The notes under the pieces were generated by a model that did no database searches, was not told where the DNA came from, and saw nothing but the letters and a program-made list of their open reading frames with translations. Shown here in pieces: positions 1 to 64,000 of a stretch of DNA of 64,000 bases. The translations under genes were made by a program, and so were the position numbers. Origin of the DNA: Chloroflexota bacterium (GTDB lineage Bacteria > Chloroflexota > Anaerolineae > Anaerolineales > Villigracilaceae); the NCBI GenBank assembly GCA_016191845.1, contig JACPVF010000007.1:124001-188000 (forward strand). The letters are read 5' to 3'. The stretch's first letter is position 1. The number at the start of each line of letters is the position of its first letter.

Positions 1-764
1 GACAGCAGGTCCTCATAGCGCAGGCCGTAGTAATGGTCGCCGAACAGGCGGCGGCCTTCATCCTCGGTCTCCTTCAGATTCTTGACCCAGCCCGAAGCCA
101 CGCGGCGGATGACGGTCTCGGTGAAGATCGAGCGTGTGCCGTTCGTGAACTGCGTCTGGTCCCTGCGCAGATCTTCGATGATGCGCTTGTCCTCGGCGGT
201 CAGGAATTTGGATTCCTCCACGAAGTTGCGGAAGCGCTCCGAGATGAGCACGTCACGCCCATCGCGGACGATGTAGACCAGCTTCGCGTCGGGGTAGACG
301 GCGTGCATATCGCGCACAGCCTGGCCGTGGATCGTGGACGAGGGGCTTTTGTCGCCGACGATACGTTTGCCTTCGCGGGCGGCGTCGCGCTCCATGATGA
401 AGTCCGCTGCCGAGCGCAACACCAGCGGCGAGAGGTCGCCGCCTTGATTCCAACGGTTGGACTTGCGGGTCAGCCATTCCTCCGCCTCGGGCGTGTTGAC
501 CAACGACTTGAGCAGCGGCTGGCGCGTGAAGAAATGCGCCTGATAATTGCAGTGTACTTCGGGGTGCAGACGCACGAGACGCATGAGCAGCGTCGTGCCC
601 GAGCGCGCATGACCGAAGATGAAGAACTTCTCGCGCGGGAAGAACTGCCTGACCTCGGCCACTTCCTCGGCTGTGATGGCAGGGATGGGATTGCGCTGTT
701 TCTTTTTGGGGTCGCCCTTGAGCAGGATGCGGGCGGCGGAACGGATACGGGCAAGGAAATCCAT
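1..764 (-). CDS. Sulfotransferase, 3' end cut by window edge
   Basis: Likely transfers sulfate from PAPS to a glycan or other hydroxyl acceptor. The 5'-phosphosulfate loop is visible as FIFGHARSGTTLL at about residues 48-60. The 3'-phosphate-binding region VRDGRDVLISERFRNF lies near residue 165, which fits the Sulfotransfer family (PF13469-like). The reading frame is open to base 1, so the C-terminus is missing. The start ATG (764-762) overlaps the stop of the upstream Cys-rich gene in a TAATG arrangement, so the two are probably translationally coupled. It is the last visible gene of the minus-strand polysaccharide cluster, which suggests that the product is a sulfated glycan. The acceptor is unknown. 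Confidence 0.85.
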   Translation of the reverse strand, partial: MDFLARIRSAARILLKGDPKKKQRNPIPAITAEEVAEVRQFFPREKFFIFGHARSGTTLLMRLVRLHPEVHCNYQAHFFTRQPLLKSLVNTPEAEEWLTRKSNRWNQGGDLSPLVLRSAADFIMERDAAREGKRIVGDKSPSSTIHGQAVRDMHAVYPDAKLVYIVRDGRDVLISERFRNFVEESKFLTAEDKRIIEDLRRDQTQFTNGTRSIFTETVIRRVASGWVKNLKETEDEGRRLFGDHYYGLRYEDLL

Positions 765-1075
765 TATTTACCTTTTTCGAGCTTGATTTCTTCTAATGAC
801 CTATCTGAGAGGTTAAACTCTCTCACAAGATCATAACAATTTGCGCACAACCACTTAACACCAAGAAACGAATTGCAATCGTCAGACCACTCACCATTAT
901 TTGCCAATCTCTTTTCTTCACACGAAATGCACCAAGCATCAGGCCGCTTGTTTTGGGGATCATTCGCCCAAAAAAAGCCGACTTTCTTTTCTTCAACAAG
1001 GCCTTGGGCTATATGTTGGCAAACCAAAGTGACTTCTTGTTCGCCATGTACTTGGCAAATTACTTTATCTTTCAA
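764..1075 (-). CDS. Small Cys/His-rich protein, probable metal binding
   Basis: A 103-residue protein of unknown function. Cys and His occur in pairs: CQVHGE and VCQHI near the N-terminus, CISC in the middle and CANC near the C-terminus, which suggests a zinc-binding fold. I chose a TTG start at 1075. It follows a strong GGAGGAGG ribosome-binding site with 5-nt spacing and lies 2 nt after the stop of the upstream EamA-like gene. Longer readings would run back into that gene. The stop overlaps the sulfotransferase start by one base. Base composition is more AT-rich than the neighbours, so it may have been acquired. Confidence 0.6.
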   Translation of the reverse strand: MKDKVICQVHGEQEVTLVCQHIAQGLVEEKKVGFFWANDPQNKRPDAWCISCEEKRLANNGEWSDDCNSFLGVKWLCANCYDLVREFNLSDRSLEEIKLEKGK

Positions 1076-1077
1076 TC

Positions 1078-1521
1078 TTACCTCCTCCAGTTCAACATGA
1101 TCAGCCCCAGCAGGCAGACGAAGATTCCCACGATGTTCACCCACGAGATCTTGTCCTTGAAGAGGAAGATCGCCACGGGCAGCAGGATCAGCGACGCGAC
1201 CACGTTGACCAGCACCGCGGCGATGCCCAGGTTCCAGCCCGAGCGATAGACCAGCAGGAATCCGAACTCTATTCCCACGATGGCCAGCGCCAGCAGAAAA
1301 CTGGCCCAGTTGAGCTGCTTCAACTCGAAGGCAAGTCCGTTCTGGGCGGGGAAGAAAAGAGTCGTCACCAGCGTAATTCCCAGCGCGACGGCGTAGGTCA
1401 CCACCAGCGAGATGGCGAAGTTGATATTCGATGGCACGCTCTTGGCGCTAAAGTGATATAGCGCGCTCGAACAGATGGCGAGGGTGATGGAGAAGTAGAA
1501 GAGGAACATATTCTTTTTCAT
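1078..1521 (-). CDS. EamA/DMT-type half-size membrane transporter
   Basis: A 147-residue, strongly hydrophobic protein with about 4-5 membrane segments, roughly at residues 4-24, 35-57, 78-98, 99-121 and 125-143. This matches a single EamA (drug/metabolite transporter) repeat, so it probably works as a dimer, as small multidrug-resistance or undecaprenyl-sugar flippase subunits do. An ATG at 1521 (MKKNMFLFYF) was preferred over an in-frame GTG at 1539, because the extra residues lie in a repeat-derived sequence. In this locus a role in moving a lipid-linked sugar is possible, but that is inference. Confidence 0.65.
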   Translation of the reverse strand: MKKNMFLFYFSITLAICSSALYHFSAKSVPSNINFAISLVVTYAVALGITLVTTLFFPAQNGLAFELKQLNWASFLLALAIVGIEFGFLLVYRSGWNLGIAAVLVNVVASLILLPVAIFLFKDKISWVNIVGIFVCLLGLIMLNWRR

Positions 1522-1526
1522 TTTTA

Positions 1527-1631
1527 CCACGAAGGGCACAAAGGAACACGAAGGACATTGAACCGCAAAGAGCGCGAAGTCCGCGAAGATTTAAAAGTTT
1601 TTTCTTAGCGTTCTCCGCGGCCTTCGCGGTT
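1527..1631. repeat. CGCGAAG-type inverted repeat
   Basis: Between two minus-strand genes. The left arm ACCGCAAAGAGCGCGAAG is continued by TCCGCGAAG, and it is mirrored by a right arm ending CCTTCGCGG, with a T-rich centre. A further half copy (CACGAAGGGCACAAAGG) lies at about 1529-1556. A related element is at 17051-17116. Confidence 0.6.
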
Positions 1632-3071
1632 TATCTTTTGCAAAATCGTCAAAATAAACTCCGCCGTGCGTTGACCTGAGGTGGCGTCGGTGAAGGTGAT
1701 CTCGTCTTCCACGAATTTGCAGCGTTCCTGTGCGTCGACGGTGTGGTCTTTCAGGTAGAGATTCAGCGCATCGCGCAGTTCGGCCTCATCCTTGGCGACA
1801 CGTCCCGCTTTGGCGCGGCGGAAACGCTGATGGGTGGGCCAGTCGCCGATCTCCTTGAGGGACAGGGAAAACTTGTTCGGTTTGTTCCAGCCGCCAGGGA
1901 CGTCGATGGTGGCGGCGATCATGGGCGTGTCGTGGACAGCGGTCTCGACCAGCATGGTCGAGTAGACCGTCACCAGCACGTCCGAGTAAGCCATCATCGA
2001 CGACTTCTCGTCCATGTCCTCGCCGCCGTAGTAGCCGAGCGAGCCGCCCATCGCCACAGGCTGGACGACATGCACATGCGGATATTTCTTCTCCAGCTCG
2101 AAGACCTGAGCGCGTTCGTCGGCGAAGATCTTCGGCTTGTCTTGAAAGTGACTCGGGTGCAGGCGGATCAACAATTGCGACGGTTCGGCCAACATATCAG
2201 ACGAGACCAGCTTCGCCAGCGCCTCGATGTTCGGGTAGTTCGGCGCAAAGTGGACGAAGCTGCTGGCGTACGAGATCAGCTTGCGGTTCGGGTCGAGGCC
2301 GTGCAGCTTGAAATACTCGTCGCGCGGCATGAGCCATTGCTTGCGGAAATATCCATCGTAGGACGGGATGCCGCCGATGTTGACCTGCTCGGGCTTCCAA
2401 TCCGAGCCGTGGACGAGTTCGTCCTTTTGGAGCTGCGACCAGCAGGTGGCCCACTGGACATCCGCGCCCGAGACGTTGTAGCTGGACGAATTGTCCCAGC
2501 CGACGATGACGGTCATGTTCGGGATGCCCCTTTGGGCGGATTCGCGCAGCAGGTAGCGGTCCATGCGCCAGCCAGGGGTGGAGGCGATGACCAGGTCGGG
2601 CTGGTATTTGTCGAAGAGGTCAGCGTACAGATTGGGCGTGAAGCGCTTCTGGATCTGTACCAGCCATTTGCGGGCGAAGGAAAAATTCCGCAGCAGGAGG
2701 ATCATCAGCGCGGAGGGGATCCACACTCCCAGGCGGAACTTCCAGCCGTTCTCGGCCCACACCTCCCAGATGTGACTGTCCATCGCCTCGGTGTTGATAC
2801 GGCGCGAGCCGCCGACGCGGCGCAAATAGCCGAGCAGCCACTGCATACGCGGCTGGACCTTCTTGGCGTAGGCATCCGCCTGTTTGAGGCGCAGCCCTTC
2901 GAAGGTCAGGCCAGGTTGGGCGAAACGCGCCGCGATCTTGTCCCTGGTTTCGTCGTCGGTGAGGACGACGACTTCGACGCCCGCTTTCAGCAGCGTCGGG
3001 ACGACGTCGCTTTGCAGGAAGTAGATGATTGCCATGCCGTGGTCGGCGGAGATGAAAATGTGTTTGGTCAT
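1605..3071 (-). CDS. GT-B type surface-carbohydrate glycosyltransferase
   Basis: A 488-residue protein with an N-terminal Rossmann-like half (HIFISADHGMAIIYFL, then PTLLKAGVEVVVLTDD) and a C-terminal half containing LLIRLHPSHF and a donor-site-like stretch (SDVLVTVYSTMLVETAVHDTPMIA). This layout is typical of GT-B enzymes near the CDP-glycerol glycerophosphotransferase and capsule KpsS/KpsC families. It resembles in plan the protein at 15418-17040, so the cluster may carry two related enzymes. Donor and acceptor cannot be read from sequence. Confidence 0.6.
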   Translation of the reverse strand: MTKHIFISADHGMAIIYFLQSDVVPTLLKAGVEVVVLTDDETRDKIAARFAQPGLTFEGLRLKQADAYAKKVQPRMQWLLGYLRRVGGSRRINTEAMDSHIWEVWAENGWKFRLGVWIPSALMILLLRNFSFARKWLVQIQKRFTPNLYADLFDKYQPDLVIASTPGWRMDRYLLRESAQRGIPNMTVIVGWDNSSSYNVSGADVQWATCWSQLQKDELVHGSDWKPEQVNIGGIPSYDGYFRKQWLMPRDEYFKLHGLDPNRKLISYASSFVHFAPNYPNIEALAKLVSSDMLAEPSQLLIRLHPSHFQDKPKIFADERAQVFELEKKYPHVHVVQPVAMGGSLGYYGGEDMDEKSSMMAYSDVLVTVYSTMLVETAVHDTPMIAATIDVPGGWNKPNKFSLSLKEIGDWPTHQRFRRAKAGRVAKDEAELRDALNLYLKDHTVDAQERCKFVEDEITFTDATSGQRTAEFILTILQKINREGRGER

Positions 3072-3083
3072 AAATCCTTTTAT

Positions 3084-3197
3084 ATGTCACACCTGCACTT
3101 GCGTACGGCGCAAGTGCTGCGAGCGCATAGCAATCTCATACTTTGATAGTAATGCGAGATTCCTTCGTCGCGCCGTTGGCACTCCTCGCAGTGACAT
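3084..3197. repeat. Palindromic intergenic repeat (TGTCATTGCGAGG family), copy 1
   Basis: A divergent copy that begins ATGTCAC and ends with the complementary CGCAGTGACAT. Internal arms AGCAATCTCA and TGCGAGATTCCTTCG pair with each other. The same architecture is seen at 5811, 10426, 20332, 41621 and 58037. Confidence 0.7.
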
Positions 3198-3289
3198 CAG
3201 GTGCCGTAGTCATATAGTTCAATTGTTTTATAAGTTAGATAATACAGCACATTATTCATGCGCTGTAAATGATATATCTGTTTTGAAAT

Positions 3290-3826
3290 TCAACCCATCT
3301 TCCACTCTATCCGCTTTACACGATCCTTCATAGAAGGCCAAGAGAGAATACAAATAAACAAAAACAAGATGGCGCCATAGATGGAAGGATAAATTAAAAT
3401 CACTTCAAACAGTCTTGCATTAAGAACATATAAACCCCAATCAGTAGAGGAAACATGCCACAATGTCAGAAAAACACCAAGCGAAACCCTAAATAGATCG
3501 CCCAATAAAAGTATTCTGACAAACCAATGTTTAAAAATAGAACGACGTAAAACCAAAATGAATGCGATTAATATCACTGATGACAACAAGGAAAACGCAA
3601 TATACCTAAAGCTAGAGTCAAAATAGAACTGATGACTATCTGACAACATTGTACTGGGTAAGATTCTTACAAGAATTATCGGAAACCACCAATCAAGAAA
3701 TGGTTTTAAAGTAAAAATGCCTGCTAAAAGACTTAAAGGCTCTTTCAAGAGAATAGCTATGACAATCAATAACATTCCAATAAGATAAGGTAATCCAATA
3801 AAAAGAAATATTCCTAGCAGCTGCAT
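3290..3826 (-). CDS. Unrecognised polytopic membrane protein
   Basis: A 178-residue hydrophobic protein with about four membrane segments (near residues 5-27, 72-92, 104-121 and 135-163). No known motif was recognised. It is much more AT-rich than the surrounding glycosyltransferase genes, which suggests horizontal acquisition. It lies 6 nt from the next upstream gene (a GT2 at 3833) on the same strand. Function unknown. Confidence 0.5.
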   Translation of the reverse strand: MQLLGIFLFIGLPYLIGMLLIVIAILLKEPLSLLAGIFTLKPFLDWWFPIILVRILPSTMLSDSHQFYFDSSFRYIAFSLLSSVILIAFILVLRRSIFKHWFVRILLLGDLFRVSLGVFLTLWHVSSTDWGLYVLNARLFEVILIYPSIYGAILFLFICILSWPSMKDRVKRIEWKMG

Positions 3827-3832
3827 ATAACC

Positions 3833-4852
3833 TCAAGAATAATACCAACTGAATATCTTGTTATACACCGCCAGCAAAGCCTTCTTGATCGGCGCCAGGT
3901 CCAGCATACGGCGCGCGAAGCCTTTTTTCTTTTTACTTTTTACTTTTCCACTATCCTTCAACTCCCCTCTCAAATATCCCAGCGTATTCGACATATTCAT
4001 CGCCAGCGGGTCGGAGACCATCAGGCGCAGCAGGCCCGCATCGTTCATACGCTTGTCCAACTGACGCACCTGTCCCATGGGTTTGTCCATGTCGAAGGGC
4101 AGGAATTGCTGGAGCGTGGACTTATAGGCTGTGAACTGCCAATGCGACGCGCCCGCGAAAGCGACCACGCCCTTCGACTGCGCTCCCTCGGCTGGCTCTC
4201 GGTCGCTCCGCTCCCCCTGCGGGGACTTCGCAGGACGATAAGTAATTCTCCAATCTCTAGTCTCTGCATAGACCTTTTTATTCTCCTCCTCGGTCTGCCC
4301 GAGCGAGAGGTTGAATTCGAGGAAGGTCTCCCACGGGATGAACTGGCCCTCGTCGAGGGTTGCGTTGTCCCGTGCCCACTTCAGGGTCGACTCGTAGAAT
4401 TCGGGCGGGGTGCGGAACGGTCGAGCGGTCACCATGCCCACGTTCGGGAAGGTTTCGAGGATCTCGACCGAGCGCTTGAGCCAGTTCGGCGAGAACAGCA
4501 CGTCGCTGTCGGTGTAGGCGATGATCTCACCAGGCGCGCCCGTCAGCATCACATTCCACGCACCGCCCTTGCCCATGTTCTTCTCCGACAGGATCAGATA
4601 CTGGATGCGCCCCTCCTCTTTTTCCTGCACGAGAAAATCGCGGACCTCGGGGCAGGACCCGTTATCGAAGACCATCAGGTCGAAGGGCAGGCCTGCATCC
4701 TTGCGCATGGATTCGAGGGAGACCTTCAGCACGTCGAGGGTCTCGGCATAGAATCCGCTCAGGAAGGGGATGTAATTCAGCAACGCAACCGTGATCCGCT
4801 CGGGGCGGGCCACGTCTTTGACGAACTTGGCGGGGTTTTGGCCTTTACGCAT
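3833..4852 (-). CDS. Family 2 glycosyltransferase with an internal repeat-derived insert
   Basis: A 339-residue GT-A enzyme. The N-terminal nucleotide-sugar fold begins RITVALLNYI, and the metal-binding DxD motif is seen as IIAYTDSDVLFSPNWL near residue 118, after KNMGKGGAWN. About residues 210-228 (RPAKSPQGERSDREPAEGAQ) are encoded by a palindromic sequence containing CTTCGACTGCGCTC (4172-4185). The peptide looks like an inserted repeat in an otherwise normal family fold. The reading frame stays open. Sugar specificity is unknown. Confidence 0.75.
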   Translation of the reverse strand: MRKGQNPAKFVKDVARPERITVALLNYIPFLSGFYAETLDVLKVSLESMRKDAGLPFDLMVFDNGSCPEVRDFLVQEKEEGRIQYLILSEKNMGKGGAWNVMLTGAPGEIIAYTDSDVLFSPNWLKRSVEILETFPNVGMVTARPFRTPPEFYESTLKWARDNATLDEGQFIPWETFLEFNLSLGQTEEENKKVYAETRDWRITYRPAKSPQGERSDREPAEGAQSKGVVAFAGASHWQFTAYKSTLQQFLPFDMDKPMGQVRQLDKRMNDAGLLRLMVSDPLAMNMSNTLGYLRGELKDSGKVKSKKKKGFARRMLDLAPIKKALLAVYNKIFSWYYS

Positions 4853-4868
4853 TTTCGTTCCTTGTAGG

Positions 4869-4886
4869 GGCGGACGGCCGTCCGCC
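4869..4886. repeat. Perfect 18-bp GC-rich palindrome
   Basis: GGCGGACGG joined directly to its complement CCGTCCGCC in the 36-nt gap between two minus-strand genes, preceded by TGTAGGGG. The TAGGGGC lead-in is shared with the larger inverted repeat at 15353-15412. No T-run follows, so a terminator role is uncertain. Confidence 0.5.
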
Positions 4887-4888
4887 TG

Positions 4889-5794
4889 TTATTTGAATAA
4901 TTTCTTAAATCGTTTCTTCCAGCGCTTCGGGCGCGCGATCTCTTCGACGGCGTTCTCGGGCAGGAAGAAAAAGATGGCACGCAGGAATAACTCAATTTTG
5001 CGCATGAAGCGCAGATAGGTTAGCTGCGGGCGGGCAAGTGTACCACCGACCAGTCGATGGGTTGAGTCGAGGATGGTGTAGCGGATGTTGGCCTGTCCGC
5101 CCGCGAGACGGATATTCTCGTTCGTGTCGGGATGCTCGTAATGCGGCTTGCCGCCAGGCAGGTGGCTGTAATCGTGGTTCTGATGCACGATCATCACCGA
5201 CGGCGTGCAGTCGATGACGGGCCAGCCTTCCCTGCGCGCCTTGTAGATCATCCAGTTGTCCCAGCCCGCGCGGCCGATGATGAAGTCGGGGATGTCGGCG
5301 TAGCAGGATTTCGGGAAGAGGAAGAAGTCACTACCCGCGGGACGGTGGAGGTTGTTTTGACCGTGGACGGCGGACCGTAGACGGTCCTGCCAGCCCTCGG
5401 AGAAATCGATCGGGGCGGTGATGTCGTAATCCCAGCGCTGGCTGAGCAGGACAAATCTATCCTTGATCTTTTTCACCTGTCTGGCCGCCTCGACGAAATC
5501 GGGCAGGAGGATCATGTCCGCGTTGATGATGCACAGCAGGTCGCTGGTGGAGTGTTCACGCGCCAGTTGGAACATGGACGAGATCAACGGTGTGCCGTTC
5601 GCATTGCGCGCCACGTGCGGAATGTGTCTCACCCCGAGTTCGTGCGCGGCCTCGGCCAGTCCATCTTCCTCGCCCAACAGGATGACTTCCACATCTGGCA
5701 ACAGCGTCCACGATTTGATCGCGTTGCGCTGAATCATTGCGATGTGCGGATTGGTGAAGGGCTTGGGGGCGGAGAAAAGGGTAATTAGAGACAT
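4889..5794 (-). CDS. GT-A-like glycosyltransferase
   Basis: A 301-residue protein starting MSLITLFSAPKPF. The fold pattern is that of a GT-A enzyme: DVEVILLGEEDG, then LLCIINADMILLPDFV, where the usual DxD is NADM. A later conserved stretch is RAGWDNWMIYKARREGWPVID. The ATG at 5794 was chosen over an upstream in-frame ATG at 5812, because the latter starts inside the palindromic repeat at 5811. The C-terminus is very basic, which may allow peripheral membrane binding. Neighbours are other glycosyltransferases. Confidence 0.6.
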   Translation of the reverse strand: MSLITLFSAPKPFTNPHIAMIQRNAIKSWTLLPDVEVILLGEEDGLAEAAHELGVRHIPHVARNANGTPLISSMFQLAREHSTSDLLCIINADMILLPDFVEAARQVKKIKDRFVLLSQRWDYDITAPIDFSEGWQDRLRSAVHGQNNLHRPAGSDFFLFPKSCYADIPDFIIGRAGWDNWMIYKARREGWPVIDCTPSVMIVHQNHDYSHLPGGKPHYEHPDTNENIRLAGGQANIRYTILDSTHRLVGGTLARPQLTYLRFMRKIELFLRAIFFFLPENAVEEIARPKRWKKRFKKLFK

Positions 5795-5810
5795 AATTTC
5801 AATAACAATC

Positions 5811-5901
5811 ATGTCATTGCGAGGGCAAAGCCCGAAGCAATCTCATGTTTGCTGGTGATCTGAGATTGCTTCGACCTGCTTCGCAGGTCTCACAATGACA
5901 T
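5811..5901. repeat. Palindromic intergenic repeat (TGTCATTGCGAGG family), copy 2
   Basis: Starts ATGTCATTGCGAGG and ends CACAATGACAT. Inner arms GAAGCAATCTCA and TGAGATTGCTTCG pair around a short centre. The last base touches the stop codon of the cytidylyltransferase gene, so the repeat fills the whole gap. Confidence 0.85.
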
Positions 5902-6713
5902 TATTTCAGGGCTCTCTTATCGATATCCTTCAACGTCTTGTGCTGCACGCCGGCGTTGATCTTCATCAACTCGGGTTCATCGTGGACCAGATCGAGGACT
6001 TCCTTCCAGGTGAAATCGTCGCGGCCGTCGAAGCGGGCATACACCTGACGCATGAACTCAAGGTCTTCGGGCGTGTCGACCGTCCAGCGGTAGTCGCCGA
6101 AATCAGTCGTGTGATGCAGCTGGGCGATGTTAAATCCGCGCGGAGATGTGCCCGTTTCGAGCGTGCGGCTCTGGCGAGTCAGTTCGACGCCTTCGTAGAA
6201 ATACGGCATGGCATGTTCGCGGTGCTGGGGCTCTGTAGCTTCCTTCCAGGCCTGTTCCAGCACTTTGAAGGTGCAGGCTTCCACGTCCAGGCCGATGGGA
6301 TAGGTGCGATGCCAGGGCGGTGGGAGACGATTGCAGACGAAGTCATATTCGCCGTCGAGGATGGTGTGGACCACATCGTCGATTAGCGCGGGGTCCATGA
6401 CGGGGCAATCGGCGGTGATGCGGACGATGATGTCAGCCTTGGTTTCCTTCGCAGCTTGATAATAACGGTCGAGCACGTCGTACAGGCTGCCGCGCGTGAA
6501 CGGGATTCCGCTGAAGTCACAGTACTCGGCCACGGGGTCGTCGCCGGGATCGGTCGTCGTGGCGAAAACGGTTTCGGTCACGGTGGCCGCCCGAGAGGTC
6601 CGCACGAAGACGCGCGTCAACATGGGCTGACCGCCGATATCGGCCAGGATCTTCCCAGGCAGGCGCGAGGAACTCATCCGCCCCTGGATGATGGCAACGA
6701 TGCGTGGACTCAC
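5901..6713 (-). CDS. Cytidylyltransferase family protein (SpsF/NeuA-like)
   Basis: A 270-residue protein. The N-terminal nucleotide-binding signature IIQGRMSSSRLPGK is the hallmark of the SpsF/CMP-sugar synthetase family. It is followed by DIIVRITADCPVMDPALID, with the metal-binding Asp. These enzymes activate an acidic or amino sugar with CMP. The start is a GTG at 6713, whose GTGA overlaps the stop of the upstream LapA-like gene. With the NeuB-family synthase and the PseB-like dehydratase nearby, it likely activates a nonulosonate-type sugar. Confidence 0.8.
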   Translation of the reverse strand: MSPRIVAIIQGRMSSSRLPGKILADIGGQPMLTRVFVRTSRAATVTETVFATTTDPGDDPVAEYCDFSGIPFTRGSLYDVLDRYYQAAKETKADIIVRITADCPVMDPALIDDVVHTILDGEYDFVCNRLPPPWHRTYPIGLDVEACTFKVLEQAWKEATEPQHREHAMPYFYEGVELTRQSRTLETGTSPRGFNIAQLHHTTDFGDYRWTVDTPEDLEFMRQVYARFDGRDDFTWKEVLDLVHDEPELMKINAGVQHKTLKDIDKRALK

Positions 6714-7057
6714 GGCTGGAGTTTCAGGGTATCGGACGGGGGTGGCGTGGGCGGGGTGACGGGCTTGGGCTTCTGCAATTCGGCGACCTTCGCCTTGTGC
6801 TCGTCCAATTCCTTTTCCAGCGCGCCGATGCGTTTGCGATGGCCCGAGACCGCCAGGGAATTCTTGATGGTCGAGGGGGCCAGCACCAGCATGCCGATCA
6901 CGGCGCCGATGGCGAGCGTGACCAGCAAGACGAGTGACAGCGAGCCTGTGACCGTCCAAACGAAGAACGTGATGGTCACGGTCAGGGTGTTTTGCAGGGC
7001 AAAGACCACCGCGATGACCGCAATGACCAGCGCCACGATCAAATATAGTGTAGCCAT
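6710..7057 (-). CDS. LapA-domain small membrane protein
   Basis: A 115-residue protein. Two membrane segments (about residues 3-24 and 37-60, flanking TLTVTITFFVWTVTGSLS) are followed by a basic coiled-coil region (SGHRKRIGALEKELDEHKAKVAELQ) and a Pro-rich tail. This is the LapA/YciS (DUF1049) layout, linked in other bacteria to envelope or lipopolysaccharide assembly. The start at 7057 is set by GGAGGTAGAAATG. It sits inside the sugar operon with a GTGA overlap to the cytidylyltransferase. Confidence 0.8.
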   Translation of the reverse strand: MATLYLIVALVIAVIAVVFALQNTLTVTITFFVWTVTGSLSLVLLVTLAIGAVIGMLVLAPSTIKNSLAVSGHRKRIGALEKELDEHKAKVAELQKPKPVTPPTPPPSDTLKLQP

Positions 7058-7089
7058 TTCTACCTCCGCCAGTTTGGGTTTACAGGATT

Positions 7090-8415
7090 CTACTCTGCTT
7101 GCGCCTCGGAGGGAATCGGCAGCGGGGTGACGAATCCCTTGGCGCGGAACTTCTCGACGTACTCGCGCACCATCCAGTAATCCAGACCGACCTGCTCGGC
7201 GATGTCGAAGACGGTGTGCTGGCCTTCGAAGCGCATCATGATCTTTTCGATGGCGCGGTTGAGCGCCCAGTTCTCGCGCCAGTCGACCCACAGGCCATTG
7301 CCGCTGAGGAAGACAGGTCCGCGGAAGGTACGTTTGGGAATGTAGTTACTGGCGTAGATGCGGATGACCTGTTCGGCCACGTCCGCCGCGCCGATCAGCA
7401 TATCCTCGTGCATGATGTCGAGGTTGTCGTCGGTGGTGTGATACTCGTCGTAGGGCCAACGGTTGATCGAGATACACGGCACGTTGACTCCCGGCCCGTT
7501 GATGACGCGCTCGTCGTTGGCAGGCGCGGCGGCGAAGTCACGTTCGTCGTGCTCGGTGTTGCACAACACGAATTTCGTAATGCGGTCGAGCAGGTGGTCG
7601 TGCTGACGTGAATGATGCCAGGCAATCTTGTTCTGGTTGCCCGTCATCTCCATGAAGATGCCGCCGCGCAGATTCGGGATGAGGTCCTCGTTGTGGGCCA
7701 GCCAGGCGATGGTGCCAATGGTCTCAGGTCCGAACCAGAAGCGGACGCTCATCGACCCTGCCGGGAGTGGATTCTGCGCGAGACGCCGCGCCAGCTCGAT
7801 GGTGCTGACCACGCCTGCACCGTCGTCGTTGGCCTGGGCAGGGTGGCAGGTGTGCGCCTGCACGACGATCTCCCCCGCCCCGGGGTTGGGTCCGCCCTCG
7901 GGGTGGACCACCGCCGTGGCAACCTTGAATCCCCGCGCGGGGTCGGTGATGAACTCGCAGTGGATGACGGCATGATATTTCTTGTCGCGCGGCAGGCTGT
8001 CGAAGAGATTCTTCGGCAGGCAGAAGCCCCAATCGCGCTCGTAGTATTTGAAGATCCACGGGATGGCGTGCGGGCGTTTCTCGTTGAAGTACAGATGCGA
8101 CTGGAGCTCGTCGAAGGTCAGCCACTTGTCGGTCGGCAGCGAGTACGAGACGATGTGCAGCGGATTATCCTTGAAGTCCACCACACGTTGACCGTCTTCC
8201 GTTTCGAGATACGCCTCGTGGACAACGTAACGCTCAGGCACCTGCCAGGTCCAGACTTTGGTCAGCGGTGCGTAGGTCTCGACCGTATAATTGGACGACT
8301 CAGGCATATACGAGCCGACGATCTCCAGCGTCCTATCATGGTCGTCAGAGACCAGGGTGCGGTGCAGGGGCAGGAATTCCGCCAGGATGGATTTGAGGGA
8401 GGTGTAGGGTTTCAT
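7090..8415 (-). CDS. DUF4910 aminopeptidase-like protein
   Basis: A 441-residue protein of the family with an M28-like metallopeptidase core. Probable zinc ligands are in VQAHTCHPAQANDDGAGV (His and Asp), FGPETIGT (Glu) and YDEYHTTDDN (Asp/His). An inserted beta domain (DUF2172-like) lies at about residues 60-130. A C-terminal winged-helix-like segment is seen at HTVFDIAEQVGLDYWMVREYV. Such genes recur in polysaccharide clusters next to sialic-acid-like sugar genes, where the substrate is not established. It may act on an amide-linked sugar substituent rather than a peptide. Confidence 0.75.
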   Translation of the reverse strand: MKPYTSLKSILAEFLPLHRTLVSDDHDRTLEIVGSYMPESSNYTVETYAPLTKVWTWQVPERYVVHEAYLETEDGQRVVDFKDNPLHIVSYSLPTDKWLTFDELQSHLYFNEKRPHAIPWIFKYYERDWGFCLPKNLFDSLPRDKKYHAVIHCEFITDPARGFKVATAVVHPEGGPNPGAGEIVVQAHTCHPAQANDDGAGVVSTIELARRLAQNPLPAGSMSVRFWFGPETIGTIAWLAHNEDLIPNLRGGIFMEMTGNQNKIAWHHSRQHDHLLDRITKFVLCNTEHDERDFAAAPANDERVINGPGVNVPCISINRWPYDEYHTTDDNLDIMHEDMLIGAADVAEQVIRIYASNYIPKRTFRGPVFLSGNGLWVDWRENWALNRAIEKIMMRFEGQHTVFDIAEQVGLDYWMVREYVEKFRAKGFVTPLPIPSEAQAE

Positions 8416-8552
8416 AAGGTCCTCGGTGGTGAGTAGGGTCGAACAACGGTGAGACCCGTATCGAAACCACCTGTTCCTGGATTATTTTGTGCTGATGCGC
8501 TTTGACTGCGTGTCTCGAAAAAAACGTCTTGACACTCCGCTCAGCGCGAAGA

Positions 8553-9314
8553 TTACTTCTTCTCGATCTGATACAACAAATGCGGATCGCGGCGCATTTC
8601 CCGCGCGGTGAAGGCATAGACCTCGTTGGCCTTCATCAACTTGACGTCCGCCTCGCCGATCTTGCGGACTTTGATGACACCCTTCTCTTCCATCAGAAAG
8701 CCCATCGGGTCCACCTCGGTGATGACGCCCTTGTCGATGTCGCGCACAAGCATCTCGAAGGTGTCGGTATAGGTGTGGCCATCCGCGTCGGTGACCTCGC
8801 CCGTGAACTGCTTGAGGAAGCGGTAGTCCACGCCCTCCATCTGCTCGATGTGGTGGAAGAAGGTCATGCTGTTGGTGTAGGACAGGCCGATGACCATGAT
8901 CTTGCCATCCAGGTCGCGCAGTTTGCCGAAGACCGAGTTCCGTTCGTAGGCGCTCTTGTAGCGCAGTCCACCAAGCATCTCGGCATGTTTGCCCAGCACA
9001 GCGAAGGAATAGAACGGATGGAAGACCCGCTTCGCGCGCGGATCCTGACGGGCCAACTCCGTCAGCACACCCATTTTCGACGGCGTGGTGCGCACGTCCC
9101 AGGGCTCGCCCTTGTTGAAGCCGAAGTTGAAGGTCGGCATGATCAGCGTGCCGTCATGCTCGGTATCGACGGCCAGTTCCAAGGCGCGGATGACGGTCTG
9201 CGGGCCGCCGTCCACGGGGCCAAAGGATTTGTAGGAGCTGTGGACCAGCAGGGTGTCGCCTGCCTCCACACCTAAAGCGCGGAATCCATCCACGAGGTCA
9301 GTCAGGGTCAGCAT
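8553..9314 (-). CDS. AAC(3)-family N-acetyltransferase
   Basis: A 253-residue protein of the aminoglycoside 3-N-acetyltransferase superfamily: GDTLLVHSSYKSFG at the N-terminus, then a glycine-rich TLIMPTFNFGF and a conserved FHPFYSFAVLGKHAE. In a sugar cluster the natural substrate is probably an amino sugar, not a drug. The ATG at 9314 follows GGAGG with 4-nt spacing, and a second ATG lies directly upstream at 9317. The start overlaps the stop of the upstream GT4 gene, so the pair is coupled. The 137-nt gap after the DUF4910 start holds part of a coding-type repeat (8535-8551). Confidence 0.8.
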   Translation of the reverse strand: MLTLTDLVDGFRALGVEAGDTLLVHSSYKSFGPVDGGPQTVIRALELAVDTEHDGTLIMPTFNFGFNKGEPWDVRTTPSKMGVLTELARQDPRAKRVFHPFYSFAVLGKHAEMLGGLRYKSAYERNSVFGKLRDLDGKIMVIGLSYTNSMTFFHHIEQMEGVDYRFLKQFTGEVTDADGHTYTDTFEMLVRDIDKGVITEVDPMGFLMEEKGVIKVRKIGEADVKLMKANEVYAFTAREMRRDPHLLYQIEKK

Positions 9315-10417
9315 CATTCCTCCGATTTCAAACGAATCACGGTTTCGTAGGTTCGCAGCAGCGTTTCGGTATTCTTCTTCCAGTCGGCGCGGACCTCGGC
9401 AACGGCGCGGGCGTTCCGCCCGATCTGCGCCAGCATCTCACGTTTTTCGATGGCCTGCAAGATCTTCACGGCCAGGTCATCCACATCGCCGTCGCGGAAG
9501 AGCCAGCCGTTTTCGCCCTCGCGCACCCACTCCTGGTTGGCGGGGATGTCGGAGACGAGGCAGGGCAGCCCGCAGGCCAGCGCCTCCATCAACGAGACGG
9601 ACGAGCCGTCCACGTGCGAAGGCGAAATGTACAGGTCAGCCCGATGATACCAGTTTGGCAGGTCTTTTTGGGAAACCTGCCCGCCGAAATGGACTCGCTC
9701 CATGGCGTCCCCCCTCGTCAGGATCTGACGAAGGCTGGCACCCTGCGACCCGCCGCCCAGCAAAATCAACCCGACCTCGGGCCTGCTCGCCGCTATTTTG
9801 ACGAAGGCCTTTGCGAGGACGTCCACGCCGTAGCGCGGTTCCCAGGAGCGGTTGCAGAACAGGGTAAAAGCCTCGGACGATGGACGGTTGACCGTGGATG
9901 GTGCGAACTGCTCGAGGTTCACGCCCCACGGAAAGACAACCGTCCGTTCGGGATTCATGCCGTAGTCCACGGCCTTGTCGCGGGTCACGTTGGCGTCACT
10001 GATGAAATAGGTTGAACGCTGGAGCGTGTAGCGCGTGACCCATTCCCACCAACCGTTGCGGTGGACGTCATCCATCAGGTCGAAGCCCCACGACATGGTC
10101 AGGATCGGGCGGAAGCCTGTCAGCACGGCGAGGAAGGCGCAGGTCTGGATCGGCCCCGCGTGGACCAGGTCAGGCTGAAAGTCGCGGATCAGCCGTTTGA
10201 GGTCGAGCACCAGCGCAGGCAGGTCCCGCCACTCGAACGGTTTCTTCCCGCCCTTCCACAGCGCCAGCCTCACCCCCTCGGGGATGGGGCGGTCTTCCAC
10301 CTGCCGCCGATTGCCTTCGAGTTGCACGAACAAAACGTCATGACCACCGCTCGTCATGGCAGACAAAAAGCGGTGGTCGTGGGTGGAGTAGCCGAGGGAG
10401 AAATAGAGGATTTTCAT
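9314..10417 (-). CDS. Family 4 glycosyltransferase
   Basis: A 367-residue GT-B enzyme. The N-terminus MKILYFSLGYSTHDHRFL is the acceptor half. The donor half has LFCNRSWEPRYGVDVLAKAF, then HRADLYISPSHVDGSSVSLMEALACGLP, the E-x7-E retaining signature of GT4. It uses a nucleotide sugar to extend a glycan. It overlaps the acetyltransferase start by one base. A palindromic repeat separates it from the neuB-like gene. Confidence 0.85.
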   Translation of the reverse strand: MKILYFSLGYSTHDHRFLSAMTSGGHDVLFVQLEGNRRQVEDRPIPEGVRLALWKGGKKPFEWRDLPALVLDLKRLIRDFQPDLVHAGPIQTCAFLAVLTGFRPILTMSWGFDLMDDVHRNGWWEWVTRYTLQRSTYFISDANVTRDKAVDYGMNPERTVVFPWGVNLEQFAPSTVNRPSSEAFTLFCNRSWEPRYGVDVLAKAFVKIAASRPEVGLILLGGGSQGASLRQILTRGDAMERVHFGGQVSQKDLPNWYHRADLYISPSHVDGSSVSLMEALACGLPCLVSDIPANQEWVREGENGWLFRDGDVDDLAVKILQAIEKREMLAQIGRNARAVAEVRADWKKNTETLLRTYETVIRLKSEE

Positions 10418-10425
10418 AGGTGTTC

Positions 10426-10517
10426 ATGTCGTTGCGAGGAGGCCAAAGGCCGACGAAGCAACCTCATGGAATACGTAGATTGCTTCGCCGCCAAAGAACG
10501 GCGGCTCGCAATGACAT
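10426..10517. repeat. Palindromic intergenic repeat (TGTCATTGCGAGG family), copy 3
   Basis: ATGTCGTTGCGAGG at one end and CTCGCAATGACAT at the other. Inner arms GACGAAGCAACCTC and GATTGCTTCG. The right end reaches the stop codon of the neuB-like gene. Confidence 0.85.
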
Positions 10518-11587
10518 CAATTTCCCAGATCCGTCCAGCGCAATTCCTTACCAAGCGGCATATCCATCAACGCCTTCGTGCCGAGCACGTTCTCGATCTG
10601 GTCGGGCTTGATGGCGCCGGGGGTGGCGGGACGCAGCACATCGATCATGTCGCGGGTGAAGGTCTCACCCGCTTTGATGTCGCGCGAGGCGCGCAGGCAG
10701 CGGCGCTGCACGACGGCGGTGTCCACTTCGTTCTCGGCGATGAACTTGTCCGCCGAACCGAGCGCGCGCTCGACCAGGCGCGTCTCCTCGACCATCTTCG
10801 CCCAGGTATCGGGATTCATGGCGAACTTGTGGTCGGGACCTTCGCGATCGTTGCTGTCGGTGAAGTGGCGCTCGATGACGCGCGCGCCCAACGTCACAGC
10901 CGCGATGACAGGCGAGACGGCATGGGTATGGTCGGAGAGACCCAGGATCACATCAGGGAACATGCTGGCGTAGGTCTTCAGCACGTTGATGTGCAGGTGG
11001 TCGTAATTCTTCGGGCTGGCGGTGTAGTTGGTATTGCACTGCATCAGCACCAGTTGCTTGTTGATCTTGAGGATGGCATGCACGGCCTTCTGCACCTCGC
11101 CGATGGTCGAAGCACCCGTGGCGATGAAGAACGGCTTGCCCTTGGAGGCCATGCGCTCCAGCGCCTCGATCCAGTCGATCTCGCCCGAGCCAGCTTTGTA
11201 GACTTCCACATACTGATCGAGAAAGTCGATGGCCTCGAAGTCGTAGGGCGAGGAGAAATAATCGATGCCGACCTTGTCGCATTCTTCCTTCAAAATGGTG
11301 GACCACTCGAACGGGATGGACGCGCCCTTGTAGACCTCGAACACCGACTTCTTCCAGGCCGCCTGATGCGAGACCTGCCCGCCGCTCATGGCCTTGAAGC
11401 CGTAATCCGAGACGATCTTGGGGGCGTCGAAATTCTGGAACTTGGCCGCATCCGCGCCTGCGTCCTTCGCCAGGCGGATGAGCTGCTTCGCGCGTTCCAG
11501 GTCGCCGTCGTGGTTGGCGGCGATGTCCGCGATGAAGTAGGTGGGATGGTTCAGGCCGATGGTGTGTTTGCCGAATTTGATGTCCAT
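10517..11587 (-). CDS. N-acetylneuraminate synthase family protein (NeuB/PseI-like)
   Basis: Condenses phosphoenolpyruvate with a hexosamine derivative to give a nine-carbon acid. The 356-residue protein has the NeuB TIM barrel (FIADIAANHDGDLERAKQLI; KAGSGEIDWIEAL; FFIATGASTIGEVQKAV; ILGLSDHTHAVSP; ERHFTDSNDREGPDHKFAM) and a C-terminal SAF antifreeze-like domain (VVQRRCLRASRDIKAGE). The start at 11587 is fixed by GGAGGAACCATG. An upstream open extension is rejected because it crosses the DnaA-box array. Whether it makes sialic, legionaminic or pseudaminic acid cannot be decided. Confidence 0.88.
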   Translation of the reverse strand: MDIKFGKHTIGLNHPTYFIADIAANHDGDLERAKQLIRLAKDAGADAAKFQNFDAPKIVSDYGFKAMSGGQVSHQAAWKKSVFEVYKGASIPFEWSTILKEECDKVGIDYFSSPYDFEAIDFLDQYVEVYKAGSGEIDWIEALERMASKGKPFFIATGASTIGEVQKAVHAILKINKQLVLMQCNTNYTASPKNYDHLHINVLKTYASMFPDVILGLSDHTHAVSPVIAAVTLGARVIERHFTDSNDREGPDHKFAMNPDTWAKMVEETRLVERALGSADKFIAENEVDTAVVQRRCLRASRDIKAGETFTRDMIDVLRPATPGAIKPDQIENVLGTKALMDMPLGKELRWTDLGN

Positions 11588-11601
11588 GGTTCCTCCAAAA
11601 T

Positions 11602-11807
11602 TGTGGAAAAAGTGAGTCAAACCTGTGGATAACTGGAGTCCTTGCTGTGGATAAGCAGCGTGGCGTAACCAGGAATTTTGCGTTATTTTTGTTGATAACT
11701 TCGGATTTTCTGTGGATAACCCTGCTGGAACTGTGTATAAAACTGGTCGAGTCCTGTGGAAAAGCGGGGGAGAGACTCGCCCAAATCGGTGGATAACCTG
11801 TGGGTAG
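11602..11807 (-). promoter_or_regulatory. Array of phased DnaA-box-like sites
   Basis: Read on the plus strand as TGTGGATAA (TTATCCACA on the minus strand). Perfect copies start at 11624, 11646 and 11711. One-mismatch copies start at 11602, 11690, 11732, 11755 and 11788, and a weaker copy starts at 11799. All point the same way. Most start-to-start distances are 21-23 bp, or 44, which is about two helical turns. Boxes from 11690 onward lie inside the 3' end of the rmlD-like gene, and those at 11602-11654 lie in the gap before neuB. The consensus is the bacterial DnaA box. No dnaA or dnaN gene is in the window, so a DnaA-titration or regulatory site is as likely as an origin. Confidence 0.6.
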
Positions 11808-12603
11808 AAAGCCACAGGTTGGGGGCGCGGCGCGCCGTCAGGCTGGATTCCAGCACCGACTTGGGCGTGATCAGCCCATCAGCCAGACCAAACTTGCGGG
11901 CCACCTCCACCCCGAACTGATACTTGCTCATGGCCTGCGCTCCAACCACGTGATACAGGCCGCTCAGTCCGCGCGCGAGCATTTTCACCAGCAGGCGGGC
12001 CGTATCATTGACCAACATCGGGCAGAAGATGACATCCGTAAAGCCGCTGACATTCCTACCGAAAGACAGGTTGTTGTAGAAGAATTCCGCCAGGCTACGC
12101 TTTCCGCCCAGGCTCCAACCGTAGAAGTTGACCCGCGCCACAACCGCCTCGGGGTATTCGGACCCCACGGCCTGCTCCCCTTCCAATTTGGTTTGGGCGT
12201 ACACCCCCAGCGGATTCGGCTTGTCGTCTTCGTTGTAGTAGCCATGCTTCTGTCCGTCGAAGACCGCGTCAGTGGAGATGTGCGCCAGCCGAATGCCGCG
12301 CGCATTGCAGGCGCGGGCCAGTTGCGCGGGCAGGTCCGCGTTGAGGCGGCGGGCCAGGCTCGGGTTGGCTTCGCAGGCTTCGAGGTCCGCCAGCGCCGCA
12401 CAGTGGATGACCGCCTCGGGGCGGGCCTCGTCGAGGACAGACTCCACCGCCCCATCCGCCAGCAGGTCCGCTCGCACGACCTGGAACGGGGCCTGCGGCG
12501 ACAACTTTCCGCGATCCACCGCCACCACCTCGTGCGCCGACATGGCTTCGAGCGCCAGGTTGATTCCGAGCAGTCCGCTTGCGCCAGTGACGAGAAGTTT
12601 CAT
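11683..12603 (-). CDS. dTDP-4-dehydrorhamnose reductase-like SDR (RmlD superfamily)
   Basis: A 306-residue NAD(P)-dependent short-chain dehydrogenase. It has the Rossmann signature LLVTGASGLLG and the catalytic Y-x3-K in YAQTKLEGEQA, with STDAVFDG upstream as the Ser/Thr element. It is of RmlD type, reducing a 4-keto sugar nucleotide. The start at 12603 follows GGAGAATTTC. The last ~35 residues (from LSTHRLSTDLG to the end) are encoded by DnaA-box-like repeats, giving repeated LST, YPQ and YQQ. They look like an added tail rather than family core. Confidence 0.75.
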   Translation of the reverse strand: MKLLVTGASGLLGINLALEAMSAHEVVAVDRGKLSPQAPFQVVRADLLADGAVESVLDEARPEAVIHCAALADLEACEANPSLARRLNADLPAQLARACNARGIRLAHISTDAVFDGQKHGYYNEDDKPNPLGVYAQTKLEGEQAVGSEYPEAVVARVNFYGWSLGGKRSLAEFFYNNLSFGRNVSGFTDVIFCPMLVNDTARLLVKMLARGLSGLYHVVGAQAMSKYQFGVEVARKFGLADGLITPKSVLESSLTARRAPNLWLSTHRLSTDLGESLPRFSTGLDQFYTQFQQGYPQKIRSYQQK

Positions 12604-12613
12604 GAAATTCTCC

Positions 12614-12646
12614 AAACCCTAAAGGTCTCGGAGACCTTTAGGGTTT
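12614..12646. repeat. Perfect inverted repeat with one-base centre
   Basis: Arms AAACCCTAAAGGTCTC and its exact complement are separated by a single G, in the gap between the PseB-like and RmlD-like genes. It could form a hairpin in RNA from either strand. It belongs to a set of such one-base-centre palindromes (13679, 23457, 27762 and 47802). Confidence 0.7.
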
Positions 12647-12650
12647 TATT

Positions 12651-13661
12651 CTACCCTTCTAATTTGCCCTGCGCGTACAATTCCTCGAACGGCGCAATGA
12701 ACTTCTGGATGCCTTCAAGGTCGAGCCATTCACTGTTGTTGTCGCTCGAATAATGGAATCCCTCGGGCAGCGTCCTGCCCTTGGATTGCCACGAATAACC
12801 GAACCAGATCGCCTCAGCGGGCTGGACCACGAACATGCGCTCCAATTCGATGGTGTGACGGGCCTCGTCCTCGGAGATGAGCGCCTCGTGCAGTTTCTCG
12901 CCCGGGCGAATGCCGATGACCTTGATCTCGGCCTGCGGCGCGATGGCGCGCGCCAGGTCCATGACCGTGGTGCTGGGGATCTTGGGGACGAAGACCTCGC
13001 CGCCCTCCATCTGCTCGATGCAGTCGATGACGAAGCGCACGCCCTGCTCGAGCGAGAGCCAGAAGCGGGTCATGCGGTCGTCAGTGACGGTGATCTGTCC
13101 GTTGCCGCGCTGTTTGAGGAAGAGCGGCACGACCGATCCGCGCGAACCGACCACGTTGCCGTAGCGGACACATGAATAGCGGGTGGACGACCCCGCGGCA
13201 TAAGCGTTGCTCTGGATGGTCAACTTCTCGGCAGCCAGTTTGGTCGCGCCGTACAGGTTGGCGGGACTGACGGCCTTGTCGGTGCTGATGGTCATCACCT
13301 TCTTGACGCCCGCATCCAGGGCGGCCTCGAGCACGTTGCTGGTGCCCATGATGTTGGTCTTGACGGCCTCCATCGGGTTGTACTCGCAGGCGGGCACCTG
13401 CTTGAGCGCCGCCGCATGGACAACGATGTCCACGCCGTGCATGGCGCGCAGCAGACGCTCGCGGTCGCGGATATCGCCGATGAAATAGCGCAGGCGCGGA
13501 TCGTTATATCCGCCGACCTGCATCTCATGCTGCTTCAACTCGTCGCGGCTGAAGATGATGATCTTCTTCGGCTGCTTCTCTTCCAGCAGGATCTTGGTGA
13601 ATTTCTTGCCGAACGAACCCGTGCCGCCCGTGACGAGCACGACTTGATTTTTCCAGTCCAT
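12651..13661 (-). CDS. pseB: UDP-GlcNAc 4,6-dehydratase, inverting (PseB-like)
   Basis: A 336-residue SDR of the FlaA1/PseB group. It has LVTGGTGSFGKKFTKILLEE for NAD(P), IGDIRDRERLLRAM, TISTDKAVSPANLYGATKLAAEKL with the Tyr/Lys pair, and the family segment RMTRFWLSLEQGVRFV. It would convert UDP-GlcNAc to the 4-keto-6-deoxy sugar, the first step of pseudaminic-type or related sugars. The next enzyme, an aminotransferase (PseC), is not in the window. Length and motifs match the short, soluble PseB form rather than membrane-bound CapD. Confidence 0.85.
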   Translation of the reverse strand: MDWKNQVVLVTGGTGSFGKKFTKILLEEKQPKKIIIFSRDELKQHEMQVGGYNDPRLRYFIGDIRDRERLLRAMHGVDIVVHAAALKQVPACEYNPMEAVKTNIMGTSNVLEAALDAGVKKVMTISTDKAVSPANLYGATKLAAEKLTIQSNAYAAGSSTRYSCVRYGNVVGSRGSVVPLFLKQRGNGQITVTDDRMTRFWLSLEQGVRFVIDCIEQMEGGEVFVPKIPSTTVMDLARAIAPQAEIKVIGIRPGEKLHEALISEDEARHTIELERMFVVQPAEAIWFGYSWQSKGRTLPEGFHYSSDNNSEWLDLEGIQKFIAPFEELYAQGKLEG

Positions 13662-13678
13662 GAAGTTCTCCTTGTAGC

Positions 13679-13705
13679 GTAGGGCGAGTTAATAACTCGC
13701 CCTAC
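13679..13705. repeat. Perfect inverted repeat with one-base centre
   Basis: Arm GTAGGGCGAGTTA, a single A, then the exact complement. It sits just upstream of the PseB-like start, in the gap with a methyltransferase gene. Same design as the element at 12614. Confidence 0.7.
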
Positions 13706-13715
13706 ATATTTTGAC

Positions 13716-14519
13716 CTATGATTTGCGCGCCTCGAACAATCCTGAATCTTTCGTGATGAAGATCTCGCCATCCCTTGCCAGCATGGCGCAGAACTCGCTT
13801 TCGAGCTTCGCCAGTTCCTCCGCCGACAGATGCTCCGCGCTGACCATCGAGCGGATGTAATCCAGCAGCGGCGCGACCTCGGTGACTTTGAGGTTATCCT
13901 CGTAGCGGTCTGTTGTCACATCGGAAAAGAATTCGCGCAACTGGTCTCCGCCATTTTCGAGGGTGAATGGCTGGGTAAATTTTCCCTGACGCGGCTCGAT
14001 GGAGGCGCGCTTGATCCATGCGCCCATCTCTTTCAGGTGCGTCTCGCCCACGGTCGCGGCCATAAGCCTGCCATCGTCCTTGAGCACGCGGCGAATTTCG
14101 GCCAACGCCCGCTTTCGGTCGGGGACGTGATACAGCATGTGATTGGCAATGACCGCGTCAAAGGTCCCATCAGGATAGGGGATCGACTGCGCGTCGATCT
14201 GCTCAAATTTGTACGCGCGTCCCGTCACGACCAGGCTTCGCCAGGCCGAGTCAAGCATCCCGCCTGAGAGGTCGCTGAGGGTGATGGTCCAGCCTGCGGG
14301 GATGCGCTCCGCGCAGGTCTTCCATAACACACCCGAGCCACAGCCTAGTTCCAGCACGTGCGCGTTCGCGGGGACGGATGTCAGATGATCGAAGACCCAG
14401 TCAAACCAGCCGTAGGAATTGGTGCTGAAACGTTGATGAATTACCACCCGCGCATCGAGGTTGGATGAGTCGCGATACTGGTCCGTTTTCAGATAGTTCG
14501 GGTCCGTGAAACGGGACAT
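13716..14519 (-). CDS. Class I SAM-dependent methyltransferase
   Basis: A 267-residue protein. The SAM-binding motif I is HVLELGCGSGVLWKTCAE, followed by the acidic-loop element ITLSDLSGGMLDSA, and motif IV-like FDAVIANHMLYHVPDR. This is the Methyltransf_11/UbiE-like fold. It probably methylates a sugar or lipid intermediate of the cluster. It starts one base after the stop of the next methyltransferase gene (14521), so the pair is co-transcribed. Confidence 0.85.
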   Translation of the reverse strand: MSRFTDPNYLKTDQYRDSSNLDARVVIHQRFSTNSYGWFDWVFDHLTSVPANAHVLELGCGSGVLWKTCAERIPAGWTITLSDLSGGMLDSAWRSLVVTGRAYKFEQIDAQSIPYPDGTFDAVIANHMLYHVPDRKRALAEIRRVLKDDGRLMAATVGETHLKEMGAWIKRASIEPRQGKFTQPFTLENGGDQLREFFSDVTTDRYEDNLKVTEVAPLLDYIRSMVSAEHLSAEELAKLESEFCAMLARDGEIFITKDSGLFEARKS

Positions 14520-14520
14520 A

Positions 14521-15342
14521 TTACTTCCTGATGACGATCAGCGGATACTGTCCATTTTCGCCGAAGAAACGCGGGAAGCGTTCCTCCAGCCAGAAGATGA
14601 AGCGCAGCCAGACCTTTCCACCCAGCTGCGGACGGATGAACCAGCGCATGAAGCGCGGGCTGAGGCTGCGCCACGGGTAGATCTTGAAATTGACCACACC
14701 GCCCAGTTCGTTCTTGAGCCAGTGCGGGGTCATCTTGGCCACGAAGGTGCCTGCCTCGTCGTCTTCGGCTTTCCAGTTTTTCTTCTGCTTGGCCGAGCGA
14801 CCCGTCAGCGCGCGGGCTAGGCCGATGAAGGGTTCAGCCATGCGCATCAGCAGCGGATTGTGCCAACCGTTGATGATGGCAGCACTCCTGCCCGTCTTGA
14901 GCACGCGCGTCAGTTCGAGGTAGGCGCGCTTGTGCTCGGTCAACGCCAGGTGGTGGATGGTGTGCATCGAGACCACGCCGTCGAAGGTCTCAGGCTGGAA
15001 GGGCAGATTGGCGATGTCGGCGACAACGACCAGGCCTTTGCCGCCAAGACGTTTGCGGGCTTCCTTGAGGGCCGTGATAGAAATATCCGCACAGACGCGG
15101 AAGCGATAACCCTCGGAGTAGGTCAGGTACTCGGGCCATTGCACGGGACCAGAACCTGCGTCCAGCAAGAAGTCACCCGTTGGCGCGATGTGACGGTTGA
15201 CGCGCAGATGGCAGTTGTGGATGTATTCACGCGAAACAGGCCGCAGGTCCTCGTAACGGGCGTTCTGATACAGCCCGTCCCCGACCTGCGACCAGCCGAT
15301 CTGGTCATAGAATTCGCGCACTTGTTGTTTGGAGTTTTCCAT
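14521..15342 (-). CDS. Class I SAM-dependent methyltransferase
   Basis: A 273-residue protein with SAM motif DFLLDAGSGPVQWPEYL, then VCADISITALKEARKRLG, and FDGVVSMHTIHHLALTEH. The C-terminal part is basic and aromatic (YPWRSLSPRFMRWFIRP), as in methyltransferases acting at the membrane surface. The substrate is unknown but is probably a glycan or glycolipid of this locus. Only one base separates its stop from the following methyltransferase start. Confidence 0.85.
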   Translation of the reverse strand: MENSKQQVREFYDQIGWSQVGDGLYQNARYEDLRPVSREYIHNCHLRVNRHIAPTGDFLLDAGSGPVQWPEYLTYSEGYRFRVCADISITALKEARKRLGGKGLVVVADIANLPFQPETFDGVVSMHTIHHLALTEHKRAYLELTRVLKTGRSAAIINGWHNPLLMRMAEPFIGLARALTGRSAKQKKNWKAEDDEAGTFVAKMTPHWLKNELGGVVNFKIYPWRSLSPRFMRWFIRPQLGGKVWLRFIFWLEERFPRFFGENGQYPLIVIRK

Positions 15343-15352
15343 GTTTATTCCT

Positions 15353-15412
15353 GTAGGGGCACGGCGGAAAATTGGTTCAACACAATCCTGGACCGTCCCG
15401 CCGTGCCCCTAC
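15353..15412. repeat. Long-arm inverted repeat (TAGGGGCACGG type)
   Basis: Arm GTAGGGGCACGGCGG is mirrored exactly by CCGCCGTGCCCCTAC with a 30-base loop. It fills the gap between two minus-strand genes. The lead-in TAGGGGC is shared with 4863-4886. Confidence 0.7.
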
Positions 15413-15417
15413 CATAA

Positions 15418-17040
15418 TTATTTCCACGTGAACGGTTCGCCGACCAGAAAGCCGAACGTGTCCGCAAATTGGTGCATGCCTTCGTCGCCCAGCACGCGTT
15501 CGATGGGCCACACGTCGAGGTCATCCCAGAAGTTCATCAGGCGCCAGGGGAACGGGCGCGGATATTCGAAGAAGAAGCGATAGCCATAATTCCAGGCCAT
15601 GGCGGTCTGCTCTTCGGTCAGGCGGTGACCTTCGAAGTCGGCCAGCACGACCTCGACTGCGGCGAAATATTCGTCCCATGAATTGGGGTCGATGGTGAAG
15701 CCGCGTTTGCGATAATGCGTGTTGCCGCAGGCGATGACGGGACGGCCGTTCATGGCCGTCTCCACGCCGACGGTGGTGGTGTAGACCAGCCCCAGGTCGG
15801 CGATCTCGATCAGGTCGTAGGTGTTGATCTTGTCGGTGGCGCCGATGATGTGGATGTGGTCAGGCTGACTGGTCAGCGCGTCGCGGGCCACCTGTCCCAT
15901 CGAGCGCGCCTTCGGCACGAGCGTTTCGCCAGGGTGGACTCGGATCACCAACTGGACCTCGGGCCGCTTCGCAAAGAACTGGACCGTGCGCGTCATCCAC
16001 TCGGACATCGACTCGGCGAAGACATTGCGGCCGAGCGTCAGGCTGTCGCCGAGGACGTTGGCGGCGATCATCACCACGGGGCGGCTGTTGAGGCCGAGCA
16101 TCTGACGGGTGGTGTCCGCGCCCTGCGACGAAACGTACTGCCACAGTCGCTTGGATTTGCCCCACACACGCGCGCCACGGCGGGCGTTCTCGAGGTCGGC
16201 CAGGCGCTGATACATTTCATCGGTCATCGGCTGCGAGCAGCGCGCCTTGACCAGGTAATCGGTCTCCTGCCGCATGATGGACGAGTCCTGCGCCAGCCAG
16301 ATCTGCTCACGCTGATCGTTGAACTCGTAGGTCATGACCTGAATACCGAGATAACGCGCCACGCGGAAGACGATGCCCATCTCGAGGATCAGTCCGTTCG
16401 GGACGAGCACAGCGTCAGGTTTGTGAGCCTGCATCCAGTCGAGAGCGGTGCGGGCGGCGAAGGTGTTGCGCTGGACGCGCAGATTGTAGAGCGCGCGGTC
16501 GCCCGCGTCGTTCATGTCCACTTCTTCGCGCATCAGGGTGTACTGTGCGTCCCACAGGGAGATCTCCTCCACGTCCGCCTGGAGCTGACTCGGTAAAACG
16601 GAGACAGGCTTGAGGTCCAGCATGGAGACGTGATCGACGAGCGGCGACAACGCGGCCAGTGCATCGCGTGTGTGCAGCGCGCGCTGACGTTGGGTCAGCT
16701 TGTCCATCTGCTTGTGCCACTCGGAATAGGGCAAGGTCATCAACGTGACCTTGTGTCCCTGCCCCGCCAGCACGAGCGAGATGTACGCCGACTGCTCGAC
16801 CCAGTAATGCAGCGTGGCAAAGAACAGAATGTTCTTGCCAACGCCCTTCACGTTGAGCGCAGTCGAAGCGCGGTTCGCGAAGGGAATCGTTTTCTCGACC
16901 GCAGCGGGCAGAGACTTCTGCAGGCGGTCAAGGTTGTAGTGATCCTTGCGGGTGCGGTTCTTCTGGCGCAGCGACCAATCGAGTTCGGCGGCCAGCGGAA
17001 GTTCACCGAGGAAATTGCGGAGGGTTGATTTGATTGCCAT
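15418..17040 (-). CDS. Capsule-type polysaccharide GT-B glycosyltransferase
   Basis: A 540-residue protein. The N-terminal half has GVGKNILFFATLHYWVEQSAYISLVLAGQG, and the C-terminal half has LVIRVHPGETLVPKARSM, IHIIGATDKINTYDLIEIADLGLVYTTTVGVETAMNGRPVIACG. The late HP-x-E and the TTxGVE donor segment are typical of capsule polysaccharide biosynthesis (KpsC/KpsS-like, PF05159) enzymes. It contains one copy of the 14-mer CTTCGACTGCGCTC on the minus strand (16855-16868). The specific linkage is unknown. Confidence 0.7.
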   Translation of the reverse strand: MAIKSTLRNFLGELPLAAELDWSLRQKNRTRKDHYNLDRLQKSLPAAVEKTIPFANRASTALNVKGVGKNILFFATLHYWVEQSAYISLVLAGQGHKVTLMTLPYSEWHKQMDKLTQRQRALHTRDALAALSPLVDHVSMLDLKPVSVLPSQLQADVEEISLWDAQYTLMREEVDMNDAGDRALYNLRVQRNTFAARTALDWMQAHKPDAVLVPNGLILEMGIVFRVARYLGIQVMTYEFNDQREQIWLAQDSSIMRQETDYLVKARCSQPMTDEMYQRLADLENARRGARVWGKSKRLWQYVSSQGADTTRQMLGLNSRPVVMIAANVLGDSLTLGRNVFAESMSEWMTRTVQFFAKRPEVQLVIRVHPGETLVPKARSMGQVARDALTSQPDHIHIIGATDKINTYDLIEIADLGLVYTTTVGVETAMNGRPVIACGNTHYRKRGFTIDPNSWDEYFAAVEVVLADFEGHRLTEEQTAMAWNYGYRFFFEYPRPFPWRLMNFWDDLDVWPIERVLGDEGMHQFADTFGFLVGEPFTWK

Positions 17041-17050
17041 GTTTTTTGAA

Positions 17051-17116
17051 CCGCGAAGTACGCCAAGTTCGCCAAGAAAAACTTAAAACGCTTTGCGTTC
17101 TTTACGCTCTTCGCGG
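17051..17116. repeat. CGCGAAG-type inverted repeat
   Basis: CCGCGAAGTACGCCAAG followed by TTCGCCAAG, then an A-rich centre and a mirrored arm ending TACGCTCTTCGCGG. It fills the gap between the wzt-like gene and the capsule glycosyltransferase gene. Same family as 1527-1631. Confidence 0.7.
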
Positions 17117-17123
17117 TGAATCT

Positions 17124-18413
17124 CTAATCTAATTTCTCAATATTCCAGTCCAGCCGCGGACGAACAGGGCCGACGCGCATCTCGGGCCACTGGGTGCCAG
17201 GCGCGCCGCTGATGTCCACGTTGAAGGCGATGGCATTCTCGTCCATGAAGTAGCGGCGCACGCCAAACGAGCTGGCATTGACGCCAATACTGTAGCGGCC
17301 TTCGTTGAAGATATCCGCGGGGATTTGCGCGCGGCTGACGTAGCGGCCTGCCTTGCGCGAATCGAACTTTTCAAAAAGTTGCGGCGTATCGGTGTCGAAG
17401 GAGGTCAGCACGTACTCGCCGCGCATGGTGCTGAGGTAAAAGCCGACGCGCAACCCCGTGATGGGTGACGTCAGTTCGTATTCGAATTCGAGGGTGACAG
17501 GCTCGGTCGAGCGGACGGTGTCCACCACCTTGCCGCGTCCATCCTTGACCTTGAGGCTGATCGGCTTGAAGGGCGCGCTCGCGGCTGGGATCTCGTCCGC
17601 CTCCCAAAGGCGCTCGCCCGCCTGCGACTGCCCCGACGAGAGATAGAAGTCTACGGCTTCCTGCGTGGGACCGCGCATGATCATCTGTCCCTTGTTGAGG
17701 ACGATGGCTTCCTGCGTCAGGCGCAGAATGGCCGACATGTTATGGCTGACAAACAACACGGTGCGTCCCTGCTGGGCCACATCGCCCATCTTGCCAAGGC
17801 ACTTCTTCTGGAACTCGGCGTCGCCCACCGCCAACACCTCGTCCACGACCAGGATCTCAGGTTCGAGGTGCGCCGCGACGGCGAAAGCCAGGCGCAGGTA
17901 CATGCCCGAGGAATAACGCTTGACGGGCGTATCGATGAATTGAGTGACCTCGGAAAATTCCACGATCTCATCGAACTTGCTGTCGATCTCGGCGCGCTTC
18001 ATGCCGAGGATGGCGCCGTTCATGTAGATGTTCTCGCGGCCCGTCAGCTCGGGATGGAAGCCCGTGCCCACTTCGAGCAGCGACCCGACTCGTCCACGCA
18101 CGCTGACGGCGCCCGTGGTGGGTTCCGTCACGCGCGAGAGGATCTTCAGCAGCGTGGATTTCCCCGCGCCATTGCGTCCGACGATGCCCAGCACCTTGCC
18201 CTCTTCCAGGTCAAAAGAGACATCCTTCAAAGCCCAGACGTAGTTCTGGTTCATGCGGCGGTCGGATTTGCCGATCATGGCCTTTGCCAGGCGCACGGGC
18301 GCGGCCACAGTATCCACGATCACGTCGCGCAGCATGTTATAGCGGAACTTCGTCTCCGCTGCACCGATCTTGTATTGTTTGCCGAGATTTTTTACACTGA
18401 TTGCTGTTGTCAT
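17124..18413 (-). CDS. wzt: ABC transporter ATPase for polysaccharide export (Wzt-like)
   Basis: A 429-residue protein. The ATPase domain (about 1-250) has Walker A GRNGAGKSTLLK, signature YSSGMYLRLAFAVA, Walker B PEILVVDEVLAVGD, and the H-loop LFVSHNMSAI. An extra C-terminal beta-sandwich domain (about 290-425) matches the Wzt carbohydrate-binding domain that recognises the finished glycan. It powers export of an undecaprenyl-linked polysaccharide with the permease encoded directly upstream, the two genes being one base apart. Confidence 0.92.
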   Translation of the reverse strand: MTTAISVKNLGKQYKIGAAETKFRYNMLRDVIVDTVAAPVRLAKAMIGKSDRRMNQNYVWALKDVSFDLEEGKVLGIVGRNGAGKSTLLKILSRVTEPTTGAVSVRGRVGSLLEVGTGFHPELTGRENIYMNGAILGMKRAEIDSKFDEIVEFSEVTQFIDTPVKRYSSGMYLRLAFAVAAHLEPEILVVDEVLAVGDAEFQKKCLGKMGDVAQQGRTVLFVSHNMSAILRLTQEAIVLNKGQMIMRGPTQEAVDFYLSSGQSQAGERLWEADEIPAASAPFKPISLKVKDGRGKVVDTVRSTEPVTLEFEYELTSPITGLRVGFYLSTMRGEYVLTSFDTDTPQLFEKFDSRKAGRYVSRAQIPADIFNEGRYSIGVNASSFGVRRYFMDENAIAFNVDISGAPGTQWPEMRVGPVRPRLDWNIEKLD

Positions 18414-18414
18414 G

Positions 18415-19260
18415 TTAGATCGTATCCGCGAAGGTCTTTTCCATGCTGCGGAAATAGAACAAGCCCGAGATGAGGATCACCACCGAGATCAGCGCTGAAA
18501 CCCAGAACGACAGGTCTGGCCCGTTGCCCGAGCCAAGCAGCGCCCAGCGGAAACCGTTGACCACCCCCGCCATCGGGTTCAGCGAGTAGACAAGCTGCCA
18601 CTTGGCCGAGATGACCGAGGCGGAGTATGCTACAGGCGTAGCGAACAGCCAGAATTGGGTCAGGAACGGCAGGGCCTGATTTACGTCGCGGTACTTGACG
18701 TTGATGGCTGAGAGCCACAAGGCCACGCCCAGGGCAGTCACTACCGTCATGATCAGAAGCAAAGGCAGGGTCCACAGCAAATGCCAGGCGGGCGTGACCT
18801 GATAGTAAAGCATCAGGCCGATCAGGATCACGAACGCAATGGCAAAATCCACCACGCCCGAGAGGACTGAAGCCAGCGGCAGGATCAGGCGTGGGAAGTA
18901 GATCTTGGTCACCATGTTGTTGTGCGCCACCAACGAGCGGCTGCCCTGGTTGAGCGCCGTGGTGAACAGTCCCCACGGCAGCAGCGCAGTGAACGAAAAG
19001 ACGGGGTATGGGATCCCGTCCGTCGGAAGTTTGGCCACCTTCCCGAAAAGGAACGTGAACACCAGCATGGTCATCACAGGCTGGATCACCGCCCAGGCCA
19101 TGCCCAGCAGGGTCTGCTTGTATTTCACCTTCACATCGCGCCAGACCATGAAATAGACCAGCTCGCGATATACCCACAGGTCACGCAGGTTCAACGCCGC
19201 CAGTCCCTTGGATGGCTTGATGTAAATGGTGGTCGGTTCGTGTTTTACGATTTCTGTCAT
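18415..19260 (-). CDS. wzm: ABC-2 type polysaccharide export permease (Wzm/TagG-like)
   Basis: A 281-residue integral membrane protein with about six membrane segments. The typical N-terminal amphipathic region ALNLRDLWVYRELVYFMVWRD precedes the first segment, as in the ABC2_membrane family. It forms the channel that works with the Wzt-like ATPase. The stop lies one base from the ATPase start. Neighbouring sugar and methylation genes support polysaccharide export. Confidence 0.92.
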   Translation of the reverse strand: MTEIVKHEPTTIYIKPSKGLAALNLRDLWVYRELVYFMVWRDVKVKYKQTLLGMAWAVIQPVMTMLVFTFLFGKVAKLPTDGIPYPVFSFTALLPWGLFTTALNQGSRSLVAHNNMVTKIYFPRLILPLASVLSGVVDFAIAFVILIGLMLYYQVTPAWHLLWTLPLLLIMTVVTALGVALWLSAINVKYRDVNQALPFLTQFWLFATPVAYSASVISAKWQLVYSLNPMAGVVNGFRWALLGSGNGPDLSFWVSALISVVILISGLFYFRSMEKTFADTI

Positions 19261-19339
19261 TCTTGAGTTTCCAGGTTTGCAGATTGGAATGTTGAAAGTT
19301 CAGCTCGCAAACCTTTGAACTTTACAACTTGACAACGTT

Positions 19340-20311
19340 CTAACGGATTTTCTCGCGATTCTCTTTGAACCACTCGATCGTGCGGCGCATGCCTTCTTCA
19401 AACGGGATCTGTGCACTCCAGCCGAAGAGTTCCTTTGCGCGGCTGACGTCGAGTCCGCGGCGGGGCTGGCCGTTGGGCTTGTCGGTCTGCCAGACGATCT
19501 TGCCCTCGAATCCCGTGAGGCGGGCAATCATCTCGGTCAGGTCTTTGATGGAGATCTCGTAGCCCGAGCCGAGGTTGACAGGCAGGTCACCGTTGTACTT
19601 CTCCGCAGCGGTGACGATGCCGTCGGCGGCGTCTTCCACGTACAGGAATTCGCGCGTCGGCGAGCCGTCACCCCAGGCGGGCAATTCAGCGTCACCGTTT
19701 TCCTTGGCGGCAATCGCCTTGCGGATCAGAGCGGGGATGACGTGCGAGGTTGCCAGGTTGAAGTTATCGCGCGGACCATACAGGTTCACAGGCAGCAGGA
19801 AGATGGCGTTGAATCCATACTGCTGACGGTAGGCCTGTGCCTGCACCAACATCATCTTCTTGGCCAGGCCGTAGGGTGCGTTGGTCTCCTCGGGATAGCC
19901 GATCCACAGATCGTCCTCCTTGAAAGGAACAGGTGTGAACTTGGGATACGCACACACCGTGCCAATCGCCACGAACTTGCCTACGCCGTTCTTCCAGGCT
20001 TGATGCATCAACTCCACGCCCATCATCAGGTTGTCGTAGAAGAACTCGGCGGGATGTTCGCGGTTCGCACCGATGCCGCCCACATTGGCCGCCAGGTGGA
20101 TGATGACCACGTTCTTCGGGTCGACACCCTCGAGCGATTCAGCGTACATGCGGCGGATGTCATTGGGGTCGACGAGGTTATAGTTCTCGATGCGCGGGAT
20201 GACGATATCCGTCGCACCGCGTTCCTTGAGTTTCGCGGTCACGAACGATCCCAGGAATCCTGCCCCGCCAGTGACGATGACCCGTTTGTTTTGCCAGAAA
20301 TTCTCTGCCAT
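19340..20311 (-). CDS. fcl: GDP-L-fucose synthase
   Basis: A 323-residue SDR that converts GDP-4-keto-6-deoxymannose to GDP-L-fucose by epimerisation and reduction. Visible are the Rossmann motif [13 protein letters not shown], the catalytic Tyr/Lys in [14 protein letters not shown], and the family motif [13 protein letters not shown]. The partner Gmd is encoded at 37837-38808 in the same cluster. Length matches the family. Confidence 0.9.
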
Positions 20312-20331
20312 GATTTTTCTCCATTATTTAT

Positions 20332-20435
20332 ATGTCGTTGCGAGGGCAGCGTTCTTCCGCCCGAAGCAACCTCCATTACTCACATAATTAGGAGATTGCT
20401 TCGTCGCTCCCTACGGTCGCTCCTCGCAATGACAT
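20332..20435. repeat. Palindromic intergenic repeat (TGTCATTGCGAGG family), copy 4
   Basis: ATGTCGTTGCGAGG on the left and CTCGCAATGACAT on the right. Inner arms CCGAAGCAACCTCC and GGAGATTGCTTCG flank an AT-rich centre. Confidence 0.85.
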
Positions 20436-20436
20436 G

Positions 20437-21447
20437 TTATTGCACAATGAACTGCGCGTTGCGATACTTCTCGTCCATCGGACTACGGATCAAACCCGTC
20501 TTGAGCGCGTTCAGCACTTCGCGGATACCGTGGTCGACGTCCAGGGTGGTTTTGAAGCCAAGCTCGCGCTTGATCTTGCTGAACGAAACGGTGATGTCGC
20601 GCATGTCGCCGCCAAAGGTCAGGTTCTTATATTCGACCGTGGTTTCGGGCATGCGCTTCAACACCAGAGCCACGATCTGATCCTTGGTGTAGTTGCCCGC
20701 GTCGGTGCCGAGATTGTAAACCTGCCCGCGGACCCTGGCCTCGTCTGCGGTCAGGCCCAGGACGATCCCGCGCACCACGTCGTAGACGTGCACGAACGAG
20801 CGCGAGTATCCGCGCTGGTAGATGATCAACTCGCGCTTGGTGAAGGCTTCCAACACGAACTGATTGACGATCAGGTCGAAGCGTGTGCGCGGCGAGATGC
20901 CGTACAGGGTCGCAAAACGAAACAACAGCGGCGCACAGGCCGCGTCCTTCTGCGAGAGCAGGTATTCCTCCGAGGCGATCTTCGTCTCTGCATAAAGCGA
21001 TTGCGGATTCAACGGCGACTCTTCGGTCACCGACTGTCCGTCGGGCGAGAGGCCGTAATTGCTGTAGGTGGACGAAAAGACGAAACGCCCGACGCCCAGG
21101 CTGGATGCCTGTTCGAAGAGCAGCTTCGTGGCGTCGACGTTGTAGCGCCAGGCCACCTGCCTGCCCACCGCCTGACAGGCGGGGAAGCCTACGATGCCCG
21201 CCAAGTGGACGACCGCTTCAGGCTTGGGCCAGTCCCCTTTAACGGCTTCGCGAAGAGCACGCGGCTCGGTCACGTCGGCTTTGACAAAGTGAAAGTTGGG
21301 ATGATGCAGGAAGGGCGTCAGTGATTCGCCGCCAAAGAGCAACGTGTCCACCACGGTGACGCGGAAGTTTTGGCGGAGCAGCTCCGAGGTCAGGAGCGAA
21401 CCGATGTAGCCCGCTCCGCCCGTGACCAGCACGTGTCGGTCGGTCAT
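20437..21447 (-). CDS. NAD-dependent nucleotide-sugar epimerase/dehydratase
   Basis: A 336-residue extended SDR. It has HVLVTGGAGYIGSLLTSELL, the catalytic Y-x3-K in SLYAETKIASEEYLL, a preceding FSSTYSNYG Ser/Thr element, and RFATLYGISPR. It is of GalE/UDP-glucuronate-epimerase type, but the exact substrate is not clear. The start overlaps the stop of the upstream regulator gene by ATGA, so it is the first enzyme gene under that regulator's promoter. Confidence 0.82.
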   Translation of the reverse strand: MTDRHVLVTGGAGYIGSLLTSELLRQNFRVTVVDTLLFGGESLTPFLHHPNFHFVKADVTEPRALREAVKGDWPKPEAVVHLAGIVGFPACQAVGRQVAWRYNVDATKLLFEQASSLGVGRFVFSSTYSNYGLSPDGQSVTEESPLNPQSLYAETKIASEEYLLSQKDAACAPLLFRFATLYGISPRTRFDLIVNQFVLEAFTKRELIIYQRGYSRSFVHVYDVVRGIVLGLTADEARVRGQVYNLGTDAGNYTKDQIVALVLKRMPETTVEYKNLTFGGDMRDITVSFSKIKRELGFKTTLDVDHGIREVLNALKTGLIRSPMDEKYRNAQFIVQ

Positions 21448-21917
21448 GGCGCTCCCTCCAACAACTGGATCCTGAACCCGTCCACCTTCAGGCAGGGGGC
21501 GGATTCATCCGTCACCACGCTGATGCCCTCCTCGAGGCAGGTCAGGCGGCAGATGTCGGCCATGTCGCCCTCGCCCACGATGCGGACGCGGTCATGGCCG
21601 TCGCGGCGCAGATCTGCCAGGCGCTCCTTCACACGCTGACGGGTCTTGCGGTACAGCGAAAAGGAAGTCTCCACGTAGTTGACCGCCAGGCGGGCGCGCA
21701 GGGCGATGCCCTCAGGCGTGATGATGTAGCGCAATTTCTTGCGTTCGGCGCGCGAAACCTTGACCGCTCCCTTGGCGATCAGGCGCTTTAAATGCCAATT
21801 GACCGTGCCAACCGCCACACCCAATTGATGGGCCAGCGTGGATTGGTTGACATCGGGGTCCGACTCGATCTGTTCGAGCAGGGTCAGTTCACGAAATTCG
21901 TCGTTTGCGTGTTCCAT
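21444..21917 (-). CDS. EPS-associated MarR-type winged-helix regulator
   Basis: A 157-residue regulator. The N-terminal winged helix reads ELTLLEQIESDPDVNQ, then STLAHQLGVAVGTVNWHLKRL with the recognition helix, and GAVKVSRAERKKLRYIITPEG as the wing. This matches the EPS-associated MarR family (TIGR04176-like). The C-terminal 60 residues form a Rossmann-like segment (DRVRIVGEGDMADICRL, GISVVTDESAP) that may bind a ligand. Its own promoter overlaps a perfect palindrome also found before gmd, so it is likely autoregulated. Confidence 0.82.
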   Translation of the reverse strand: MEHANDEFRELTLLEQIESDPDVNQSTLAHQLGVAVGTVNWHLKRLIAKGAVKVSRAERKKLRYIITPEGIALRARLAVNYVETSFSLYRKTRQRVKERLADLRRDGHDRVRIVGEGDMADICRLTCLEEGISVVTDESAPCLKVDGFRIQLLEGAP

Positions 21918-21924
21918 AATTCAA

Positions 21925-21966
21925 AATTCAGTCACTGAATTATAACCCCAAACGGAAGCGGGTCAA
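21925..21966 (-). promoter_or_regulatory. Promoter with overlapping operator-like palindrome
   Basis: On the minus strand, -35 TTGACC (21966-21961), a 16-base spacer and -10 TATAAT (21944-21939). The palindrome AATTCAGT-C-ACTGAATT (21925-21941) overlaps the -10 and the probable start site, 8 bases before the regulator's ATG. A near copy lies before gmd (38827-38846). Autoregulation by the MarR-type protein is inferred. Confidence 0.65.
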
Positions 21967-22013
21967 GCCTGAAACCTTTGCAAAGCTCCCCCACCCGCGT
22001 ACAATCAGCCCGC

Positions 22014-23447
22014 ATGACTCCCCAACCCACTTTCGACGCGGCTGGCCGCGCCTATCAACAAACCCGCATCACTCACTGGGATGCGCTCGCCAAACGACGC
22101 GACACCTGGCACGGAGGCGGCGGCTGGTATCATCGCCGTCTGCTGGAAGTCTTCCGCTTTCTGGTTGGGAACAACCAGCGCATCCTCGAAATTGGATGCG
22201 GTGAAGGCGGGCTGCTCGCTGCGCTCCACCCCTCGCGCGGTGTGGGCGTGGATTTCTCTGCCGAGATGATCCAACGTGGAAAGGCCAGCCATCCCGAATT
22301 GGAGTTCATCCAAGCGGATGCCCACGACCTTTCTGCGCTCACGGGCCCCTTCGACGCCATCATCCTCTCCGACACGGTCAACGACCTGTGGGACGTGCAG
22401 CGCGTCTTCGAGCAGTTGCGTCCACTGTGCACTCCGCGTACGCGCCTGATCCTCAATTTCTACAGCCACCTGTGGGAATTTCCGCTTTCGATTTTGCAGC
22501 GCCTCGGGCTGGCCTCGCCCACCCTCGACCAAAACTGGCTGACGCGCGAAGACGTCAGCGGGATGCTGCACCTGGCAGGCTTCGAGCCGATCCGCTTCAC
22601 GAAGGAAGTGCTGTGGCCGCTGCCCCTGGGCGGATTCGCGAATCGCTTCCTCGTGCGCTTCTGGCCGTTCAGCGAACTGGCGCTGGCCAACTTCGTCATC
22701 GCCCGCCCCGCCCCTCAGCCTGTTCCGCCTCCGAAGGTCTCGGTCATCGTCCCCGCGCGGAACGAGTCGGGCAACGTCAAGGCCATCTTCGAACGCACGC
22801 CCAAGATGGGCCGCGAAACCGAACTGGTCTTCGTCGAAGGCCACTCGAAGGACGACACCTACGCCGCCATCGAGCGCGAGATGGCCGCCCATCCCGAAGT
22901 CCCCGCGCAGTTGCACCGTCAGACGGGCATCGGCAAAGCGGACGCCGTGCGCCTGGGCTACGACAAAGCCACGGGCGACGTGCTGATGATCCTTGACGCC
23001 GACCTGACCGTCCCGCCTGAGGACCTGCCGCGTTTCTACGAGGCGCTGGTCTCGGGCAAGGGCGAGTTCATCAACGGTGTGCGGCTGGTCTACCCGATGG
23101 AAAAGGAAGCCATGCGCGGGCTTAACTTCCTCGGCAACAAATTCTTCAGCCTGGCCTTCTCATGGATGCTCGGCCAGCCCGTCAAGGACACGCTGTGCGG
23201 CACGAAGGTCTTGTGGCGCGCCGACTATGACCAGATCGCCGCCAACCGCAGCTACTTCGGCGACTTCGACCCTTTCGGCGATTTCGATCTGATCTTCGGC
23301 GCGGCCAAGCTCAACCTGAAGATCGTCGACCTGCCCATCCGCTACCGCGAACGCACCTACGGCTCCACCAACATCTCGCGCTGGAAACACGGCCTGCTGC
23401 TCTTCCGCATGGTGGCCTTCGCGGCAAGAAGGATCAAGTTTGTATAA
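22014..23447 (+). CDS. Fusion of SAM methyltransferase and family 2 glycosyltransferase
   Basis: A 477-residue two-domain protein. Residues about 1-230 form a class I methyltransferase (QRILEIGCGEGGLLAAL; GPFDAIILSDTVNDLWD). Residues about 235-477 form a GT2 of the dolichyl-phosphate-mannose synthase type (VSVIVPARNESGNVKAIF; LMILDADLTVPPEDLP; DTLCGTKVLWRADYD). It probably makes or modifies a polyprenyl-phosphate sugar. It is transcribed divergently from the regulator gene. The ATG at 22014 was chosen because the longer reading has no ribosome-binding site. The fusion is in one clean frame. Confidence 0.82.
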   Translation: MTPQPTFDAAGRAYQQTRITHWDALAKRRDTWHGGGGWYHRRLLEVFRFLVGNNQRILEIGCGEGGLLAALHPSRGVGVDFSAEMIQRGKASHPELEFIQADAHDLSALTGPFDAIILSDTVNDLWDVQRVFEQLRPLCTPRTRLILNFYSHLWEFPLSILQRLGLASPTLDQNWLTREDVSGMLHLAGFEPIRFTKEVLWPLPLGGFANRFLVRFWPFSELALANFVIARPAPQPVPPPKVSVIVPARNESGNVKAIFERTPKMGRETELVFVEGHSKDDTYAAIEREMAAHPEVPAQLHRQTGIGKADAVRLGYDKATGDVLMILDADLTVPPEDLPRFYEALVSGKGEFINGVRLVYPMEKEAMRGLNFLGNKFFSLAFSWMLGQPVKDTLCGTKVLWRADYDQIAANRSYFGDFDPFGDFDLIFGAAKLNLKIVDLPIRYRERTYGSTNISRWKHGLLLFRMVAFAARRIKFV

Positions 23448-23456
23448 CAAGAAAAT

Positions 23457-23487
23457 GACCTGACAGGTTTTGAAAACCTGTCAGGTC
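23457..23487. repeat. Perfect inverted repeat with one-base centre
   Basis: Arm GACCTGACAGGTTTT, a single G, then the exact complement. It lies between two plus-strand genes, 9 bases after a stop, and may end or attenuate transcription. Confidence 0.75.
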
Positions 23488-23506
23488 TGCCTACCAAAGG
23501 AAACCC

Positions 23507-24151
23507 ATGGCAACCAAATTAAAGTTACTTCCCTACAAAGAATACAAAGGGGTCCAGAAGATCTATTCGGTCATTTTCTATTATCTGCCTATCATCGGCA
23601 GCATGTATCGCCGCCGCGTGGAGTTGTGCCTGGCTGAATGCAAAGGCGGCGGAGACATCCTCGAAGTGGGATTCGGCAGTGGGTTGACCTTCCTCAACCT
23701 CAACGACATGTACCAGCAGATCCACGGCCTCGACCTGACCTGCGACGTGAATGTGGTCAAGGAGGTTTTTGCAGCACGCGGTGTCCACCCCGAGCTACGC
23801 AATGGCGACGTGCTGCACATGCCCTACGCCGACAATCAATTCGACACCGTATTGCTGATCAGCATCCTCGAACATCTCAAGCCGAATGAGTTGGTGCAGG
23901 CCTTCACCGAGATCAAGCGTGTGCTCAAGCCAGGCGGACAGGTCGTATACGGCGTGCCCGTCGAGCGGCCGTTCATGGTCTTCGTCTTCCGTCTGCTCGG
24001 ATACAACATCCGCGAGCATCACTTCTCGACCGAGATCGAAGTGGCGCAGGCCGCCGAGAAGGTCTTCCAGAAGAATTCCGTCAAGGCCATGAAGGCCTTC
24101 CCATCCTTCATTGGCAGCGTGTATGAGATCGGCAATTTCACCAAAGCCTGA
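23507..24151 (+). CDS. Class I SAM-dependent methyltransferase
   Basis: A 214-residue protein. SAM motif I is DILEVGFGSGLTFLNL, with FDTVLLISILEHLKPNEL and VLKPGGQVVYGVPVERP downstream. These elements are those of Methyltransf_11. It follows the fusion gene on the same strand and precedes a second methyltransferase by one base, suggesting that all three are co-transcribed. Confidence 0.85.
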   Translation: MATKLKLLPYKEYKGVQKIYSVIFYYLPIIGSMYRRRVELCLAECKGGGDILEVGFGSGLTFLNLNDMYQQIHGLDLTCDVNVVKEVFAARGVHPELRNGDVLHMPYADNQFDTVLLISILEHLKPNELVQAFTEIKRVLKPGGQVVYGVPVERPFMVFVFRLLGYNIREHHFSTEIEVAQAAEKVFQKNSVKAMKAFPSFIGSVYEIGNFTKA

Positions 24152-24152
24152 G

Positions 24153-24893
24153 ATGAGCATCGACCTCCACAAGGACCTGATCGACAAAAACTACGCGCTG
24201 TGGAATCGCAAGCCGCTGCTGCGCACGGTTTATACCGACCTATATCGGACAATGGCACATCACCTGAGTCAGGTGAACGGTCCGAGCGTGGAACTTGGCT
24301 CGGGCATGGGCAGCATCCACGAGGTCCTGCCCGATTGCATCCGCACCGATCTGTTTCCTTATCCGTGGCTGGATCAGGTCGAGAACGCTTACAAGTTGAA
24401 CTTTGCAAATGCTGCGCTGTCGAATCTGCTGATGGTGGATGTGTTCCATCACCTGCGTTACCCTGGCACGGCCCTCAAGGAATTCCAGCGCGTGCTCCAA
24501 CCTGGTGGGCGCGTCATCATGATGGAACCTGGACTGAGCCTGCTGGGTCATCTCGTCTACGGGCCGCTGCACGTCGAACCGATCGGCAAGGCGGTCGATC
24601 TGCAATGGTCTGCACCTGAGGGGTGGTCCCCCGACGATATGGATTACTATGCCGCCCAGGGCAACGCCACACGCATCTTCGTGCAGAAATATTTTGCAGA
24701 ACGTCTCGGGGATTGGAACATCCTCGAAGTAAAGCGTATCGCTGCCCTGGCTTATGTCGCCTCCGGTGGATACTCGGGTCCGCAACTTTACCCCACCGCG
24801 GCCTATCCGTTGATGAAGTCTATCGAGAAAATCTTTCAACCCTTTCCCGCCTTGTTTGCCACCCGTTTGCTGGTGGTGTTGGAGAAGAAATAA
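24153..24893 (+). CDS. SAM methyltransferase-like protein
   Basis: A 246-residue protein. GPSVELGSGMGSIHEVLP is the SAM-binding loop, NLLMVDVFHHLRYPGTALKEF and VLQPGGRVIMMEPGLSLLG follow. The usual motif II Asp region reads IRTDLFPYPWLDQVEN. The start at 24153 lies one base after the upstream stop. The gene ends at a strong terminator hairpin. Probably acts on a glycan or lipid carrier, which is inference from context. Confidence 0.78.
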   Translation: MSIDLHKDLIDKNYALWNRKPLLRTVYTDLYRTMAHHLSQVNGPSVELGSGMGSIHEVLPDCIRTDLFPYPWLDQVENAYKLNFANAALSNLLMVDVFHHLRYPGTALKEFQRVLQPGGRVIMMEPGLSLLGHLVYGPLHVEPIGKAVDLQWSAPEGWSPDDMDYYAAQGNATRIFVQKYFAERLGDWNILEVKRIAALAYVASGGYSGPQLYPTAAYPLMKSIEKIFQPFPALFATRLLVVLEKK

Positions 24894-24897
24894 AACC

Positions 24898-24929
24898 GAG
24901 CCCGCAACATTGCGGGCTCAGTTGTTTTC
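24898..24929. terminator. Bidirectional rho-independent terminator
   Basis: Perfect 10-bp stem GAGCCCGCAA/TTGCGGGCTC with a 2-base centre. A T-rich tail (TTGTTTT) follows on the plus strand and an A-rich lead (AAATAAAA) precedes it, which serves the minus strand. It lies between converging genes ending at 24893 and 24933. Confidence 0.85.
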
Positions 24930-24932
24930 GCC

Positions 24933-26927
24933 TTATTTACAGGCCGTGATGTCCAGCAACCTGCGGAAGTCTTTGCGATAATCCTCGAGCGAGCGGATGC
25001 CCTGTACCTCATCCACGAGCCTGACACAGGCATCTTGTAGTTTGGCCTGCGTTTCGGGAGAGAGAAAGTCCAGGTAGTCGGCACCGAAATATAAGTAATC
25101 GAATCCCGCCGCCTGCAGTGCGTACGGATCGGGGTCTTCCATCAGTGCAGTCCATTCGGGCTTGGGGTTCCACGAGGTCATCGCATCTGTACTGCGGCCA
25201 AAGACTGTCACTACGCGGCGCGGATCGGGATCAAAGACCATCGCGTCACGCGGAAGTTGGTTCCAGTGGCGGCTTTCCATGCGCACGTCCATCTCGTTGA
25301 TGAAGAGCGGCAGGACAGGTTTCTGGATCGCCAACAATTGAATCCCTAAAAAGACCAATCCACCAAAGGAAGCCACCAATCCGATCGACAACGCGGAGAG
25401 TTTCCAAGACTCACTACGGCGTTGGAGCCAGGTCCACACGAGGGGCACGGCATACAACGTCGGCGGCAGGACCAGGGTGGCCAACAAGCGCGTGTTGGCG
25501 CTGGCGCCCGCCGTGCCCGTGTACTTCACGAAGAGCGAGAAGATGCTCAACGCGGCACTGGCAGCTACACCCGCCTCCCACCACTGGCGGGCTCGAAACA
25601 TCTTCCAGCCCCAGATGGATAGCAGCGGCAGGACCAACAGCACGGGTCCCGTCTCGACCAGGGCCGCGATCAACTGGTAGGGGTTCAACAGGTTCATGAA
25701 ACCCAGATGGCCCGAAACCATTGAGGGTGCGGAGAGCGCAAAATTGAAAGTGTGGAAGGACTCCGTTTCCGCGGAGGGGAACAACTTTCCGCGCACGATC
25801 TCGGTCAGGACCCCACCCTGGACCAGGGCAAAGATCAACGAGGCGGAACCCACTCCCAGCGTGGGCAGGAAGGAGCGGGGGAAAACGATGCGGCGGACGC
25901 GAATCCACTCGAAGAGCAAGACCAGCCCGATGCTCGGATATACAATCAGGAAGGTGTACTCTCCTGTCAACGCATAGGCGGCCAACACCGCCATGAGAAC
26001 GATCCCGCTAGACCAATCGCGCAGGCGGCGGAAGAGCATGATGAGCAAAAGAAGGGTCAGCGTGCCGATCACGCCAACCCCACCCAATGAAATCGAAGCA
26101 GGCGGGTTGATACCGTTGGCGTAGGCGAAGGGGAAGGCCATCGGGCCGCCACCTTCAATCACCCAGGGAGCGATCAACGCCTGTGCAAGATTGGGCGCGG
26201 TGGGGATGCCCGAGCCCATCAGCGTGATGCTCTCGGAGATCTTTTGAGTCAGCGCGGTGGGCAGGAGCAGCAGCAGCCAACGCGCGCCGCCCGCAAAGGT
26301 CACAATGAAGGCGCCGAAGTAGCCCGCCATGCGGCTGCGTGTCATACGGCGTGTGAAGACATAAGCCAGCAGAATCAGCAAGGCCATGACGAAGGCGCGC
26401 GCCATGTCCATCGAAGTCCAGGGGAAGAGGTCACCCAAGCGCATCAACTGCGCAGAGAAGAGCAGGAGCAGATAGTGGTAACCAAAGCGCAGCGCGGGAT
26501 CGAAGGGGAAATGCGGCGGGATGTCGCCCGCTGCCATGATGGAGGTGGTGGGGATATTCTGGAAGTCGTCGAAGATGTCCAGTCCGCGCCCGATGGAGAA
26601 AAACACGTAAAAGAAGAAGATCAGAACGAGAGCTTGGGGAATTGAGAACGCAAAGAGGCTGCGCCAGTCACGCAGGGACTTCCATGCCATGGCCAGGCCA
26701 AAGGCCAGCACGAGGAGCGCGCCCGCCCAAAACGAATAGGGCACGGGCAGGATGTAGGCCGTCAGGTTCGAGACCCACAGCTGAAGGATGAGCCCCAGCG
26801 AGAAGCCCACGATCAGACGGTCGCGTCGCAGGCGGAAGACCTGATGCGCGATAAGGTGCCCACCCAGCATCCAAGCGAGAGCCCACAACACGAAAGGAAT
26901 CAAAGTAAGCAGTTTGGTCATGGTCAA
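24933..26927 (-). CDS. Large polytopic membrane protein, possible GT-C enzyme
   Basis: A 664-residue protein with about 14-16 membrane segments and a soluble C-terminal part (about 560-664). Between early segments lies a loop GLDIFDDFQNIPTTSIMAAG followed by DIPPHFPFDPALRFGYHYLL. An acidic loop of this kind is where GT-C glycosyltransferases bind lipid-phosphate sugars. No family signature was recognised with certainty. The start overlaps the stop of the upstream methyltransferase by ATGA. Other possibilities are a polymerase or flippase. Confidence 0.6.
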   Translation of the reverse strand: MTMTKLLTLIPFVLWALAWMLGGHLIAHQVFRLRRDRLIVGFSLGLILQLWVSNLTAYILPVPYSFWAGALLVLAFGLAMAWKSLRDWRSLFAFSIPQALVLIFFFYVFFSIGRGLDIFDDFQNIPTTSIMAAGDIPPHFPFDPALRFGYHYLLLLFSAQLMRLGDLFPWTSMDMARAFVMALLILLAYVFTRRMTRSRMAGYFGAFIVTFAGGARWLLLLLPTALTQKISESITLMGSGIPTAPNLAQALIAPWVIEGGGPMAFPFAYANGINPPASISLGGVGVIGTLTLLLLIMLFRRLRDWSSGIVLMAVLAAYALTGEYTFLIVYPSIGLVLLFEWIRVRRIVFPRSFLPTLGVGSASLIFALVQGGVLTEIVRGKLFPSAETESFHTFNFALSAPSMVSGHLGFMNLLNPYQLIAALVETGPVLLVLPLLSIWGWKMFRARQWWEAGVAASAALSIFSLFVKYTGTAGASANTRLLATLVLPPTLYAVPLVWTWLQRRSESWKLSALSIGLVASFGGLVFLGIQLLAIQKPVLPLFINEMDVRMESRHWNQLPRDAMVFDPDPRRVVTVFGRSTDAMTSWNPKPEWTALMEDPDPYALQAAGFDYLYFGADYLDFLSPETQAKLQDACVRLVDEVQGIRSLEDYRKDFRRLLDITACK

Positions 26928-27745
26928 ACTTTAGGCTGGGAAACGACGGCGCGGATGAGCGTGACCGCGTCATCGGCGAGGTCCCCGCTGATGAACTCGG
27001 GGCGGATACGGGCGCGCGTCTTCTGGAAGGCGGCTTCGTCGCGTTCACGCACGAGGATGTTCACGCTGGCGAAGGAAGCCTCGAAGGCGCGGCGATAGTC
27101 CCAGAGGCGATAGCGGTTGTGATTGCTGGAGGGATTTAACCAGCCGTACCAGACCGACTTGGAGTAGCACAGCATCTCGAACGGATATTTGAAGAAGTGA
27201 TCGCGCAGGTCCACGTAGTGGATGTGCAAGCCGTTCGGGCTGGTCAGCGCGGCCAGGGCGCGGGTGATACCCTCCACGTCGTCGAGGTGTTCGTAGACCG
27301 AGTTACTGATGACCAAATCCACGGACGGGATGTCGCCTGGCTTCACATCGCGGATGTCGGCTTCGAGCAGGGTCATGCGCTTGTCCCGTGGGCGGACGCG
27401 CTCGCCGTCGAGGCGCAGGTGTGCTTCGTAGCGCGGGAGCAGGCTGCGGTTGTGGGCGTCATCAGGCGGAGCATATTTTTCGCACAGCACCACCGCATCG
27501 GCGCCTGCTTCAAGCAGCCCAACACCGATGTCGAAACGACCACCATAGCCGAAGACCATCACACGCTTGCCTTTAAGCGAGTCGCCGCGTTCAGCCAGCA
27601 CATCCACGTAACGCTGAACGGCAGCCTGCGGGTCGCGCGTTTCGAGTCCAGGCTCGATGACCAGCGAACGCAGCAACAAAAAACGCACGATCTTTTCGGG
27701 CAGGAAATGACGCACGACGCGTGGAAGGAGGTAAGGAAGATTCAC
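26924..27745 (-). CDS. Class I SAM-dependent methyltransferase
   Basis: A 273-residue protein. GKRVMVFGYGGRFDIGVGLLEAG is a SAM loop, followed by LLEADIRDVKPGDIPSVDLVISNSVYEHLDDV and an HIHYVDLRDHFFKYPFEML region. The sugar-O-methyltransferase-like C-terminal half suggests a glycan or lipid substrate. It is transcribed with the adjacent membrane protein through a 4-base overlap. Confidence 0.8.
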   Translation of the reverse strand: MNLPYLLPRVVRHFLPEKIVRFLLLRSLVIEPGLETRDPQAAVQRYVDVLAERGDSLKGKRVMVFGYGGRFDIGVGLLEAGADAVVLCEKYAPPDDAHNRSLLPRYEAHLRLDGERVRPRDKRMTLLEADIRDVKPGDIPSVDLVISNSVYEHLDDVEGITRALAALTSPNGLHIHYVDLRDHFFKYPFEMLCYSKSVWYGWLNPSSNHNRYRLWDYRRAFEASFASVNILVRERDEAAFQKTRARIRPEFISGDLADDAVTLIRAVVSQPKV

Positions 27746-27761
27746 AGTTACACCTTTATCT

Positions 27762-27798
27762 TTACATGACAGTCACCTTGAAGGTGACTGTCATGTAA
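27762..27798. repeat. Perfect inverted repeat with one-base centre
   Basis: Arm TTACATGACAGTCACCTT, a single G, then the exact 18-base complement. It overlaps nothing and fills the gap between two minus-strand genes. A terminator role is possible but there is no T-run. Confidence 0.75.
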
Positions 27799-27799
27799 A

Positions 27800-30151
27800 C
27801 TATTGCAGATATTTTTCACAACCTGTAGGATTCTCACGTGGCACAAGCATCATCACACCCACTGCACGGTCGTCCATGATCGGCTCGTAGAAGCACAGGG
27901 TGGGTGCAGAAACCCAGATCACCCACAAGTCATTCTCCTCCGAGAAGATGCCACTCTCACCCTTCAAGTTGACTTTGAGCGGTTCCGTCACGATCAACGG
28001 GAAACGTTTCGATGCCAGGTCACGGTAATACGGCTGGAAGTAGGCCGCGTTCGAAGCCATGGCCTGATCCATCATGTATTTCTTCTCATACTCGGGTACA
28101 AACGGCACAGGGGTGACGTATCCAAAGGTCAGCAACTGACGCTGGTCCATGAAAAGCACTTCACCCTGTTGGGTGTATTTATTCACCGCAGACTGTATCT
28201 CAGACAGGGCCTTATCCACGTCGTCCTGAGATGGCAGGTCCAGTCGCGCATTGTATCCAGCAGACGGATGGAAGGGCGTGAACGAATGCACGGGCAGGAG
28301 CGCCAAAAAACACAATGCAGCCAATGCCCAGGCAGGCCAGGATTTGACGTTCGGCATACTGACCTGTGAAGCCAAGGCCAGCATGGTTACTGCGATGAGA
28401 GTCCCGATGTACATATCCAGATTGTGCAGGTCGCCGCCGCCGCCGATCTTGGTGCTGATGACCATGCCTGCACCAAGGAATCCCAACAGGGAGCCCCACA
28501 ACGCCAGAGATTGGAAGCCGTCCGGTTTCGCGGGGCGGCTGTACAGGCGGTATACCAACAAGGCAAACAACGGCGCGGTCGCCATGACGGTCAGCAAGAC
28601 AATGCCCGGGCCCAGAGTTGGGTTGGGCAGCAGACGGTACCACAGCAACGGCTGGTTGGCGGTGGAGACTTCGCCGCTGGTGAAACTGGTGAAATTTCCA
28701 AAACTGATGATCAACCCAGGCAGTGCGCCCAAGGCTGCCATCAGTGCAGTGGGCAACAGACGCTGGAACCAATTCCCTTTGCGCTGCGGATAATACAGCA
28801 ACAGGTCGATCAATGCCCCCCAGGCCCCGGGCGAGAAGACCCAGGTCCAACGACTGATACCTGCATACAGGCTGGCCGCCACGAGTGAAGCTCCGCGCAC
28901 ATAGGGCGAAGGGTGAAAAGCGAACAGGGCTACGATGGAGGCCATCAGCATGAAGGGCGGATGCAGCGGCGCAATCAAGATGAAGAAAGCCGAGATCCAC
29001 AGGAAGAGCGCACGCCGCCAGATGACGGAGGGCAGGCGGCGGGTCCAGGCCCAGGCCAGGATCAGCGAGGGAATCGTCAGCAGGACCACGTTCCATAGGC
29101 GGTGGGCAGAGATGGGAAGTCCGCGCCAGAGGTAAAGCACACCCCACAGGCTGTATCGTCCGGGTGTATTGTACGGATCGGGAATACGGCCTGTGTAGTT
29201 ATACAGGTTCTGGGCAAAGACCAACGAATAATCGTACAGGCGATTGCCCTCGGACCACGAAAGCGAGAAAGGCTGGTCGACCACCATCAGCAACATACGC
29301 GCGACGGTGGAAGCGAGGATCAGCCACCCCGTGGCGATTCCCAACGCTTCCAACCCGACGAGTCGGCCTGGTTCCGTGCAGAGGAGGTAAGCCGCCACCC
29401 ATAGCGCAATCAGCGAAATCGCAAAGCGGAAATTGTAATGTGTGATGTAATCCGCCGGGCCGACGGCGTATAACAAAAGGAAGGGCGTTAGCAAGAAGAG
29501 GATTACCAGCAGGGTCCTTGCTTTACCCAACCGTGAGCGCAGGGACAACAACCCATCACGCAGACGATTTCCCCAGGCCGTGTACAAAAATCCCAACAGG
29601 CCGAGCAGGAAGAGCATCCCGACGGCCATCATCCCGCGTGTGGCTAACGAAACTGGAATGTACAGACGCACCTCCTGCACCAGACGTGGGTACAGAAAGA
29701 TGCTGAAGGTCAGGGCAAGTTCGTTCCAACCGAAGGGCCGCTCCTGCCCGGGGTCGAAGAACCAAACCAGAAGTCGGGCCACGGCAGCCGCCATCAGGAA
29801 CTGGGTCCACGGGGCGGTCAGGGTCGCCTGCCAGGGCGAGAAGAGATAGGTCCAGGTGAGAAACCCAAACAAAGTCAGGGCCAGCGGCCAGCGGAAGGAG
29901 GTCCACTTTTGGGCCAGCGGGCGGATCCGCTCGGGCTGCCACAAACTGAGGATCAGGGTGGTCAATCCAATCGCCGCCAGCAGCAGGTATAGAAGGATCG
30001 TGGCTCGTCCAAGCGTGCTCGTCAACCTGGCCCAATTGGGCTCTGGGACGAAGATGCCGCGAATCTCGGGGATGACCAAGGCAAGGCCCGCGGCCAGACC
30101 GATGGCCAGCAGGCCGCGCAGATTGCGAGGAAAGGTTTCTTGAGAATTCAT
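27800..30151 (-). CDS. Very large polytopic membrane protein, GT-C-like
   Basis: A 783-residue protein with about 16-18 membrane segments and an extracytoplasmic C-terminal part (from about residue 620). A segment typical of membrane glycosyltransferases is seen near residue 300: SEGNRLYDYSLVFAQNLYNY, then TGRIPDPYNTPGRYSLWGVL. It could transfer or polymerise lipid-linked sugars, but no named family was recognised. The start overlaps the upstream gene's stop by ATGA. Confidence 0.6.
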   Translation of the reverse strand: MNSQETFPRNLRGLLAIGLAAGLALVIPEIRGIFVPEPNWARLTSTLGRATILLYLLLAAIGLTTLILSLWQPERIRPLAQKWTSFRWPLALTLFGFLTWTYLFSPWQATLTAPWTQFLMAAAVARLLVWFFDPGQERPFGWNELALTFSIFLYPRLVQEVRLYIPVSLATRGMMAVGMLFLLGLLGFLYTAWGNRLRDGLLSLRSRLGKARTLLVILFLLTPFLLLYAVGPADYITHYNFRFAISLIALWVAAYLLCTEPGRLVGLEALGIATGWLILASTVARMLLMVVDQPFSLSWSEGNRLYDYSLVFAQNLYNYTGRIPDPYNTPGRYSLWGVLYLWRGLPISAHRLWNVVLLTIPSLILAWAWTRRLPSVIWRRALFLWISAFFILIAPLHPPFMLMASIVALFAFHPSPYVRGASLVAASLYAGISRWTWVFSPGAWGALIDLLLYYPQRKGNWFQRLLPTALMAALGALPGLIISFGNFTSFTSGEVSTANQPLLWYRLLPNPTLGPGIVLLTVMATAPLFALLVYRLYSRPAKPDGFQSLALWGSLLGFLGAGMVISTKIGGGGDLHNLDMYIGTLIAVTMLALASQVSMPNVKSWPAWALAALCFLALLPVHSFTPFHPSAGYNARLDLPSQDDVDKALSEIQSAVNKYTQQGEVLFMDQRQLLTFGYVTPVPFVPEYEKKYMMDQAMASNAAYFQPYYRDLASKRFPLIVTEPLKVNLKGESGIFSEENDLWVIWVSAPTLCFYEPIMDDRAVGVMMLVPRENPTGCEKYLQ

Positions 30152-31170
30152 AACGACTCGGGTGAACGACGGTGGAACAGTCCGTACAACGGCAAGTATA
30201 ACAGGACAGCCAAATTCATCAGGTAGAATGTGGCACGCCAGGCCAGCAGGATGGGCGACATCACAGCCTGTCCCACACCAAGAACCTCATAAAAATATAA
30301 GGACGTGAACTCAGACACCCCCAGGCTGCCAAAGATGGAGATCGGGACGACCGACAGGAGTTGCAGGATGCAACTGACGAATACAATGCTCCAGTCGCTT
30401 ACAGGCGCAGCGAACATGCGCAGGCTGGCCACCATCCAGCCGAGCGTGACCAGATAATAAAGAAGGGACAAGGCAAATGCCTGTCCCACCATCTGGAAGA
30501 TGACCGAAGGGCTCAGTTCCGCAAAGGCTTCCATCGCGTCCATACCCTTGCGTACCAATGGCATCCTGGCCAGCCTGGTCTTTTCGAGGATCATGGATGA
30601 AAACGACACGAAGGGCCGTCGAAACAAAAGGGTGGCACCAAAGAACAACAGCCCCGCACCGATCACTACCAACAGAATGAGTACCAGGGAATGCAAAGAG
30701 GGAATCTGATCCCACAGGAAGACACTACAGGCCAAAAGCACAACCCAGACAGAGAACAGGTCACCCACCTTGGTGATCAGAAACACCAGCGTGGAACGCC
30801 CCAGTTTGACCCCCTCCTCGGTCTTGAACAACGCCAGATAGGACGCCACTCCCGCCCCCGCCGCGACGAAATTGCTGAGCGCATTCTGCCAGACCACGAT
30901 GCTGACCACGCGCGGATAGGAAGTCTGCCGTCCGAACAGGATATGGTATTGCAGTGCCTTGAGGAAAGTCAGGAGAACATACAGCACAAAGGTCCATGCC
31001 AGCCAGGAATAAGAGACCTGGTCCCGCAGTGAGAGGACCTCGGAGAAATTCGTCTTGGAGAAGACCACCCCAATCAAGAGCAATGCCAGGAGTGCCTTGA
31101 GCAGATTTCCAAAGGGAAATCCCTTCTTCGCAGGCTCCCGGACAGGGGGGACGGGCGCGGGGATTTGCAT
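30148..31170 (-). CDS. Lysylphosphatidylglycerol-synthase-TM/UPF0104 family flippase-like protein
   Basis: A 340-residue integral membrane protein with a Pro-rich cytoplasmic N-terminus and about 8 segments. Family features are LALLLIGVVFSKTNFSEV, VVWQNALSNFVAAGAGVASYLALFKTEEG, and SIFGSLGVSEFTSLYFYEVLGVG near the end, where a glycine-rich turn is conserved. Members are proposed lipid or lipid-sugar translocases. The start at 31170 overlaps the upstream methyltransferase stop by one base. A role in moving a lipid-linked glycan is inference. Confidence 0.78.
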   Translation of the reverse strand: MQIPAPVPPVREPAKKGFPFGNLLKALLALLLIGVVFSKTNFSEVLSLRDQVSYSWLAWTFVLYVLLTFLKALQYHILFGRQTSYPRVVSIVVWQNALSNFVAAGAGVASYLALFKTEEGVKLGRSTLVFLITKVGDLFSVWVVLLACSVFLWDQIPSLHSLVLILLVVIGAGLLFFGATLLFRRPFVSFSSMILEKTRLARMPLVRKGMDAMEAFAELSPSVIFQMVGQAFALSLLYYLVTLGWMVASLRMFAAPVSDWSIVFVSCILQLLSVVPISIFGSLGVSEFTSLYFYEVLGVGQAVMSPILLAWRATFYLMNLAVLLYLPLYGLFHRRSPESL

Positions 31171-31946
31171 CAATCCGCCAGTTTGCACACGAACTCATTG
31201 CAACCGATGGGGATGTCAGCCTGGCGTGCATCCAGCACGTCGAAACCCAGCCCGTGCAAGTGACGGGACATCTCGTCCACACTGGCATACTCGTACGGAT
31301 AACCGCCGACCCAGTCCACGACATTGTGCATGAAATCCATGCCGCGCCGCATGCGGAACGGGTTCTCGAGCGACACCAACCACTTTGCCACATAGATGAT
31401 GGGGGTGAATATCCAGATCAGAAACGTCTGTCCCAACTTGCCAGAGTGGTTGTAGGCCCGCTTCACCATCCACCAGCCGCCCGAAGACCAGTGACGATTG
31501 TAGATGGCGATCATGAACCGTCCGCCCGGCTTGACCAGCGCAGCCGCATTGCGGATGGCCGTTCGCATATCCCCTGTGTGATGCAATACACCCCACGAGT
31601 AGACCAGGTCAAATTGACCCAGGGATTCCACTTGCTCCCCATCCAGGATCGAGGCATACAAGAAAGAGACATTGTCCGCACAATCGAGCCAGCGGACAGC
31701 ATTCTCGCGCGAAACCTGCACAGAGACGGGATCCACATCAATGCCGACCACCGAATTACACCCCAGTCTGGCAGCGGCAATGGAAAACAAGCCACTGCCA
31801 CAACCAATGTCCACAAACGACTTGCCTTGCAGTGTTCCCTCGCCAAACAGGGAATTAAGGGAATGCATGGCATCCTCGATGCGCGCCTCATCCAGTTGAC
31901 GGGAGAAGGAAGCCCAATTCTCGCCGAATTTGAACATTCGCTTCAT
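31170..31946 (-). CDS. Class I SAM-dependent methyltransferase
   Basis: A 258-residue protein. SAM loop KSFVDIGCGSGLFSIAAARLG, acidic loop VVGIDVDPVSVQVSREN, and FDLVYSWGVLHHTGDMRTAI. This family often methylates glycan termini. The ATG at 31946 overlaps the asparagine synthase stop by ATGA, so a longer upstream reading was rejected. Co-transcribed with genes on both sides. Confidence 0.85.
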   Translation of the reverse strand: MKRMFKFGENWASFSRQLDEARIEDAMHSLNSLFGEGTLQGKSFVDIGCGSGLFSIAAARLGCNSVVGIDVDPVSVQVSRENAVRWLDCADNVSFLYASILDGEQVESLGQFDLVYSWGVLHHTGDMRTAIRNAAALVKPGGRFMIAIYNRHWSSGGWWMVKRAYNHSGKLGQTFLIWIFTPIIYVAKWLVSLENPFRMRRGMDFMHNVVDWVGGYPYEYASVDEMSRHLHGLGFDVLDARQADIPIGCNEFVCKLAD

Positions 31947-33820
31947 TGTTGTCCTGCCCACACCGCCAACATGGATAGCGCGTACAGACGCTTGCCATGA
32001 TCCACGCGGGCAGATTTGTGTTCGTCGATAATGCGGGCCAGCACGGCCGAGTCGAACCATTGATTCAGCGGACTGCCCTGCCCGAGCAGCATCTGCTTCG
32101 ACCAGTCGTACAGCGGCCCACGGAACCAGGCCGCCACGGGGATGCCGAATCCCTGTTTGCCGCGGCCCTGAATCGACTCGGGCAATTCTCTGGCGAAAGC
32201 TTTCTTAAGGAGGTACTTGCCGCTGCGCCCCTTGACCTTGAGCTGGTCGGGCACCCGAGCCGCCCATTCCACGATCTCGTGATCGAGAAAGGGTGAGCGG
32301 CCTTCGAGCGAGGCAGCCATCGTCATGCGGTCGGCTTTGACGAGCAGGTCGCCTGGCAGATAAGTATGCAGGTCGGTGTAGAGGGTCTTGTCGAGGTAGG
32401 AACCTTCAGCGGAGTCGAACTGTCTTGCCAGAAGGTTTTGCGCGTTGTTCGGGTCGAAGCGGAATTCCTTTTTCCACAACGCAGTGCGCTGACGCGGCGA
32501 GAAGTATGAACCCCAGCGCAGAATGCTGGCGCGGCGGTCGATCTCGGGGAGTTGTTCCAAGCGCTTGAGCCCGTTGATGAGACTCTGTCCCACGGGGCGG
32601 TCGGCGTTATCGGGGAAGAGTCCCGCAATGGACGGGATCAGGCTGCGGGTCAGGAAGCGCGGCGCACGCGCGTAGGCGTTGGCGAAGCCATCCAGCCAGT
32701 AACGCTGATAGCCCGCGAAATCCTCGTCGCCGCCGTCGCCGTTGAGAGCCACGGTCACGTGTTCGCGCGTCATCACCGAAAGATGATAGAGCGGGATGGC
32801 AGACGAATCCGCGAACGGTTCGCCGAAATGATAGGCGATCTTTTCGAGCGTGGCGGGGATGTCACCGTAGGTCAGCGTGAACTCGTGATGGTCGGTGGAA
32901 TACTTCTGTGCCACAGCACGCGCGTAAGGCAATTCGGTAAAGTTCTGTTCCTGAAAGCCCGCCGAATAGGTCTTGACGGGACCGCTGGCGAACTCGGACA
33001 TGAGCGCCACAACAATGCTCGAGTCGATGCCGCCACTCAGGTGCGCACCCAGCGGACGTTCACTGAGCAGGCGCATCTTGACGGCTTCGCGCAGGCGCGA
33101 GCGCAGTTCCTCGATGAGCTCGTCTTCGCTGGCGGTCCATTTGGGCTGGTAGCTATAGTCCCAATAACGCTGGATGCGCGCGTCGCCGTTCTCCCAGACG
33201 AGGGTATGCGCAGCGGGCAGTTTAAAAATGCCCTGATAAATGGTCAACGGTTCGGGGACATATTGCAGGCTAAGGTATAGGTCGAGTGCTTCGAGGTTGA
33301 CCTCAGGCCTGTGCGGCAGCGCGGTCAGAATGGCGCTTAGTTCTGAACCGAAGTAGAGCGTCCCGTTTTGGATGGTGTAATAGATTGGTTTCTTGCCGAG
33401 ACGGTCACGAGCCAGCAGCAGGCGTTTCTTCTTTTCATCCCACAGAGCAAAGGCGAACATGCCGCGCAAACGCTTGACGCAGTCGTCACCTTCATCTTCA
33501 TAGAAATGGACGACGCATTCGGTGTCGGTCTTGGTGCTGAGGCGATGTCCGCGGTGTTCGAGTTCGGCGCGCATCTCGGGATAGTTGTAGCACTCGCCGT
33601 TGAAGACGATCCAGATGGAACCATCCTCGTTGGAGATGGGCTGGTCGCCGCCGCTGACGTCGATGATGGCCAGGCGGCGCATGGCAAGGCCCACGCCAGC
33701 TTTGGTGTAAAAGCCATCGCTGTCGGGGCCGCGGTGCGCGATCGCAGCATTCATCTTTTCGAGCAGGGCACGCTCAGGGATCTGGTTCGTGGAATGGGAA
33801 AGGCCGCAAATGCCGCACAT
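31943..33820 (-). CDS. asnB: Asparagine synthase (glutamine-hydrolysing)
   Basis: A 625-residue two-domain enzyme. The glutaminase domain begins MCGICGLSHS with the catalytic Cys2, and contains VFNGECYNYPEMRAEL. The synthetase domain has the PP-loop LSGGIDSSIVVALMSEF near residue 265. AsnB homologues are common in O-antigen and EPS clusters, where they may amidate a sugar acid rather than free aspartate. The gene is followed, with a 4-base overlap, by a methyltransferase. Confidence 0.92.
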   Translation of the reverse strand: MCGICGLSHSTNQIPERALLEKMNAAIAHRGPDSDGFYTKAGVGLAMRRLAIIDVSGGDQPISNEDGSIWIVFNGECYNYPEMRAELEHRGHRLSTKTDTECVVHFYEDEGDDCVKRLRGMFAFALWDEKKKRLLLARDRLGKKPIYYTIQNGTLYFGSELSAILTALPHRPEVNLEALDLYLSLQYVPEPLTIYQGIFKLPAAHTLVWENGDARIQRYWDYSYQPKWTASEDELIEELRSRLREAVKMRLLSERPLGAHLSGGIDSSIVVALMSEFASGPVKTYSAGFQEQNFTELPYARAVAQKYSTDHHEFTLTYGDIPATLEKIAYHFGEPFADSSAIPLYHLSVMTREHVTVALNGDGGDEDFAGYQRYWLDGFANAYARAPRFLTRSLIPSIAGLFPDNADRPVGQSLINGLKRLEQLPEIDRRASILRWGSYFSPRQRTALWKKEFRFDPNNAQNLLARQFDSAEGSYLDKTLYTDLHTYLPGDLLVKADRMTMAASLEGRSPFLDHEIVEWAARVPDQLKVKGRSGKYLLKKAFARELPESIQGRGKQGFGIPVAAWFRGPLYDWSKQMLLGQGSPLNQWFDSAVLARIIDEHKSARVDHGKRLYALSMLAVWAGQQ

Positions 33821-33893
33821 AAGGTTTCATCCATGATCTGGAGTCCAAAGCCTTACGGCTTTTGGAACACAACGACAGAGTCGTTGGACTCCG

Positions 33894-35021
33894 CTATATG
33901 ATTTTTTCGAGATATTCAGAATACTGACGGGCCACACTCTCCCACGAGTATTCACGCTCCACACGCTGGCGGGAGGCCTGCCCCATCTGTTCGCGCTTCC
34001 GGGAATCGGTAATCAGCAGGCGCAGCCCATCACGCAGGGCATTTACATCCTCGGGAGTCACCAGGATACCCGTCTCGCCGTCCACCACCAATTCCTCGCT
34101 GCCGGCAATGCGCGTGGCCACCACAGGCAGTCCGCTGGCCATGGCTTCGAGCACGGCATTGGGCATGCCTTCGTGTCGCGAAGGAAAAAGGAACACATTG
34201 GCATGATGATAGCCGTGAGCTAGGGCCTCCTGTGACTGCCAGCCAAGGAAGGTCACCCGCTCGGCAATACCGAGCTCCTGGGCAAGGGACTGGAGAGGCT
34301 CCATCTGCGGGCCATCGCCGGCAATGGTCCAACGCCAGTCCAGATCCTTCAACTGGGCCAGGGCACGCAGCCCGAGGTCGAGCCCCTTCTGGTAGACGAC
34401 GCGTCCCGCCGAGAGCAGGCGCGGCGCGGACCAATCGCGCTGACTCGCATCGAAACGGGAGCCTTCCACGCCGTTGGGAATGATGGGAATCTCGATGGAC
34501 GAGTCGAAGGCACGGGCGAGGGCTCCCAATCCGTGGCTGTTGGCGATCACGCCCGAAGCGGCATGCCAGATGACATGCAGGAACGGACCGATCAATTTGT
34601 GGAAGACCTTGAAGTCGTATGGGCGGAAGCCAGGCACATCCCCGCCGCGTAAAGAAACCACGTATGGGATCCGATACAGGAATTTCAACACCCAGGCAAT
34701 GGCGCCCGAGGGCATGCCGAAAAAGGCCAGGGTGACATCAGGTTTGAATCGACGCGCCAAGCCCAGGGAATACAGGGTGCCAGAAGCGATAAAAGCCAAT
34801 TGCTCGAGCGCACCCGAACGGTCCTGTTTGCGGCGCAGGGCGGGGATGCGGTGAACGGTCACGCCATCCTTCGCCTCCTGGTGTGGCAGGTCACCGAAGT
34901 GGGCGGTCAACACAGCGACCTCGTGGCCAAAGGCGACAAACCAGCGCGCGATGTTCGCACTGGCATTGCCTGCCCCGCCGCCAATGGGCGGATACTCACT
35001 GTTGATGACCAGGATACGCAT
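33894..35021 (-). CDS. Family 4 glycosyltransferase
   Basis: A 375-residue GT-B enzyme. Acceptor half MRILVINSEYPPIGGGAGNASANIAR, donor half LLSAGRVVYQKGLDLGLRAL and VFLFPSRHEGMPNAVLEAMASGLPVVATRIAG, which holds the E-x7-E signature. The Gly-rich loop after the first strand is typical of GT4. Stop lies 73 bases before the asnB start. Sugar specificity unknown. Confidence 0.88.
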   Translation of the reverse strand: MRILVINSEYPPIGGGAGNASANIARWFVAFGHEVAVLTAHFGDLPHQEAKDGVTVHRIPALRRKQDRSGALEQLAFIASGTLYSLGLARRFKPDVTLAFFGMPSGAIAWVLKFLYRIPYVVSLRGGDVPGFRPYDFKVFHKLIGPFLHVIWHAASGVIANSHGLGALARAFDSSIEIPIIPNGVEGSRFDASQRDWSAPRLLSAGRVVYQKGLDLGLRALAQLKDLDWRWTIAGDGPQMEPLQSLAQELGIAERVTFLGWQSQEALAHGYHHANVFLFPSRHEGMPNAVLEAMASGLPVVATRIAGSEELVVDGETGILVTPEDVNALRDGLRLLITDSRKREQMGQASRQRVEREYSWESVARQYSEYLEKII

Positions 35022-35024
35022 GGA

Positions 35025-35975
35025 TTATTTCTTGAGGTTGATCGTCTCGCGGACGGTATAGGTGGGCTTGGATTGCGACTCGTGGTAGGTACGCGCCAGC
35101 AATTCGGCGATCAAGCCCATCAGGATGGACTGGAATCCCATGATGGCGAACATCACTCCCAGTTGGAAGAGCGGCGACCCCAGCACGGCCACCCCGTCGG
35201 TGAAGCGGCGGATGAAGAGGTACAGCATCAGCAGGGCACTTCCGAAGATCAACCCCATGCCCGCACCGCCAAAGAGGTAGATCGGCTTGTTGGAATAACT
35301 GAGCAGGAACTTGACCGTGAACAGGTCGAGCACCACCTTGACGGTACGCTCCAGCCCGTAGTTGGCCTTGCCAAACTTACGCGGATGGTGTCGGACGACC
35401 ACCTCCGCGATACGCGCTCCCACCGAGTGAGCAAAGACGGGGATGAAGCGGTGCATCTCGCCGTACAGGCGGAAGCCCGCCAACGCGTCGCGGCGGTAGG
35501 CCTTGAGCGTACAGCCGTAATCGTGCAGATGCACCCCTGTGACCTGGGAGATCAGCCAGTTGGCCGCGTGGGACGGCAGGTTGCGCGTGACGGCATTGTC
35601 CTTGCGATCCTTGCGCCAGCCGCTGACCAGGTCGTAGCCTTCGTCGAGTTTGGCGAGCAGCATGGGGATGTCGGCGGGATCGTTCTGCAGGTCGGCGTCC
35701 AGCAGGACGATGGTCTCGCCCGAGGCATAGTCGATGCCTGCCGCGATGGCGGCCGTTTGTCCAAAGTTACGGCGGAAGGCCACCACGCGCACGTGCTCCG
35801 GGTCCTTCGTGGCATACGCGCGCAGGACGTCGAGACTACCGTCGCGGCTTCCGTCGTTGACGAGGATCACCTCCCACGACTTGTTCATCGGCAGCAGGAC
35901 GGTGTAGATGGCCTCGAACAGGTGCGGCAGGTTCTTCTCTTCGTTATAAACAGGGATGACCAGGGAAAGATCCAT
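35025..35975 (-). CDS. Membrane-anchored family 2 glycosyltransferase (ArnC/DPM1-like)
   Basis: A 316-residue protein. The GT2 domain has LSLVIPVYNEEKNLPHLFEAI, FRRNFGQTAAIAAGIDYASG, and IVLLDADLQNDPADIP with the DxD. Two C-terminal membrane segments (about 228-252 and 262-286) are typical of undecaprenyl-phosphate glycosyltransferases. It probably makes a polyprenyl-phosphate sugar used by the GT-C enzyme encoded immediately upstream, whose stop abuts this start. Confidence 0.9.
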   Translation of the reverse strand: MDLSLVIPVYNEEKNLPHLFEAIYTVLLPMNKSWEVILVNDGSRDGSLDVLRAYATKDPEHVRVVAFRRNFGQTAAIAAGIDYASGETIVLLDADLQNDPADIPMLLAKLDEGYDLVSGWRKDRKDNAVTRNLPSHAANWLISQVTGVHLHDYGCTLKAYRRDALAGFRLYGEMHRFIPVFAHSVGARIAEVVVRHHPRKFGKANYGLERTVKVVLDLFTVKFLLSYSNKPIYLFGGAGMGLIFGSALLMLYLFIRRFTDGVAVLGSPLFQLGVMFAIMGFQSILMGLIAELLARTYHESQSKPTYTVRETINLKK

Positions 35976-37832
35976 TCATTTCCTTTGAAAGATACGCAGG
36001 TCGCTGCCCTCGATACACGAGGTCTGGACCCGAAAACGGGGCAACTCAACGAAGGCCGAATCGGGCAAATCGGCTTTCATCTTGGGATAACGCCAGGCCT
36101 CGACGATCACATAATCGGCTTCCTGCTTCCACTGCGCGGACAGGATGTCGTTCCAGAGTCCATATTTTAGCAACTCTTGGGAATCCCCGCCAACCCGATA
36201 TGCATAACCGTCATTGATCTGCGGCAGGTAGATACGGACCTGCGGCGCATATAACAGCGGTGCGACGGACAAGCCGCCATTCCAGTAGATCTGGCTGCCC
36301 GGCGGAATGACCTCCGCCAGATGGCGTCCCACCTGCTCATTGGCGGCGATCACATCCATGTCCACGCAGTCGGGGCGGCCTGCGCTGCCAGCCAGGAGCG
36401 GGGAGAGGATCAAGCCGAGGACGAGGATGGAGACAGCCAGCGAATAACCGAAGTTGACACGTGGGAACTTCCAGCGTTTAACGAGAAGCACAACCAGAAG
36501 AAAAGCGAGACCAACCAGCGCTCCAGCCGCTGTGGAGACGATCTTTTCAGCAGTGTTGCGTTCGAGGACGAACTTATTGGAAATCACATCCCATAGCGTG
36601 GTGAAGCCAGGCTGGAACCAGCCATCGCGGATGCGCGGTACGGACAGAGTCAACAGCCCATCGCCAATATCCTCGAAGGCCGAGAAGCCGATGCCCGTGA
36701 AGACGGCCAGCACGAGCAGCACGAGCAAGACCTGCCGCCAGGGATGAGCATCCCGTTCGAACGCGCCCCACACGACCGCCACGAAAAGGATGGCGACGTT
36801 GCTGAAGAAGGCCACATAGGGCGTGAAGCAGAACACACAGTAATCGTTGCTGATCGAAGCCCACGAGTGCATCAACAACAAACCCGCGAACAGAACGGCC
36901 AGAAAGACCGCCGCACGGAAATGTTCGGTGGCAATCCAGGCACGGCGTTTGGGCCAGAGTAAAAGTCCCAGTCCCAGGCCGACCATGGCCACAAAGTGGA
37001 AGCGCACGCCTTGAAAGAAGGACAACATCCGTCCGATGACGTCGATCTGCGGATTCCACATGACCTTGCCATCGGAAGGAAGCGAGTAATCCGCGAACAG
37101 CGAAGCGATCCCCCCGGGCATCCACGGCGTCCATAACTGCATGATGTATGGCCAGTACAGAATGTGGAATACAAGCAACACTGCCGCGCCCGCCACCCCC
37201 GCCCATAAGGCGGACTTCCAGCCGTGCTGCCACCAGAGGTACAGCACCAGCAGCGGCAGCACGATGACCATGTTCTGGCGCACCATGATGACCGCACCCG
37301 CCAGGAATCCCGCCAGGACCAACTGCCAAAGCGGACGCCTCTCCCCCAGCGAGAGCGCCAGGATGGCCGCCATGAAAAAGGCGATGCTGCTTTGTGTGAC
37401 ACCCGAACTGTAGATCTTGATAACGGCGGGACTCAACGCCAGCGCCCACACTGCCAGCGCCGCGGGCCAGACTCCGCCCAGGCGGCGAGCCGACACCCAA
37501 ACGGCGACCAGGCTCAGGACTCCGAACAGGATCGCCAGGCCGCGTCCCGTCAGCAGGCCGGGGCCAAAGACTGCTTGCACAGTTCCAGGGATGAGGAAGG
37601 CCAGCGGAGCCTTGTTGGTCTGCACGCCGAAGGTCTCAAAGGGATGATGTCCCTGTGTGGCAAAGAGCAGGCCTTTGTATAGGTAGGCGCCCTCGTCCAG
37701 GTCGGGGATGGAGGTGCGTGCAAAGGCGGCCGACTGCCAGACGTACCAGGCCAGTCCCAGAACAGCCAAGAGGCCCGCCAACCAGGCGGGCCACTTATCG
37801 GTAAGGGAGGAACGTGCAGGGGTTGCGGTCAT
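35976..37832 (-). CDS. GT39/ArnT-like membrane glycosyltransferase
   Basis: A 618-residue protein with about 12 membrane segments. The first external loop holds the acidic motif TSIPDLDEGAYLYKGLLFATQ, then HHPFETFGVQTNKAPLAFLI, as in the PMT_2/ArnT families that take sugars from polyprenyl-phosphate donors. The C-terminal domain from about residue 500 is soluble. Its stop directly precedes the ArnC-like start, so donor synthesis and transfer are linked. Confidence 0.82.
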   Translation of the reverse strand: MTATPARSSLTDKWPAWLAGLLAVLGLAWYVWQSAAFARTSIPDLDEGAYLYKGLLFATQGHHPFETFGVQTNKAPLAFLIPGTVQAVFGPGLLTGRGLAILFGVLSLVAVWVSARRLGGVWPAALAVWALALSPAVIKIYSSGVTQSSIAFFMAAILALSLGERRPLWQLVLAGFLAGAVIMVRQNMVIVLPLLVLYLWWQHGWKSALWAGVAGAAVLLVFHILYWPYIMQLWTPWMPGGIASLFADYSLPSDGKVMWNPQIDVIGRMLSFFQGVRFHFVAMVGLGLGLLLWPKRRAWIATEHFRAAVFLAVLFAGLLLMHSWASISNDYCVFCFTPYVAFFSNVAILFVAVVWGAFERDAHPWRQVLLVLLVLAVFTGIGFSAFEDIGDGLLTLSVPRIRDGWFQPGFTTLWDVISNKFVLERNTAEKIVSTAAGALVGLAFLLVVLLVKRWKFPRVNFGYSLAVSILVLGLILSPLLAGSAGRPDCVDMDVIAANEQVGRHLAEVIPPGSQIYWNGGLSVAPLLYAPQVRIYLPQINDGYAYRVGGDSQELLKYGLWNDILSAQWKQEADYVIVEAWRYPKMKADLPDSAFVELPRFRVQTSCIEGSDLRIFQRK

Positions 37833-37836
37833 TCCA

Positions 37837-38817
<981 letters not shown>

Positions 38818-38826
38818 TTAATTCAA

Positions 38827-38867
38827 AATTCAACGACTGAATTATAACTCACATTCGGGCCTGTCGG
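38827..38867 (-). promoter_or_regulatory. Promoter/operator of gmd, copy of the regulator's own site
   Basis: On the minus strand TATAAT (38846-38841) with a weak -35 CCGACA (38867-38862), spacing 15. The palindromic AATTCA-ACGAC-TGAATT (38827-38843) overlaps the -10. The downstream AATTTTGAATTA also matches the sequence before the EPS regulator gene (21917). The same factor probably acts at both. Confidence 0.6.
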
Positions 38868-40486
38868 CTCCCCCTGCGGTCCCACCACCAGCCACCCGCC
38901 CCGATCAGGGCCCACAGCCCCAGGACCAACCCCACCATGCCGCCAAAACCCATCTGCCCGCCCCAGTGGAAATAACGGCTGGCATACCATTGCGAAAATA
39001 CCGCCAAAAAGGCCAGCTCACCCAACAAAACGCGCGTGAACCAGGGGGTATGCGTCTCGCGCCACCAAACCCAGGCCTGCCCCGCCAACAGAGCCTGCCA
39101 CAAGAACAGGATGGTTCGATAGCGCGGATTATCCCACTGGTCGCCGCCGCCGCGCAAGGCGGTGAACAGGACCCAGGTCCAGGCGAACGCCCACAGCCAG
39201 AGCCAGACCTTCCGCTCCCCCGCGGACCCCGAGCCTGCTCCCGCCAAACCGGCAAAGAGCAGGACGGGCAGCAGGGCATACCACCCCACCGCGCGGAAGA
39301 TGCCGAGAATGCGCCACGTCAACGTGGTCGGCTCGACCAGCGCCGCAGGCAGCACGGGCTGAAAGACGCCGTAAATCATCACGAACGGCAGCCGCATCCA
39401 GGTGGGCATCTCATCGAAGAGTTTCTGCACCCAGCCCGAGCCGCTCTCGATCTGGTGCATGCCCCACTTGTTGACCTCGCGCAGGAAGGAGCCCAGCACG
39501 CCGACCGGTGTCCCGCCGCCCAGGTTCCCCTGACGGTTGACCGCCGCCGAGAGCAGGAACAGGCCCACCACAAAGACGATCAGAATCGCCGCAACGGCCC
39601 ACCATGGAATCCGCCCGCGCTCAGAGGAAAAGAAGAGCCAACCCGCCAGGATGACCAGGGTCACCAAGGCCACGGCAGGCGAAACCAGCAACATGCCCAA
39701 CAGGCCAAGGCCGATCCAAACCCATGCGCTTCGACTGCGCTCCCCATTCGGGTCGCTCCGCTCAGCGCGAAGATGCCAGGACACAAATCCCCACAACGCA
39801 AACGCGCTGAAGGTCATCAGATACGGCTCGCGCATGGCGGCCCCGCCCAACAGCACGGACTCAGGGTACAGGGCGAAGATCCAGCCCGCGGCCTGGGCCA
39901 CCTTCTCATTCCATTGTAAGGACGCCGCCCTCCACAGGAAGGGAATCCCCAATGCAGCAATGAAGGCCGAGATCAACACCAACAGCAGCGGACGCTGCAC
40001 GTCGGGCGAGAGGTAGCGATAGACCAGCGCGCCAAAGGCCAGCAATCCGCCGTATTGGTCGTAGGCATACTTCTGGCTGAAGGCGTTGACGATCCTGCGG
40101 TCCGAATCCGCCAGCTCCCAGGATTGGTTGTCGCGCCGATGCGCATCGGTGAAGACATACCCCGCATTGTCGTCGGGCTCGTCGTAGCCGTCCACAGGCA
40201 GGGACAGGTACAACCCCACGCTGACGGCCAGCCGCAGGATAAATGCAATCGCGACCATCCATAGCAGCACTTTATTCGCGCTGCGCAGTCCCCGTAGGGG
40301 GAGCGCAGTCGAAGCGCCGCCCCAACGGACCGCCATCGTCAGCACGGAAAATGAAAGCAGAAAGAGGAAAGAAAAAGCCAGCCATCCGATGACCCAATCC
40401 CCGGGCTGAAGCGCAGACATCCCTGCGCCTAGAATCAGAGAAACAGGCGCGATCCAGAGGAAATCACGGAGAGTGAGATACTTCAT
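38849..40486 (-). CDS. Polytopic membrane protein, GT-C-like, with repeat-derived peptides
   Basis: A 545-residue protein with about 12 membrane segments. An early loop (LPVDGYDEPDDNAGYVFTDA) carries the acidic residues typical of GT-C enzymes. Two stretches are encoded by the palindromic CTTCGACTGCGCTC family: STALPLRGLRS (40301-40314 on DNA) and LRAERSDPNGERSRSA (39729-39772). Both sit in loops and keep the frame open. The start at 40486 (MKYLTLRDF) was chosen over an upstream ATG at 40522. Function is probably glycan transfer or polymerisation. Confidence 0.6.
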   Translation of the reverse strand: MKYLTLRDFLWIAPVSLILGAGMSALQPGDWVIGWLAFSFLFLLSFSVLTMAVRWGGASTALPLRGLRSANKVLLWMVAIAFILRLAVSVGLYLSLPVDGYDEPDDNAGYVFTDAHRRDNQSWELADSDRRIVNAFSQKYAYDQYGGLLAFGALVYRYLSPDVQRPLLLVLISAFIAALGIPFLWRAASLQWNEKVAQAAGWIFALYPESVLLGGAAMREPYLMTFSAFALWGFVSWHLRAERSDPNGERSRSAWVWIGLGLLGMLLVSPAVALVTLVILAGWLFFSSERGRIPWWAVAAILIVFVVGLFLLSAAVNRQGNLGGGTPVGVLGSFLREVNKWGMHQIESGSGWVQKLFDEMPTWMRLPFVMIYGVFQPVLPAALVEPTTLTWRILGIFRAVGWYALLPVLLFAGLAGAGSGSAGERKVWLWLWAFAWTWVLFTALRGGGDQWDNPRYRTILFLWQALLAGQAWVWWRETHTPWFTRVLLGELAFLAVFSQWYASRYFHWGGQMGFGGMVGLVLGLWALIGAGGWWWDRRGSRQARM

Positions 40487-40593
40487 ATCCCCACTTTTAC
40501 CACGAAGTGCGGGTTTTATCATCCGAAAGAGGAACGGGGTTTGGGAATATAATCGCCATGTTCAATTTTTCCATCCCATCAGGAGATGTCAAC

Positions 40594-41577
40594 ATGCAAT
40601 ATCGTGAACTGGGACGTACAGGCTGGAAGGTCTCGGCCATGAGCTTCGGGGCCTGGGCCATCGGCGGGACGTGGGGTCCCGTGGACGACGACGAGTCACT
40701 GGCGGCCATGCGCCGCGCCCTGGAGTTGGGCGTCAACTTCTTCGACACGGCCGATGTCTACGGCGACGGTCGCAGCGAGCGGCTGCTCGCCCGATTGCGT
40801 CGTGAGCACGGCGGTGAGATCCACATCGCCACCAAGGCGGGCCGTCGGCTGGACCCGCACATCGCGGAAGGCTACAACCGCGCGAACCTGACCGCCTTCG
40901 TGGAGCGCAGCCTCAAGAACCTCGACACCGAGGCGCTCGACCTGCTGCAGTTGCACTGTCCGCCCACGCAGGTCTATTACATGCCCGAGACCTTCGGCGT
41001 GCTGGATGATCTGGTGAAGGCGGGCAAGCTGCGCTATTACGGCGTCAGCGTGGAAAAGGTGGAGGAGGCGCTCAAGGCCATCGAGTATCCCAACGTGCAG
41101 AGCGTGCAGATCATCTTCAACATGTTCCGTCTGCGCCCCGCGGACCTGTTCTTCGAGCAGGCTCAAAAGAAGCAGGTGGGCATCCTGGCGCGCGTGCCGC
41201 TGGCCTCGGGCCTGCTGACGGGCAAGCTGGGACCCAAGTCCAGCTTCGACGCAGACGACCACCGCGCCTTCAACCGTCACGGCGAATCCTTTGACCGCGG
41301 CGAGACCTTCTCGGGCGTGGATTACAACATCGGCCTGCAGGCGGTCGAGGAACTCAAGACCCTCTGCCCCGCAGGCATGAGCCTGACCCAGTTCGCCCTG
41401 CGCTGGATCCTGATGTTCGACGCCGTGACCTGCGCCATTCCCGGCGCGAAACGCCCCTCCCAGGCCGAGGAGAACTTCAATGCCGCCGACCTGCCGCCGC
41501 TCTCCGCCGAGACGATGGCTCAAGTCCGCGCGGTGTACGACAAATACATTCGCGAGTTGGTGCATCAGGTTTGGTAG
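40594..41577 (+). CDS. Aldo/keto reductase
   Basis: A 327-residue NADPH-dependent oxidoreductase. The catalytic tetrad is visible: Asp and Tyr in FFDTADVYGDGRSE, Lys in IATKAGR, and His in LLQLHCPP. NADPH-binding elements include RVPLASGLLTGKLG and AIPGAKRPSQAEENF. The ATG at 40594 follows AGGAG with 8-base spacing, and an in-frame ATG at 40558 is a less likely start. It is monocistronic and ends in a terminator. Substrate unknown. Confidence 0.9.
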   Translation: MQYRELGRTGWKVSAMSFGAWAIGGTWGPVDDDESLAAMRRALELGVNFFDTADVYGDGRSERLLARLRREHGGEIHIATKAGRRLDPHIAEGYNRANLTAFVERSLKNLDTEALDLLQLHCPPTQVYYMPETFGVLDDLVKAGKLRYYGVSVEKVEEALKAIEYPNVQSVQIIFNMFRLRPADLFFEQAQKKQVGILARVPLASGLLTGKLGPKSSFDADDHRAFNRHGESFDRGETFSGVDYNIGLQAVEELKTLCPAGMSLTQFALRWILMFDAVTCAIPGAKRPSQAEENFNAADLPPLSAETMAQVRAVYDKYIRELVHQVW

Positions 41578-41586
41578 TCTGTGAAC

Positions 41587-41615
41587 AGGTCACGCTCCGA
41601 GCGTGGCCTGTTTTT
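41587..41615 (+). terminator. Rho-independent terminator
   Basis: Stem AGGTCACGCT/AGCGTGGCCT (one G-U pair) with a 3-base loop, followed by GTTTTT, 10 bases after the aldo/keto reductase stop. Confidence 0.85.
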
Positions 41616-41620
41616 GGCTT

Positions 41621-41750
41621 TGTCGTTGCGAGACGGCAGGACAGGCGTGTCGTTTGGCGGCATGGCAGCCTCATTTTGACTTAAAACTCCCTAAAAGCGG
41701 GAGGTTGCTTCGGGGTTTCGGGCTTCGCGCCTCAACCCTCGCAACGACAT
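41621..41750. repeat. Palindromic intergenic repeat (TGTCATTGCGAGG family), copy 5
   Basis: Starts TGTCGTTGCGAG and ends CTCGCAACGACAT. It is longer than the other copies because of an extra central segment. Inner arms include GGGAGGTTGCTTCGG. Confidence 0.8.
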
Positions 41751-41770
41751 TTGTACGATATACTTTCTCT

Positions 41771-42055
41771 ATGAATATCGAATTTACCGGTAAGGTTATC
41801 TTCTGGCGCGGACCTGCGCCGTATTTCTTCGTGGCCGTGCCCGAGGGCCCCAGCCGCGACATCAAATCGATCTCCAACCTGGTGACGTATGGCTGGGGCG
41901 TGATCCCCGTCCGCGCGCAGATCGGCGGCACCGAGTTCGAGACCTCCCTGTTCCCCAAGGACGGACGCTATCTGCTGCCCCTCAAGGTCGCCGTGCGCAA
42001 GGCGGAGAACCTCGCGGAGGGCGACGAGGTCAGCGTGCAGATGGAAGTGCGCTGA
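41771..42055 (+). CDS. DUF1905 domain protein
   Basis: A 94-residue protein that matches DUF1905 over its whole length. FTGKVIFWRGPAPYFFVAVP opens the small beta barrel, and KSISNLVTYGWGVIPVRAQIGG and SLFPKDGRYLLPLKVAVRKAE follow. The family function is unknown. The gene is alone between a repeat and an AT-rich gap. No good ribosome-binding site was seen before the ATG. Confidence 0.8.
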   Translation: MNIEFTGKVIFWRGPAPYFFVAVPEGPSRDIKSISNLVTYGWGVIPVRAQIGGTEFETSLFPKDGRYLLPLKVAVRKAENLAEGDEVSVQMEVR

Positions 42056-42203
42056 AAATTTCATATTCTGAAACTATGTATCATTAATTTCCCGATACTT
42101 TCTTAAAAACGGCATAGTTGCGCAAGAAACACAATTAAGATAAGATTGGTTGAATTTATAGAGATCTGGGATGACACTTCTTAGGGTACTGTAAGCCTCA
42201 CAA

Positions 42204-42506
42204 ATGACGAATGATGATATAACAGAGCCGAAAAATATTGCAAACCAAGAACGCAAGTTCTATAATGGATATGAGGAAGCCATGTCAAATAATCTGAAAC
42301 CCCTATTTCGCGATGATATTGCGCGCACCATGATGAGTATATATTTCTCATCCATAATATCCAGGTCTGGAAACCAAGCCAGCGACGATTATCGAGCGGG
42401 TTTTGCTGCGGCCCTTTCAAGTGTAGCCATTGCAGTTGGCATTAATCCCGAGACCATTTTGGAGCACGAAGACCTGGGCCTGTTACGTGATTTTGCGAGC
42501 CGCTAA
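42204..42506 (+). CDS. Small unrecognised protein
   Basis: A 100-residue soluble protein with no motif I recognise. The C-terminal half (DDYRAGFAAALSSVAIAVG, then INPETILEHEDLG) looks like a genuine folded helical sequence. It lies in an AT-rich stretch. It converges with the SPFH gene, 4 bases apart at the stops. No strong ribosome-binding site precedes the ATG. Confidence 0.45.
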   Translation: MTNDDITEPKNIANQERKFYNGYEEAMSNNLKPLFRDDIARTMMSIYFSSIISRSGNQASDDYRAGFAAALSSVAIAVGINPETILEHEDLGLLRDFASR

Positions 42507-42510
42507 TACC

Positions 42511-43737
42511 TCATTCGTGCGGCCCAGGCAATAAGGCATCATGATCTGGTGAATCTTCGGAATGATCCGAACCTTCCTTATTGTCATCTATTTTAGCGGC
42601 AAGGCCCTGCGCGAGATTGATGAGTTCCACCGGTAGTATATATTTTGTTGCACTTCCCTCGCCTAACCCTTTTAATGTCTCGTAATATTTCAAAGACTTT
42701 GTTTTCTCATCCATCTCAGTTGCCGCTTCATTGAGCATCCTTAACGCCTGAGCTTCGCCTTCCGCTTGAATCACAGTGGCCTTCCTCTGCCACTCTGCTG
42801 AGACCTGTTTGTGCATCGAGTCGACAATTTCCTGGGGCGGTTTGATTTCTCGGATCTCCATTGTTGTTACATAAACCCCCCACTCCGTGCTGATCTCGTC
42901 GATTTTCTGCTTAAGCAGGTCGTTGATACTTTCACGCTGATTGAGCACATCATTAAACTTGAAGTGGGCGATCACGGCCCTCAGAAGCGCCGTTGCCAGC
43001 AGACGAATAGACTCATCCGGGTCAGAGACCTTGGTAATGCTCCAGACTGGTTCCTGAATCTTCCAATAAAAGACAAAATCGACATCCAATTGGACGTTAT
43101 CTTGCGTAATACAAGTCTCGTGGGGGACTTCCTGATGTTTGACGCGTAAATCCACGCTTTGCGGTTTATCAAGAAAAGGAATGATCAGCACGGGGCCGGG
43201 ACCGCGTTTCCCCACGCATTTTCCCAGACGAAAAATGACCAGGCTTTCGTACTCCTTCACCTTTTTGAATGACAATGCCAGGTACCCCACAAAAATCAAT
43301 ATTAAAAGAACCAAAATAGTAATTGCAACGCTCAAATGAAGCATGGATACTGACACCAGGTCATAGATCAGGAATGCAACCGCCATCAAAAACAATGGAA
43401 ACAATACCCAATAAAAAAACTCGCTCAAAGACCCAAAGGGGTGAATGTTAAATCCTTCCGACTCCTTTTTGCCTTTCTTATCTTCCATGGCTTTCGGAAT
43501 GTTGTAGCCCAATCCCAGCAGCATGGCGGAACCGTCTTTTGACAGTTTGTAACCATCCTTCTCCACTTCAATCAGCTTGTTTTTTTCAAGCAGGATAATT
43601 CGTCCCCACACCTCCCCGATGGATTGACCCACCGCCCTGGCGATATCGTGTACAGAAAAACTCTTGTTGCTCCTCAGAAACAACAAGATTTGAAGAGAAG
43701 TTCCATCCGCAGCAATCGTTTCTGAAGTAAAGGGCAT
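42511..43737 (-). CDS. Winged-helix domain fused to SPFH/Band 7 (stomatin-like) protein
   Basis: A 408-residue protein. Residues about 12-75 look like a winged helix (SLQILLFLRSNKSFSVHDIA, RAVGQSIGEVWGRIILLEKN). Two membrane segments follow (about 107-128 and 134-156). The Band 7 domain spans about 165-330 (YESLVIFRLGKCVGKRGPGP; QDNVQLDVDFVFYWKI), with a coiled-coil tail (KATVIQAEGEAQALRMLNEA). Stomatins scaffold membrane microdomains. The N-terminal DNA-binding-like domain is unusual and suggests link to transcription or protein-protein contact. Confidence 0.75.
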   Translation of the reverse strand: MPFTSETIAADGTSLQILLFLRSNKSFSVHDIARAVGQSIGEVWGRIILLEKNKLIEVEKDGYKLSKDGSAMLLGLGYNIPKAMEDKKGKKESEGFNIHPFGSLSEFFYWVLFPLFLMAVAFLIYDLVSVSMLHLSVAITILVLLILIFVGYLALSFKKVKEYESLVIFRLGKCVGKRGPGPVLIIPFLDKPQSVDLRVKHQEVPHETCITQDNVQLDVDFVFYWKIQEPVWSITKVSDPDESIRLLATALLRAVIAHFKFNDVLNQRESINDLLKQKIDEISTEWGVYVTTMEIREIKPPQEIVDSMHKQVSAEWQRKATVIQAEGEAQALRMLNEAATEMDEKTKSLKYYETLKGLGEGSATKYILPVELINLAQGLAAKIDDNKEGSDHSEDSPDHDALLPGPHE

Positions 43738-43849
43738 GTTTTTTCCTCCGACTACAAAACTTTAAATAACTATACGCTGTTACGATTGGCTTTTCAAGTA
43801 ACAACTGTCACTAGCAGAATCGAGATGCCCCCCGCTTCCTGTGCTTCTC

Positions 43850-43927
43850 CACGGGCGTCCCTGTGGTGTGTCGACGGTCGTATAATGGCTGCGGACCTTC
43901 CGACGCCTCCAGGGGAGGACGCCCGTG
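43850..43927. repeat. Inverted repeat enclosing a promoter-like box
   Basis: CACGGGCGTCC and its exact complement GGACGCCCGTG are 56 bases apart. A TATAAT box (43881-43886) lies in the loop, upstream of the small membrane protein gene. It could be a regulatory element in that leader. Confidence 0.45.
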
Positions 43928-43951
43928 ACAGGCTCGAACAGGAGAACCGAA

Positions 43952-44119
43952 ATGTCAAAGAATCTCTATGCTGTGATCTTCGTGGCGGTCATGGTCGCGG
44001 TCATCGTGGGCGTGGACCTGTTGTTCTTCCGAAATCACCTCTGGGAGCGGCTGCTCGCGAACGTCGGCATCGTCCTGGTGTTTGTCGCCTTCTATTGGAG
44101 ATTCTTCAAGAACCCGTAG
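43952..44119 (+). CDS. Small two-segment membrane protein
   Basis: A 55-residue protein, almost entirely two membrane segments (LYAVIFVAVMVAVIVGVDLL and LLANVGIVLVFVAFYWRF). AGGAG precedes the ATG by 7 bases, which supports expression. No family is recognised. It lies between an inverted repeat with a TATAAT box and a 21-bp tandem repeat array. Confidence 0.6.
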   Translation: MSKNLYAVIFVAVMVAVIVGVDLLFFRNHLWERLLANVGIVLVFVAFYWRFFKNP

Positions 44120-44187
44120 GTTGGGGGCCAAACATCGCACGATACGGTCACGATACGGCTGGAAGTGAATGAGCAGCGGGGGAATCG

Positions 44188-44313
44188 AACCCATCCACGG
44201 CTGGATCAAACCCAGCCAGGGCTCAGGTCGATCCGTCCACGGCGGGACAAAACCCAGCCTGGGATGGATCAAATCCATCCATCGGTAGATAAAACCCATC
44301 CACGGAGGAGTTT
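44188..44313. repeat. Six tandem 21-bp units
   Basis: Units start at 44188, 44209, 44230, 44251, 44272 and 44293, each exactly 21 bases. The consensus is AACCCATCCACGG followed by a variable base and GGATCA. Similarity is lower in the middle. Both a plus and a minus frame stay open through the array as degenerate seven-residue repeats. The 387-base gap between genes at 44120-44506 otherwise holds nothing I recognise. Confidence 0.75.
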
Positions 44314-44506
44314 CGTCGATATGCGGATGGAGTTCCTCCCTTCATGGCTGGATCAAATCACTCTACAGATCCTATTTCTTCTCCTTCGAATAAATCAAAG
44401 AGGGATAACATTTCTGTAAGTTGACTTTTCATTTATTTTTCTGCATACTATAAACAATCTGGGGGTGTGCCCCAGGTACAATCCATTGGAAAAGGGAGTG
44501 AAGCAA

Positions 44507-44863
44507 ATGGTGACCAAAGTCTACCCAACCGATCTGATCAATCAAGCCCGCAGCCATCTGGAGTCGTGGAAGAAGATCAGCCCCACGCTGACCTTCGGCG
44601 AACTGACCCAGGCTGCACTGAGCGAGGACCTGGCCCAAGCCGACGAGCTGGATTCGAAGATCAAGGCGCTCGAGGCCGAGCTGACCAACCTGCGCAACCA
44701 GCGCGATGCGTTGTACCAGGTCCTGTGGGACAAGCTCAAACGCCTGCGCTCCTCGGTCAAGGGCCTGTTCGGCGACGACTCGTCCGAGTATGAGATGATG
44801 GGCGGCACGCGCAGGAGCGACCGCAAGCGCCCGACCCGCAAGACGCCGCCTGCGACGGCCTAA
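44507..44863 (+). CDS. Small coiled-coil protein of unknown function
   Basis: A 118-residue soluble protein. A helical N-terminus is followed by a clear coiled coil (DELDSKIKALEAELTNLRNQ, about residues 46-70). The C-terminus is basic and disordered (GTRRSDRKRPTRKTPPATA). It may bind nucleic acid or act as a scaffold. The start at 44507 follows GGGAG. It is GC-rich like the host genome, just left of the AT-rich island. Confidence 0.6.
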   Translation: MVTKVYPTDLINQARSHLESWKKISPTLTFGELTQAALSEDLAQADELDSKIKALEAELTNLRNQRDALYQVLWDKLKRLRSSVKGLFGDDSSEYEMMGGTRRSDRKRPTRKTPPATA

Positions 44864-44873
44864 GCATGAAGCG

Positions 44874-44905
44874 GAGCAGGGATGTCCGCGCGGACATCCC
44901 TGCTC
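44874..44905. repeat. Perfect 32-bp palindrome, probable terminator hairpin
   Basis: GAGCAGGGATGTCCGC is followed at once by its exact complement, 10 bases after a stop codon. No T-run follows directly. Confidence 0.65.
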
Positions 44906-44986
44906 CCGATGAAATTGGATGTATAATTTTTGGGAAGGGCAAAGGATTATACAGCACCTTGTATAAACTATAGTTAGCTTTTAGAC

Positions 44987-45015
44987 TTGCATTAAAATCT
45001 GGCTAAAATTATAAG
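44987..45015 (+). promoter_or_regulatory. Candidate sigma-70-type promoter
   Basis: TTGCAT (44987-44992), a 17-base spacer and TATAAG (45010-45015), about 50 bases before the start of the 876-residue protein. Each box has one or two mismatches to consensus. The surrounding DNA is very AT-rich, so chance is possible. Confidence 0.4.
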
Positions 45016-45065
45016 CAAAAGTTACTAAAAACACTAATTATGTTAAAAATGGAGTGGACAATAAA

Positions 45066-47696
45066 ATGAAAAAAATCAAGCTATTCTTGGCATCTTCAAA
45101 AGAACTGCAAATAGAGCGAGAACAAATAGAGATATTCATTAACCGAAAAAATAAAGAATGGATTGACAAAGGCATCTTTCTTGATTTACAGATATGGGAA
45201 GATTTCTTAGATGCAATGTCACAAACAAGATCGCAGGATGAATATAACAACGCCATCAAGACAAGCGATATATTTGTAATGCTATTCTTTAGCAAAGTCG
45301 GAAAATACACCGAAGAAGAGTTTATTACTGCATACGACCAATTTAAAAGTACGAATCGTCCCCTTATTTTTACATACTTCAAAGATGCTCCGATATCATC
45401 TAGTGAGATAAATCAAGAGGTAATTAGCCTCCTAAAATTTCAAGACAAAATGAAAGAACTTGAGCATTTCTACACTAAATATAAAAGTGTGGAAGATTTA
45501 AAACTTCAAATCAATAACCAATTAAATAAGCTAGAAGAAAATGGGGTGTTTGTAGAGAAATTGCAAGATAATGCAACTGTAACTAACCAACACGAAATTC
45601 AAAAATCTGAAGTTATCCGTGATTTTGTTGATCGCTATTTATCGCAAAAACTGGATGATGCTTTACAGTCATATTCAAACTTGCCAAAAATCTGGATTGA
45701 GCCAATACTAAACGAACGTCCTGAGGCATCAAGTACAAGCGGATTAAATTCACCCCTCCCTCCGAATGTTGACTTATTACAACTCTTAAATCAGCCTAAG
45801 TCAACCATAATAAAAGCACTTCCACAGTTCGGATTAACTTGTTTAGCATATTATCTTTGCAGGGAAGCCTGGCGGAATTTTAACTCCTATTGGTTGTATC
45901 TTGATTCGAAACAAACTAAACATTATTCCTTCGAAAAATCCATCGTAGAAGAAAACAAGATTCTCGGCTTCAAGACTGAAGATATAAAATGTATTATCCT
46001 TGATTCTTGGTCAAATCTTGATAAGAATTGCGAAATGTTGCTAGAGAAAATAAGTGCCGAGTTTTCAGATATACCGATTATAGTGATGCAAACCGTAGAT
46101 GAGACACAGCAACTTTTTAATACAGACATTTCTACTTTTGGTCAAAAATTTGATATTCTTTATCTTTGGACGCTCCCACGGGGTCGCATTCGAGAATTAG
46201 TTTCTAAATACAACGAAAGAGTATTCATTGGAGAAACAGACAAGGTTTTATCAAGGTTAATTTCTGATCTAGTTACATTCAATCTTCCAAGAACTCCTAT
46301 TAACTGTCTAACATTACTAAAAGCATTCGAAGCCGATTTTGATGAAAGTCCAATCAATCGTTATGAACTAATTAATCGTGTCCTGTTTTTGCTTTTTAAC
46401 GCTGTTGACATTCCTACATACAAAAACAAACCAGACTTAAAGGATTGTGAATATGTCCTTGGTTATTTTTGTGAAACAATGATAAGAGAAAATAAATTTT
46501 CTTTTACAAGAGAATTTTTTCTTGAGAAAGTTACAGCATTTTGCGAAGATAAAATTATTGACCTAGATGTGCAAGTGGTTTTCGATGTACTGCACATCAA
46601 TAACATTCTAATTGAACGCGGCAGTCTATTTTGTTTTAGATTTACTTATTGGATATTCTATTTTTCAGCTAAAAGAATGCACCACGAACCCGAATTCGCT
46701 AGTTATATATTGCAGGATATGCGATATACATCTTATCCCGAAATAATAGAGTTTTACACTGGGATTGACCGTAAACGCGAAGATGCGCTAAAAGTACTAA
46801 TTGATGATGTTCAAAGCCTATGTGATACAGTTGAAGAAAAATGCGGATTTCCAAAAGACTTAAACCCTTACAAATATGGGCAATGGAAACCATCCAAAGA
46901 AAATATTGAAAAAATGCGAGATGAACTTAATAAAGGCGTCAAGGAGTCAAATCTTCCCGATTTTATTAAAGACCAGTATGCAGACAGCACCTATGACAAG
47001 TCCCGCCCATATCATCAAGAAGTACAGAAAATCCTAACAGAATATTCACTTCTTGGACTATGGTATGGAACGAAAGCGGCGTCACGCGCTCTTCGTAATA
47101 GTGATTACGCAAATCCCGAGCTAAAAAGGGATTTACTGCGAATCATTATGCGGTCATGGGAGCAAGTAGCAAAAGTACTTTTTGTTTTATCGCCTATGCT
47201 CGCAATATCAGGATCAGCAGAATTTGAAGGCGCAACGTTTTGGTTGGATGATAATTTTAATGGAACACGTGACGAATTGTTCAATGCAATATTGATAAGC
47301 ATCCCTTCTAATGTACACTCTTGGTATCAAGATGATCTATATTCAAAAAAGATAGGCTCTTTGATAATAGACCAACTCAATTACGAAAACAGTGATCTAA
47401 TTAATCATAATTTACACTTACTTATAATCAGTCAAAGACCTCGAGATTGGGAAAACTACATTCAAAAATACATTGCATCTAATTCAAAAAACTCCTTTTA
47501 TTTGATGGATACAAACCGTGCTCTACAATCTCAATACAAATATAGCTTCGCCTCATATCGCACACTAGAAACAATAAAAGATTTAATAAAGATGACTATT
47601 GCTAAGCATCAATTTGGAGTTAAAGAACCCAGTAAACAACATATTAAAAAAATATCTGACAAGGTTATTGATAAACGTGATGAGGAATCAGACTAA
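45066..47696 (+). CDS. TIR-like/DUF4062-like domain with degenerate STAND-type NTPase core
   Basis: An 876-residue protein. Residues 1-150 resemble the DUF4062/TIR-like fold found at the N-terminus of bacterial NLR-like proteins: KLFLASSKELQIEREQIE, WEDFLDAMSQTRSQDEYN, SDIFVMLFFSKVGKYTEEEF. Residues about 235-460 resemble a P-loop NTPase in which the Walker A is degenerate (ALPQFGLT at 251-258, Leu257 where Lys is expected). A Walker-B-like KCIILDSWS lies near 310. The C-terminal 400 residues look helical. The ATG at 45066 was chosen over a GTG at 45054. AT-rich, so probably acquired. A role in phage defence is inference. Confidence 0.55.
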   Translation: MKKIKLFLASSKELQIEREQIEIFINRKNKEWIDKGIFLDLQIWEDFLDAMSQTRSQDEYNNAIKTSDIFVMLFFSKVGKYTEEEFITAYDQFKSTNRPLIFTYFKDAPISSSEINQEVISLLKFQDKMKELEHFYTKYKSVEDLKLQINNQLNKLEENGVFVEKLQDNATVTNQHEIQKSEVIRDFVDRYLSQKLDDALQSYSNLPKIWIEPILNERPEASSTSGLNSPLPPNVDLLQLLNQPKSTIIKALPQFGLTCLAYYLCREAWRNFNSYWLYLDSKQTKHYSFEKSIVEENKILGFKTEDIKCIILDSWSNLDKNCEMLLEKISAEFSDIPIIVMQTVDETQQLFNTDISTFGQKFDILYLWTLPRGRIRELVSKYNERVFIGETDKVLSRLISDLVTFNLPRTPINCLTLLKAFEADFDESPINRYELINRVLFLLFNAVDIPTYKNKPDLKDCEYVLGYFCETMIRENKFSFTREFFLEKVTAFCEDKIIDLDVQVVFDVLHINNILIERGSLFCFRFTYWIFYFSAKRMHHEPEFASYILQDMRYTSYPEIIEFYTGIDRKREDALKVLIDDVQSLCDTVEEKCGFPKDLNPYKYGQWKPSKENIEKMRDELNKGVKESNLPDFIKDQYADSTYDKSRPYHQEVQKILTEYSLLGLWYGTKAASRALRNSDYANPELKRDLLRIIMRSWEQVAKVLFVLSPMLAISGSAEFEGATFWLDDNFNGTRDELFNAILISIPSNVHSWYQDDLYSKKIGSLIIDQLNYENSDLINHNLHLLIISQRPRDWENYIQKYIASNSKNSFYLMDTNRALQSQYKYSFASYRTLETIKDLIKMTIAKHQFGVKEPSKQHIKKISDKVIDKRDEESD

Positions 47697-47801
47697 AAAG
47701 ATCTCAAAATGGAATCTTTGAAAAATGTGAAGCCTACCAATTAACAACAGTACGAAGGGCTGAGCAGGACAAGGGTATAAAGAACGAGTAACATAGTGAA
47801 A

Positions 47802-47840
47802 TTCAGGCTTCCGAAGTCTTGAAGACTTCGGAAGCCTGAA
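47802..47840. repeat. Perfect inverted repeat with one-base centre
   Basis: Arm TTCAGGCTTCCGAAGTCTT, a single G, then the exact 19-base complement. A near copy (52946-52978) lies at the other end of the island. It sits in the 302-base gap after the 876-residue protein gene. Confidence 0.8.
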
Positions 47841-47870
47841 CAACGGTCTGACGCTGAGGATTATGCGGTA

Positions 47871-47950
47871 TTCACAGCAAGCATTTCGTGAAGCGTGTTT
47901 TTGAGTTTATTTTGCTTCCAAGCAGGCACCCCGAAGACAGTCCGTTGGGC
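47871..47950 (+). repeat. Cassette-associated repeat, copy R1
   Basis: Shortest copy. CATTTCGTGAAGCGTG, a T-rich middle, GCTTCCAAGCAGGC, and end CCGTTGGGC. It follows the 876-residue protein gene and its GTTGGGC end lies about 50 bases before the next ATG. Confidence 0.65.
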
Positions 47951-47998
47951 AGTTCCTTACATTTGAAGGCAATCTGCGTTGCAGCAATAAGGATGAGA

Positions 47999-48346
47999 AT
48001 GAAAGAAAAAAACTCCTATCTTCCACTTATCTATCTTGTATTAGGCTGCCTAGGTGTTATTAGCGTGTTGGCTATATTCACTCCAAACATCCAGCGACAC
48101 AGCAGGAACATAGATGTATTAAGTAGTGGGATTGAAGTTAACATAAAGAATCATGACGAAAAATTGGCAGAATTTAATATACAGGCATTAGAATTAGAAA
48201 AGAACGCTCTCATGTCCTCAATAACAAGAGCGACAATTTTTGCAATAACAATAACAGGTTGGTTTTTTATAAAAATTGCCATTATGTGTATTCCTGAAAA
48301 TAAAAAACAAAGGGATATTTCAAACAAGACAATTGAGACACAATAG
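47999..48346 (+). CDS. Small two-segment membrane protein
   Basis: A 115-residue protein. Membrane segments lie at about residues 8-28 and 73-94, with a soluble helical loop (NIDVLSSGIEVNIKNHDEKL) between them. The ATG at 47999 has AAGG with suitable spacing. It lies between repeats R1 and R2, with its stop just ahead of R2. AT-rich. No family recognised. Confidence 0.55.
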   Translation: MKEKNSYLPLIYLVLGCLGVISVLAIFTPNIQRHSRNIDVLSSGIEVNIKNHDEKLAEFNIQALELEKNALMSSITRATIFAITITGWFFIKIAIMCIPENKKQRDISNKTIETQ

Positions 48347-48350
48347 TTTT

Positions 48351-48486
48351 GTGCGCAAGCGGATATATGCACCCCGTTTCACTTCGTTTACGGGGCGAGC
48401 ATTTCGCGCAGTATGGCTTTGAGTTTATTCTGCTTCCGAGCAGGCGTCCCGCAGAGATCATGTCAGGCGTACGCAATCCGTTGGGT
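48351..48486 (+). repeat. Cassette-associated repeat, copy R2 (attC-like)
   Basis: The outer arms pair: GCAAGCGGATATATGC on the left resembles the complement of GCAATCCGTTGGG on the right with one extra base. An inner hairpin CCCCGT...ACGGGG is perfect. Ends GTTGGGT, which fits the integron R' core GTTRRRY. The stop of the preceding gene is 4 bases away, and the next ATG is 35 bases beyond. Confidence 0.6.
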
Positions 48487-48520
48487 ACACAATGCCAGAG
48501 AAAAACACAAGGCGAGAGAT

Positions 48521-48967
48521 ATGCTAGCAAAAAGTAAAAGAAGCTCCTTTATTATGGCAAGCATAGCAACTTTCTCTTACTTCTTAACGAATTTCTTGTT
48601 CAATCTGGCAAATCACTATGTCACAACTGGCAATTTCCCTTCCATTCGCGAAGAAATCAATAATATCCACCTCTCCTGGAATACCTTTCTCATTTTCATA
48701 GTCACCCTTTTTATCATGGTGGCTCTCGGTGGTCTGCTGATCCATTCCCTATTCAGCAGTGACATTCATTTTGGGGTATCAGGTGTGATACGCTGGAGCT
48801 TGTTTAGCATGACTGATGTTGTATTGGCAAGAACATATCCTTTGATTTGGACAACCCTATCCTATACATTGCGAGAATTGATCGAACTTGCCATAGTCCC
48901 GATATCGTACATTATCGCATTCAAAATTTATCCTTTTTCGCGCCAAAACAATAAATCGAGCATTTGA
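48521..48967 (+). CDS. Membrane protein of unknown function
   Basis: A 148-residue protein with about 3-4 membrane segments (near residues 10-30, 46-68, 88-105, 112-135). It starts 35 bases after repeat R2, with GGCGAGAG as a weak ribosome-binding site. No family is recognised. AT-rich. It ends about 110 bases before repeat R3. Confidence 0.55.
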   Translation: MLAKSKRSSFIMASIATFSYFLTNFLFNLANHYVTTGNFPSIREEINNIHLSWNTFLIFIVTLFIMVALGGLLIHSLFSSDIHFGVSGVIRWSLFSMTDVVLARTYPLIWTTLSYTLRELIELAIVPISYIIAFKIYPFSRQNNKSSI

Positions 48968-49079
48968 CCCTTTAGCAAGTTGTGGTTTCCTGGTTCTTGC
49001 CAAAGTCATGGTTGTTTGTAGAATTCAGTCAATGCATTGATTCTCGTTTTCGAACAGTGAACTTGCGTTCTGTGAGTGC

Positions 49080-49210
49080 GCTCAACACAGCGAGCATCGT
49101 CCGATTGCGGCACCTGCAGCGAGTATTTCGTGAAGTGTGGCTTCGAGTTTTTTCTACTTCCGAGCAGGCGTCCCGCAGAGAGTCCGCGGGGCGTATGCAA
49201 ACCGTTAGCC
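49080..49210 (+). repeat. Cassette-associated repeat, copy R3 (attC-like)
   Basis: Begins with GCTCAAC, which fits the integron R'' consensus RYYYAAC, and ends CCGTTAGCC, one base off GTTRRRY. The middle GTGTGGCTTCGAGTTTTTTC and CCGAGCAGGCGTCCCGCAG are shared with R4. The 385-base gap between genes here holds only this repeat. Confidence 0.6.
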
Positions 49211-49352
49211 CGCGAACCTGCATCAACATTCTTTTATGAAGGGATAAATAATTTATGAGTTAAAGTCTACACAATCAATATACAAAGTTTTGTTCTGAAA
49301 TACCATCGTCGCTGCACATCAACATTTCGCTATGCACAAGGAGTATAAAATT

Positions 49353-50120
49353 ATGGAAGGCATGATCATCATTGCCATATTGATTGTGGCTGTACTTTTT
49401 GTTTTATTGGCATTTCTAACCATATCAATTTATCTCTATGTAATCTATCAAAAAGAAAAGCAAACGCGCCTGCAGGGAGAGCAAAAACTTCAACGACAAG
49501 CTAATGAACTTAAAGTCGTTTCCGCGCAACTCGAAAGCGCAAAAACCTATTCTTCGATCACTAGTATTGAAATTGAGAAAATATTAAAAAGTATTACCAA
49601 TCCAAACATCAGTGATATTTCCATTGACAGCGATGGTGATATAAACTTTAAATTTAAGGATAAGGATCGAGACTTAATGCCAATTTTGGTTAAAGGCGCT
49701 GGCAGTGAACAATTAATAGCCATTATGTTTCTTCCAGTTCCTGATGATTACTTGTTCAGCTCCATAATCGCCACAAATAGTTGGAATCAACGAACAGAAA
49801 CCCAAAGTGTTTTTGCATATACTATAAATTACAATGATAAAAACATTGTTATCTTAGAGTCTGACCTTGTTTTGCGAGGAGGAGTAGGGAGAGAAAATAT
49901 TAAATCATGGTTAGAAACATATATAAGCAAAATCAATTCATTTGAAACAAATATCATTTCTGATATGCAATCTCTTGATCTAAAGGATAGCCAACTAAAG
50001 AAAAATAGTTTTTGGGGCAATTTAGGGGAATTTGTTGGGGTTGTTTTGGGCGAGGTCGGCAAAACAGTTTTGGGCGAAATTATAAATCCAACAGTTTCAT
50101 TACCGAATGATTCTAACTAA
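49353..50120 (+). CDS. Membrane-anchored protein with a possible YbjN-like domain
   Basis: A 255-residue protein. An N-terminal membrane segment (about 4-30) is followed by a coiled coil (about 34-65). A globular domain at about 80-205 has NSWNQRTETQSVFAYTIN, then ILESDLVLRGGVGRENIKSW, similar to the YbjN/type III chaperone-like fold. AAGGAG precedes the ATG by 9 bases. It is first of three closely linked genes in one inter-repeat unit. Confidence 0.55.
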   Translation: MEGMIIIAILIVAVLFVLLAFLTISIYLYVIYQKEKQTRLQGEQKLQRQANELKVVSAQLESAKTYSSITSIEIEKILKSITNPNISDISIDSDGDINFKFKDKDRDLMPILVKGAGSEQLIAIMFLPVPDDYLFSSIIATNSWNQRTETQSVFAYTINYNDKNIVILESDLVLRGGVGRENIKSWLETYISKINSFETNIISDMQSLDLKDSQLKKNSFWGNLGEFVGVVLGEVGKTVLGEIINPTVSLPNDSN

Positions 50121-50122
50121 AA

Positions 50123-50689
50123 ATGAGTCTTTCAAATGTCGAAACCCTTGTCAATATTGCCCAATCTCTAACTACCATTTTGGCAATAATCATCGGTGGT
50201 ATTTGGAGTTATGTGCTCTTCGTTAGCCGAAGGCAAAAATATCCACGCGCAAAAATTGAGCACCAAGTTGCCTTTCACCCAGTAGTACCCGGAAAACTGA
50301 TTTTGAGTTTAGATACCACAGTTATAAATCAAAGTGATGCGCTTTTATCTCTCGCTTCATGGGAGATAAAAGCAAAACAGATGTTACCCCCAACAGAACA
50401 ATTGGCGCAGTTTTTGCTTTTAGAGAGTAAAGAAAAACCACCGATTGCACCAGAAATTATAGTATGGGATACGATTGCCGCACGTAAAGAGGAACATAAA
50501 AAAGGTTTATTTGAGATAGAACCTGGTGAGCAACATCAATTTCATTTGGATTTCTTAATCAATGCTGATGTTTCCACCATCTTGGTAGAGAGTTTTTTCA
50601 ACAACGCCGCAAAACGCGGAAAACCTGTCGGATGGTCTTTAACAACGATCCATGACATCACTCACTCTAAAGTTTTGGAGAGAAAATGA
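50123..50689 (+). CDS. Single-pass membrane protein of unknown function
   Basis: A 188-residue protein with one N-terminal membrane segment (SLTTILAIIIGGIWSYVLFV, about 15-34). The rest looks like a beta-rich soluble domain (HPVVPGKLILSLDTTVINQS; FEIEPGEQHQFHLDFLI). It starts 2 bases after the preceding stop and overlaps the next start by ATGA, so three genes form one module. Confidence 0.6.
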   Translation: MSLSNVETLVNIAQSLTTILAIIIGGIWSYVLFVSRRQKYPRAKIEHQVAFHPVVPGKLILSLDTTVINQSDALLSLASWEIKAKQMLPPTEQLAQFLLLESKEKPPIAPEIIVWDTIAARKEEHKKGLFEIEPGEQHQFHLDFLINADVSTILVESFFNNAAKRGKPVGWSLTTIHDITHSKVLERK

Positions 50690-50994
50690 TTTCTTCATCG
50701 AAACAAAAAGGAATGCAAGTCTCATTTTCGGGAGGTCCCCACTTCAAGGTAAGCGTTAGCAAGGTGGGTGGTTTCTATATTTTGAGTGCCTCTGGATTTG
50801 ACGCAGGAGAAATCAAGTTCGAGATTTTTGATAATCGTGATCGTTTAATCCATACAGAAAAACGGATGAGTAGTGATGGGAGTATCAGTATAACTTGGGG
50901 TGCTAAACTAGATGCAGGAACATATAAATTATCCGTTACAGCGAATACAGAAGGTAAGCAAATCACCGAGCCAAAATCCTTCAATGTTACATAA
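50686..50994 (+). CDS. Small beta-sandwich-like protein
   Basis: A 102-residue protein with alternating strands (YILSASGFDAGEIKFEIFD; SISITWGAKLDAGTYKLSVT) like an Ig or FlgD-type fold. It overlaps the upstream gene by 4 bases and ends 19 bases before repeat R4. No signal peptide is seen. It probably acts with the two proteins encoded before it. Confidence 0.55.
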   Translation: MISSSKQKGMQVSFSGGPHFKVSVSKVGGFYILSASGFDAGEIKFEIFDNRDRLIHTEKRMSSDGSISITWGAKLDAGTYKLSVTANTEGKQITEPKSFNVT

Positions 50995-51012
50995 AGGCGT
51001 TTTGGCCGGGTG

Positions 51013-51147
51013 GCGACCAACAAAGCACGCACCCTGTTTTGCTCCGCCCACGGGGCGAGCATTTCGCGCAGTGTGGCTTCGAGTTTTTTCTACTTCCGAG
51101 CAGGCGTCCCGCAGAGAGTCCGCGGGATGTACGTAATCCGCTGGGTG
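51013..51147 (+). repeat. Cassette-associated repeat, copy R4 (attC-like)
   Basis: GCGACCAACAAAGCACGCAC at the left and GTACGTAATCCGCTGGGTG at the right are partly complementary. The middle has GGGGCGAGCATTTCGCGCAG and the hairpin CGTCCCGC...CGCGGG. The following ATG lies 37 bases away. Confidence 0.6.
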
Positions 51148-51183
51148 TTTTGCTAAAATCAAAATAAGTAAGGGAAATATATT

Positions 51184-52269
51184 ATGCTAAATGACATGAA
51201 TCCGTCACAAGAAAATACAGTTCCAGAAAGTGCTGTTGAACAAGTCACGCCCGAGCCAGTATTTACATTTCCACCAATATCAGGATTTTGGCGCAGACTT
51301 CTTGCCTGGCTTATAGACGTGCTTATTCTCGGCGTCATTGGGCAGATCATTGGCATTGTATTCTCGTCCTTCCTTTTCAGCATCGGACCCTACGGACGCC
51401 CCATTGGATTACTTTTTACCATTCCGTATTTTGGAATAATGAATTCAAAAATTGGCGGCGGTCAAACTTTCGGAAAGCGAATAATGAAAATTGCTGTTCG
51501 CAACAAAGACAATGAACCAATTGAGTTATGGCGTTCTGTGATACGGATTGTTTTGCTGGCATTACCATCTCTGTTTAATCAATGGTCAATTCCCATATTT
51601 CAAAACCCAATTGCGACGTGGTTCCTGTCCCTTATCATTTTTGGGCTGGGTGGAGCGATATTCTATACAATGATCTTCAACCGAAAAGCACGACAAGGAA
51701 TCCACGACTTAATTTTGGGAACTTATGTTGTTCATCTGCCCGAAAAGCCGATCGAATCATTTCCGACAACACCTCGAATTCATTGGATTGTAACAAGTGT
51801 ATGGGTTGGCATTGTAGCGATTGGAGCACTGGTGATGTCATTAATTGCGTCGTCCATGATCTCGAAAACGCCGTTGGCGCAAGCGATGAGTCTCTACGAT
51901 ATTTTGCAAGATGATCCTCGTTTTTTCACGGTCGGAGTTAATTCAAATACTTTTTATGGTTCAAATGGCAGAACAAGCCGCTCATTGATTGTTACTGTTT
52001 GGTACAAAGGCAGGATTAGCGAGAATGAAAGACAGAAAGTTGCCGACAGTATCGTCAAAATCATCTTTGATAATGAAAGAAATATCGGCAATTACTACGA
52101 TGGGATAAAAGTAAATATAACTTCGGCATATGATATTGGAATTGCCAGCGGCAATGTTAATTTCTGGGTCTCTGATTCTGTTGAAGGATGGAGAAAAGAA
52201 ATTTACCCGAATGGCATGCCAAATGGTTTTATTCCGCTTTTAATGGCCAAAGCTCTTGCAATCCCATAA
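51184..52269 (+). CDS. RDD family membrane protein with an extra C-terminal domain
   Basis: A 361-residue protein. The RDD domain (about 33-175) has PISGFWRRLLAWLIDVLILG, GGGQTFGKRIMKIAVRNKDN, and NRKARQGIHDLILGTYVV, with about three membrane segments. A further segment lies at about 200-222. Residues 230-361 form a soluble domain of unknown type. RDD proteins are small transporters or stress proteins. The stop is at repeat R5. Confidence 0.78.
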   Translation: MLNDMNPSQENTVPESAVEQVTPEPVFTFPPISGFWRRLLAWLIDVLILGVIGQIIGIVFSSFLFSIGPYGRPIGLLFTIPYFGIMNSKIGGGQTFGKRIMKIAVRNKDNEPIELWRSVIRIVLLALPSLFNQWSIPIFQNPIATWFLSLIIFGLGGAIFYTMIFNRKARQGIHDLILGTYVVHLPEKPIESFPTTPRIHWIVTSVWVGIVAIGALVMSLIASSMISKTPLAQAMSLYDILQDDPRFFTVGVNSNTFYGSNGRTSRSLIVTVWYKGRISENERQKVADSIVKIIFDNERNIGNYYDGIKVNITSAYDIGIASGNVNFWVSDSVEGWRKEIYPNGMPNGFIPLLMAKALAIP

Positions 52270-52360
52270 CGCACCGACAAAGCGTGCCCCCTGTTTCACT
52301 TCGCTTACGGGGCGAGCATTTCGCGCAGTGTAGCTTCAAGTTTTTTCTACTTCTAAGCAA
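52267..52360 (+). repeat. Cassette-associated repeat, copy R5, truncated at right
   Basis: TAACGCACCGACAAAGCG begins at the RDD gene stop, and ACGGGGCGAGCATTTCGCGC matches R2 and R4. After CTTCTAAGCA it diverges and the CCGTTGGG-type end is lost. The 275-base gap that follows holds a second imperfect inverted repeat (about 52373-52455, GGTCAATGCCAAGCCATTGC with GACCTGGCAATGG). Confidence 0.6.
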
Positions 52361-52543
52361 AGCCCACACGCAGGTCAATGCCAAGCCATTGCGCTTCTTG
52401 GTAATCGTGCAAAAATCGCTTCAGATTTTCAAGCGCGTTTGACCTGGCAATGGTGTAAATTCACAAAAGTACTTAGTCACAGAGTCGATTTGATTCATGT
52501 AAAATGAAGTCATTACCATCAAATAAGAAACAATGGAGGAACA

Positions 52544-52861
52544 ATGCTAGAAATCATTTTGGGTATCGCAGGTGTATGGATTTTATTCACTGGCAAGGTG
52601 CCAAATTGGATCATTGGAAAAAAGGATTTCGAAATAACTGATATGAAAGCCCGGCTCATCGGTTTCATTCTAGTCCTTCCATTTCCATTGTCATTTGTAA
52701 TGGGCATAATCCTTGCTCTGTTATTCGGTCAAGACGGAATAGGCTATGCTTTCTTTGCCGAGATGGCCATCTTTATTATTGTATTGATCATCGTTATGGT
52801 TCTCATACGTAAGTTTCGCGTTCCTGTAGTAAAAACCGTCAATCAGCCGACGGCTGACTGA
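52544..52861 (+). CDS. Small three-segment membrane protein
   Basis: A 105-residue protein. Membrane segments lie at about residues 3-20, 37-62 and 70-92. GGAGG lies 4 bases before the ATG, a strong ribosome-binding site. No family is recognised. It follows the last repeat of the island and precedes the palindrome at 52946. Confidence 0.6.
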   Translation: MLEIILGIAGVWILFTGKVPNWIIGKKDFEITDMKARLIGFILVLPFPLSFVMGIILALLFGQDGIGYAFFAEMAIFIIVLIIVMVLIRKFRVPVVKTVNQPTAD

Positions 52862-52945
52862 AAAATTATAAACCTGGCTGCACATCATAGCAGTCCAACA
52901 TAACGCGCGGTAATCATCTTACAGCAGGACTACCCCATTAGAACG

Positions 52946-52978
52946 AGACTTCCGAAGTCTTCAGGACTTCGGAAGTCT
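52946..52978. repeat. Inverted repeat, near copy of 47802-47840
   Basis: AGACTTCCGAAGTC and its complement around a short TTCAG-type centre. The core ACTTCCGAAGTCTT is shared with the element at 47802. Confidence 0.7.
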
Positions 52979-53002
52979 GACATCTCAGGAGTTTTCTCAT
53001 CC

Positions 53003-53551
53003 ATGTACACTTTAAAGATCGGAAACAAAACCATTTCCATCCAGGACGGGGAGACCATCCGCGTGGAGGGCTTTTACCAAAACCCTGAGATCACCCTGAT
53101 CGTCGAACCCTACGATCTGTTCTCATGCGATGACGTCCGCTTCCAATATCCGCGGGAATTCATCTATGAAGCCGATCTGGAACAGGATCACGTCAAGAGT
53201 TGGACGCTCTCCGGGAACGACTGCAAAATCATGTACTTTGCCTTCGACGTCCCCATCCAGGTCAATGATTTTCTCGACAGCATGCTCGAACGGTATGGCC
53301 GCCAGAATTGCATGGTCACAGACGCTGTGCCGCTCACGCTCGGTCAGAGGATATTCACTGGGACGGCCATCCATACCACCCTGGCAGGCGTGAAAATATC
53401 GGTCGATATTTATCAGATCCCTTCCAGCGCCAGCGGGACCTCCATGAAATTGCTGGTGGTGCAGGATTGCATCGATTCATTCGGCAGCCGGTCGACGGAG
53501 GGAACGCACGCGATCCAACTCCTCGAACAATCATTTCATCTTGACACCTAG
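53003..53551 (+). CDS. Unrecognised soluble protein
   Basis: A 182-residue protein, no signal or membrane segment. The N-terminus (YTLKIGNKTISIQDGETIRV) is strand-rich and the rest has a mixed pattern (DVPIQVNDFLDSMLERYGRQ). No family recognised. GC content is like the host genome, so it marks the right edge of the AT-rich island. An AGGAG lies 15 bases before the ATG. Confidence 0.5.
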   Translation: MYTLKIGNKTISIQDGETIRVEGFYQNPEITLIVEPYDLFSCDDVRFQYPREFIYEADLEQDHVKSWTLSGNDCKIMYFAFDVPIQVNDFLDSMLERYGRQNCMVTDAVPLTLGQRIFTGTAIHTTLAGVKISVDIYQIPSSASGTSMKLLVVQDCIDSFGSRSTEGTHAIQLLEQSFHLDT

Positions 53552-53627
53552 CACTTTGCTGACCATAAAACGGTCGTCCCGATCGGCCAGCCTTCCACCC
53601 ATAGGGATACGTTCCTCTACCCTGCCC

Positions 53628-53735
53628 CCATCAATTCCCCCAACACCCGCTCCTCTCGTTTCTCCTATGTCAGCGCATACACATCCTTCCGTGCCTCATC
53701 GGCTAACAGCAACTCAATTTCCATTTTTCTTTTCA
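53628..53735 (-). pseudogene. Remnant of a GT4 gene 3' end
   Basis: Read on the minus strand this encodes EIELLLADEAR, then a short gap, DVYALT, a stop, EKREERVLG. The intact GT4 at 54474 ends with IEALLADEAR...DVSSLTWEKREERVLG. A Trp codon TGG has become TAG. The rest of the 363-base gap between genes holds nothing else I recognise. Confidence 0.7.
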
Positions 53736-53914
53736 CCATTTGAGTACCTCAGCCAGGCTGGTCACCAGGCCCGCAGGGTAAGTCTGCGATCCCACTTGAG
53801 GGTCACTTACACAGACCAATATATAGTAAATCCAGACAAATGACCTATGAGCTTGTATAATTTGGATATAATTTCCGGGATAATGGCTGGAGATACCTGC
53901 ACAAGGATTGCAAA

Positions 53915-54283
53915 ATGGAATGGACGATATCTTTTCTACCAGACAAGAAGATTGTCACTATTCAAACATCTGGTGTTGCAGATGAAAAAGACTCCATGGA
54001 GATGGCTAAAAACATCTCGAAAGCGATGATCAAATATATGACAACCAGGTGCTTGATAGATCATAGCGCCATTAGTTCAGTTTCAGGAAATGCAGTCGAA
54101 ATATACCATCGCCCGAAAAGCTTGGTCAATATAGGCGTCCCTTTTAAGGTTAAGATAGCTGAAGTGGTGCTTCCAGTGCATAGGGCGCACTTTGGTTTTC
54201 TTGAAGCTGTCTGCCGAAATCGTGGTTTCGATTTTCACATATTCGATGATCGAGAGACAGCCATTCAATGGCTGGTGGAATGA
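53915..54283 (+). CDS. Possible STAS/SpoIIAA-like domain protein
   Basis: A 122-residue soluble protein. The alternating pattern WTISFLPDKKIVTIQTSGVA, TTRCLIDHSAIS, KIAEVVLPVHRAHFGFLEAV, FHIFDDRETAIQWL is like SpoIIAA-like proteins found in Chloroflexota and related bacteria. AAGGA lies 7 bases before the ATG. It stands between the GT4 remnant and the intact GT4. Confidence 0.55.
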   Translation: MEWTISFLPDKKIVTIQTSGVADEKDSMEMAKNISKAMIKYMTTRCLIDHSAISSVSGNAVEIYHRPKSLVNIGVPFKVKIAEVVLPVHRAHFGFLEAVCRNRGFDFHIFDDRETAIQWLVE

Positions 54284-54396
54284 GCTAAAGCCAGGCTTTG
54301 CCTGACACGCCATTCCTTCAGTTCTTTCAAACTGTGCCGATAAATCACAGCGTCCAGAGTGGAGCAGGAATTTGATGGAAAGACGTTGAGAATAGA

Positions 54397-54434
54397 AAAG
54401 GGACGCTGAAAGTTTGGGCTTTCAGCGTCCCTTT
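54397..54434. terminator. Bidirectional terminator hairpin
   Basis: Stem GGGACGCTGAAAG and exact complement, six-base loop, flanked by AAAA on the left and CTTTG on the right. It separates a plus-strand gene from the minus-strand GT4. Confidence 0.75.
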
Positions 54435-54473
54435 GTGGTTGAAGGTGGCGATTTTCTCTTCCCAGGTGATCTT

Positions 54474-55640
54474 TCAACTCTGCATCTTCCCTAACACCCG
54501 CTCCTCGCGCTTCTCCCAGGTCAGGGAGGACACATCCACGCGGGCTTGGGCGGCCAGGGCCTGCCTGCGCGCTTCATCGGCCAGCAGCGCCTCGATTGCC
54601 ACTTTCCACCCCTCGAGAACCTCAGGGCGGCGTTTTCCAACATCCCCGGGCTCACACAACACCGCATTCCCCTCATTCAACACCTCGCGGATCGACGGCA
54701 GGTCCGCCGAGACGATGGCGCGGCCCGAGGCCATGTACTCGAACATCTTCATCGGGTTGATGACCTCAGCGATGTCCTGTCCGCTGCTGGCAGAGATCGA
54801 GCGGCTGTAGGGCATCAGCAGCACGTCCGCGGCGGCCTGGTAGAGTGGGATGCGCGCGTGCTCCACGAAGCCCGTCATGGTCATGTTGGTCATGCCTGCC
54901 TCGGTCAGCTTCGCGCGCCAGAATTCCACCAGTTCGGGCGTGCCGCCCACCCACAGGAAGTTGACCTGCGGCATGCGCCCCGCCAGCTCGAACAGCAGGT
55001 CCGCGCCACGGCCAGGGTAGATGTGACCCGTGAAGCCGACGGTCTGCCCCTCGGGCAGATTCAACTGACGCCGCGCCTCGGCGGGATTCGGCAACCCGTC
55101 ATATTTTTCCAACTCCACGCCGTTCGGCGCGACGATGACCGTCCTTCGACTTCGCTCAGGACGGAACTCGAATCCGGTCGAGTGTTCCAGGGCCGTTCTC
55201 AACGCGGACGTGGTGACCGTCATGACCTTTGGCCCGCGCGCCTGCCAGAACTGACGCAGCCACCACGCGCCCATACGGCCTGCCACGTCGGCGTGCATTT
55301 CGAGCACCACGGGGAACCCGCTCCACGCAGCCAGCGCCGCCGACTGCGGCAGCCAGGTGTAGACCAGGTCCGCGCCGAAGCGCCGCGCCGCCGACTGGGC
55401 GCGCAGGATGAAGTCCAGGCGCTTGAGGCGCGGGTCTGACGGGATCAGGCTCAGGTCGGGGACGAGCTTGAGTCCGTAATGGGCGCGGAGCTGCTCCGGG
55501 GTGGGACTCTCCGCCTCGCGCGGGGCGAACATCCGCAGGTCGTGTCCCAACTGCATCAAGGCCTGCACCACCTTCATGGCCTGGATCGAGTTGGCTGTGA
55601 GGGATGGAATCCGCGAGTTGGTGATGACGGCGATCTTCAT
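54474..55640 (-). CDS. Family 4 glycosyltransferase
   Basis: A 388-residue GT-B enzyme. N-terminus MKIAVITNSRIPSLTANSIQ, donor half VGFTGHIYPGRGADLLFELA and KMFEYMASGRAIVSADLPSI with the E-x7-like signature. At about residues 160-170 the peptide EFRPERSRRTV is encoded by the palindrome 55139-55164, an in-frame repeat insert. The ATG overlaps the flippase stop by ATGA, so a longer reading in the flippase region was rejected. Confidence 0.85.
   Translation of the reverse strand: MKIAVITNSRIPSLTANSIQAMKVVQALMQLGHDLRMFAPREAESPTPEQLRAHYGLKLVPDLSLIPSDPRLKRLDFILRAQSAARRFGADLVYTWLPQSAALAAWSGFPVVLEMHADVAGRMGAWWLRQFWQARGPKVMTVTTSALRTALEHSTGFEFRPERSRRTVIVAPNGVELEKYDGLPNPAEARRQLNLPEGQTVGFTGHIYPGRGADLLFELAGRMPQVNFLWVGGTPELVEFWRAKLTEAGMTNMTMTGFVEHARIPLYQAAADVLLMPYSRSISASSGQDIAEVINPMKMFEYMASGRAIVSADLPSIREVLNEGNAVLCEPGDVGKRRPEVLEGWKVAIEALLADEARRQALAAQARVDVSSLTWEKREERVLGKMQS
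55139..55164. repeat. In-gene palindrome (CTTCGACTTCGCTC type)
   Basis: CCGTCCT and its complement AGGACGG enclose TCGACTTCGCTC. It lies inside the GT4 gene and keeps the frame open. Confidence 0.7.
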
Positions 55641-56947
55641 CGAATTTCCTTGATGCCGCGCAGGGCCATGACGCCCACCGAAGTGATGTAATAGAACGAG
55701 AGCAGCGCGCCCGCCGCGAGGATGCCATAACGGGGAATCAGCCAGAAGGCCAGCGCCACCTTGATCAGGCCGACGATCAACGTGGTCCAGATGGGGAACT
55801 CGGGCAGACCCAGCGAAAGCAGCAATGGACGATTCCAAAAGAGGGTGTAGTTGAAGGCCAGGCCGACGAAGAGCGCCAGCAGGGTCGGGTAGGCCGCGAC
55901 GAATTCCTGATGGCCCGTGTAAAGGACCAGCGCGAACTGGCCCAGGAAGACAAATCCCAACGCGGCGGCGGCGTTGACCGCGAAGGAGAGCGCCGTGACC
56001 TTGCGCAGGAAACTCCGCAGCGGAGCCCAGGCCTTTTGCACGATCAGACGGTTGATCTCGGGATAGGTGGCCGCGATGAGCGGGTCGGCGGGCACCGAGA
56101 GGAAACTGACCAGCGCGTAGGCCGCCTTGTAATAGCCGACCGCCTCGGTCGAGAGAAAGTAACCCACCCACAGTGGTTCACTCTCGCGGAAGACCTTGAT
56201 GATGGTGGCGCTGATGTTCGAGCTGACCGCAAAGCGGATCAGGTCGCGCGATTGCACGAAGGACGGCAGGGGGGCATGCCACCAGTCCGCACCGAGGCGT
56301 TGGGCCAGCTCGCGTTGGGCGGTGAAGAACAGTCCCAGCCCGAGGATGACCTTGCCCGCCAGATAAGCCGAAAGCACAACCCATAACGTGTTCGGCAGGA
56401 AGAAGCCCGCCGCCACGATACCCAGCGAGACGATGCTCTGGATCAAATTGATCGTGCCTTGATAACGAATCTTGCCCGTGACCTGCAAAATCCCCGTGGA
56501 CGTCTCAGTGTTGAAGTTGGCCAGCAGCCCCAGGCCGAAGACGATGAACAGCAATTCGGTGTCGGGTGTCTTGGCGATGGTCCGCGCCGCCCAGCCCGCC
56601 AGGATCAGCACGGCGACGAAGGCCAGCAGCGAGACGGCGGTCTCGGTCAGCGCGGCGGCTTTGATCAACGCCGCGGCTTTTTGCTTCTCGTCCTTTTCGA
56701 GATACTCGCCGCCGTAGCGCACCACCAGTTCGCTCATGCGGAACGACAAGATGCTGTTGACCGTGGAGGCGAATCCCATCACGACCGTGATCAGACCCAG
56801 CCCGTCCGCGCCGAGCAGACGGATGGCCAGCGCCCCCATGACGACGCTCAGCCCCAGGCTGATGGTGTTGCTAGTGAACAGATGTGCGCTGGAACGCAGC
56901 ACGCGGCCCAGCAGCGGATCGTGTTTGAGTCTATCGAGGAGGGACAT
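55637..56947 (-). CDS. Oligosaccharide flippase (Wzx-like)
   Basis: A 436-residue integral membrane protein with about 12 segments. The N-terminal part HLFTSNTISLGLSVVMGALA, then IRLLGADGLGLITVVMGFAS, is typical of the polysaccharide-synthesis MATE-like superfamily. It moves lipid-linked oligosaccharide units across the membrane. Its gene is coupled by ATGA to the GT4. It acts in addition to the Wzm/Wzt exporter encoded 37 kb away, so the locus may make two glycans. Confidence 0.88.
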   Translation of the reverse strand: MSLLDRLKHDPLLGRVLRSSAHLFTSNTISLGLSVVMGALAIRLLGADGLGLITVVMGFASTVNSILSFRMSELVVRYGGEYLEKDEKQKAAALIKAAALTETAVSLLAFVAVLILAGWAARTIAKTPDTELLFIVFGLGLLANFNTETSTGILQVTGKIRYQGTINLIQSIVSLGIVAAGFFLPNTLWVVLSAYLAGKVILGLGLFFTAQRELAQRLGADWWHAPLPSFVQSRDLIRFAVSSNISATIIKVFRESEPLWVGYFLSTEAVGYYKAAYALVSFLSVPADPLIAATYPEINRLIVQKAWAPLRSFLRKVTALSFAVNAAAALGFVFLGQFALVLYTGHQEFVAAYPTLLALFVGLAFNYTLFWNRPLLLSLGLPEFPIWTTLIVGLIKVALAFWLIPRYGILAAGALLSFYYITSVGVMALRGIKEIR

Positions 56948-56961
56948 GGCGGGATAGTTTT

Positions 56962-57018
56962 ACCACAGAGAACATAAAGTCCACAGAGTTTTTGGAGTTA
57001 CCGCCAATCCTCTGTGGA
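56962..57018. repeat. CACAGAG-type inverted repeat
   Basis: ACCACAGAG, then AACATAAAGTCCACAGAG, mirrored by CCTCTGTGG. Similar plan to the CGCGAAG elements, in the gap before the flippase gene. Confidence 0.5.
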
Positions 57019-57052
57019 CCATGGTTTGAGATCGATGGAACGCTTGCAGGCT

Positions 57053-58021
57053 CTACAGCTTTACCAGATGGGCCCAATCGCGTTCAGCGTAATACCAGTC
57101 GATCAGGTTCTTGATTCCTTCACGCAGCTTGACTTGCGGGTTCCAGCCCAACACCTCGCGCGCCTTGGTAACGTCCGCCTGATTCATGAACATGTCTGCC
57201 AGGTTGGGCGGACCATATTGCACATCCGCCTTTTTGCCCGTCAGGTCTTCGACCAGGTCGACCAGGCCGTTGATGGTGATGACTTCATGTCCGCCGAGGT
57301 TGATGATCTCGTATCCCAGCGGCTTGAGCGCCGCGATCGTGCCGCGCGCGATGTCGTCCACGTAGGTGAAACCGCGCGACTGGGTGCCGTCGCCGTTGAT
57401 GCGGATCGGCTCGCCTTCGATGATCCACTTCACAAAGCGGAAGATGGCCAGGTCGGGGCGGCCAGCCGGGCCGTAGACGGTGAAGTAGCGCACGATGGTC
57501 ACATCGATGTCGTGCAGATGATGATAGGAATGAGTCAGCGCCTCGGCGCCTTTCTTGCTGGCGGCATACGGCTGGAGCGGTTCACTGCTGGAAGCCGTCT
57601 CGGGCGTGGGATAGGGCGGATTCTCACCGTAGATGCTGGACGTGGAAGCCATCACGATCTTCTTGCAGCCGAACTGGCGGCAGACTTCCAGCATGTTCAA
57701 CGTGCCCATCACGTTCGACTCGAGGAACACCCAGGGATTGTCCACGCTGAAGCGGACTCCCGCCCGTGCCGCCAGGTGGATCACACCGTCGAACTTGTCG
57801 TTGCGGAACAGGTCGATGACGGGCTTCTCCGAGATATCGGCCTTGTGGAAGAAGAAACCTTTATTTGCCTGAAGCCTGCGCAGACGGTACTCCTTCATGT
57901 GCGGATCGTAGGCGTCGTTCATGTTGTCGATGCCGACCACGCTGTGCCCCTGCTCGAGGAGCATCTCCGAGGTCCGCGCGCCGATGAATCCCGCCGCACC
58001 CGTTACCAGATAATGTGCCAT
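57053..58021 (-). CDS. NAD-dependent nucleotide-sugar epimerase
   Basis: A 322-residue extended SDR, probably a UDP-glucuronate or UDP-GlcNAc(A) 4-epimerase. YLVTGAAGFIGARTSEMLLE, GIDNMNDAYDPHMKEYRLRR (the acidic NAD contact), MASTSSIYGENPPYP, and PYAASKKGAEALTHSYHHLH with Tyr/Lys. It follows a nucleotide-sugar dehydrogenase gene, which would supply a UDP-sugar acid. Confidence 0.85.
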   Translation of the reverse strand: MAHYLVTGAAGFIGARTSEMLLEQGHSVVGIDNMNDAYDPHMKEYRLRRLQANKGFFFHKADISEKPVIDLFRNDKFDGVIHLAARAGVRFSVDNPWVFLESNVMGTLNMLEVCRQFGCKKIVMASTSSIYGENPPYPTPETASSSEPLQPYAASKKGAEALTHSYHHLHDIDVTIVRYFTVYGPAGRPDLAIFRFVKWIIEGEPIRINGDGTQSRGFTYVDDIARGTIAALKPLGYEIINLGGHEVITINGLVDLVEDLTGKKADVQYGPPNLADMFMNQADVTKAREVLGWNPQVKLREGIKNLIDWYYAERDWAHLVKL

Positions 58022-58036
58022 GCTGTCACCTCCAGA

Positions 58037-58140
58037 ATGTCATTGCGAGGAGGCCTAGGCCGACGAAGCAATCTCCCAATAACAGGCGGTTGCTTCGTCG
58101 CCGCTCGCCGTTTGAGGCTCGCGACTCCTCGCAACGACAT
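58037..58140. repeat. Palindromic intergenic repeat (TGTCATTGCGAGG family), copy 6
   Basis: ATGTCATTGCGAGG and CCTCGCAACGACAT at the ends. Inner arms GACGAAGCAATCTCC and GGTTGCTTCGTC. It fills the gap between two minus-strand genes. Confidence 0.85.
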
Positions 58141-58143
58141 AAA

Positions 58144-59466
58144 TTAAAGTCTTTCTACGTTTTCGCTTTCCTTGCCCAACCTGCCCGTGGCGTTGCGGCT
58201 GTCGAACACGAACTTGGCAGCCTTGATGATGGCGGGATAATCGTAGACCTTGTGGTTGGTCACGATGATGACCGCATCCGCATCGGCCACGGCGGACATC
58301 ACGTCCGCGATGCTATCCATTTTCCAGCCTTCATATTCGTGGTGGATGTGCGGGATGTACGGGTCGTGATATTCCACAATGGCGCCCTTGCGCTTGAGCA
58401 GCGCGATCACGTCCAGCGCGGGCGACTCGCGCACGTCGTCGATGTCAGGTTTGTAGGCCGCGCCCAGCACCAGCACCTTCGAACCCTTCAGGGTCTTGCC
58501 GCGGTCGTTCATGGCCTCCAGCATACGGTTGACCACGTAACGCGGCATGTTGGTGTTGATCTCGGAAGCCAGGTCGATGAAGCGCGCGTTGTAATTGAAG
58601 GCCTTCATCTTCCACGAGAGATACAACGGGTCGATCGGGATGCAGTGCCCGCCCAGGCCCGGCCCAGGTGTGAACTTCATGAAGCCGAACGGCTTGGACG
58701 CTGCCGCGTCGATGACCTCCCACACATCCACGCCGAGGCGTTCGCACATGATGGCCATCTCGTTGACCAGGCCAATGTTGATCATGCGGAAGGTATTCTC
58801 CAGCAATTTCGCCATTTCCGCGGCTTCCGCCGAAGAGACGGAGTGGATGTGCTGGATGGCACCCGCATACCAGACCGAGGCCACTTCGCTGCAGGCGGGC
58901 GTGATGCCGCCCATCACCTTGGGGGTGTTGAGCGTGGTGAAGTCCTCGCGACCGGGATCCACGCGCTCGGGCGAGAAAGCCAGGAACCAGTCCTCGCCGA
59001 CCTTGAGGTCGTGCTCCTCGCCCAACTTGGGCAGCAGCACTTCGCGGGTCGTGCCCGGGTAGGTGGTCGACTCGAGCACCACTACCATGCCCGCATGCAT
59101 GTACTTGGCCAGTTCTTCGGTAGCAGAGAGGATGAACGACATATCAGGGTCACCCGTCTTGCGCAGCGGAGTCGGCACGCAGATGCTGACCGCGTCCATT
59201 TCCTGCAGCGCCGAGAAATCAGCGGTAGCGGTCAGATGCCCCGACTTGACCAGCTTGTCGATGGTCTCGGTCTTGACGTCTGGAATGTATGAAACGCCCT
59301 TGTTGAGCGAATCGACCTTGCGCGAATCGGGATCCACGCCCGTAACGTGAAATCCCGCCTCGCCAAATACCACGGCCAGCGGCAACCCCACATAACCCAG
59401 GCCCAGGATGGCGATCTTGGCGGTCTTGTCTTGCAGTTTCTTGATCAGGGTGTCTTTGGTGGACAT
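58144..59466 (-). CDS. Nucleotide-sugar dehydrogenase (WbpA/WecC-type)
   Basis: A 440-residue enzyme that oxidises C6 of a UDP-hexose or UDP-HexNAc. Rossmann motif IAILGLGYVGLPLAVVFGEA; catalytic Cys in GPGLGGHCIPIDPLYLSWK; C-terminal UDP-binding domain with VLGAAYKPDIDDVRESPAL. The family includes UDP-GlcNAc and UDP-ManNAc 6-dehydrogenases. Precise substrate is uncertain. It probably feeds the epimerase downstream. Confidence 0.88.
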   Translation of the reverse strand: MSTKDTLIKKLQDKTAKIAILGLGYVGLPLAVVFGEAGFHVTGVDPDSRKVDSLNKGVSYIPDVKTETIDKLVKSGHLTATADFSALQEMDAVSICVPTPLRKTGDPDMSFILSATEELAKYMHAGMVVVLESTTYPGTTREVLLPKLGEEHDLKVGEDWFLAFSPERVDPGREDFTTLNTPKVMGGITPACSEVASVWYAGAIQHIHSVSSAEAAEMAKLLENTFRMINIGLVNEMAIMCERLGVDVWEVIDAAASKPFGFMKFTPGPGLGGHCIPIDPLYLSWKMKAFNYNARFIDLASEINTNMPRYVVNRMLEAMNDRGKTLKGSKVLVLGAAYKPDIDDVRESPALDVIALLKRKGAIVEYHDPYIPHIHHEYEGWKMDSIADVMSAVADADAVIIVTNHKVYDYPAIIKAAKFVFDSRNATGRLGKESENVERL

Positions 59467-59498
59467 AAAAAATTTTCCTTCCTTTACAGCACCATTCG

Positions 59499-60134
59499 CT
59501 AGAACAGGCTCAACTGTTTGAGATTTTCCTTACGGTATTCCTGCCTTGGTTTGGACGCAGCCTTGCCCAATTCCGCGCGGACCTCCTTCAGCAGGGCAGG
59601 CAGCTTGATGAAATCCGCCAGGATGGTCGCCTTCAACGCAGATTGCGTTAACGCGTCAGCGGGCGGATACATCGGGATGATGTAGCGGCCTCCCGACTTG
59701 CGCAGGGTCCCGTGCACCGAGCCGATCCGCGCCCCGGGCAGGAAACGTCCCAGCGAGCAGCGGCCCAGGGTGACGATCACGCTCGGGTTCACAGTTTCGA
59801 TCTGACGGTCCAGGAAGGCGCCGCAGGCGGCCACCTCCTCGGGCAGCGGATCGCGATTGCCCGGCGGGCGGCACTTGACGACGTTCCCGATCCACACTTC
59901 CGAGCGCCGCAGTTCGGCCTGCGCCAGCAACTGCGAGAGGAACTGTCCCGAAGCGCCCACGAACGGACGTCCCTGCTCGTTCTCGTAAAATCCAGGCCCC
60001 TCACCGATGAACATGACCTCGGCCCGCGCAGGCCCTTCGCCCGGGACAGGCAACTTCCGCGAAGCGTGCAGGGCGCAACGCTCACAGGTTGAGATCTCGC
60101 TGGCGATGCCCGCCAGGGTTTGCTCCGCGCTCAT
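59499..60134 (-). CDS. Family-4-like uracil-DNA glycosylase with altered active-site motif
   Basis: A 211-residue protein. Fe-S cluster Cys are at 17, 20, 88 and 104. Motif A reads GEGPGFYENEQGRPFVGASG, near canonical. The late motif, normally a His-Pro segment, reads MYPPADAL (Pro157 in place of His). The C-terminus QLSLF fits a beta-clamp-binding motif. It normally removes uracil from DNA. The His loss may alter or abolish activity. The start overlaps the rimI stop by ATGA. Confidence 0.8.
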   Translation of the reverse strand: MSAEQTLAGIASEISTCERCALHASRKLPVPGEGPARAEVMFIGEGPGFYENEQGRPFVGASGQFLSQLLAQAELRRSEVWIGNVVKCRPPGNRDPLPEEVAACGAFLDRQIETVNPSVIVTLGRCSLGRFLPGARIGSVHGTLRKSGGRYIIPMYPPADALTQSALKATILADFIKLPALLKEVRAELGKAASKPRQEYRKENLKQLSLF

Positions 60135-60604
60135 GGCGTGTCTCCGTTGGAATTGAATTGAGCCAGATCGAGCGACATCAGGATCGCGTCTTCGTTATTG
60201 TCCTTGTAATAACGCGGACGGCGTCCATCCTCCACGTATCCGAAACGGCGGTACATCTTCTGCGCCGCTTCGTTGCTGGCCCGCACCTCCAGCAGCGACT
60301 TGGCCGCCCCCTCCGAGAGGGCGGCTACGAGGGCGTTTGTCAGCAATTCATCGCCGATGCCCTGCCGCCGAAAGTCGGGATGGGTGGCGATGGTGGCGAC
60401 GTGCGCCTCGTCCACGATCATCCAGACCACGATCATGCCTACGATGCGGCCTTCGGCTTCGGCCACCCAGCAACGCGCCGCGGGGTTGCTCGTCACCTCG
60501 AAGCGGAACGAGCGCTCGGGCCAGGGCAGCGAAAACGCTAAAAGATCGATCTCATGCACGGCGGGCACATCGGCCTCGACCATGCGGCGTATCTTGAAGT
60601 TCAT
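60131..60604 (-). CDS. rimI: Ribosomal-protein-alanine N-acetyltransferase
   Basis: A 157-residue GNAT protein. NFKIRRMVEADVPAVHEIDL opens the fold. The acetyl-CoA loop is VATIATHPDFRRQGIGDELL, followed by LLEVRASNEAAQKMYRRFGY. This is RimI type, which acetylates the N-terminus of ribosomal protein S18. It sits with tsaB and tsaE in the usual arrangement, with a 4-base overlap on either side. Confidence 0.88.
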   Translation of the reverse strand: MNFKIRRMVEADVPAVHEIDLLAFSLPWPERSFRFEVTSNPAARCWVAEAEGRIVGMIVVWMIVDEAHVATIATHPDFRRQGIGDELLTNALVAALSEGAAKSLLEVRASNEAAQKMYRRFGYVEDGRRPRYYKDNNEDAILMSLDLAQFNSNGDTP

Positions 60605-61269
60605 CCTGGGATGGGTTCGGCGGCGTGCAAATAGATGGGCGCCAGCGACGACAGATCATCGACCTTCCCCGCCTGCCAGCGCGCCCAGGCCAGTTCAGCC
60701 AGGATGGCGGGTCGGCGCACCGAGTTGGCGGCCGTCATCAGCACCACATTGACGCGCTTGCGCGCCAGGCGCTGACGTTCCTCTGCGCTCAACTCGCCGC
60801 ACACGATGGTGGGATTCTGAATCTGCTCGGCGAGCGAATCCACCGTCTCTACTTTGGCTGGACCCTGAGCCTGCCATCCGTTTTCGGAAGCCGCATACCA
60901 GCCGACGGCCAATCGTCCGCGCCCGGCTTGCAGCGTGGCAACCAGCGGCAGGTCCGAAACGGGCTGGGCGGCGGCGACCACATCGAGGGTGGGGATGCCG
61001 ATCAGCGGCAGGCGGCGGGCCAGGGCCAGTCCCTTGGCAAAGGACAACCCGACCCGCAGCGCGGTGAAGGAGCCCGGGCCGATGGCCACCCCCAAGGCGG
61101 TGACCGCCTCCATTGTCAGGCCGCAGCGGGCCAGCAGTCCCGCCGTGGACGGAGCCAATTCCACGGTGTGAAACTGACGGTTGGTCCAGGCCATCTCGGC
61201 CAGCACCTGCGCACCGTCATAAGCAGCTAATCCCATCTGGGCGGTGGATGTGTCGATCGCCAGTAACAT
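60601..61269 (-). CDS. tsaB: tRNA threonylcarbamoyladenosine biosynthesis protein TsaB
   Basis: A 222-residue ASKHA-fold protein that partners TsaD in making t6A37 of tRNA. LLAIDTSTAQMGLAAYDG, then GVAIGPGSFTALRVGLSFAKGLAL and IGIPTLDVVAA. It overlaps rimI by 4 bases and tsaE by one base, so the three are one operon. Confidence 0.92.
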   Translation of the reverse strand: MLLAIDTSTAQMGLAAYDGAQVLAEMAWTNRQFHTVELAPSTAGLLARCGLTMEAVTALGVAIGPGSFTALRVGLSFAKGLALARRLPLIGIPTLDVVAAAQPVSDLPLVATLQAGRGRLAVGWYAASENGWQAQGPAKVETVDSLAEQIQNPTIVCGELSAEERQRLARKRVNVVLMTAANSVRRPAILAELAWARWQAGKVDDLSSLAPIYLHAAEPIPG

Positions 61270-61766
61270 TAATCGCCTCCAAAGACAGCCTGGCGCAGGT
61301 CGGCCAGCAGGGCGTCATTGCGCCTGCCGTGCGCGGTGAAGCGCATCTTGCGATGCTCTTCGGCCAGGTATTCCATTTCGAGCCAGATGTGATTCGCGGG
61401 GATCAGGTCCCGGATGCGCTCCGCCCACTCGACCAGCAACGGGCCCTGGGCCAGCATGGACTCGAGATCCAGTTCTTCGGCCTCGGGCACCGAGTCGAGT
61501 CGATAGGCATCCATGTGATACAACTGCGCGCCGTCGGCGCGGCGGTACATGTTGACGATGATAAAGGTGGGGCTGGAGACCGCGTCGAGTGTGCCCCACC
61601 CCTGGGCAAGTCCCTGCACGAAGGTGGTCTTCCCCGCGCCCAGGTCACCTTGCAGGCAGATCACGTCCCCGGGGCGCAGCATGGACCCCAGGCGCATGCC
61701 CACGCGGCGGGTTTGCTCGGGACTGCGACTGAAGAAGTCGAGGGTGTGTTCGTCGAGGATGGGCAT
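61269..61766 (-). CDS. tsaE: tRNA threonylcarbamoyladenosine biosynthesis ATPase TsaE
   Basis: A 165-residue ATPase. Walker A CLQGDLGAGKTTFVQGLAQG, then VSSPTFIIVNMYRRADGAQL, and HMDAYRL. It regulates the TsaB-TsaD complex in t6A synthesis. First gene of the tsaE-tsaB-rimI unit. Its start lies about 57 bases from the terminator of the TPR gene. Confidence 0.92.
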   Translation of the reverse strand: MPILDEHTLDFFSRSPEQTRRVGMRLGSMLRPGDVICLQGDLGAGKTTFVQGLAQGWGTLDAVSSPTFIIVNMYRRADGAQLYHMDAYRLDSVPEAEELDLESMLAQGPLLVEWAERIRDLIPANHIWLEMEYLAEEHRKMRFTAHGRRNDALLADLRQAVFGGD

Positions 61767-61786
61767 ATCGTGTAAATTCTACTCCA

Positions 61787-61816
61787 AAAAAGACAGACGC
61801 GCCTGCGGCGCGTCTG
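61787..61816 (-). terminator. Rho-independent terminator of the TPR gene
   Basis: On the minus strand CAGACGCGCC, a 3-base loop and GGCGCGTCTG, then TCTTTTTT. It lies 8 bases after the TPR gene stop. Confidence 0.88.
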
Positions 61817-61823
61817 ATGTGCT

Positions 61824-63662
61824 TCATGGAGTTGGAGTCCGAGTTGGGGTGGGCGTCGGCGTAGACGGCTTTTTCGTGGGGCTGGGCGGTGGGGTCTTCG
61901 TCCTGGTCGGCGTGAGGGACGGTTTGGGCGTGGGCGAAGGTGTGATAACCACCAGCTTCTTCAAATGCTCCTCAGCCGTGGTGCGCATCTCTTCCGTCAT
62001 TGCGGAGGCGGGCATGGCGAGCAGAGCCTTCCAATCATTGATGGAGCTCTTGAGCGAGCCGCGCGCTTCGAAGGTCATGGCACGCCAGTACAGGGCCAGG
62101 GCGGTCTGTTCGTCCGTCTCGGCCAGGGCCATCGCGCCTTCAGCTTCCTGATAGGCGCTGCCATATTTTAACTGTCCATAATACGAACGGATCAACGCCA
62201 CCTTGACCTCGAAGGTCTCGCCGACGGTCGGGATGGCGCGCTCGATGTCGGTCTGGGCCTCTTCATATTTTTCCGCTTCGAGCAGGCACATGGCGCGGAT
62301 GAAATAGATCTGACCCTGACGCGGGTCGAGGCTGATGCCTTTGTCGAGCAGAGGCAGGGCCTTTTTGCAATCCCCGGTCTTGTATGCGGATTCGCCCAAC
62401 AGGGCGTAGACCTCGCCGTTCTCGGGGTCATATTGGATGTAGGTGTCGAGCATCTTGGCCGCGTCGGCGTCCCGCCCCTGATCGATGTAGAGCCGTCCCA
62501 ACAGCAGATAGTTGGGCAGGAGCGTGATATCCATGTCGTAGACCTTTTCCGCATAGTCGAGCGCGGTCTCGGTCTCGCCGAGGAGATGGTAGGCCTGGGC
62601 CATGCCGAAGTACACCAGCGGAGACTCGGGGATCAACTTCTCAGCCGCCTGGAAGTCGGCCAGGGCTGACTCGGCATCCTTGCGGCGCAGGTAGAAATTT
62701 CCACGATCGAGATAGACCTCAGCATAGTTCGGGTCGATCTGCAGGGCCAGGTCGTACATTTTGGTCACATCGGCGCTGGGGTCTTCCTGCAAGGCGGTCC
62801 GCGCCAGGCCGAGGTAGGCAGCGGCGAACTTGTCCTTGCTGATCTCCAGTGCCTTGTTATACGCTGTGCGAGCATCGGAATATTTACCCGCCGCGCGATA
62901 CACCTCGCCGATCTGGTAGTACACATCTGCGGAGTCAGGCTCGGCTTTGGCCACGTCGTTCATGTAGCGGATGTACTCATCCAGGTTGCCCTGCTTGAGA
63001 GCAGCCTCCGCGGCCTTGTAGATATCGGCCGAGGCGGGCGAGCGCTTGGTGCTGACGTAGGGCGGCGTGGGCGTGAAGGTCGCGTCCAACAGAGTCCACA
63101 GCGGAGCGGGTCCGCTAGGCGTGGCGGTGGCGGCCTCCGCGACTCCGCCGATGACGGTGGGTGTGAGCGTAAAGGTGGGCGAGGGGCCAGGGGTGAAGGT
63201 GGGCGCGCGGTTGGCACGGTTGGCACGCGGAAGCATCAGCCCGAAGACCACCACTGCAATCAACGCCACCATGCCCACGCCGATGGCGATCAGCCGCGTC
63301 AGCGGATTGGACGTGACCGCCTGGACGCCCTTGGGCTTGGGCTGTTCGTGCGCGAGGAGCAATTTCTCCTCCCATGCGCGCGGGCGGTTCAATGGGAAGG
63401 GCTGTACGGTGTCATCGGGGGGAAGCGCCCCCAGCAGGATCAGACCCCGTTTGGCGGTACCATTCTCGGGGTCCAGTTTGAGGGCGGTTTGCAGGCAGTA
63501 GATGCGCTCCTTGGTGTTATCCACCGCGGCGCTCATCCAGATCCAGTAGGTGGGATTGGTCTGCTCGGCTTTGAGCAACAACGTGAGCAACTCGCGGGCA
63601 CGGGCCTTATTGCCCTGCCTGAGCGCTTCCACCGCATCCTGGAACATGGTGTCTTCAGCCAT
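61824..63662 (-). CDS. Membrane-anchored TPR repeat protein
   Basis: A 612-residue protein. A cytoplasmic N-terminal region with a TPR-like pair (FQDAVEALRQGNKARARELL) precedes a membrane segment at about 122-145. A Thr/Pro linker follows. At least ten TPR units fill about 210-555 (for example DVYYQIGEVYRAAGKYSDAR, EVYALLGESAYKTGDCKKAL). The C-terminus is a Pro/Thr/Ser/Lys tail (TPSPTPKPSLTPTRTKTPPP). Likely a scaffold for protein assembly outside or at the membrane. Confidence 0.85.
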   Translation of the reverse strand: MAEDTMFQDAVEALRQGNKARARELLTLLLKAEQTNPTYWIWMSAAVDNTKERIYCLQTALKLDPENGTAKRGLILLGALPPDDTVQPFPLNRPRAWEEKLLLAHEQPKPKGVQAVTSNPLTRLIAIGVGMVALIAVVVFGLMLPRANRANRAPTFTPGPSPTFTLTPTVIGGVAEAATATPSGPAPLWTLLDATFTPTPPYVSTKRSPASADIYKAAEAALKQGNLDEYIRYMNDVAKAEPDSADVYYQIGEVYRAAGKYSDARTAYNKALEISKDKFAAAYLGLARTALQEDPSADVTKMYDLALQIDPNYAEVYLDRGNFYLRRKDAESALADFQAAEKLIPESPLVYFGMAQAYHLLGETETALDYAEKVYDMDITLLPNYLLLGRLYIDQGRDADAAKMLDTYIQYDPENGEVYALLGESAYKTGDCKKALPLLDKGISLDPRQGQIYFIRAMCLLEAEKYEEAQTDIERAIPTVGETFEVKVALIRSYYGQLKYGSAYQEAEGAMALAETDEQTALALYWRAMTFEARGSLKSSINDWKALLAMPASAMTEEMRTTAEEHLKKLVVITPSPTPKPSLTPTRTKTPPPSPTKKPSTPTPTPTRTPTP

Positions 63663-63676
63663 GCCTTGATTTTACC

Positions 63677-64000
63677 TTACTCGTGGAATTCTTCGACCTG
63701 ATAAATTTGTACGTTGAGATGTTTGTGTCGCCACAGGCCGGGCGCCGCCCCCATCTTGGAACATAGATTATCGAGGAACTCGGCGCGGTCGGGGATCTTC
63801 TCCCACACCTGCGGCAGGAAGGTGGCACGGCGCGGGCCGTCGCGCAGGATGACGCCGTCCACATGCGGGCGGAGCTTGGCGAGCAGGTCGTCGGTGTCTT
63901 TGTATTCGAGTGGGATGGGAGCGGTAAGACGTGAGACTTCGATTTGGATGCCGTCCAATTCCCCCGGGCTGACGGGACGGAAGCGGAAATCTTCCAGCGC
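63677..64000 (-). CDS. AMMECR1-domain protein, 5' end cut by window edge
   Basis: The visible C-terminal 107 residues match the AMMECR1 domain (AmmeMemoRadiSam system protein A): FRFRPVSPGELDGIQIEVSR, GVILRDGPRRATFLPQVWEK, and FLDNLCSKMGAAPGLW. Function in the family is unclear but linked to radical-SAM and Memo proteins. The frame is open at base 64000, so the start is outside the window. It lies 14 bases ahead of the TPR gene start. Confidence 0.85.
   Translation of the reverse strand, partial: ALEDFRFRPVSPGELDGIQIEVSRLTAPIPLEYKDTDDLLAKLRPHVDGVILRDGPRRATFLPQVWEKIPDRAEFLDNLCSKMGAAPGLWRHKHLNVQIYQVEEFHE

Follow-up and report, generated by a model that had tools for sequence, protein, structure and literature searches.

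An ordered array of DnaA boxes at the 3' end of an RmlD-like sugar-nucleotide reductase gene (hereafter the SDR gene and the SDR array) is interpreted here, with moderate confidence, as a non-initiating DnaA-binding locus outside oriC. A DnaA control locus is the best reading because the boxes have the geometry of those at oriC without a DnaA-trio, because the array is conserved at the level of the DNA, and because the host gene differs between families. The array lies in the 64,000-nucleotide stretch of DNA that was analysed (the window, C8:124001-188000 of genome G000, which comprises 4.63 Mb in 18 contigs). Its sites and the flanking genes are:

11602..11807, minus strand: whole DnaA-box array; the boxes read TTATCCACA on the minus strand, which is the operon coding strand
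11788..11796, minus strand: box at -114 from the SDR stop, TTATCCACC, codons L-S-T
11755..11763, minus strand: box at -81 from the SDR stop, TTTTCCACA, codons F-S-T
11732..11740, minus strand: box at -58 from the SDR stop, TTATACACA, codons F-Y-T-Q
11711..11719, minus strand: core box at -37 from the SDR stop, exact TTATCCACA, codons G-Y-P-Q
11690..11698, minus strand: box at -16 from the SDR stop, TTATCAACA, codons S-Y-Q-Q
11646..11654, minus strand: spacer box 1, exact TTATCCACA
11624..11632, minus strand: spacer box 2, exact TTATCCACA
11602..11610, minus strand: spacer box 3, TTTTCCACA, immediately ahead of the NeuB-like start
12651..13661, minus strand: PseB-type UDP-GlcNAc 4,6-dehydratase, the upstream gene on the same strand (TIGR03589 above cut-off)
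11683..12615, minus strand: RmlD-like sugar-nucleotide reductase, SDR (TIGR01214 below cut-off; PF04321, 203 bits)
10517..11587, minus strand: NeuB-like protein of the sialic/pseudaminic acid synthase family, the downstream gene (PF03102 and PF08666; under both equivalog cut-offs)

The first-pass annotation of the window had placed eight DnaA-box-like sites here, and all eight starts are where it put them: eight TTATCCACA-like sites on the minus strand, of which three are exact and five carry one mismatch, to which a ninth with two mismatches can be added at 11799. The successive steps are 22, 22, 44, 21, 21, 23 and 33 bp, so that the 21-23 and 44 bp steps of the earlier description stand and the final one needs correcting, since 33 bp corresponds to three helical turns rather than two or four. 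Eight of the 14 matches in the window (≤1 mismatch) are concentrated in 195 bp on a single strand, while shuffled versions of the window contain 8.9 ± 3.3 matches over its whole length and both strands, or by arithmetic about 0.014 per array-sized stretch. Chance clustering is thereby ruled out, and the suggestion of a helically phased array with an order beyond chance is supported. With eight sites, the SDR array has the DnaA-box cluster looked for in an oriC, and it is at the same time a DnaA-box cluster located outside oriC. Elsewhere in the window, positions 44184-44305 hold a tandem repeat with a 21-bp unit and 5.8 copies.

The array had been described as lying inside a polysaccharide operon, which is correct as far as it goes; what was overlooked is that five of the boxes (11690, 11711, 11732, 11755 and 11788) are within the coding 3' end of the SDR gene, with the other three (11602, 11624 and 11646) in the 95-bp spacer ahead of the NeuB-like ATG. 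The SDR protein, whose likely start (assessed by eye) is an ATG located 12 nt downstream of the listed TTG, ends in ...LSTHRLSTDLGESLPRFSTGLDQFYTQFQQGYPQKIRSYQQK, and the boxes occupy differing reading frames in this C-terminus. The surrounding minus-strand surface-sugar cluster contains the PseB-type dehydratase, the SDR, the NeuB-like synthase, a glycosyltransferase and others; the annotated neighbours are sugar and transport genes with none for replication, as the first-pass annotation had remarked. An inverted-repeat search of the window found none at the array. In four related loci (L094, L100, L123 and L127) an inverted repeat like GTAGG..AAATT..AATTT..CCTAC is visible by eye just past the SDR stop, between the coding and spacer boxes.

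Within G000, exact TTATCCACA occurs 27 times; three copies belong to the SDR array and four to a second array, located at C8:553111-553281. A search for pairs of the form TGTGGANAA-N9-15-TGTGGANAA without mismatch returns only these two arrays, and the reversed-pattern control returns 0 in all 41 genomes searched; allowing one mismatch yields one more pair in G000, at C4:52515. A dispersed genome-wide repeat is ruled out by the exact pair pattern, and the possibility that the same spaced repeats recur at many places, which had been singled out for checking, did not materialize.

The region around the second array (G000:C8:553041-553793, equivalent to L003 8041-8793) is likely the oriC, as its boxes run in both orientations and are accompanied by a DnaA-trio and an adjoining spoVS gene; dnaA itself is located not on C8 but on C12. 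A three-box array with 21/20-bp steps (≤2 mismatches) is present in 56 of 61 genomes of the family of the window (f1), and the oriC-type arrays of these genomes are made up of the same 21-bp box pairs as the SDR array. By tblastn, 16 of the 22 family genomes examined have spoVS close to the oriC-type array, and the gene was not found in the stretches of 1.8 to 10 kb examined around the array in G002, G005, G011, G014, G016 and G017. Two further arrangements are worth recording. In genome G001, contig C21 carries a pair of spoVS-linked oriC-type arrays separated by about 60 kb (L074 8964-9135 and L075 8232-8540), and in L353 (G027, family f4) trio-bearing box arrays flank a dnaA-like frame at 2978-5140 in the classic layout, as judged by eye. 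This last layout raises the possibility that oriC has moved off dnaA in the family of the window.

The DnaA-trio motif consists of a box followed by CTACTA. We scored it as a box (≤2 mismatches) with CTACTA within the next 12 nt, and found it in 26 of 35 oriC-type loci (the gap being 4 nt in 23 of the 26) vs. 2 of 87 SDR loci, the window locus not being among those two. The 35 loci were picked by their three-box array and not by skew, with L089 (G022) excluded as unclear. The same pattern occurs three times in 2.26 Mb of sampled sequence, in which one sampled stretch adjoins the G073 array. A one-mismatch version of the trio pattern missed G000, where the triplets after CTACTA differ, and its reversed control matched in 9 of 13 genomes, which is why we rely on exact matches. 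The TTATCAACA variant found at the -16 position also adjoins the DnaA-trio in the oriC loci L079 and L086.

Strand skew gives a second line of evidence on where replication starts. Contig C8 of G000, represented by 20 samples of 12 kb and L003, has no usable switch anywhere, so G009 and G073 were used instead. In the single contig of G009, 15 of the 18 samples between 110 and 500 kb have a negative T-A skew at fourfold sites and all 8 between 510 and 680 kb a positive one, which places the switch at the oriC-type array (505.6 kb); the SDR array at 150.5 kb is flanked by samples of -0.170 and -0.154, i.e., no change. The best split in a 40-sample survey of the whole G009 genome is approximately 0.55-2.4 Mb for T-A skew, 0.77-2.4 Mb for G-C skew and 0.66-2.75 Mb for gene strand, and since the latter two fall farther off, T-A skew alone points closely to the array at 0.506 Mb. 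In G073, with the SDR array at 3,677 kb and the oriC-type array at 3,905 kb, the skew is negative in 11 of the 14 samples preceding the oriC-type array and positive in 9 of the 11 following it, again without a change at the SDR array; this result is supporting rather than decisive, as the skew is noisy between 3.74 and 3.85 Mb and the coarse survey is weak.

These observations bear on whether the SDR array is itself a second or back-up replication origin. It has up to 11 boxes at some loci and the spacing of an oriC, which would suit such a role. The trio counts, the unchanged skew at the array in G009 and G073, and the lower peak AT content in 50 bp (median 0.68 at SDR loci and 0.66 at outgroup loci vs. 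0.76 at oriC-type loci, although in G000 itself the two arrays are close at 0.68 and 0.70) make an origin here very improbable. The SDR array was rejected as the origin on the trio counts and on the skew switch at the other array in G009, and with it the "unusual origin" proposed in the first-pass annotation.

With this in mind, we consider how widely the array is kept. The SDR gene was sought in the 61 family genomes and in named genomes (79 loci). A complete SDR 3' end is available for 49 family genomes; the 12 not counted comprise 9 with weak or no matches, 2 with partial genes (G023 and G076) and G072, in which the gene is near a contig edge. The 9 weak or missing host-gene matches may mean that the SDR locus is dispensable, with the assemblies being incomplete. 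Between -200 and +400 of the SDR stop, at least two same-strand boxes are found in 49 of 49 genes and at least three in 47 of 49 (G043 and G058 being the two genomes with 2), with a median of 4 and a maximum of 11 coding-strand boxes per gene and a total of 2 opposite-strand boxes over all 49. Close relatives thus retain the array rather than lose it, which answers the check on relatives that had been proposed. In 37 of the 49 genomes there is no box beyond the SDR stop and there are 2-6 coding boxes, and for this reason we regard the coding group (-114, -81 or -58, -37 and -16) as the constant part. The spacing is kept as well, with steps of 22, 44, 21, 21, 23 and 33 in the same-genus genome G001 and of 21, 23, 44, 21, 21, 23 and 33 in G008. 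One carrier of the array bears the name Candidatus Villigracilaceae (Anaerolineales), which may therefore be the family of the window, although other carriers go by names such as Brevefilum or Anaerolinea.

A search of an order-wide draw of genomes with the triplet TTATACACA-N12-TTATCCACA-N12-TTATCAACA (≤3 mismatches; control 0) gives one copy in each of 22 of 26 family genomes, and matches in 19 of 175 non-family genomes. Fifteen of these 19 are directly upstream of a DUF92 gene (f8 4, f9 6 and f14 5) and have no trio within the 4.6-10 kb examined; the other 4 (f13) are not at DUF92. Trio-less three-box arrays ahead of DUF92 in f8, f9 and f14 include L260 5126-5177, L261 4741-4806 and L338-L351, L261 (G037, f14) being a further array of this kind. 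By coordinates alone, DUF92 arrays are also assigned in G029 (f6), G032 (f9) and G035 (f12), as well as in G153, G119, G095, G167, G130, G160, G216 and G233 of f9 and f14; no trio occurs within 3 kb at the G032 array (L031). The family of the window has a DUF92 match in 58 of 61 genomes, and no 21-bp box pair was found at DUF92 in the four tested (G000, G009, G073 and G168). The distance from the DUF92 array to an exact trio site is 136 kb in G032 and 139 kb in G167, and that to the only other array is about 0.69 Mb in G216 and 2.0 Mb in G233, where the oriC call consists of a second box array with a one-mismatch trio match.

For comparison across greater distances we combined the family genomes with named loci of at least 58% identity into an ingroup of 87 and treated the other 29 loci, by identity alone, as the outgroup; two of the 79 named loci (L164 and L169) were removed because they break off within the gene, and ten duplicates were taken out of the joint set. 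Among the 77 complete named loci, 47 of the 48 with at least 58% identity (some of which duplicate family genomes) have three or more boxes and none is boxless. At 50-58% identity (n = 13) 2 have three or more and 9 have none, and below 50% (n = 16) none has three and 14 have none. Same-strand boxes occur in 6 of the 29 outgroup loci: 7 in L165, 4 in L166, 2 in L170, and 1 each in L174, L189 and L201.

An alternative that has to be weighed against these data is that DnaA acts at the array as a transcription regulator, blocking or switching transcription from the SDR gene into the NeuB-like gene and so tying surface-sugar synthesis to replication, in line with the cell-cycle control of glycan genes raised in the first-pass annotation. 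All boxes run along the direction of transcription and end between two operon genes, a fixed place in one operon and a co-orientation that are compatible with this role; the DUF92 arrays of other families are just upstream of a gene start, and 75 of the 87 ingroup loci have the NeuB-like gene downstream in the same orientation (in 11 of the 12 without it, the available sequence stops within 1.5 kb past the SDR stop). However, the distance from the SDR stop to NeuB varies from 8 to 1899 nt across loci while the coding boxes persist, and no sigma-70-like promoter or terminator was found in 11400-12000 by a scan limited to sigma-70-like promoters. Moreover, 23 of the 29 distant homologues are boxless and all 23 retain the NeuB-like gene 4-39 nt downstream, which means that the operon does not need the array. 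A role in transcription is the main rival to our reading, though the less likely of the two.

To judge whether the boxes are maintained on the DNA itself, synonymous codons were permuted within each gene 300 times, leaving protein and codon use unchanged. The last 165 nt of the 87 ingroup genes contain 316 boxes (≤1 mismatch) vs. 42.9 ± 6.1 expected, with a shuffle maximum of 60, and 105 exact boxes vs. 3.5 expected. With one gene per genus (n = 24) there are 91 vs. 10.8 expected (maximum 23). Related sequences are not independent, and we give no weight to exact probabilities. The remainder of the 87 genes holds 23 same-strand and 4 opposite-strand boxes in 62,031 nt. In the 29 outgroup genes the last 165 nt hold 8 boxes vs. 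2.3 expected (maximum 7), all of them in four genes (L166 4, L170 2, L165 1 and L174 1). The codon shuffles show that the box excess reflects selection on the DNA itself. Individual codons follow suit, in counts that leave out 7 of the 87 genes: TTA is used in 48 of 79 genes with the -114 box motif, compared with 5% of gene-body leucine codons, CCA in 74 of 78 GYPQ genes vs. a background of 12%, and AGT as well as the first CAA in 49 of 49 SYQQ genes. Past the SDR stop, where boxes are free of the constraint of the SDR protein, they are nonetheless phased: 117 spacings follow a 10.5-bp period with R of 0.90, with 21 (48 of 117), 22 (23), 23 (6), 32 (8) and 53 (8) among the values.

It could be argued that conserved protein sequence (LST, FSTG, FYTQ, GYPQ and SYQQ) combined with codon bias gives rise to the boxes incidentally, as five of them do fall in conserved codons and shuffled genes still yield some boxes. 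This is almost certainly not the explanation, given that the observed number exceeds that of every one of the 300 shuffles, that several of the favored codons are rare elsewhere in the gene, and that the phasing carries on beyond the stop. Another reading is that something else recognizes the repeat, be it a different regulator or, at the RNA level, a reader of a motif repeated in the mRNA from the coding strand. The strict strand bias of the boxes fits with such a reader, but the motif and its 21-bp spacing match the oriC-type arrays of the same genomes, and we judge it improbable.

The location of the array on the chromosome is relevant to what a DnaA control locus could do. The SDR array and an oriC-type array are on one contig in 12 array-bearing genomes and are 62-465 kb apart; proximity was scored only where a contig is shared, which biases these values to short distances. 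In the family, the distances are 417 kb (G000), 355 kb (G009), 228 kb (G073), 236 kb (G168), 155 kb (G056), 73 kb (G059), 62 kb (G067) and 107 kb (G007), and on the other shared contigs 198 kb (G077), 399 kb (G078), 465 kb (G079) and 375 kb (G080). The two loci are on separate contigs in G052, with a bound of approximately 508 kb and contig C19 extending at least 435 kb. By strand reading, the operon is co-directional with replication in 10 of the 12 genomes (the exceptions being G056 and G007). In boxless outgroup genomes the operon is 66 kb (G087) and 953 kb (G081) from the oriC-type array.

DnaA binding to the array would be expected from the identity of the boxes, their oriC-like spacing and the normal DNA-binding domain (PF08299, 98 bits) of the G000 DnaA, a protein of 448 aa (L001). 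In the mechanism we propose, DnaA would occupy 8 to 9 boxes that share one orientation and range in quality and that, being mostly two helical turns apart, would place it on one face of the DNA and allow it to oligomerize as at oriC. With no DnaA-trio adjoining the boxes, the complex should leave the DNA unopened, and it could instead withhold DnaA or alter its nucleotide state shortly after every initiation at oriC; the timing is suggested by the locus often being near the origin and hence duplicated early. As a class, the DnaA-titration or reactivation locus of the first-pass annotation is our best reading. Binding, titration or inactivation, and an effect on the timing of initiation are all steps that we infer, and the conservation of an array that is not an origin means that it probably helps to control when chromosome replication starts. 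The SDR would be an incidental host, its C-terminus and synonymous codons remodeled to carry the boxes.

A broader proposal is held more tentatively, as a possibility somewhat short of our main reading: that Anaerolineales have, besides oriC, a dedicated non-initiating DnaA-assembly array whose host gene switches between families (the RmlD-like end here; in three to five other families, the region ahead of DUF92), and that the C-terminus seen here was rewritten for the boxes, so that a single stretch serves at once as coding sequence and as replication-control element, possibly linking envelope-sugar genes to the cell cycle.

Among the papers listed for DnaA boxes or origins of Chloroflexi or Anaerolineae, no title or abstract opening names the array, and the same holds for the listed titles and abstract openings on DnaA boxes with sialic acid or in a synonymous or coding context, on spoVS with oriC, on datA-like loci and on the Chloroflexi DnaA-trio. 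The excerpts of the literature cited here describe extra-oriC control of DnaA in E. coli and B. subtilis. A family-wide coding array maintained by selection in Chloroflexota, together with an oriC identifiable on the same contig, points to extra-oriC DnaA sites as a wider device, and the families that carry the array at different genes with identical box geometry offer a comparative test. It also calls for caution, since clusters of perfect DnaA boxes may mislead origin prediction.

The oriC-type array of the same genomes has the same box and the same 21-bp pairs, and differs in that the one in G000 has both box orientations and a DnaA-trio and the one in G009 marks the skew switch. The DARS loci of E. 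coli have core boxes of mixed orientation plus IHF/Fis sites. The eight boxes of the SDR array are, in contrast, all on one strand; what it shares with DARS1 and DARS2, going by excerpts, is the presence of DnaA boxes outside oriC (PMC5010248, PMC4585315).

The nearest known systems would seem to be the DnaA-box clusters (DBCs) of B. subtilis and datA of E. coli. A 2012 paper by Okumura et al. reportedly calls the DBCs "oriC-proximal" in its title. The partial accounts at hand describe the DBCs, like the SDR array, as clusters of DnaA boxes outside oriC, and one of them reports early initiation on removal of all six, the effect being strong only if none is left (PMC5295017). The SDR array differs from them in being one locus with one orientation and mostly 21-23 bp steps, in being largely coding with a place conserved across the family, and in being known so far from its sequence. 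In an excerpt on B. subtilis, strong in vitro DnaA sites inside codV and rplB do not belong to the set that shows up readily in vivo (PMC4447404), and no in vivo site was detected at rplB, perhaps owing to transcription (PMC4447404). By analogy, masking in vivo could also take place at the SDR array. The likeness to datA, again from excerpts, is that of a non-initiating locus of DnaA boxes, with datA lying close to oriC and having five boxes in about 1 kb (PMC4585315, PMC5295017); datA is, however, non-coding and dependent on IHF, whereas the SDR array is largely in coding sequence (PMC4585315, PMC5295017 for datA).
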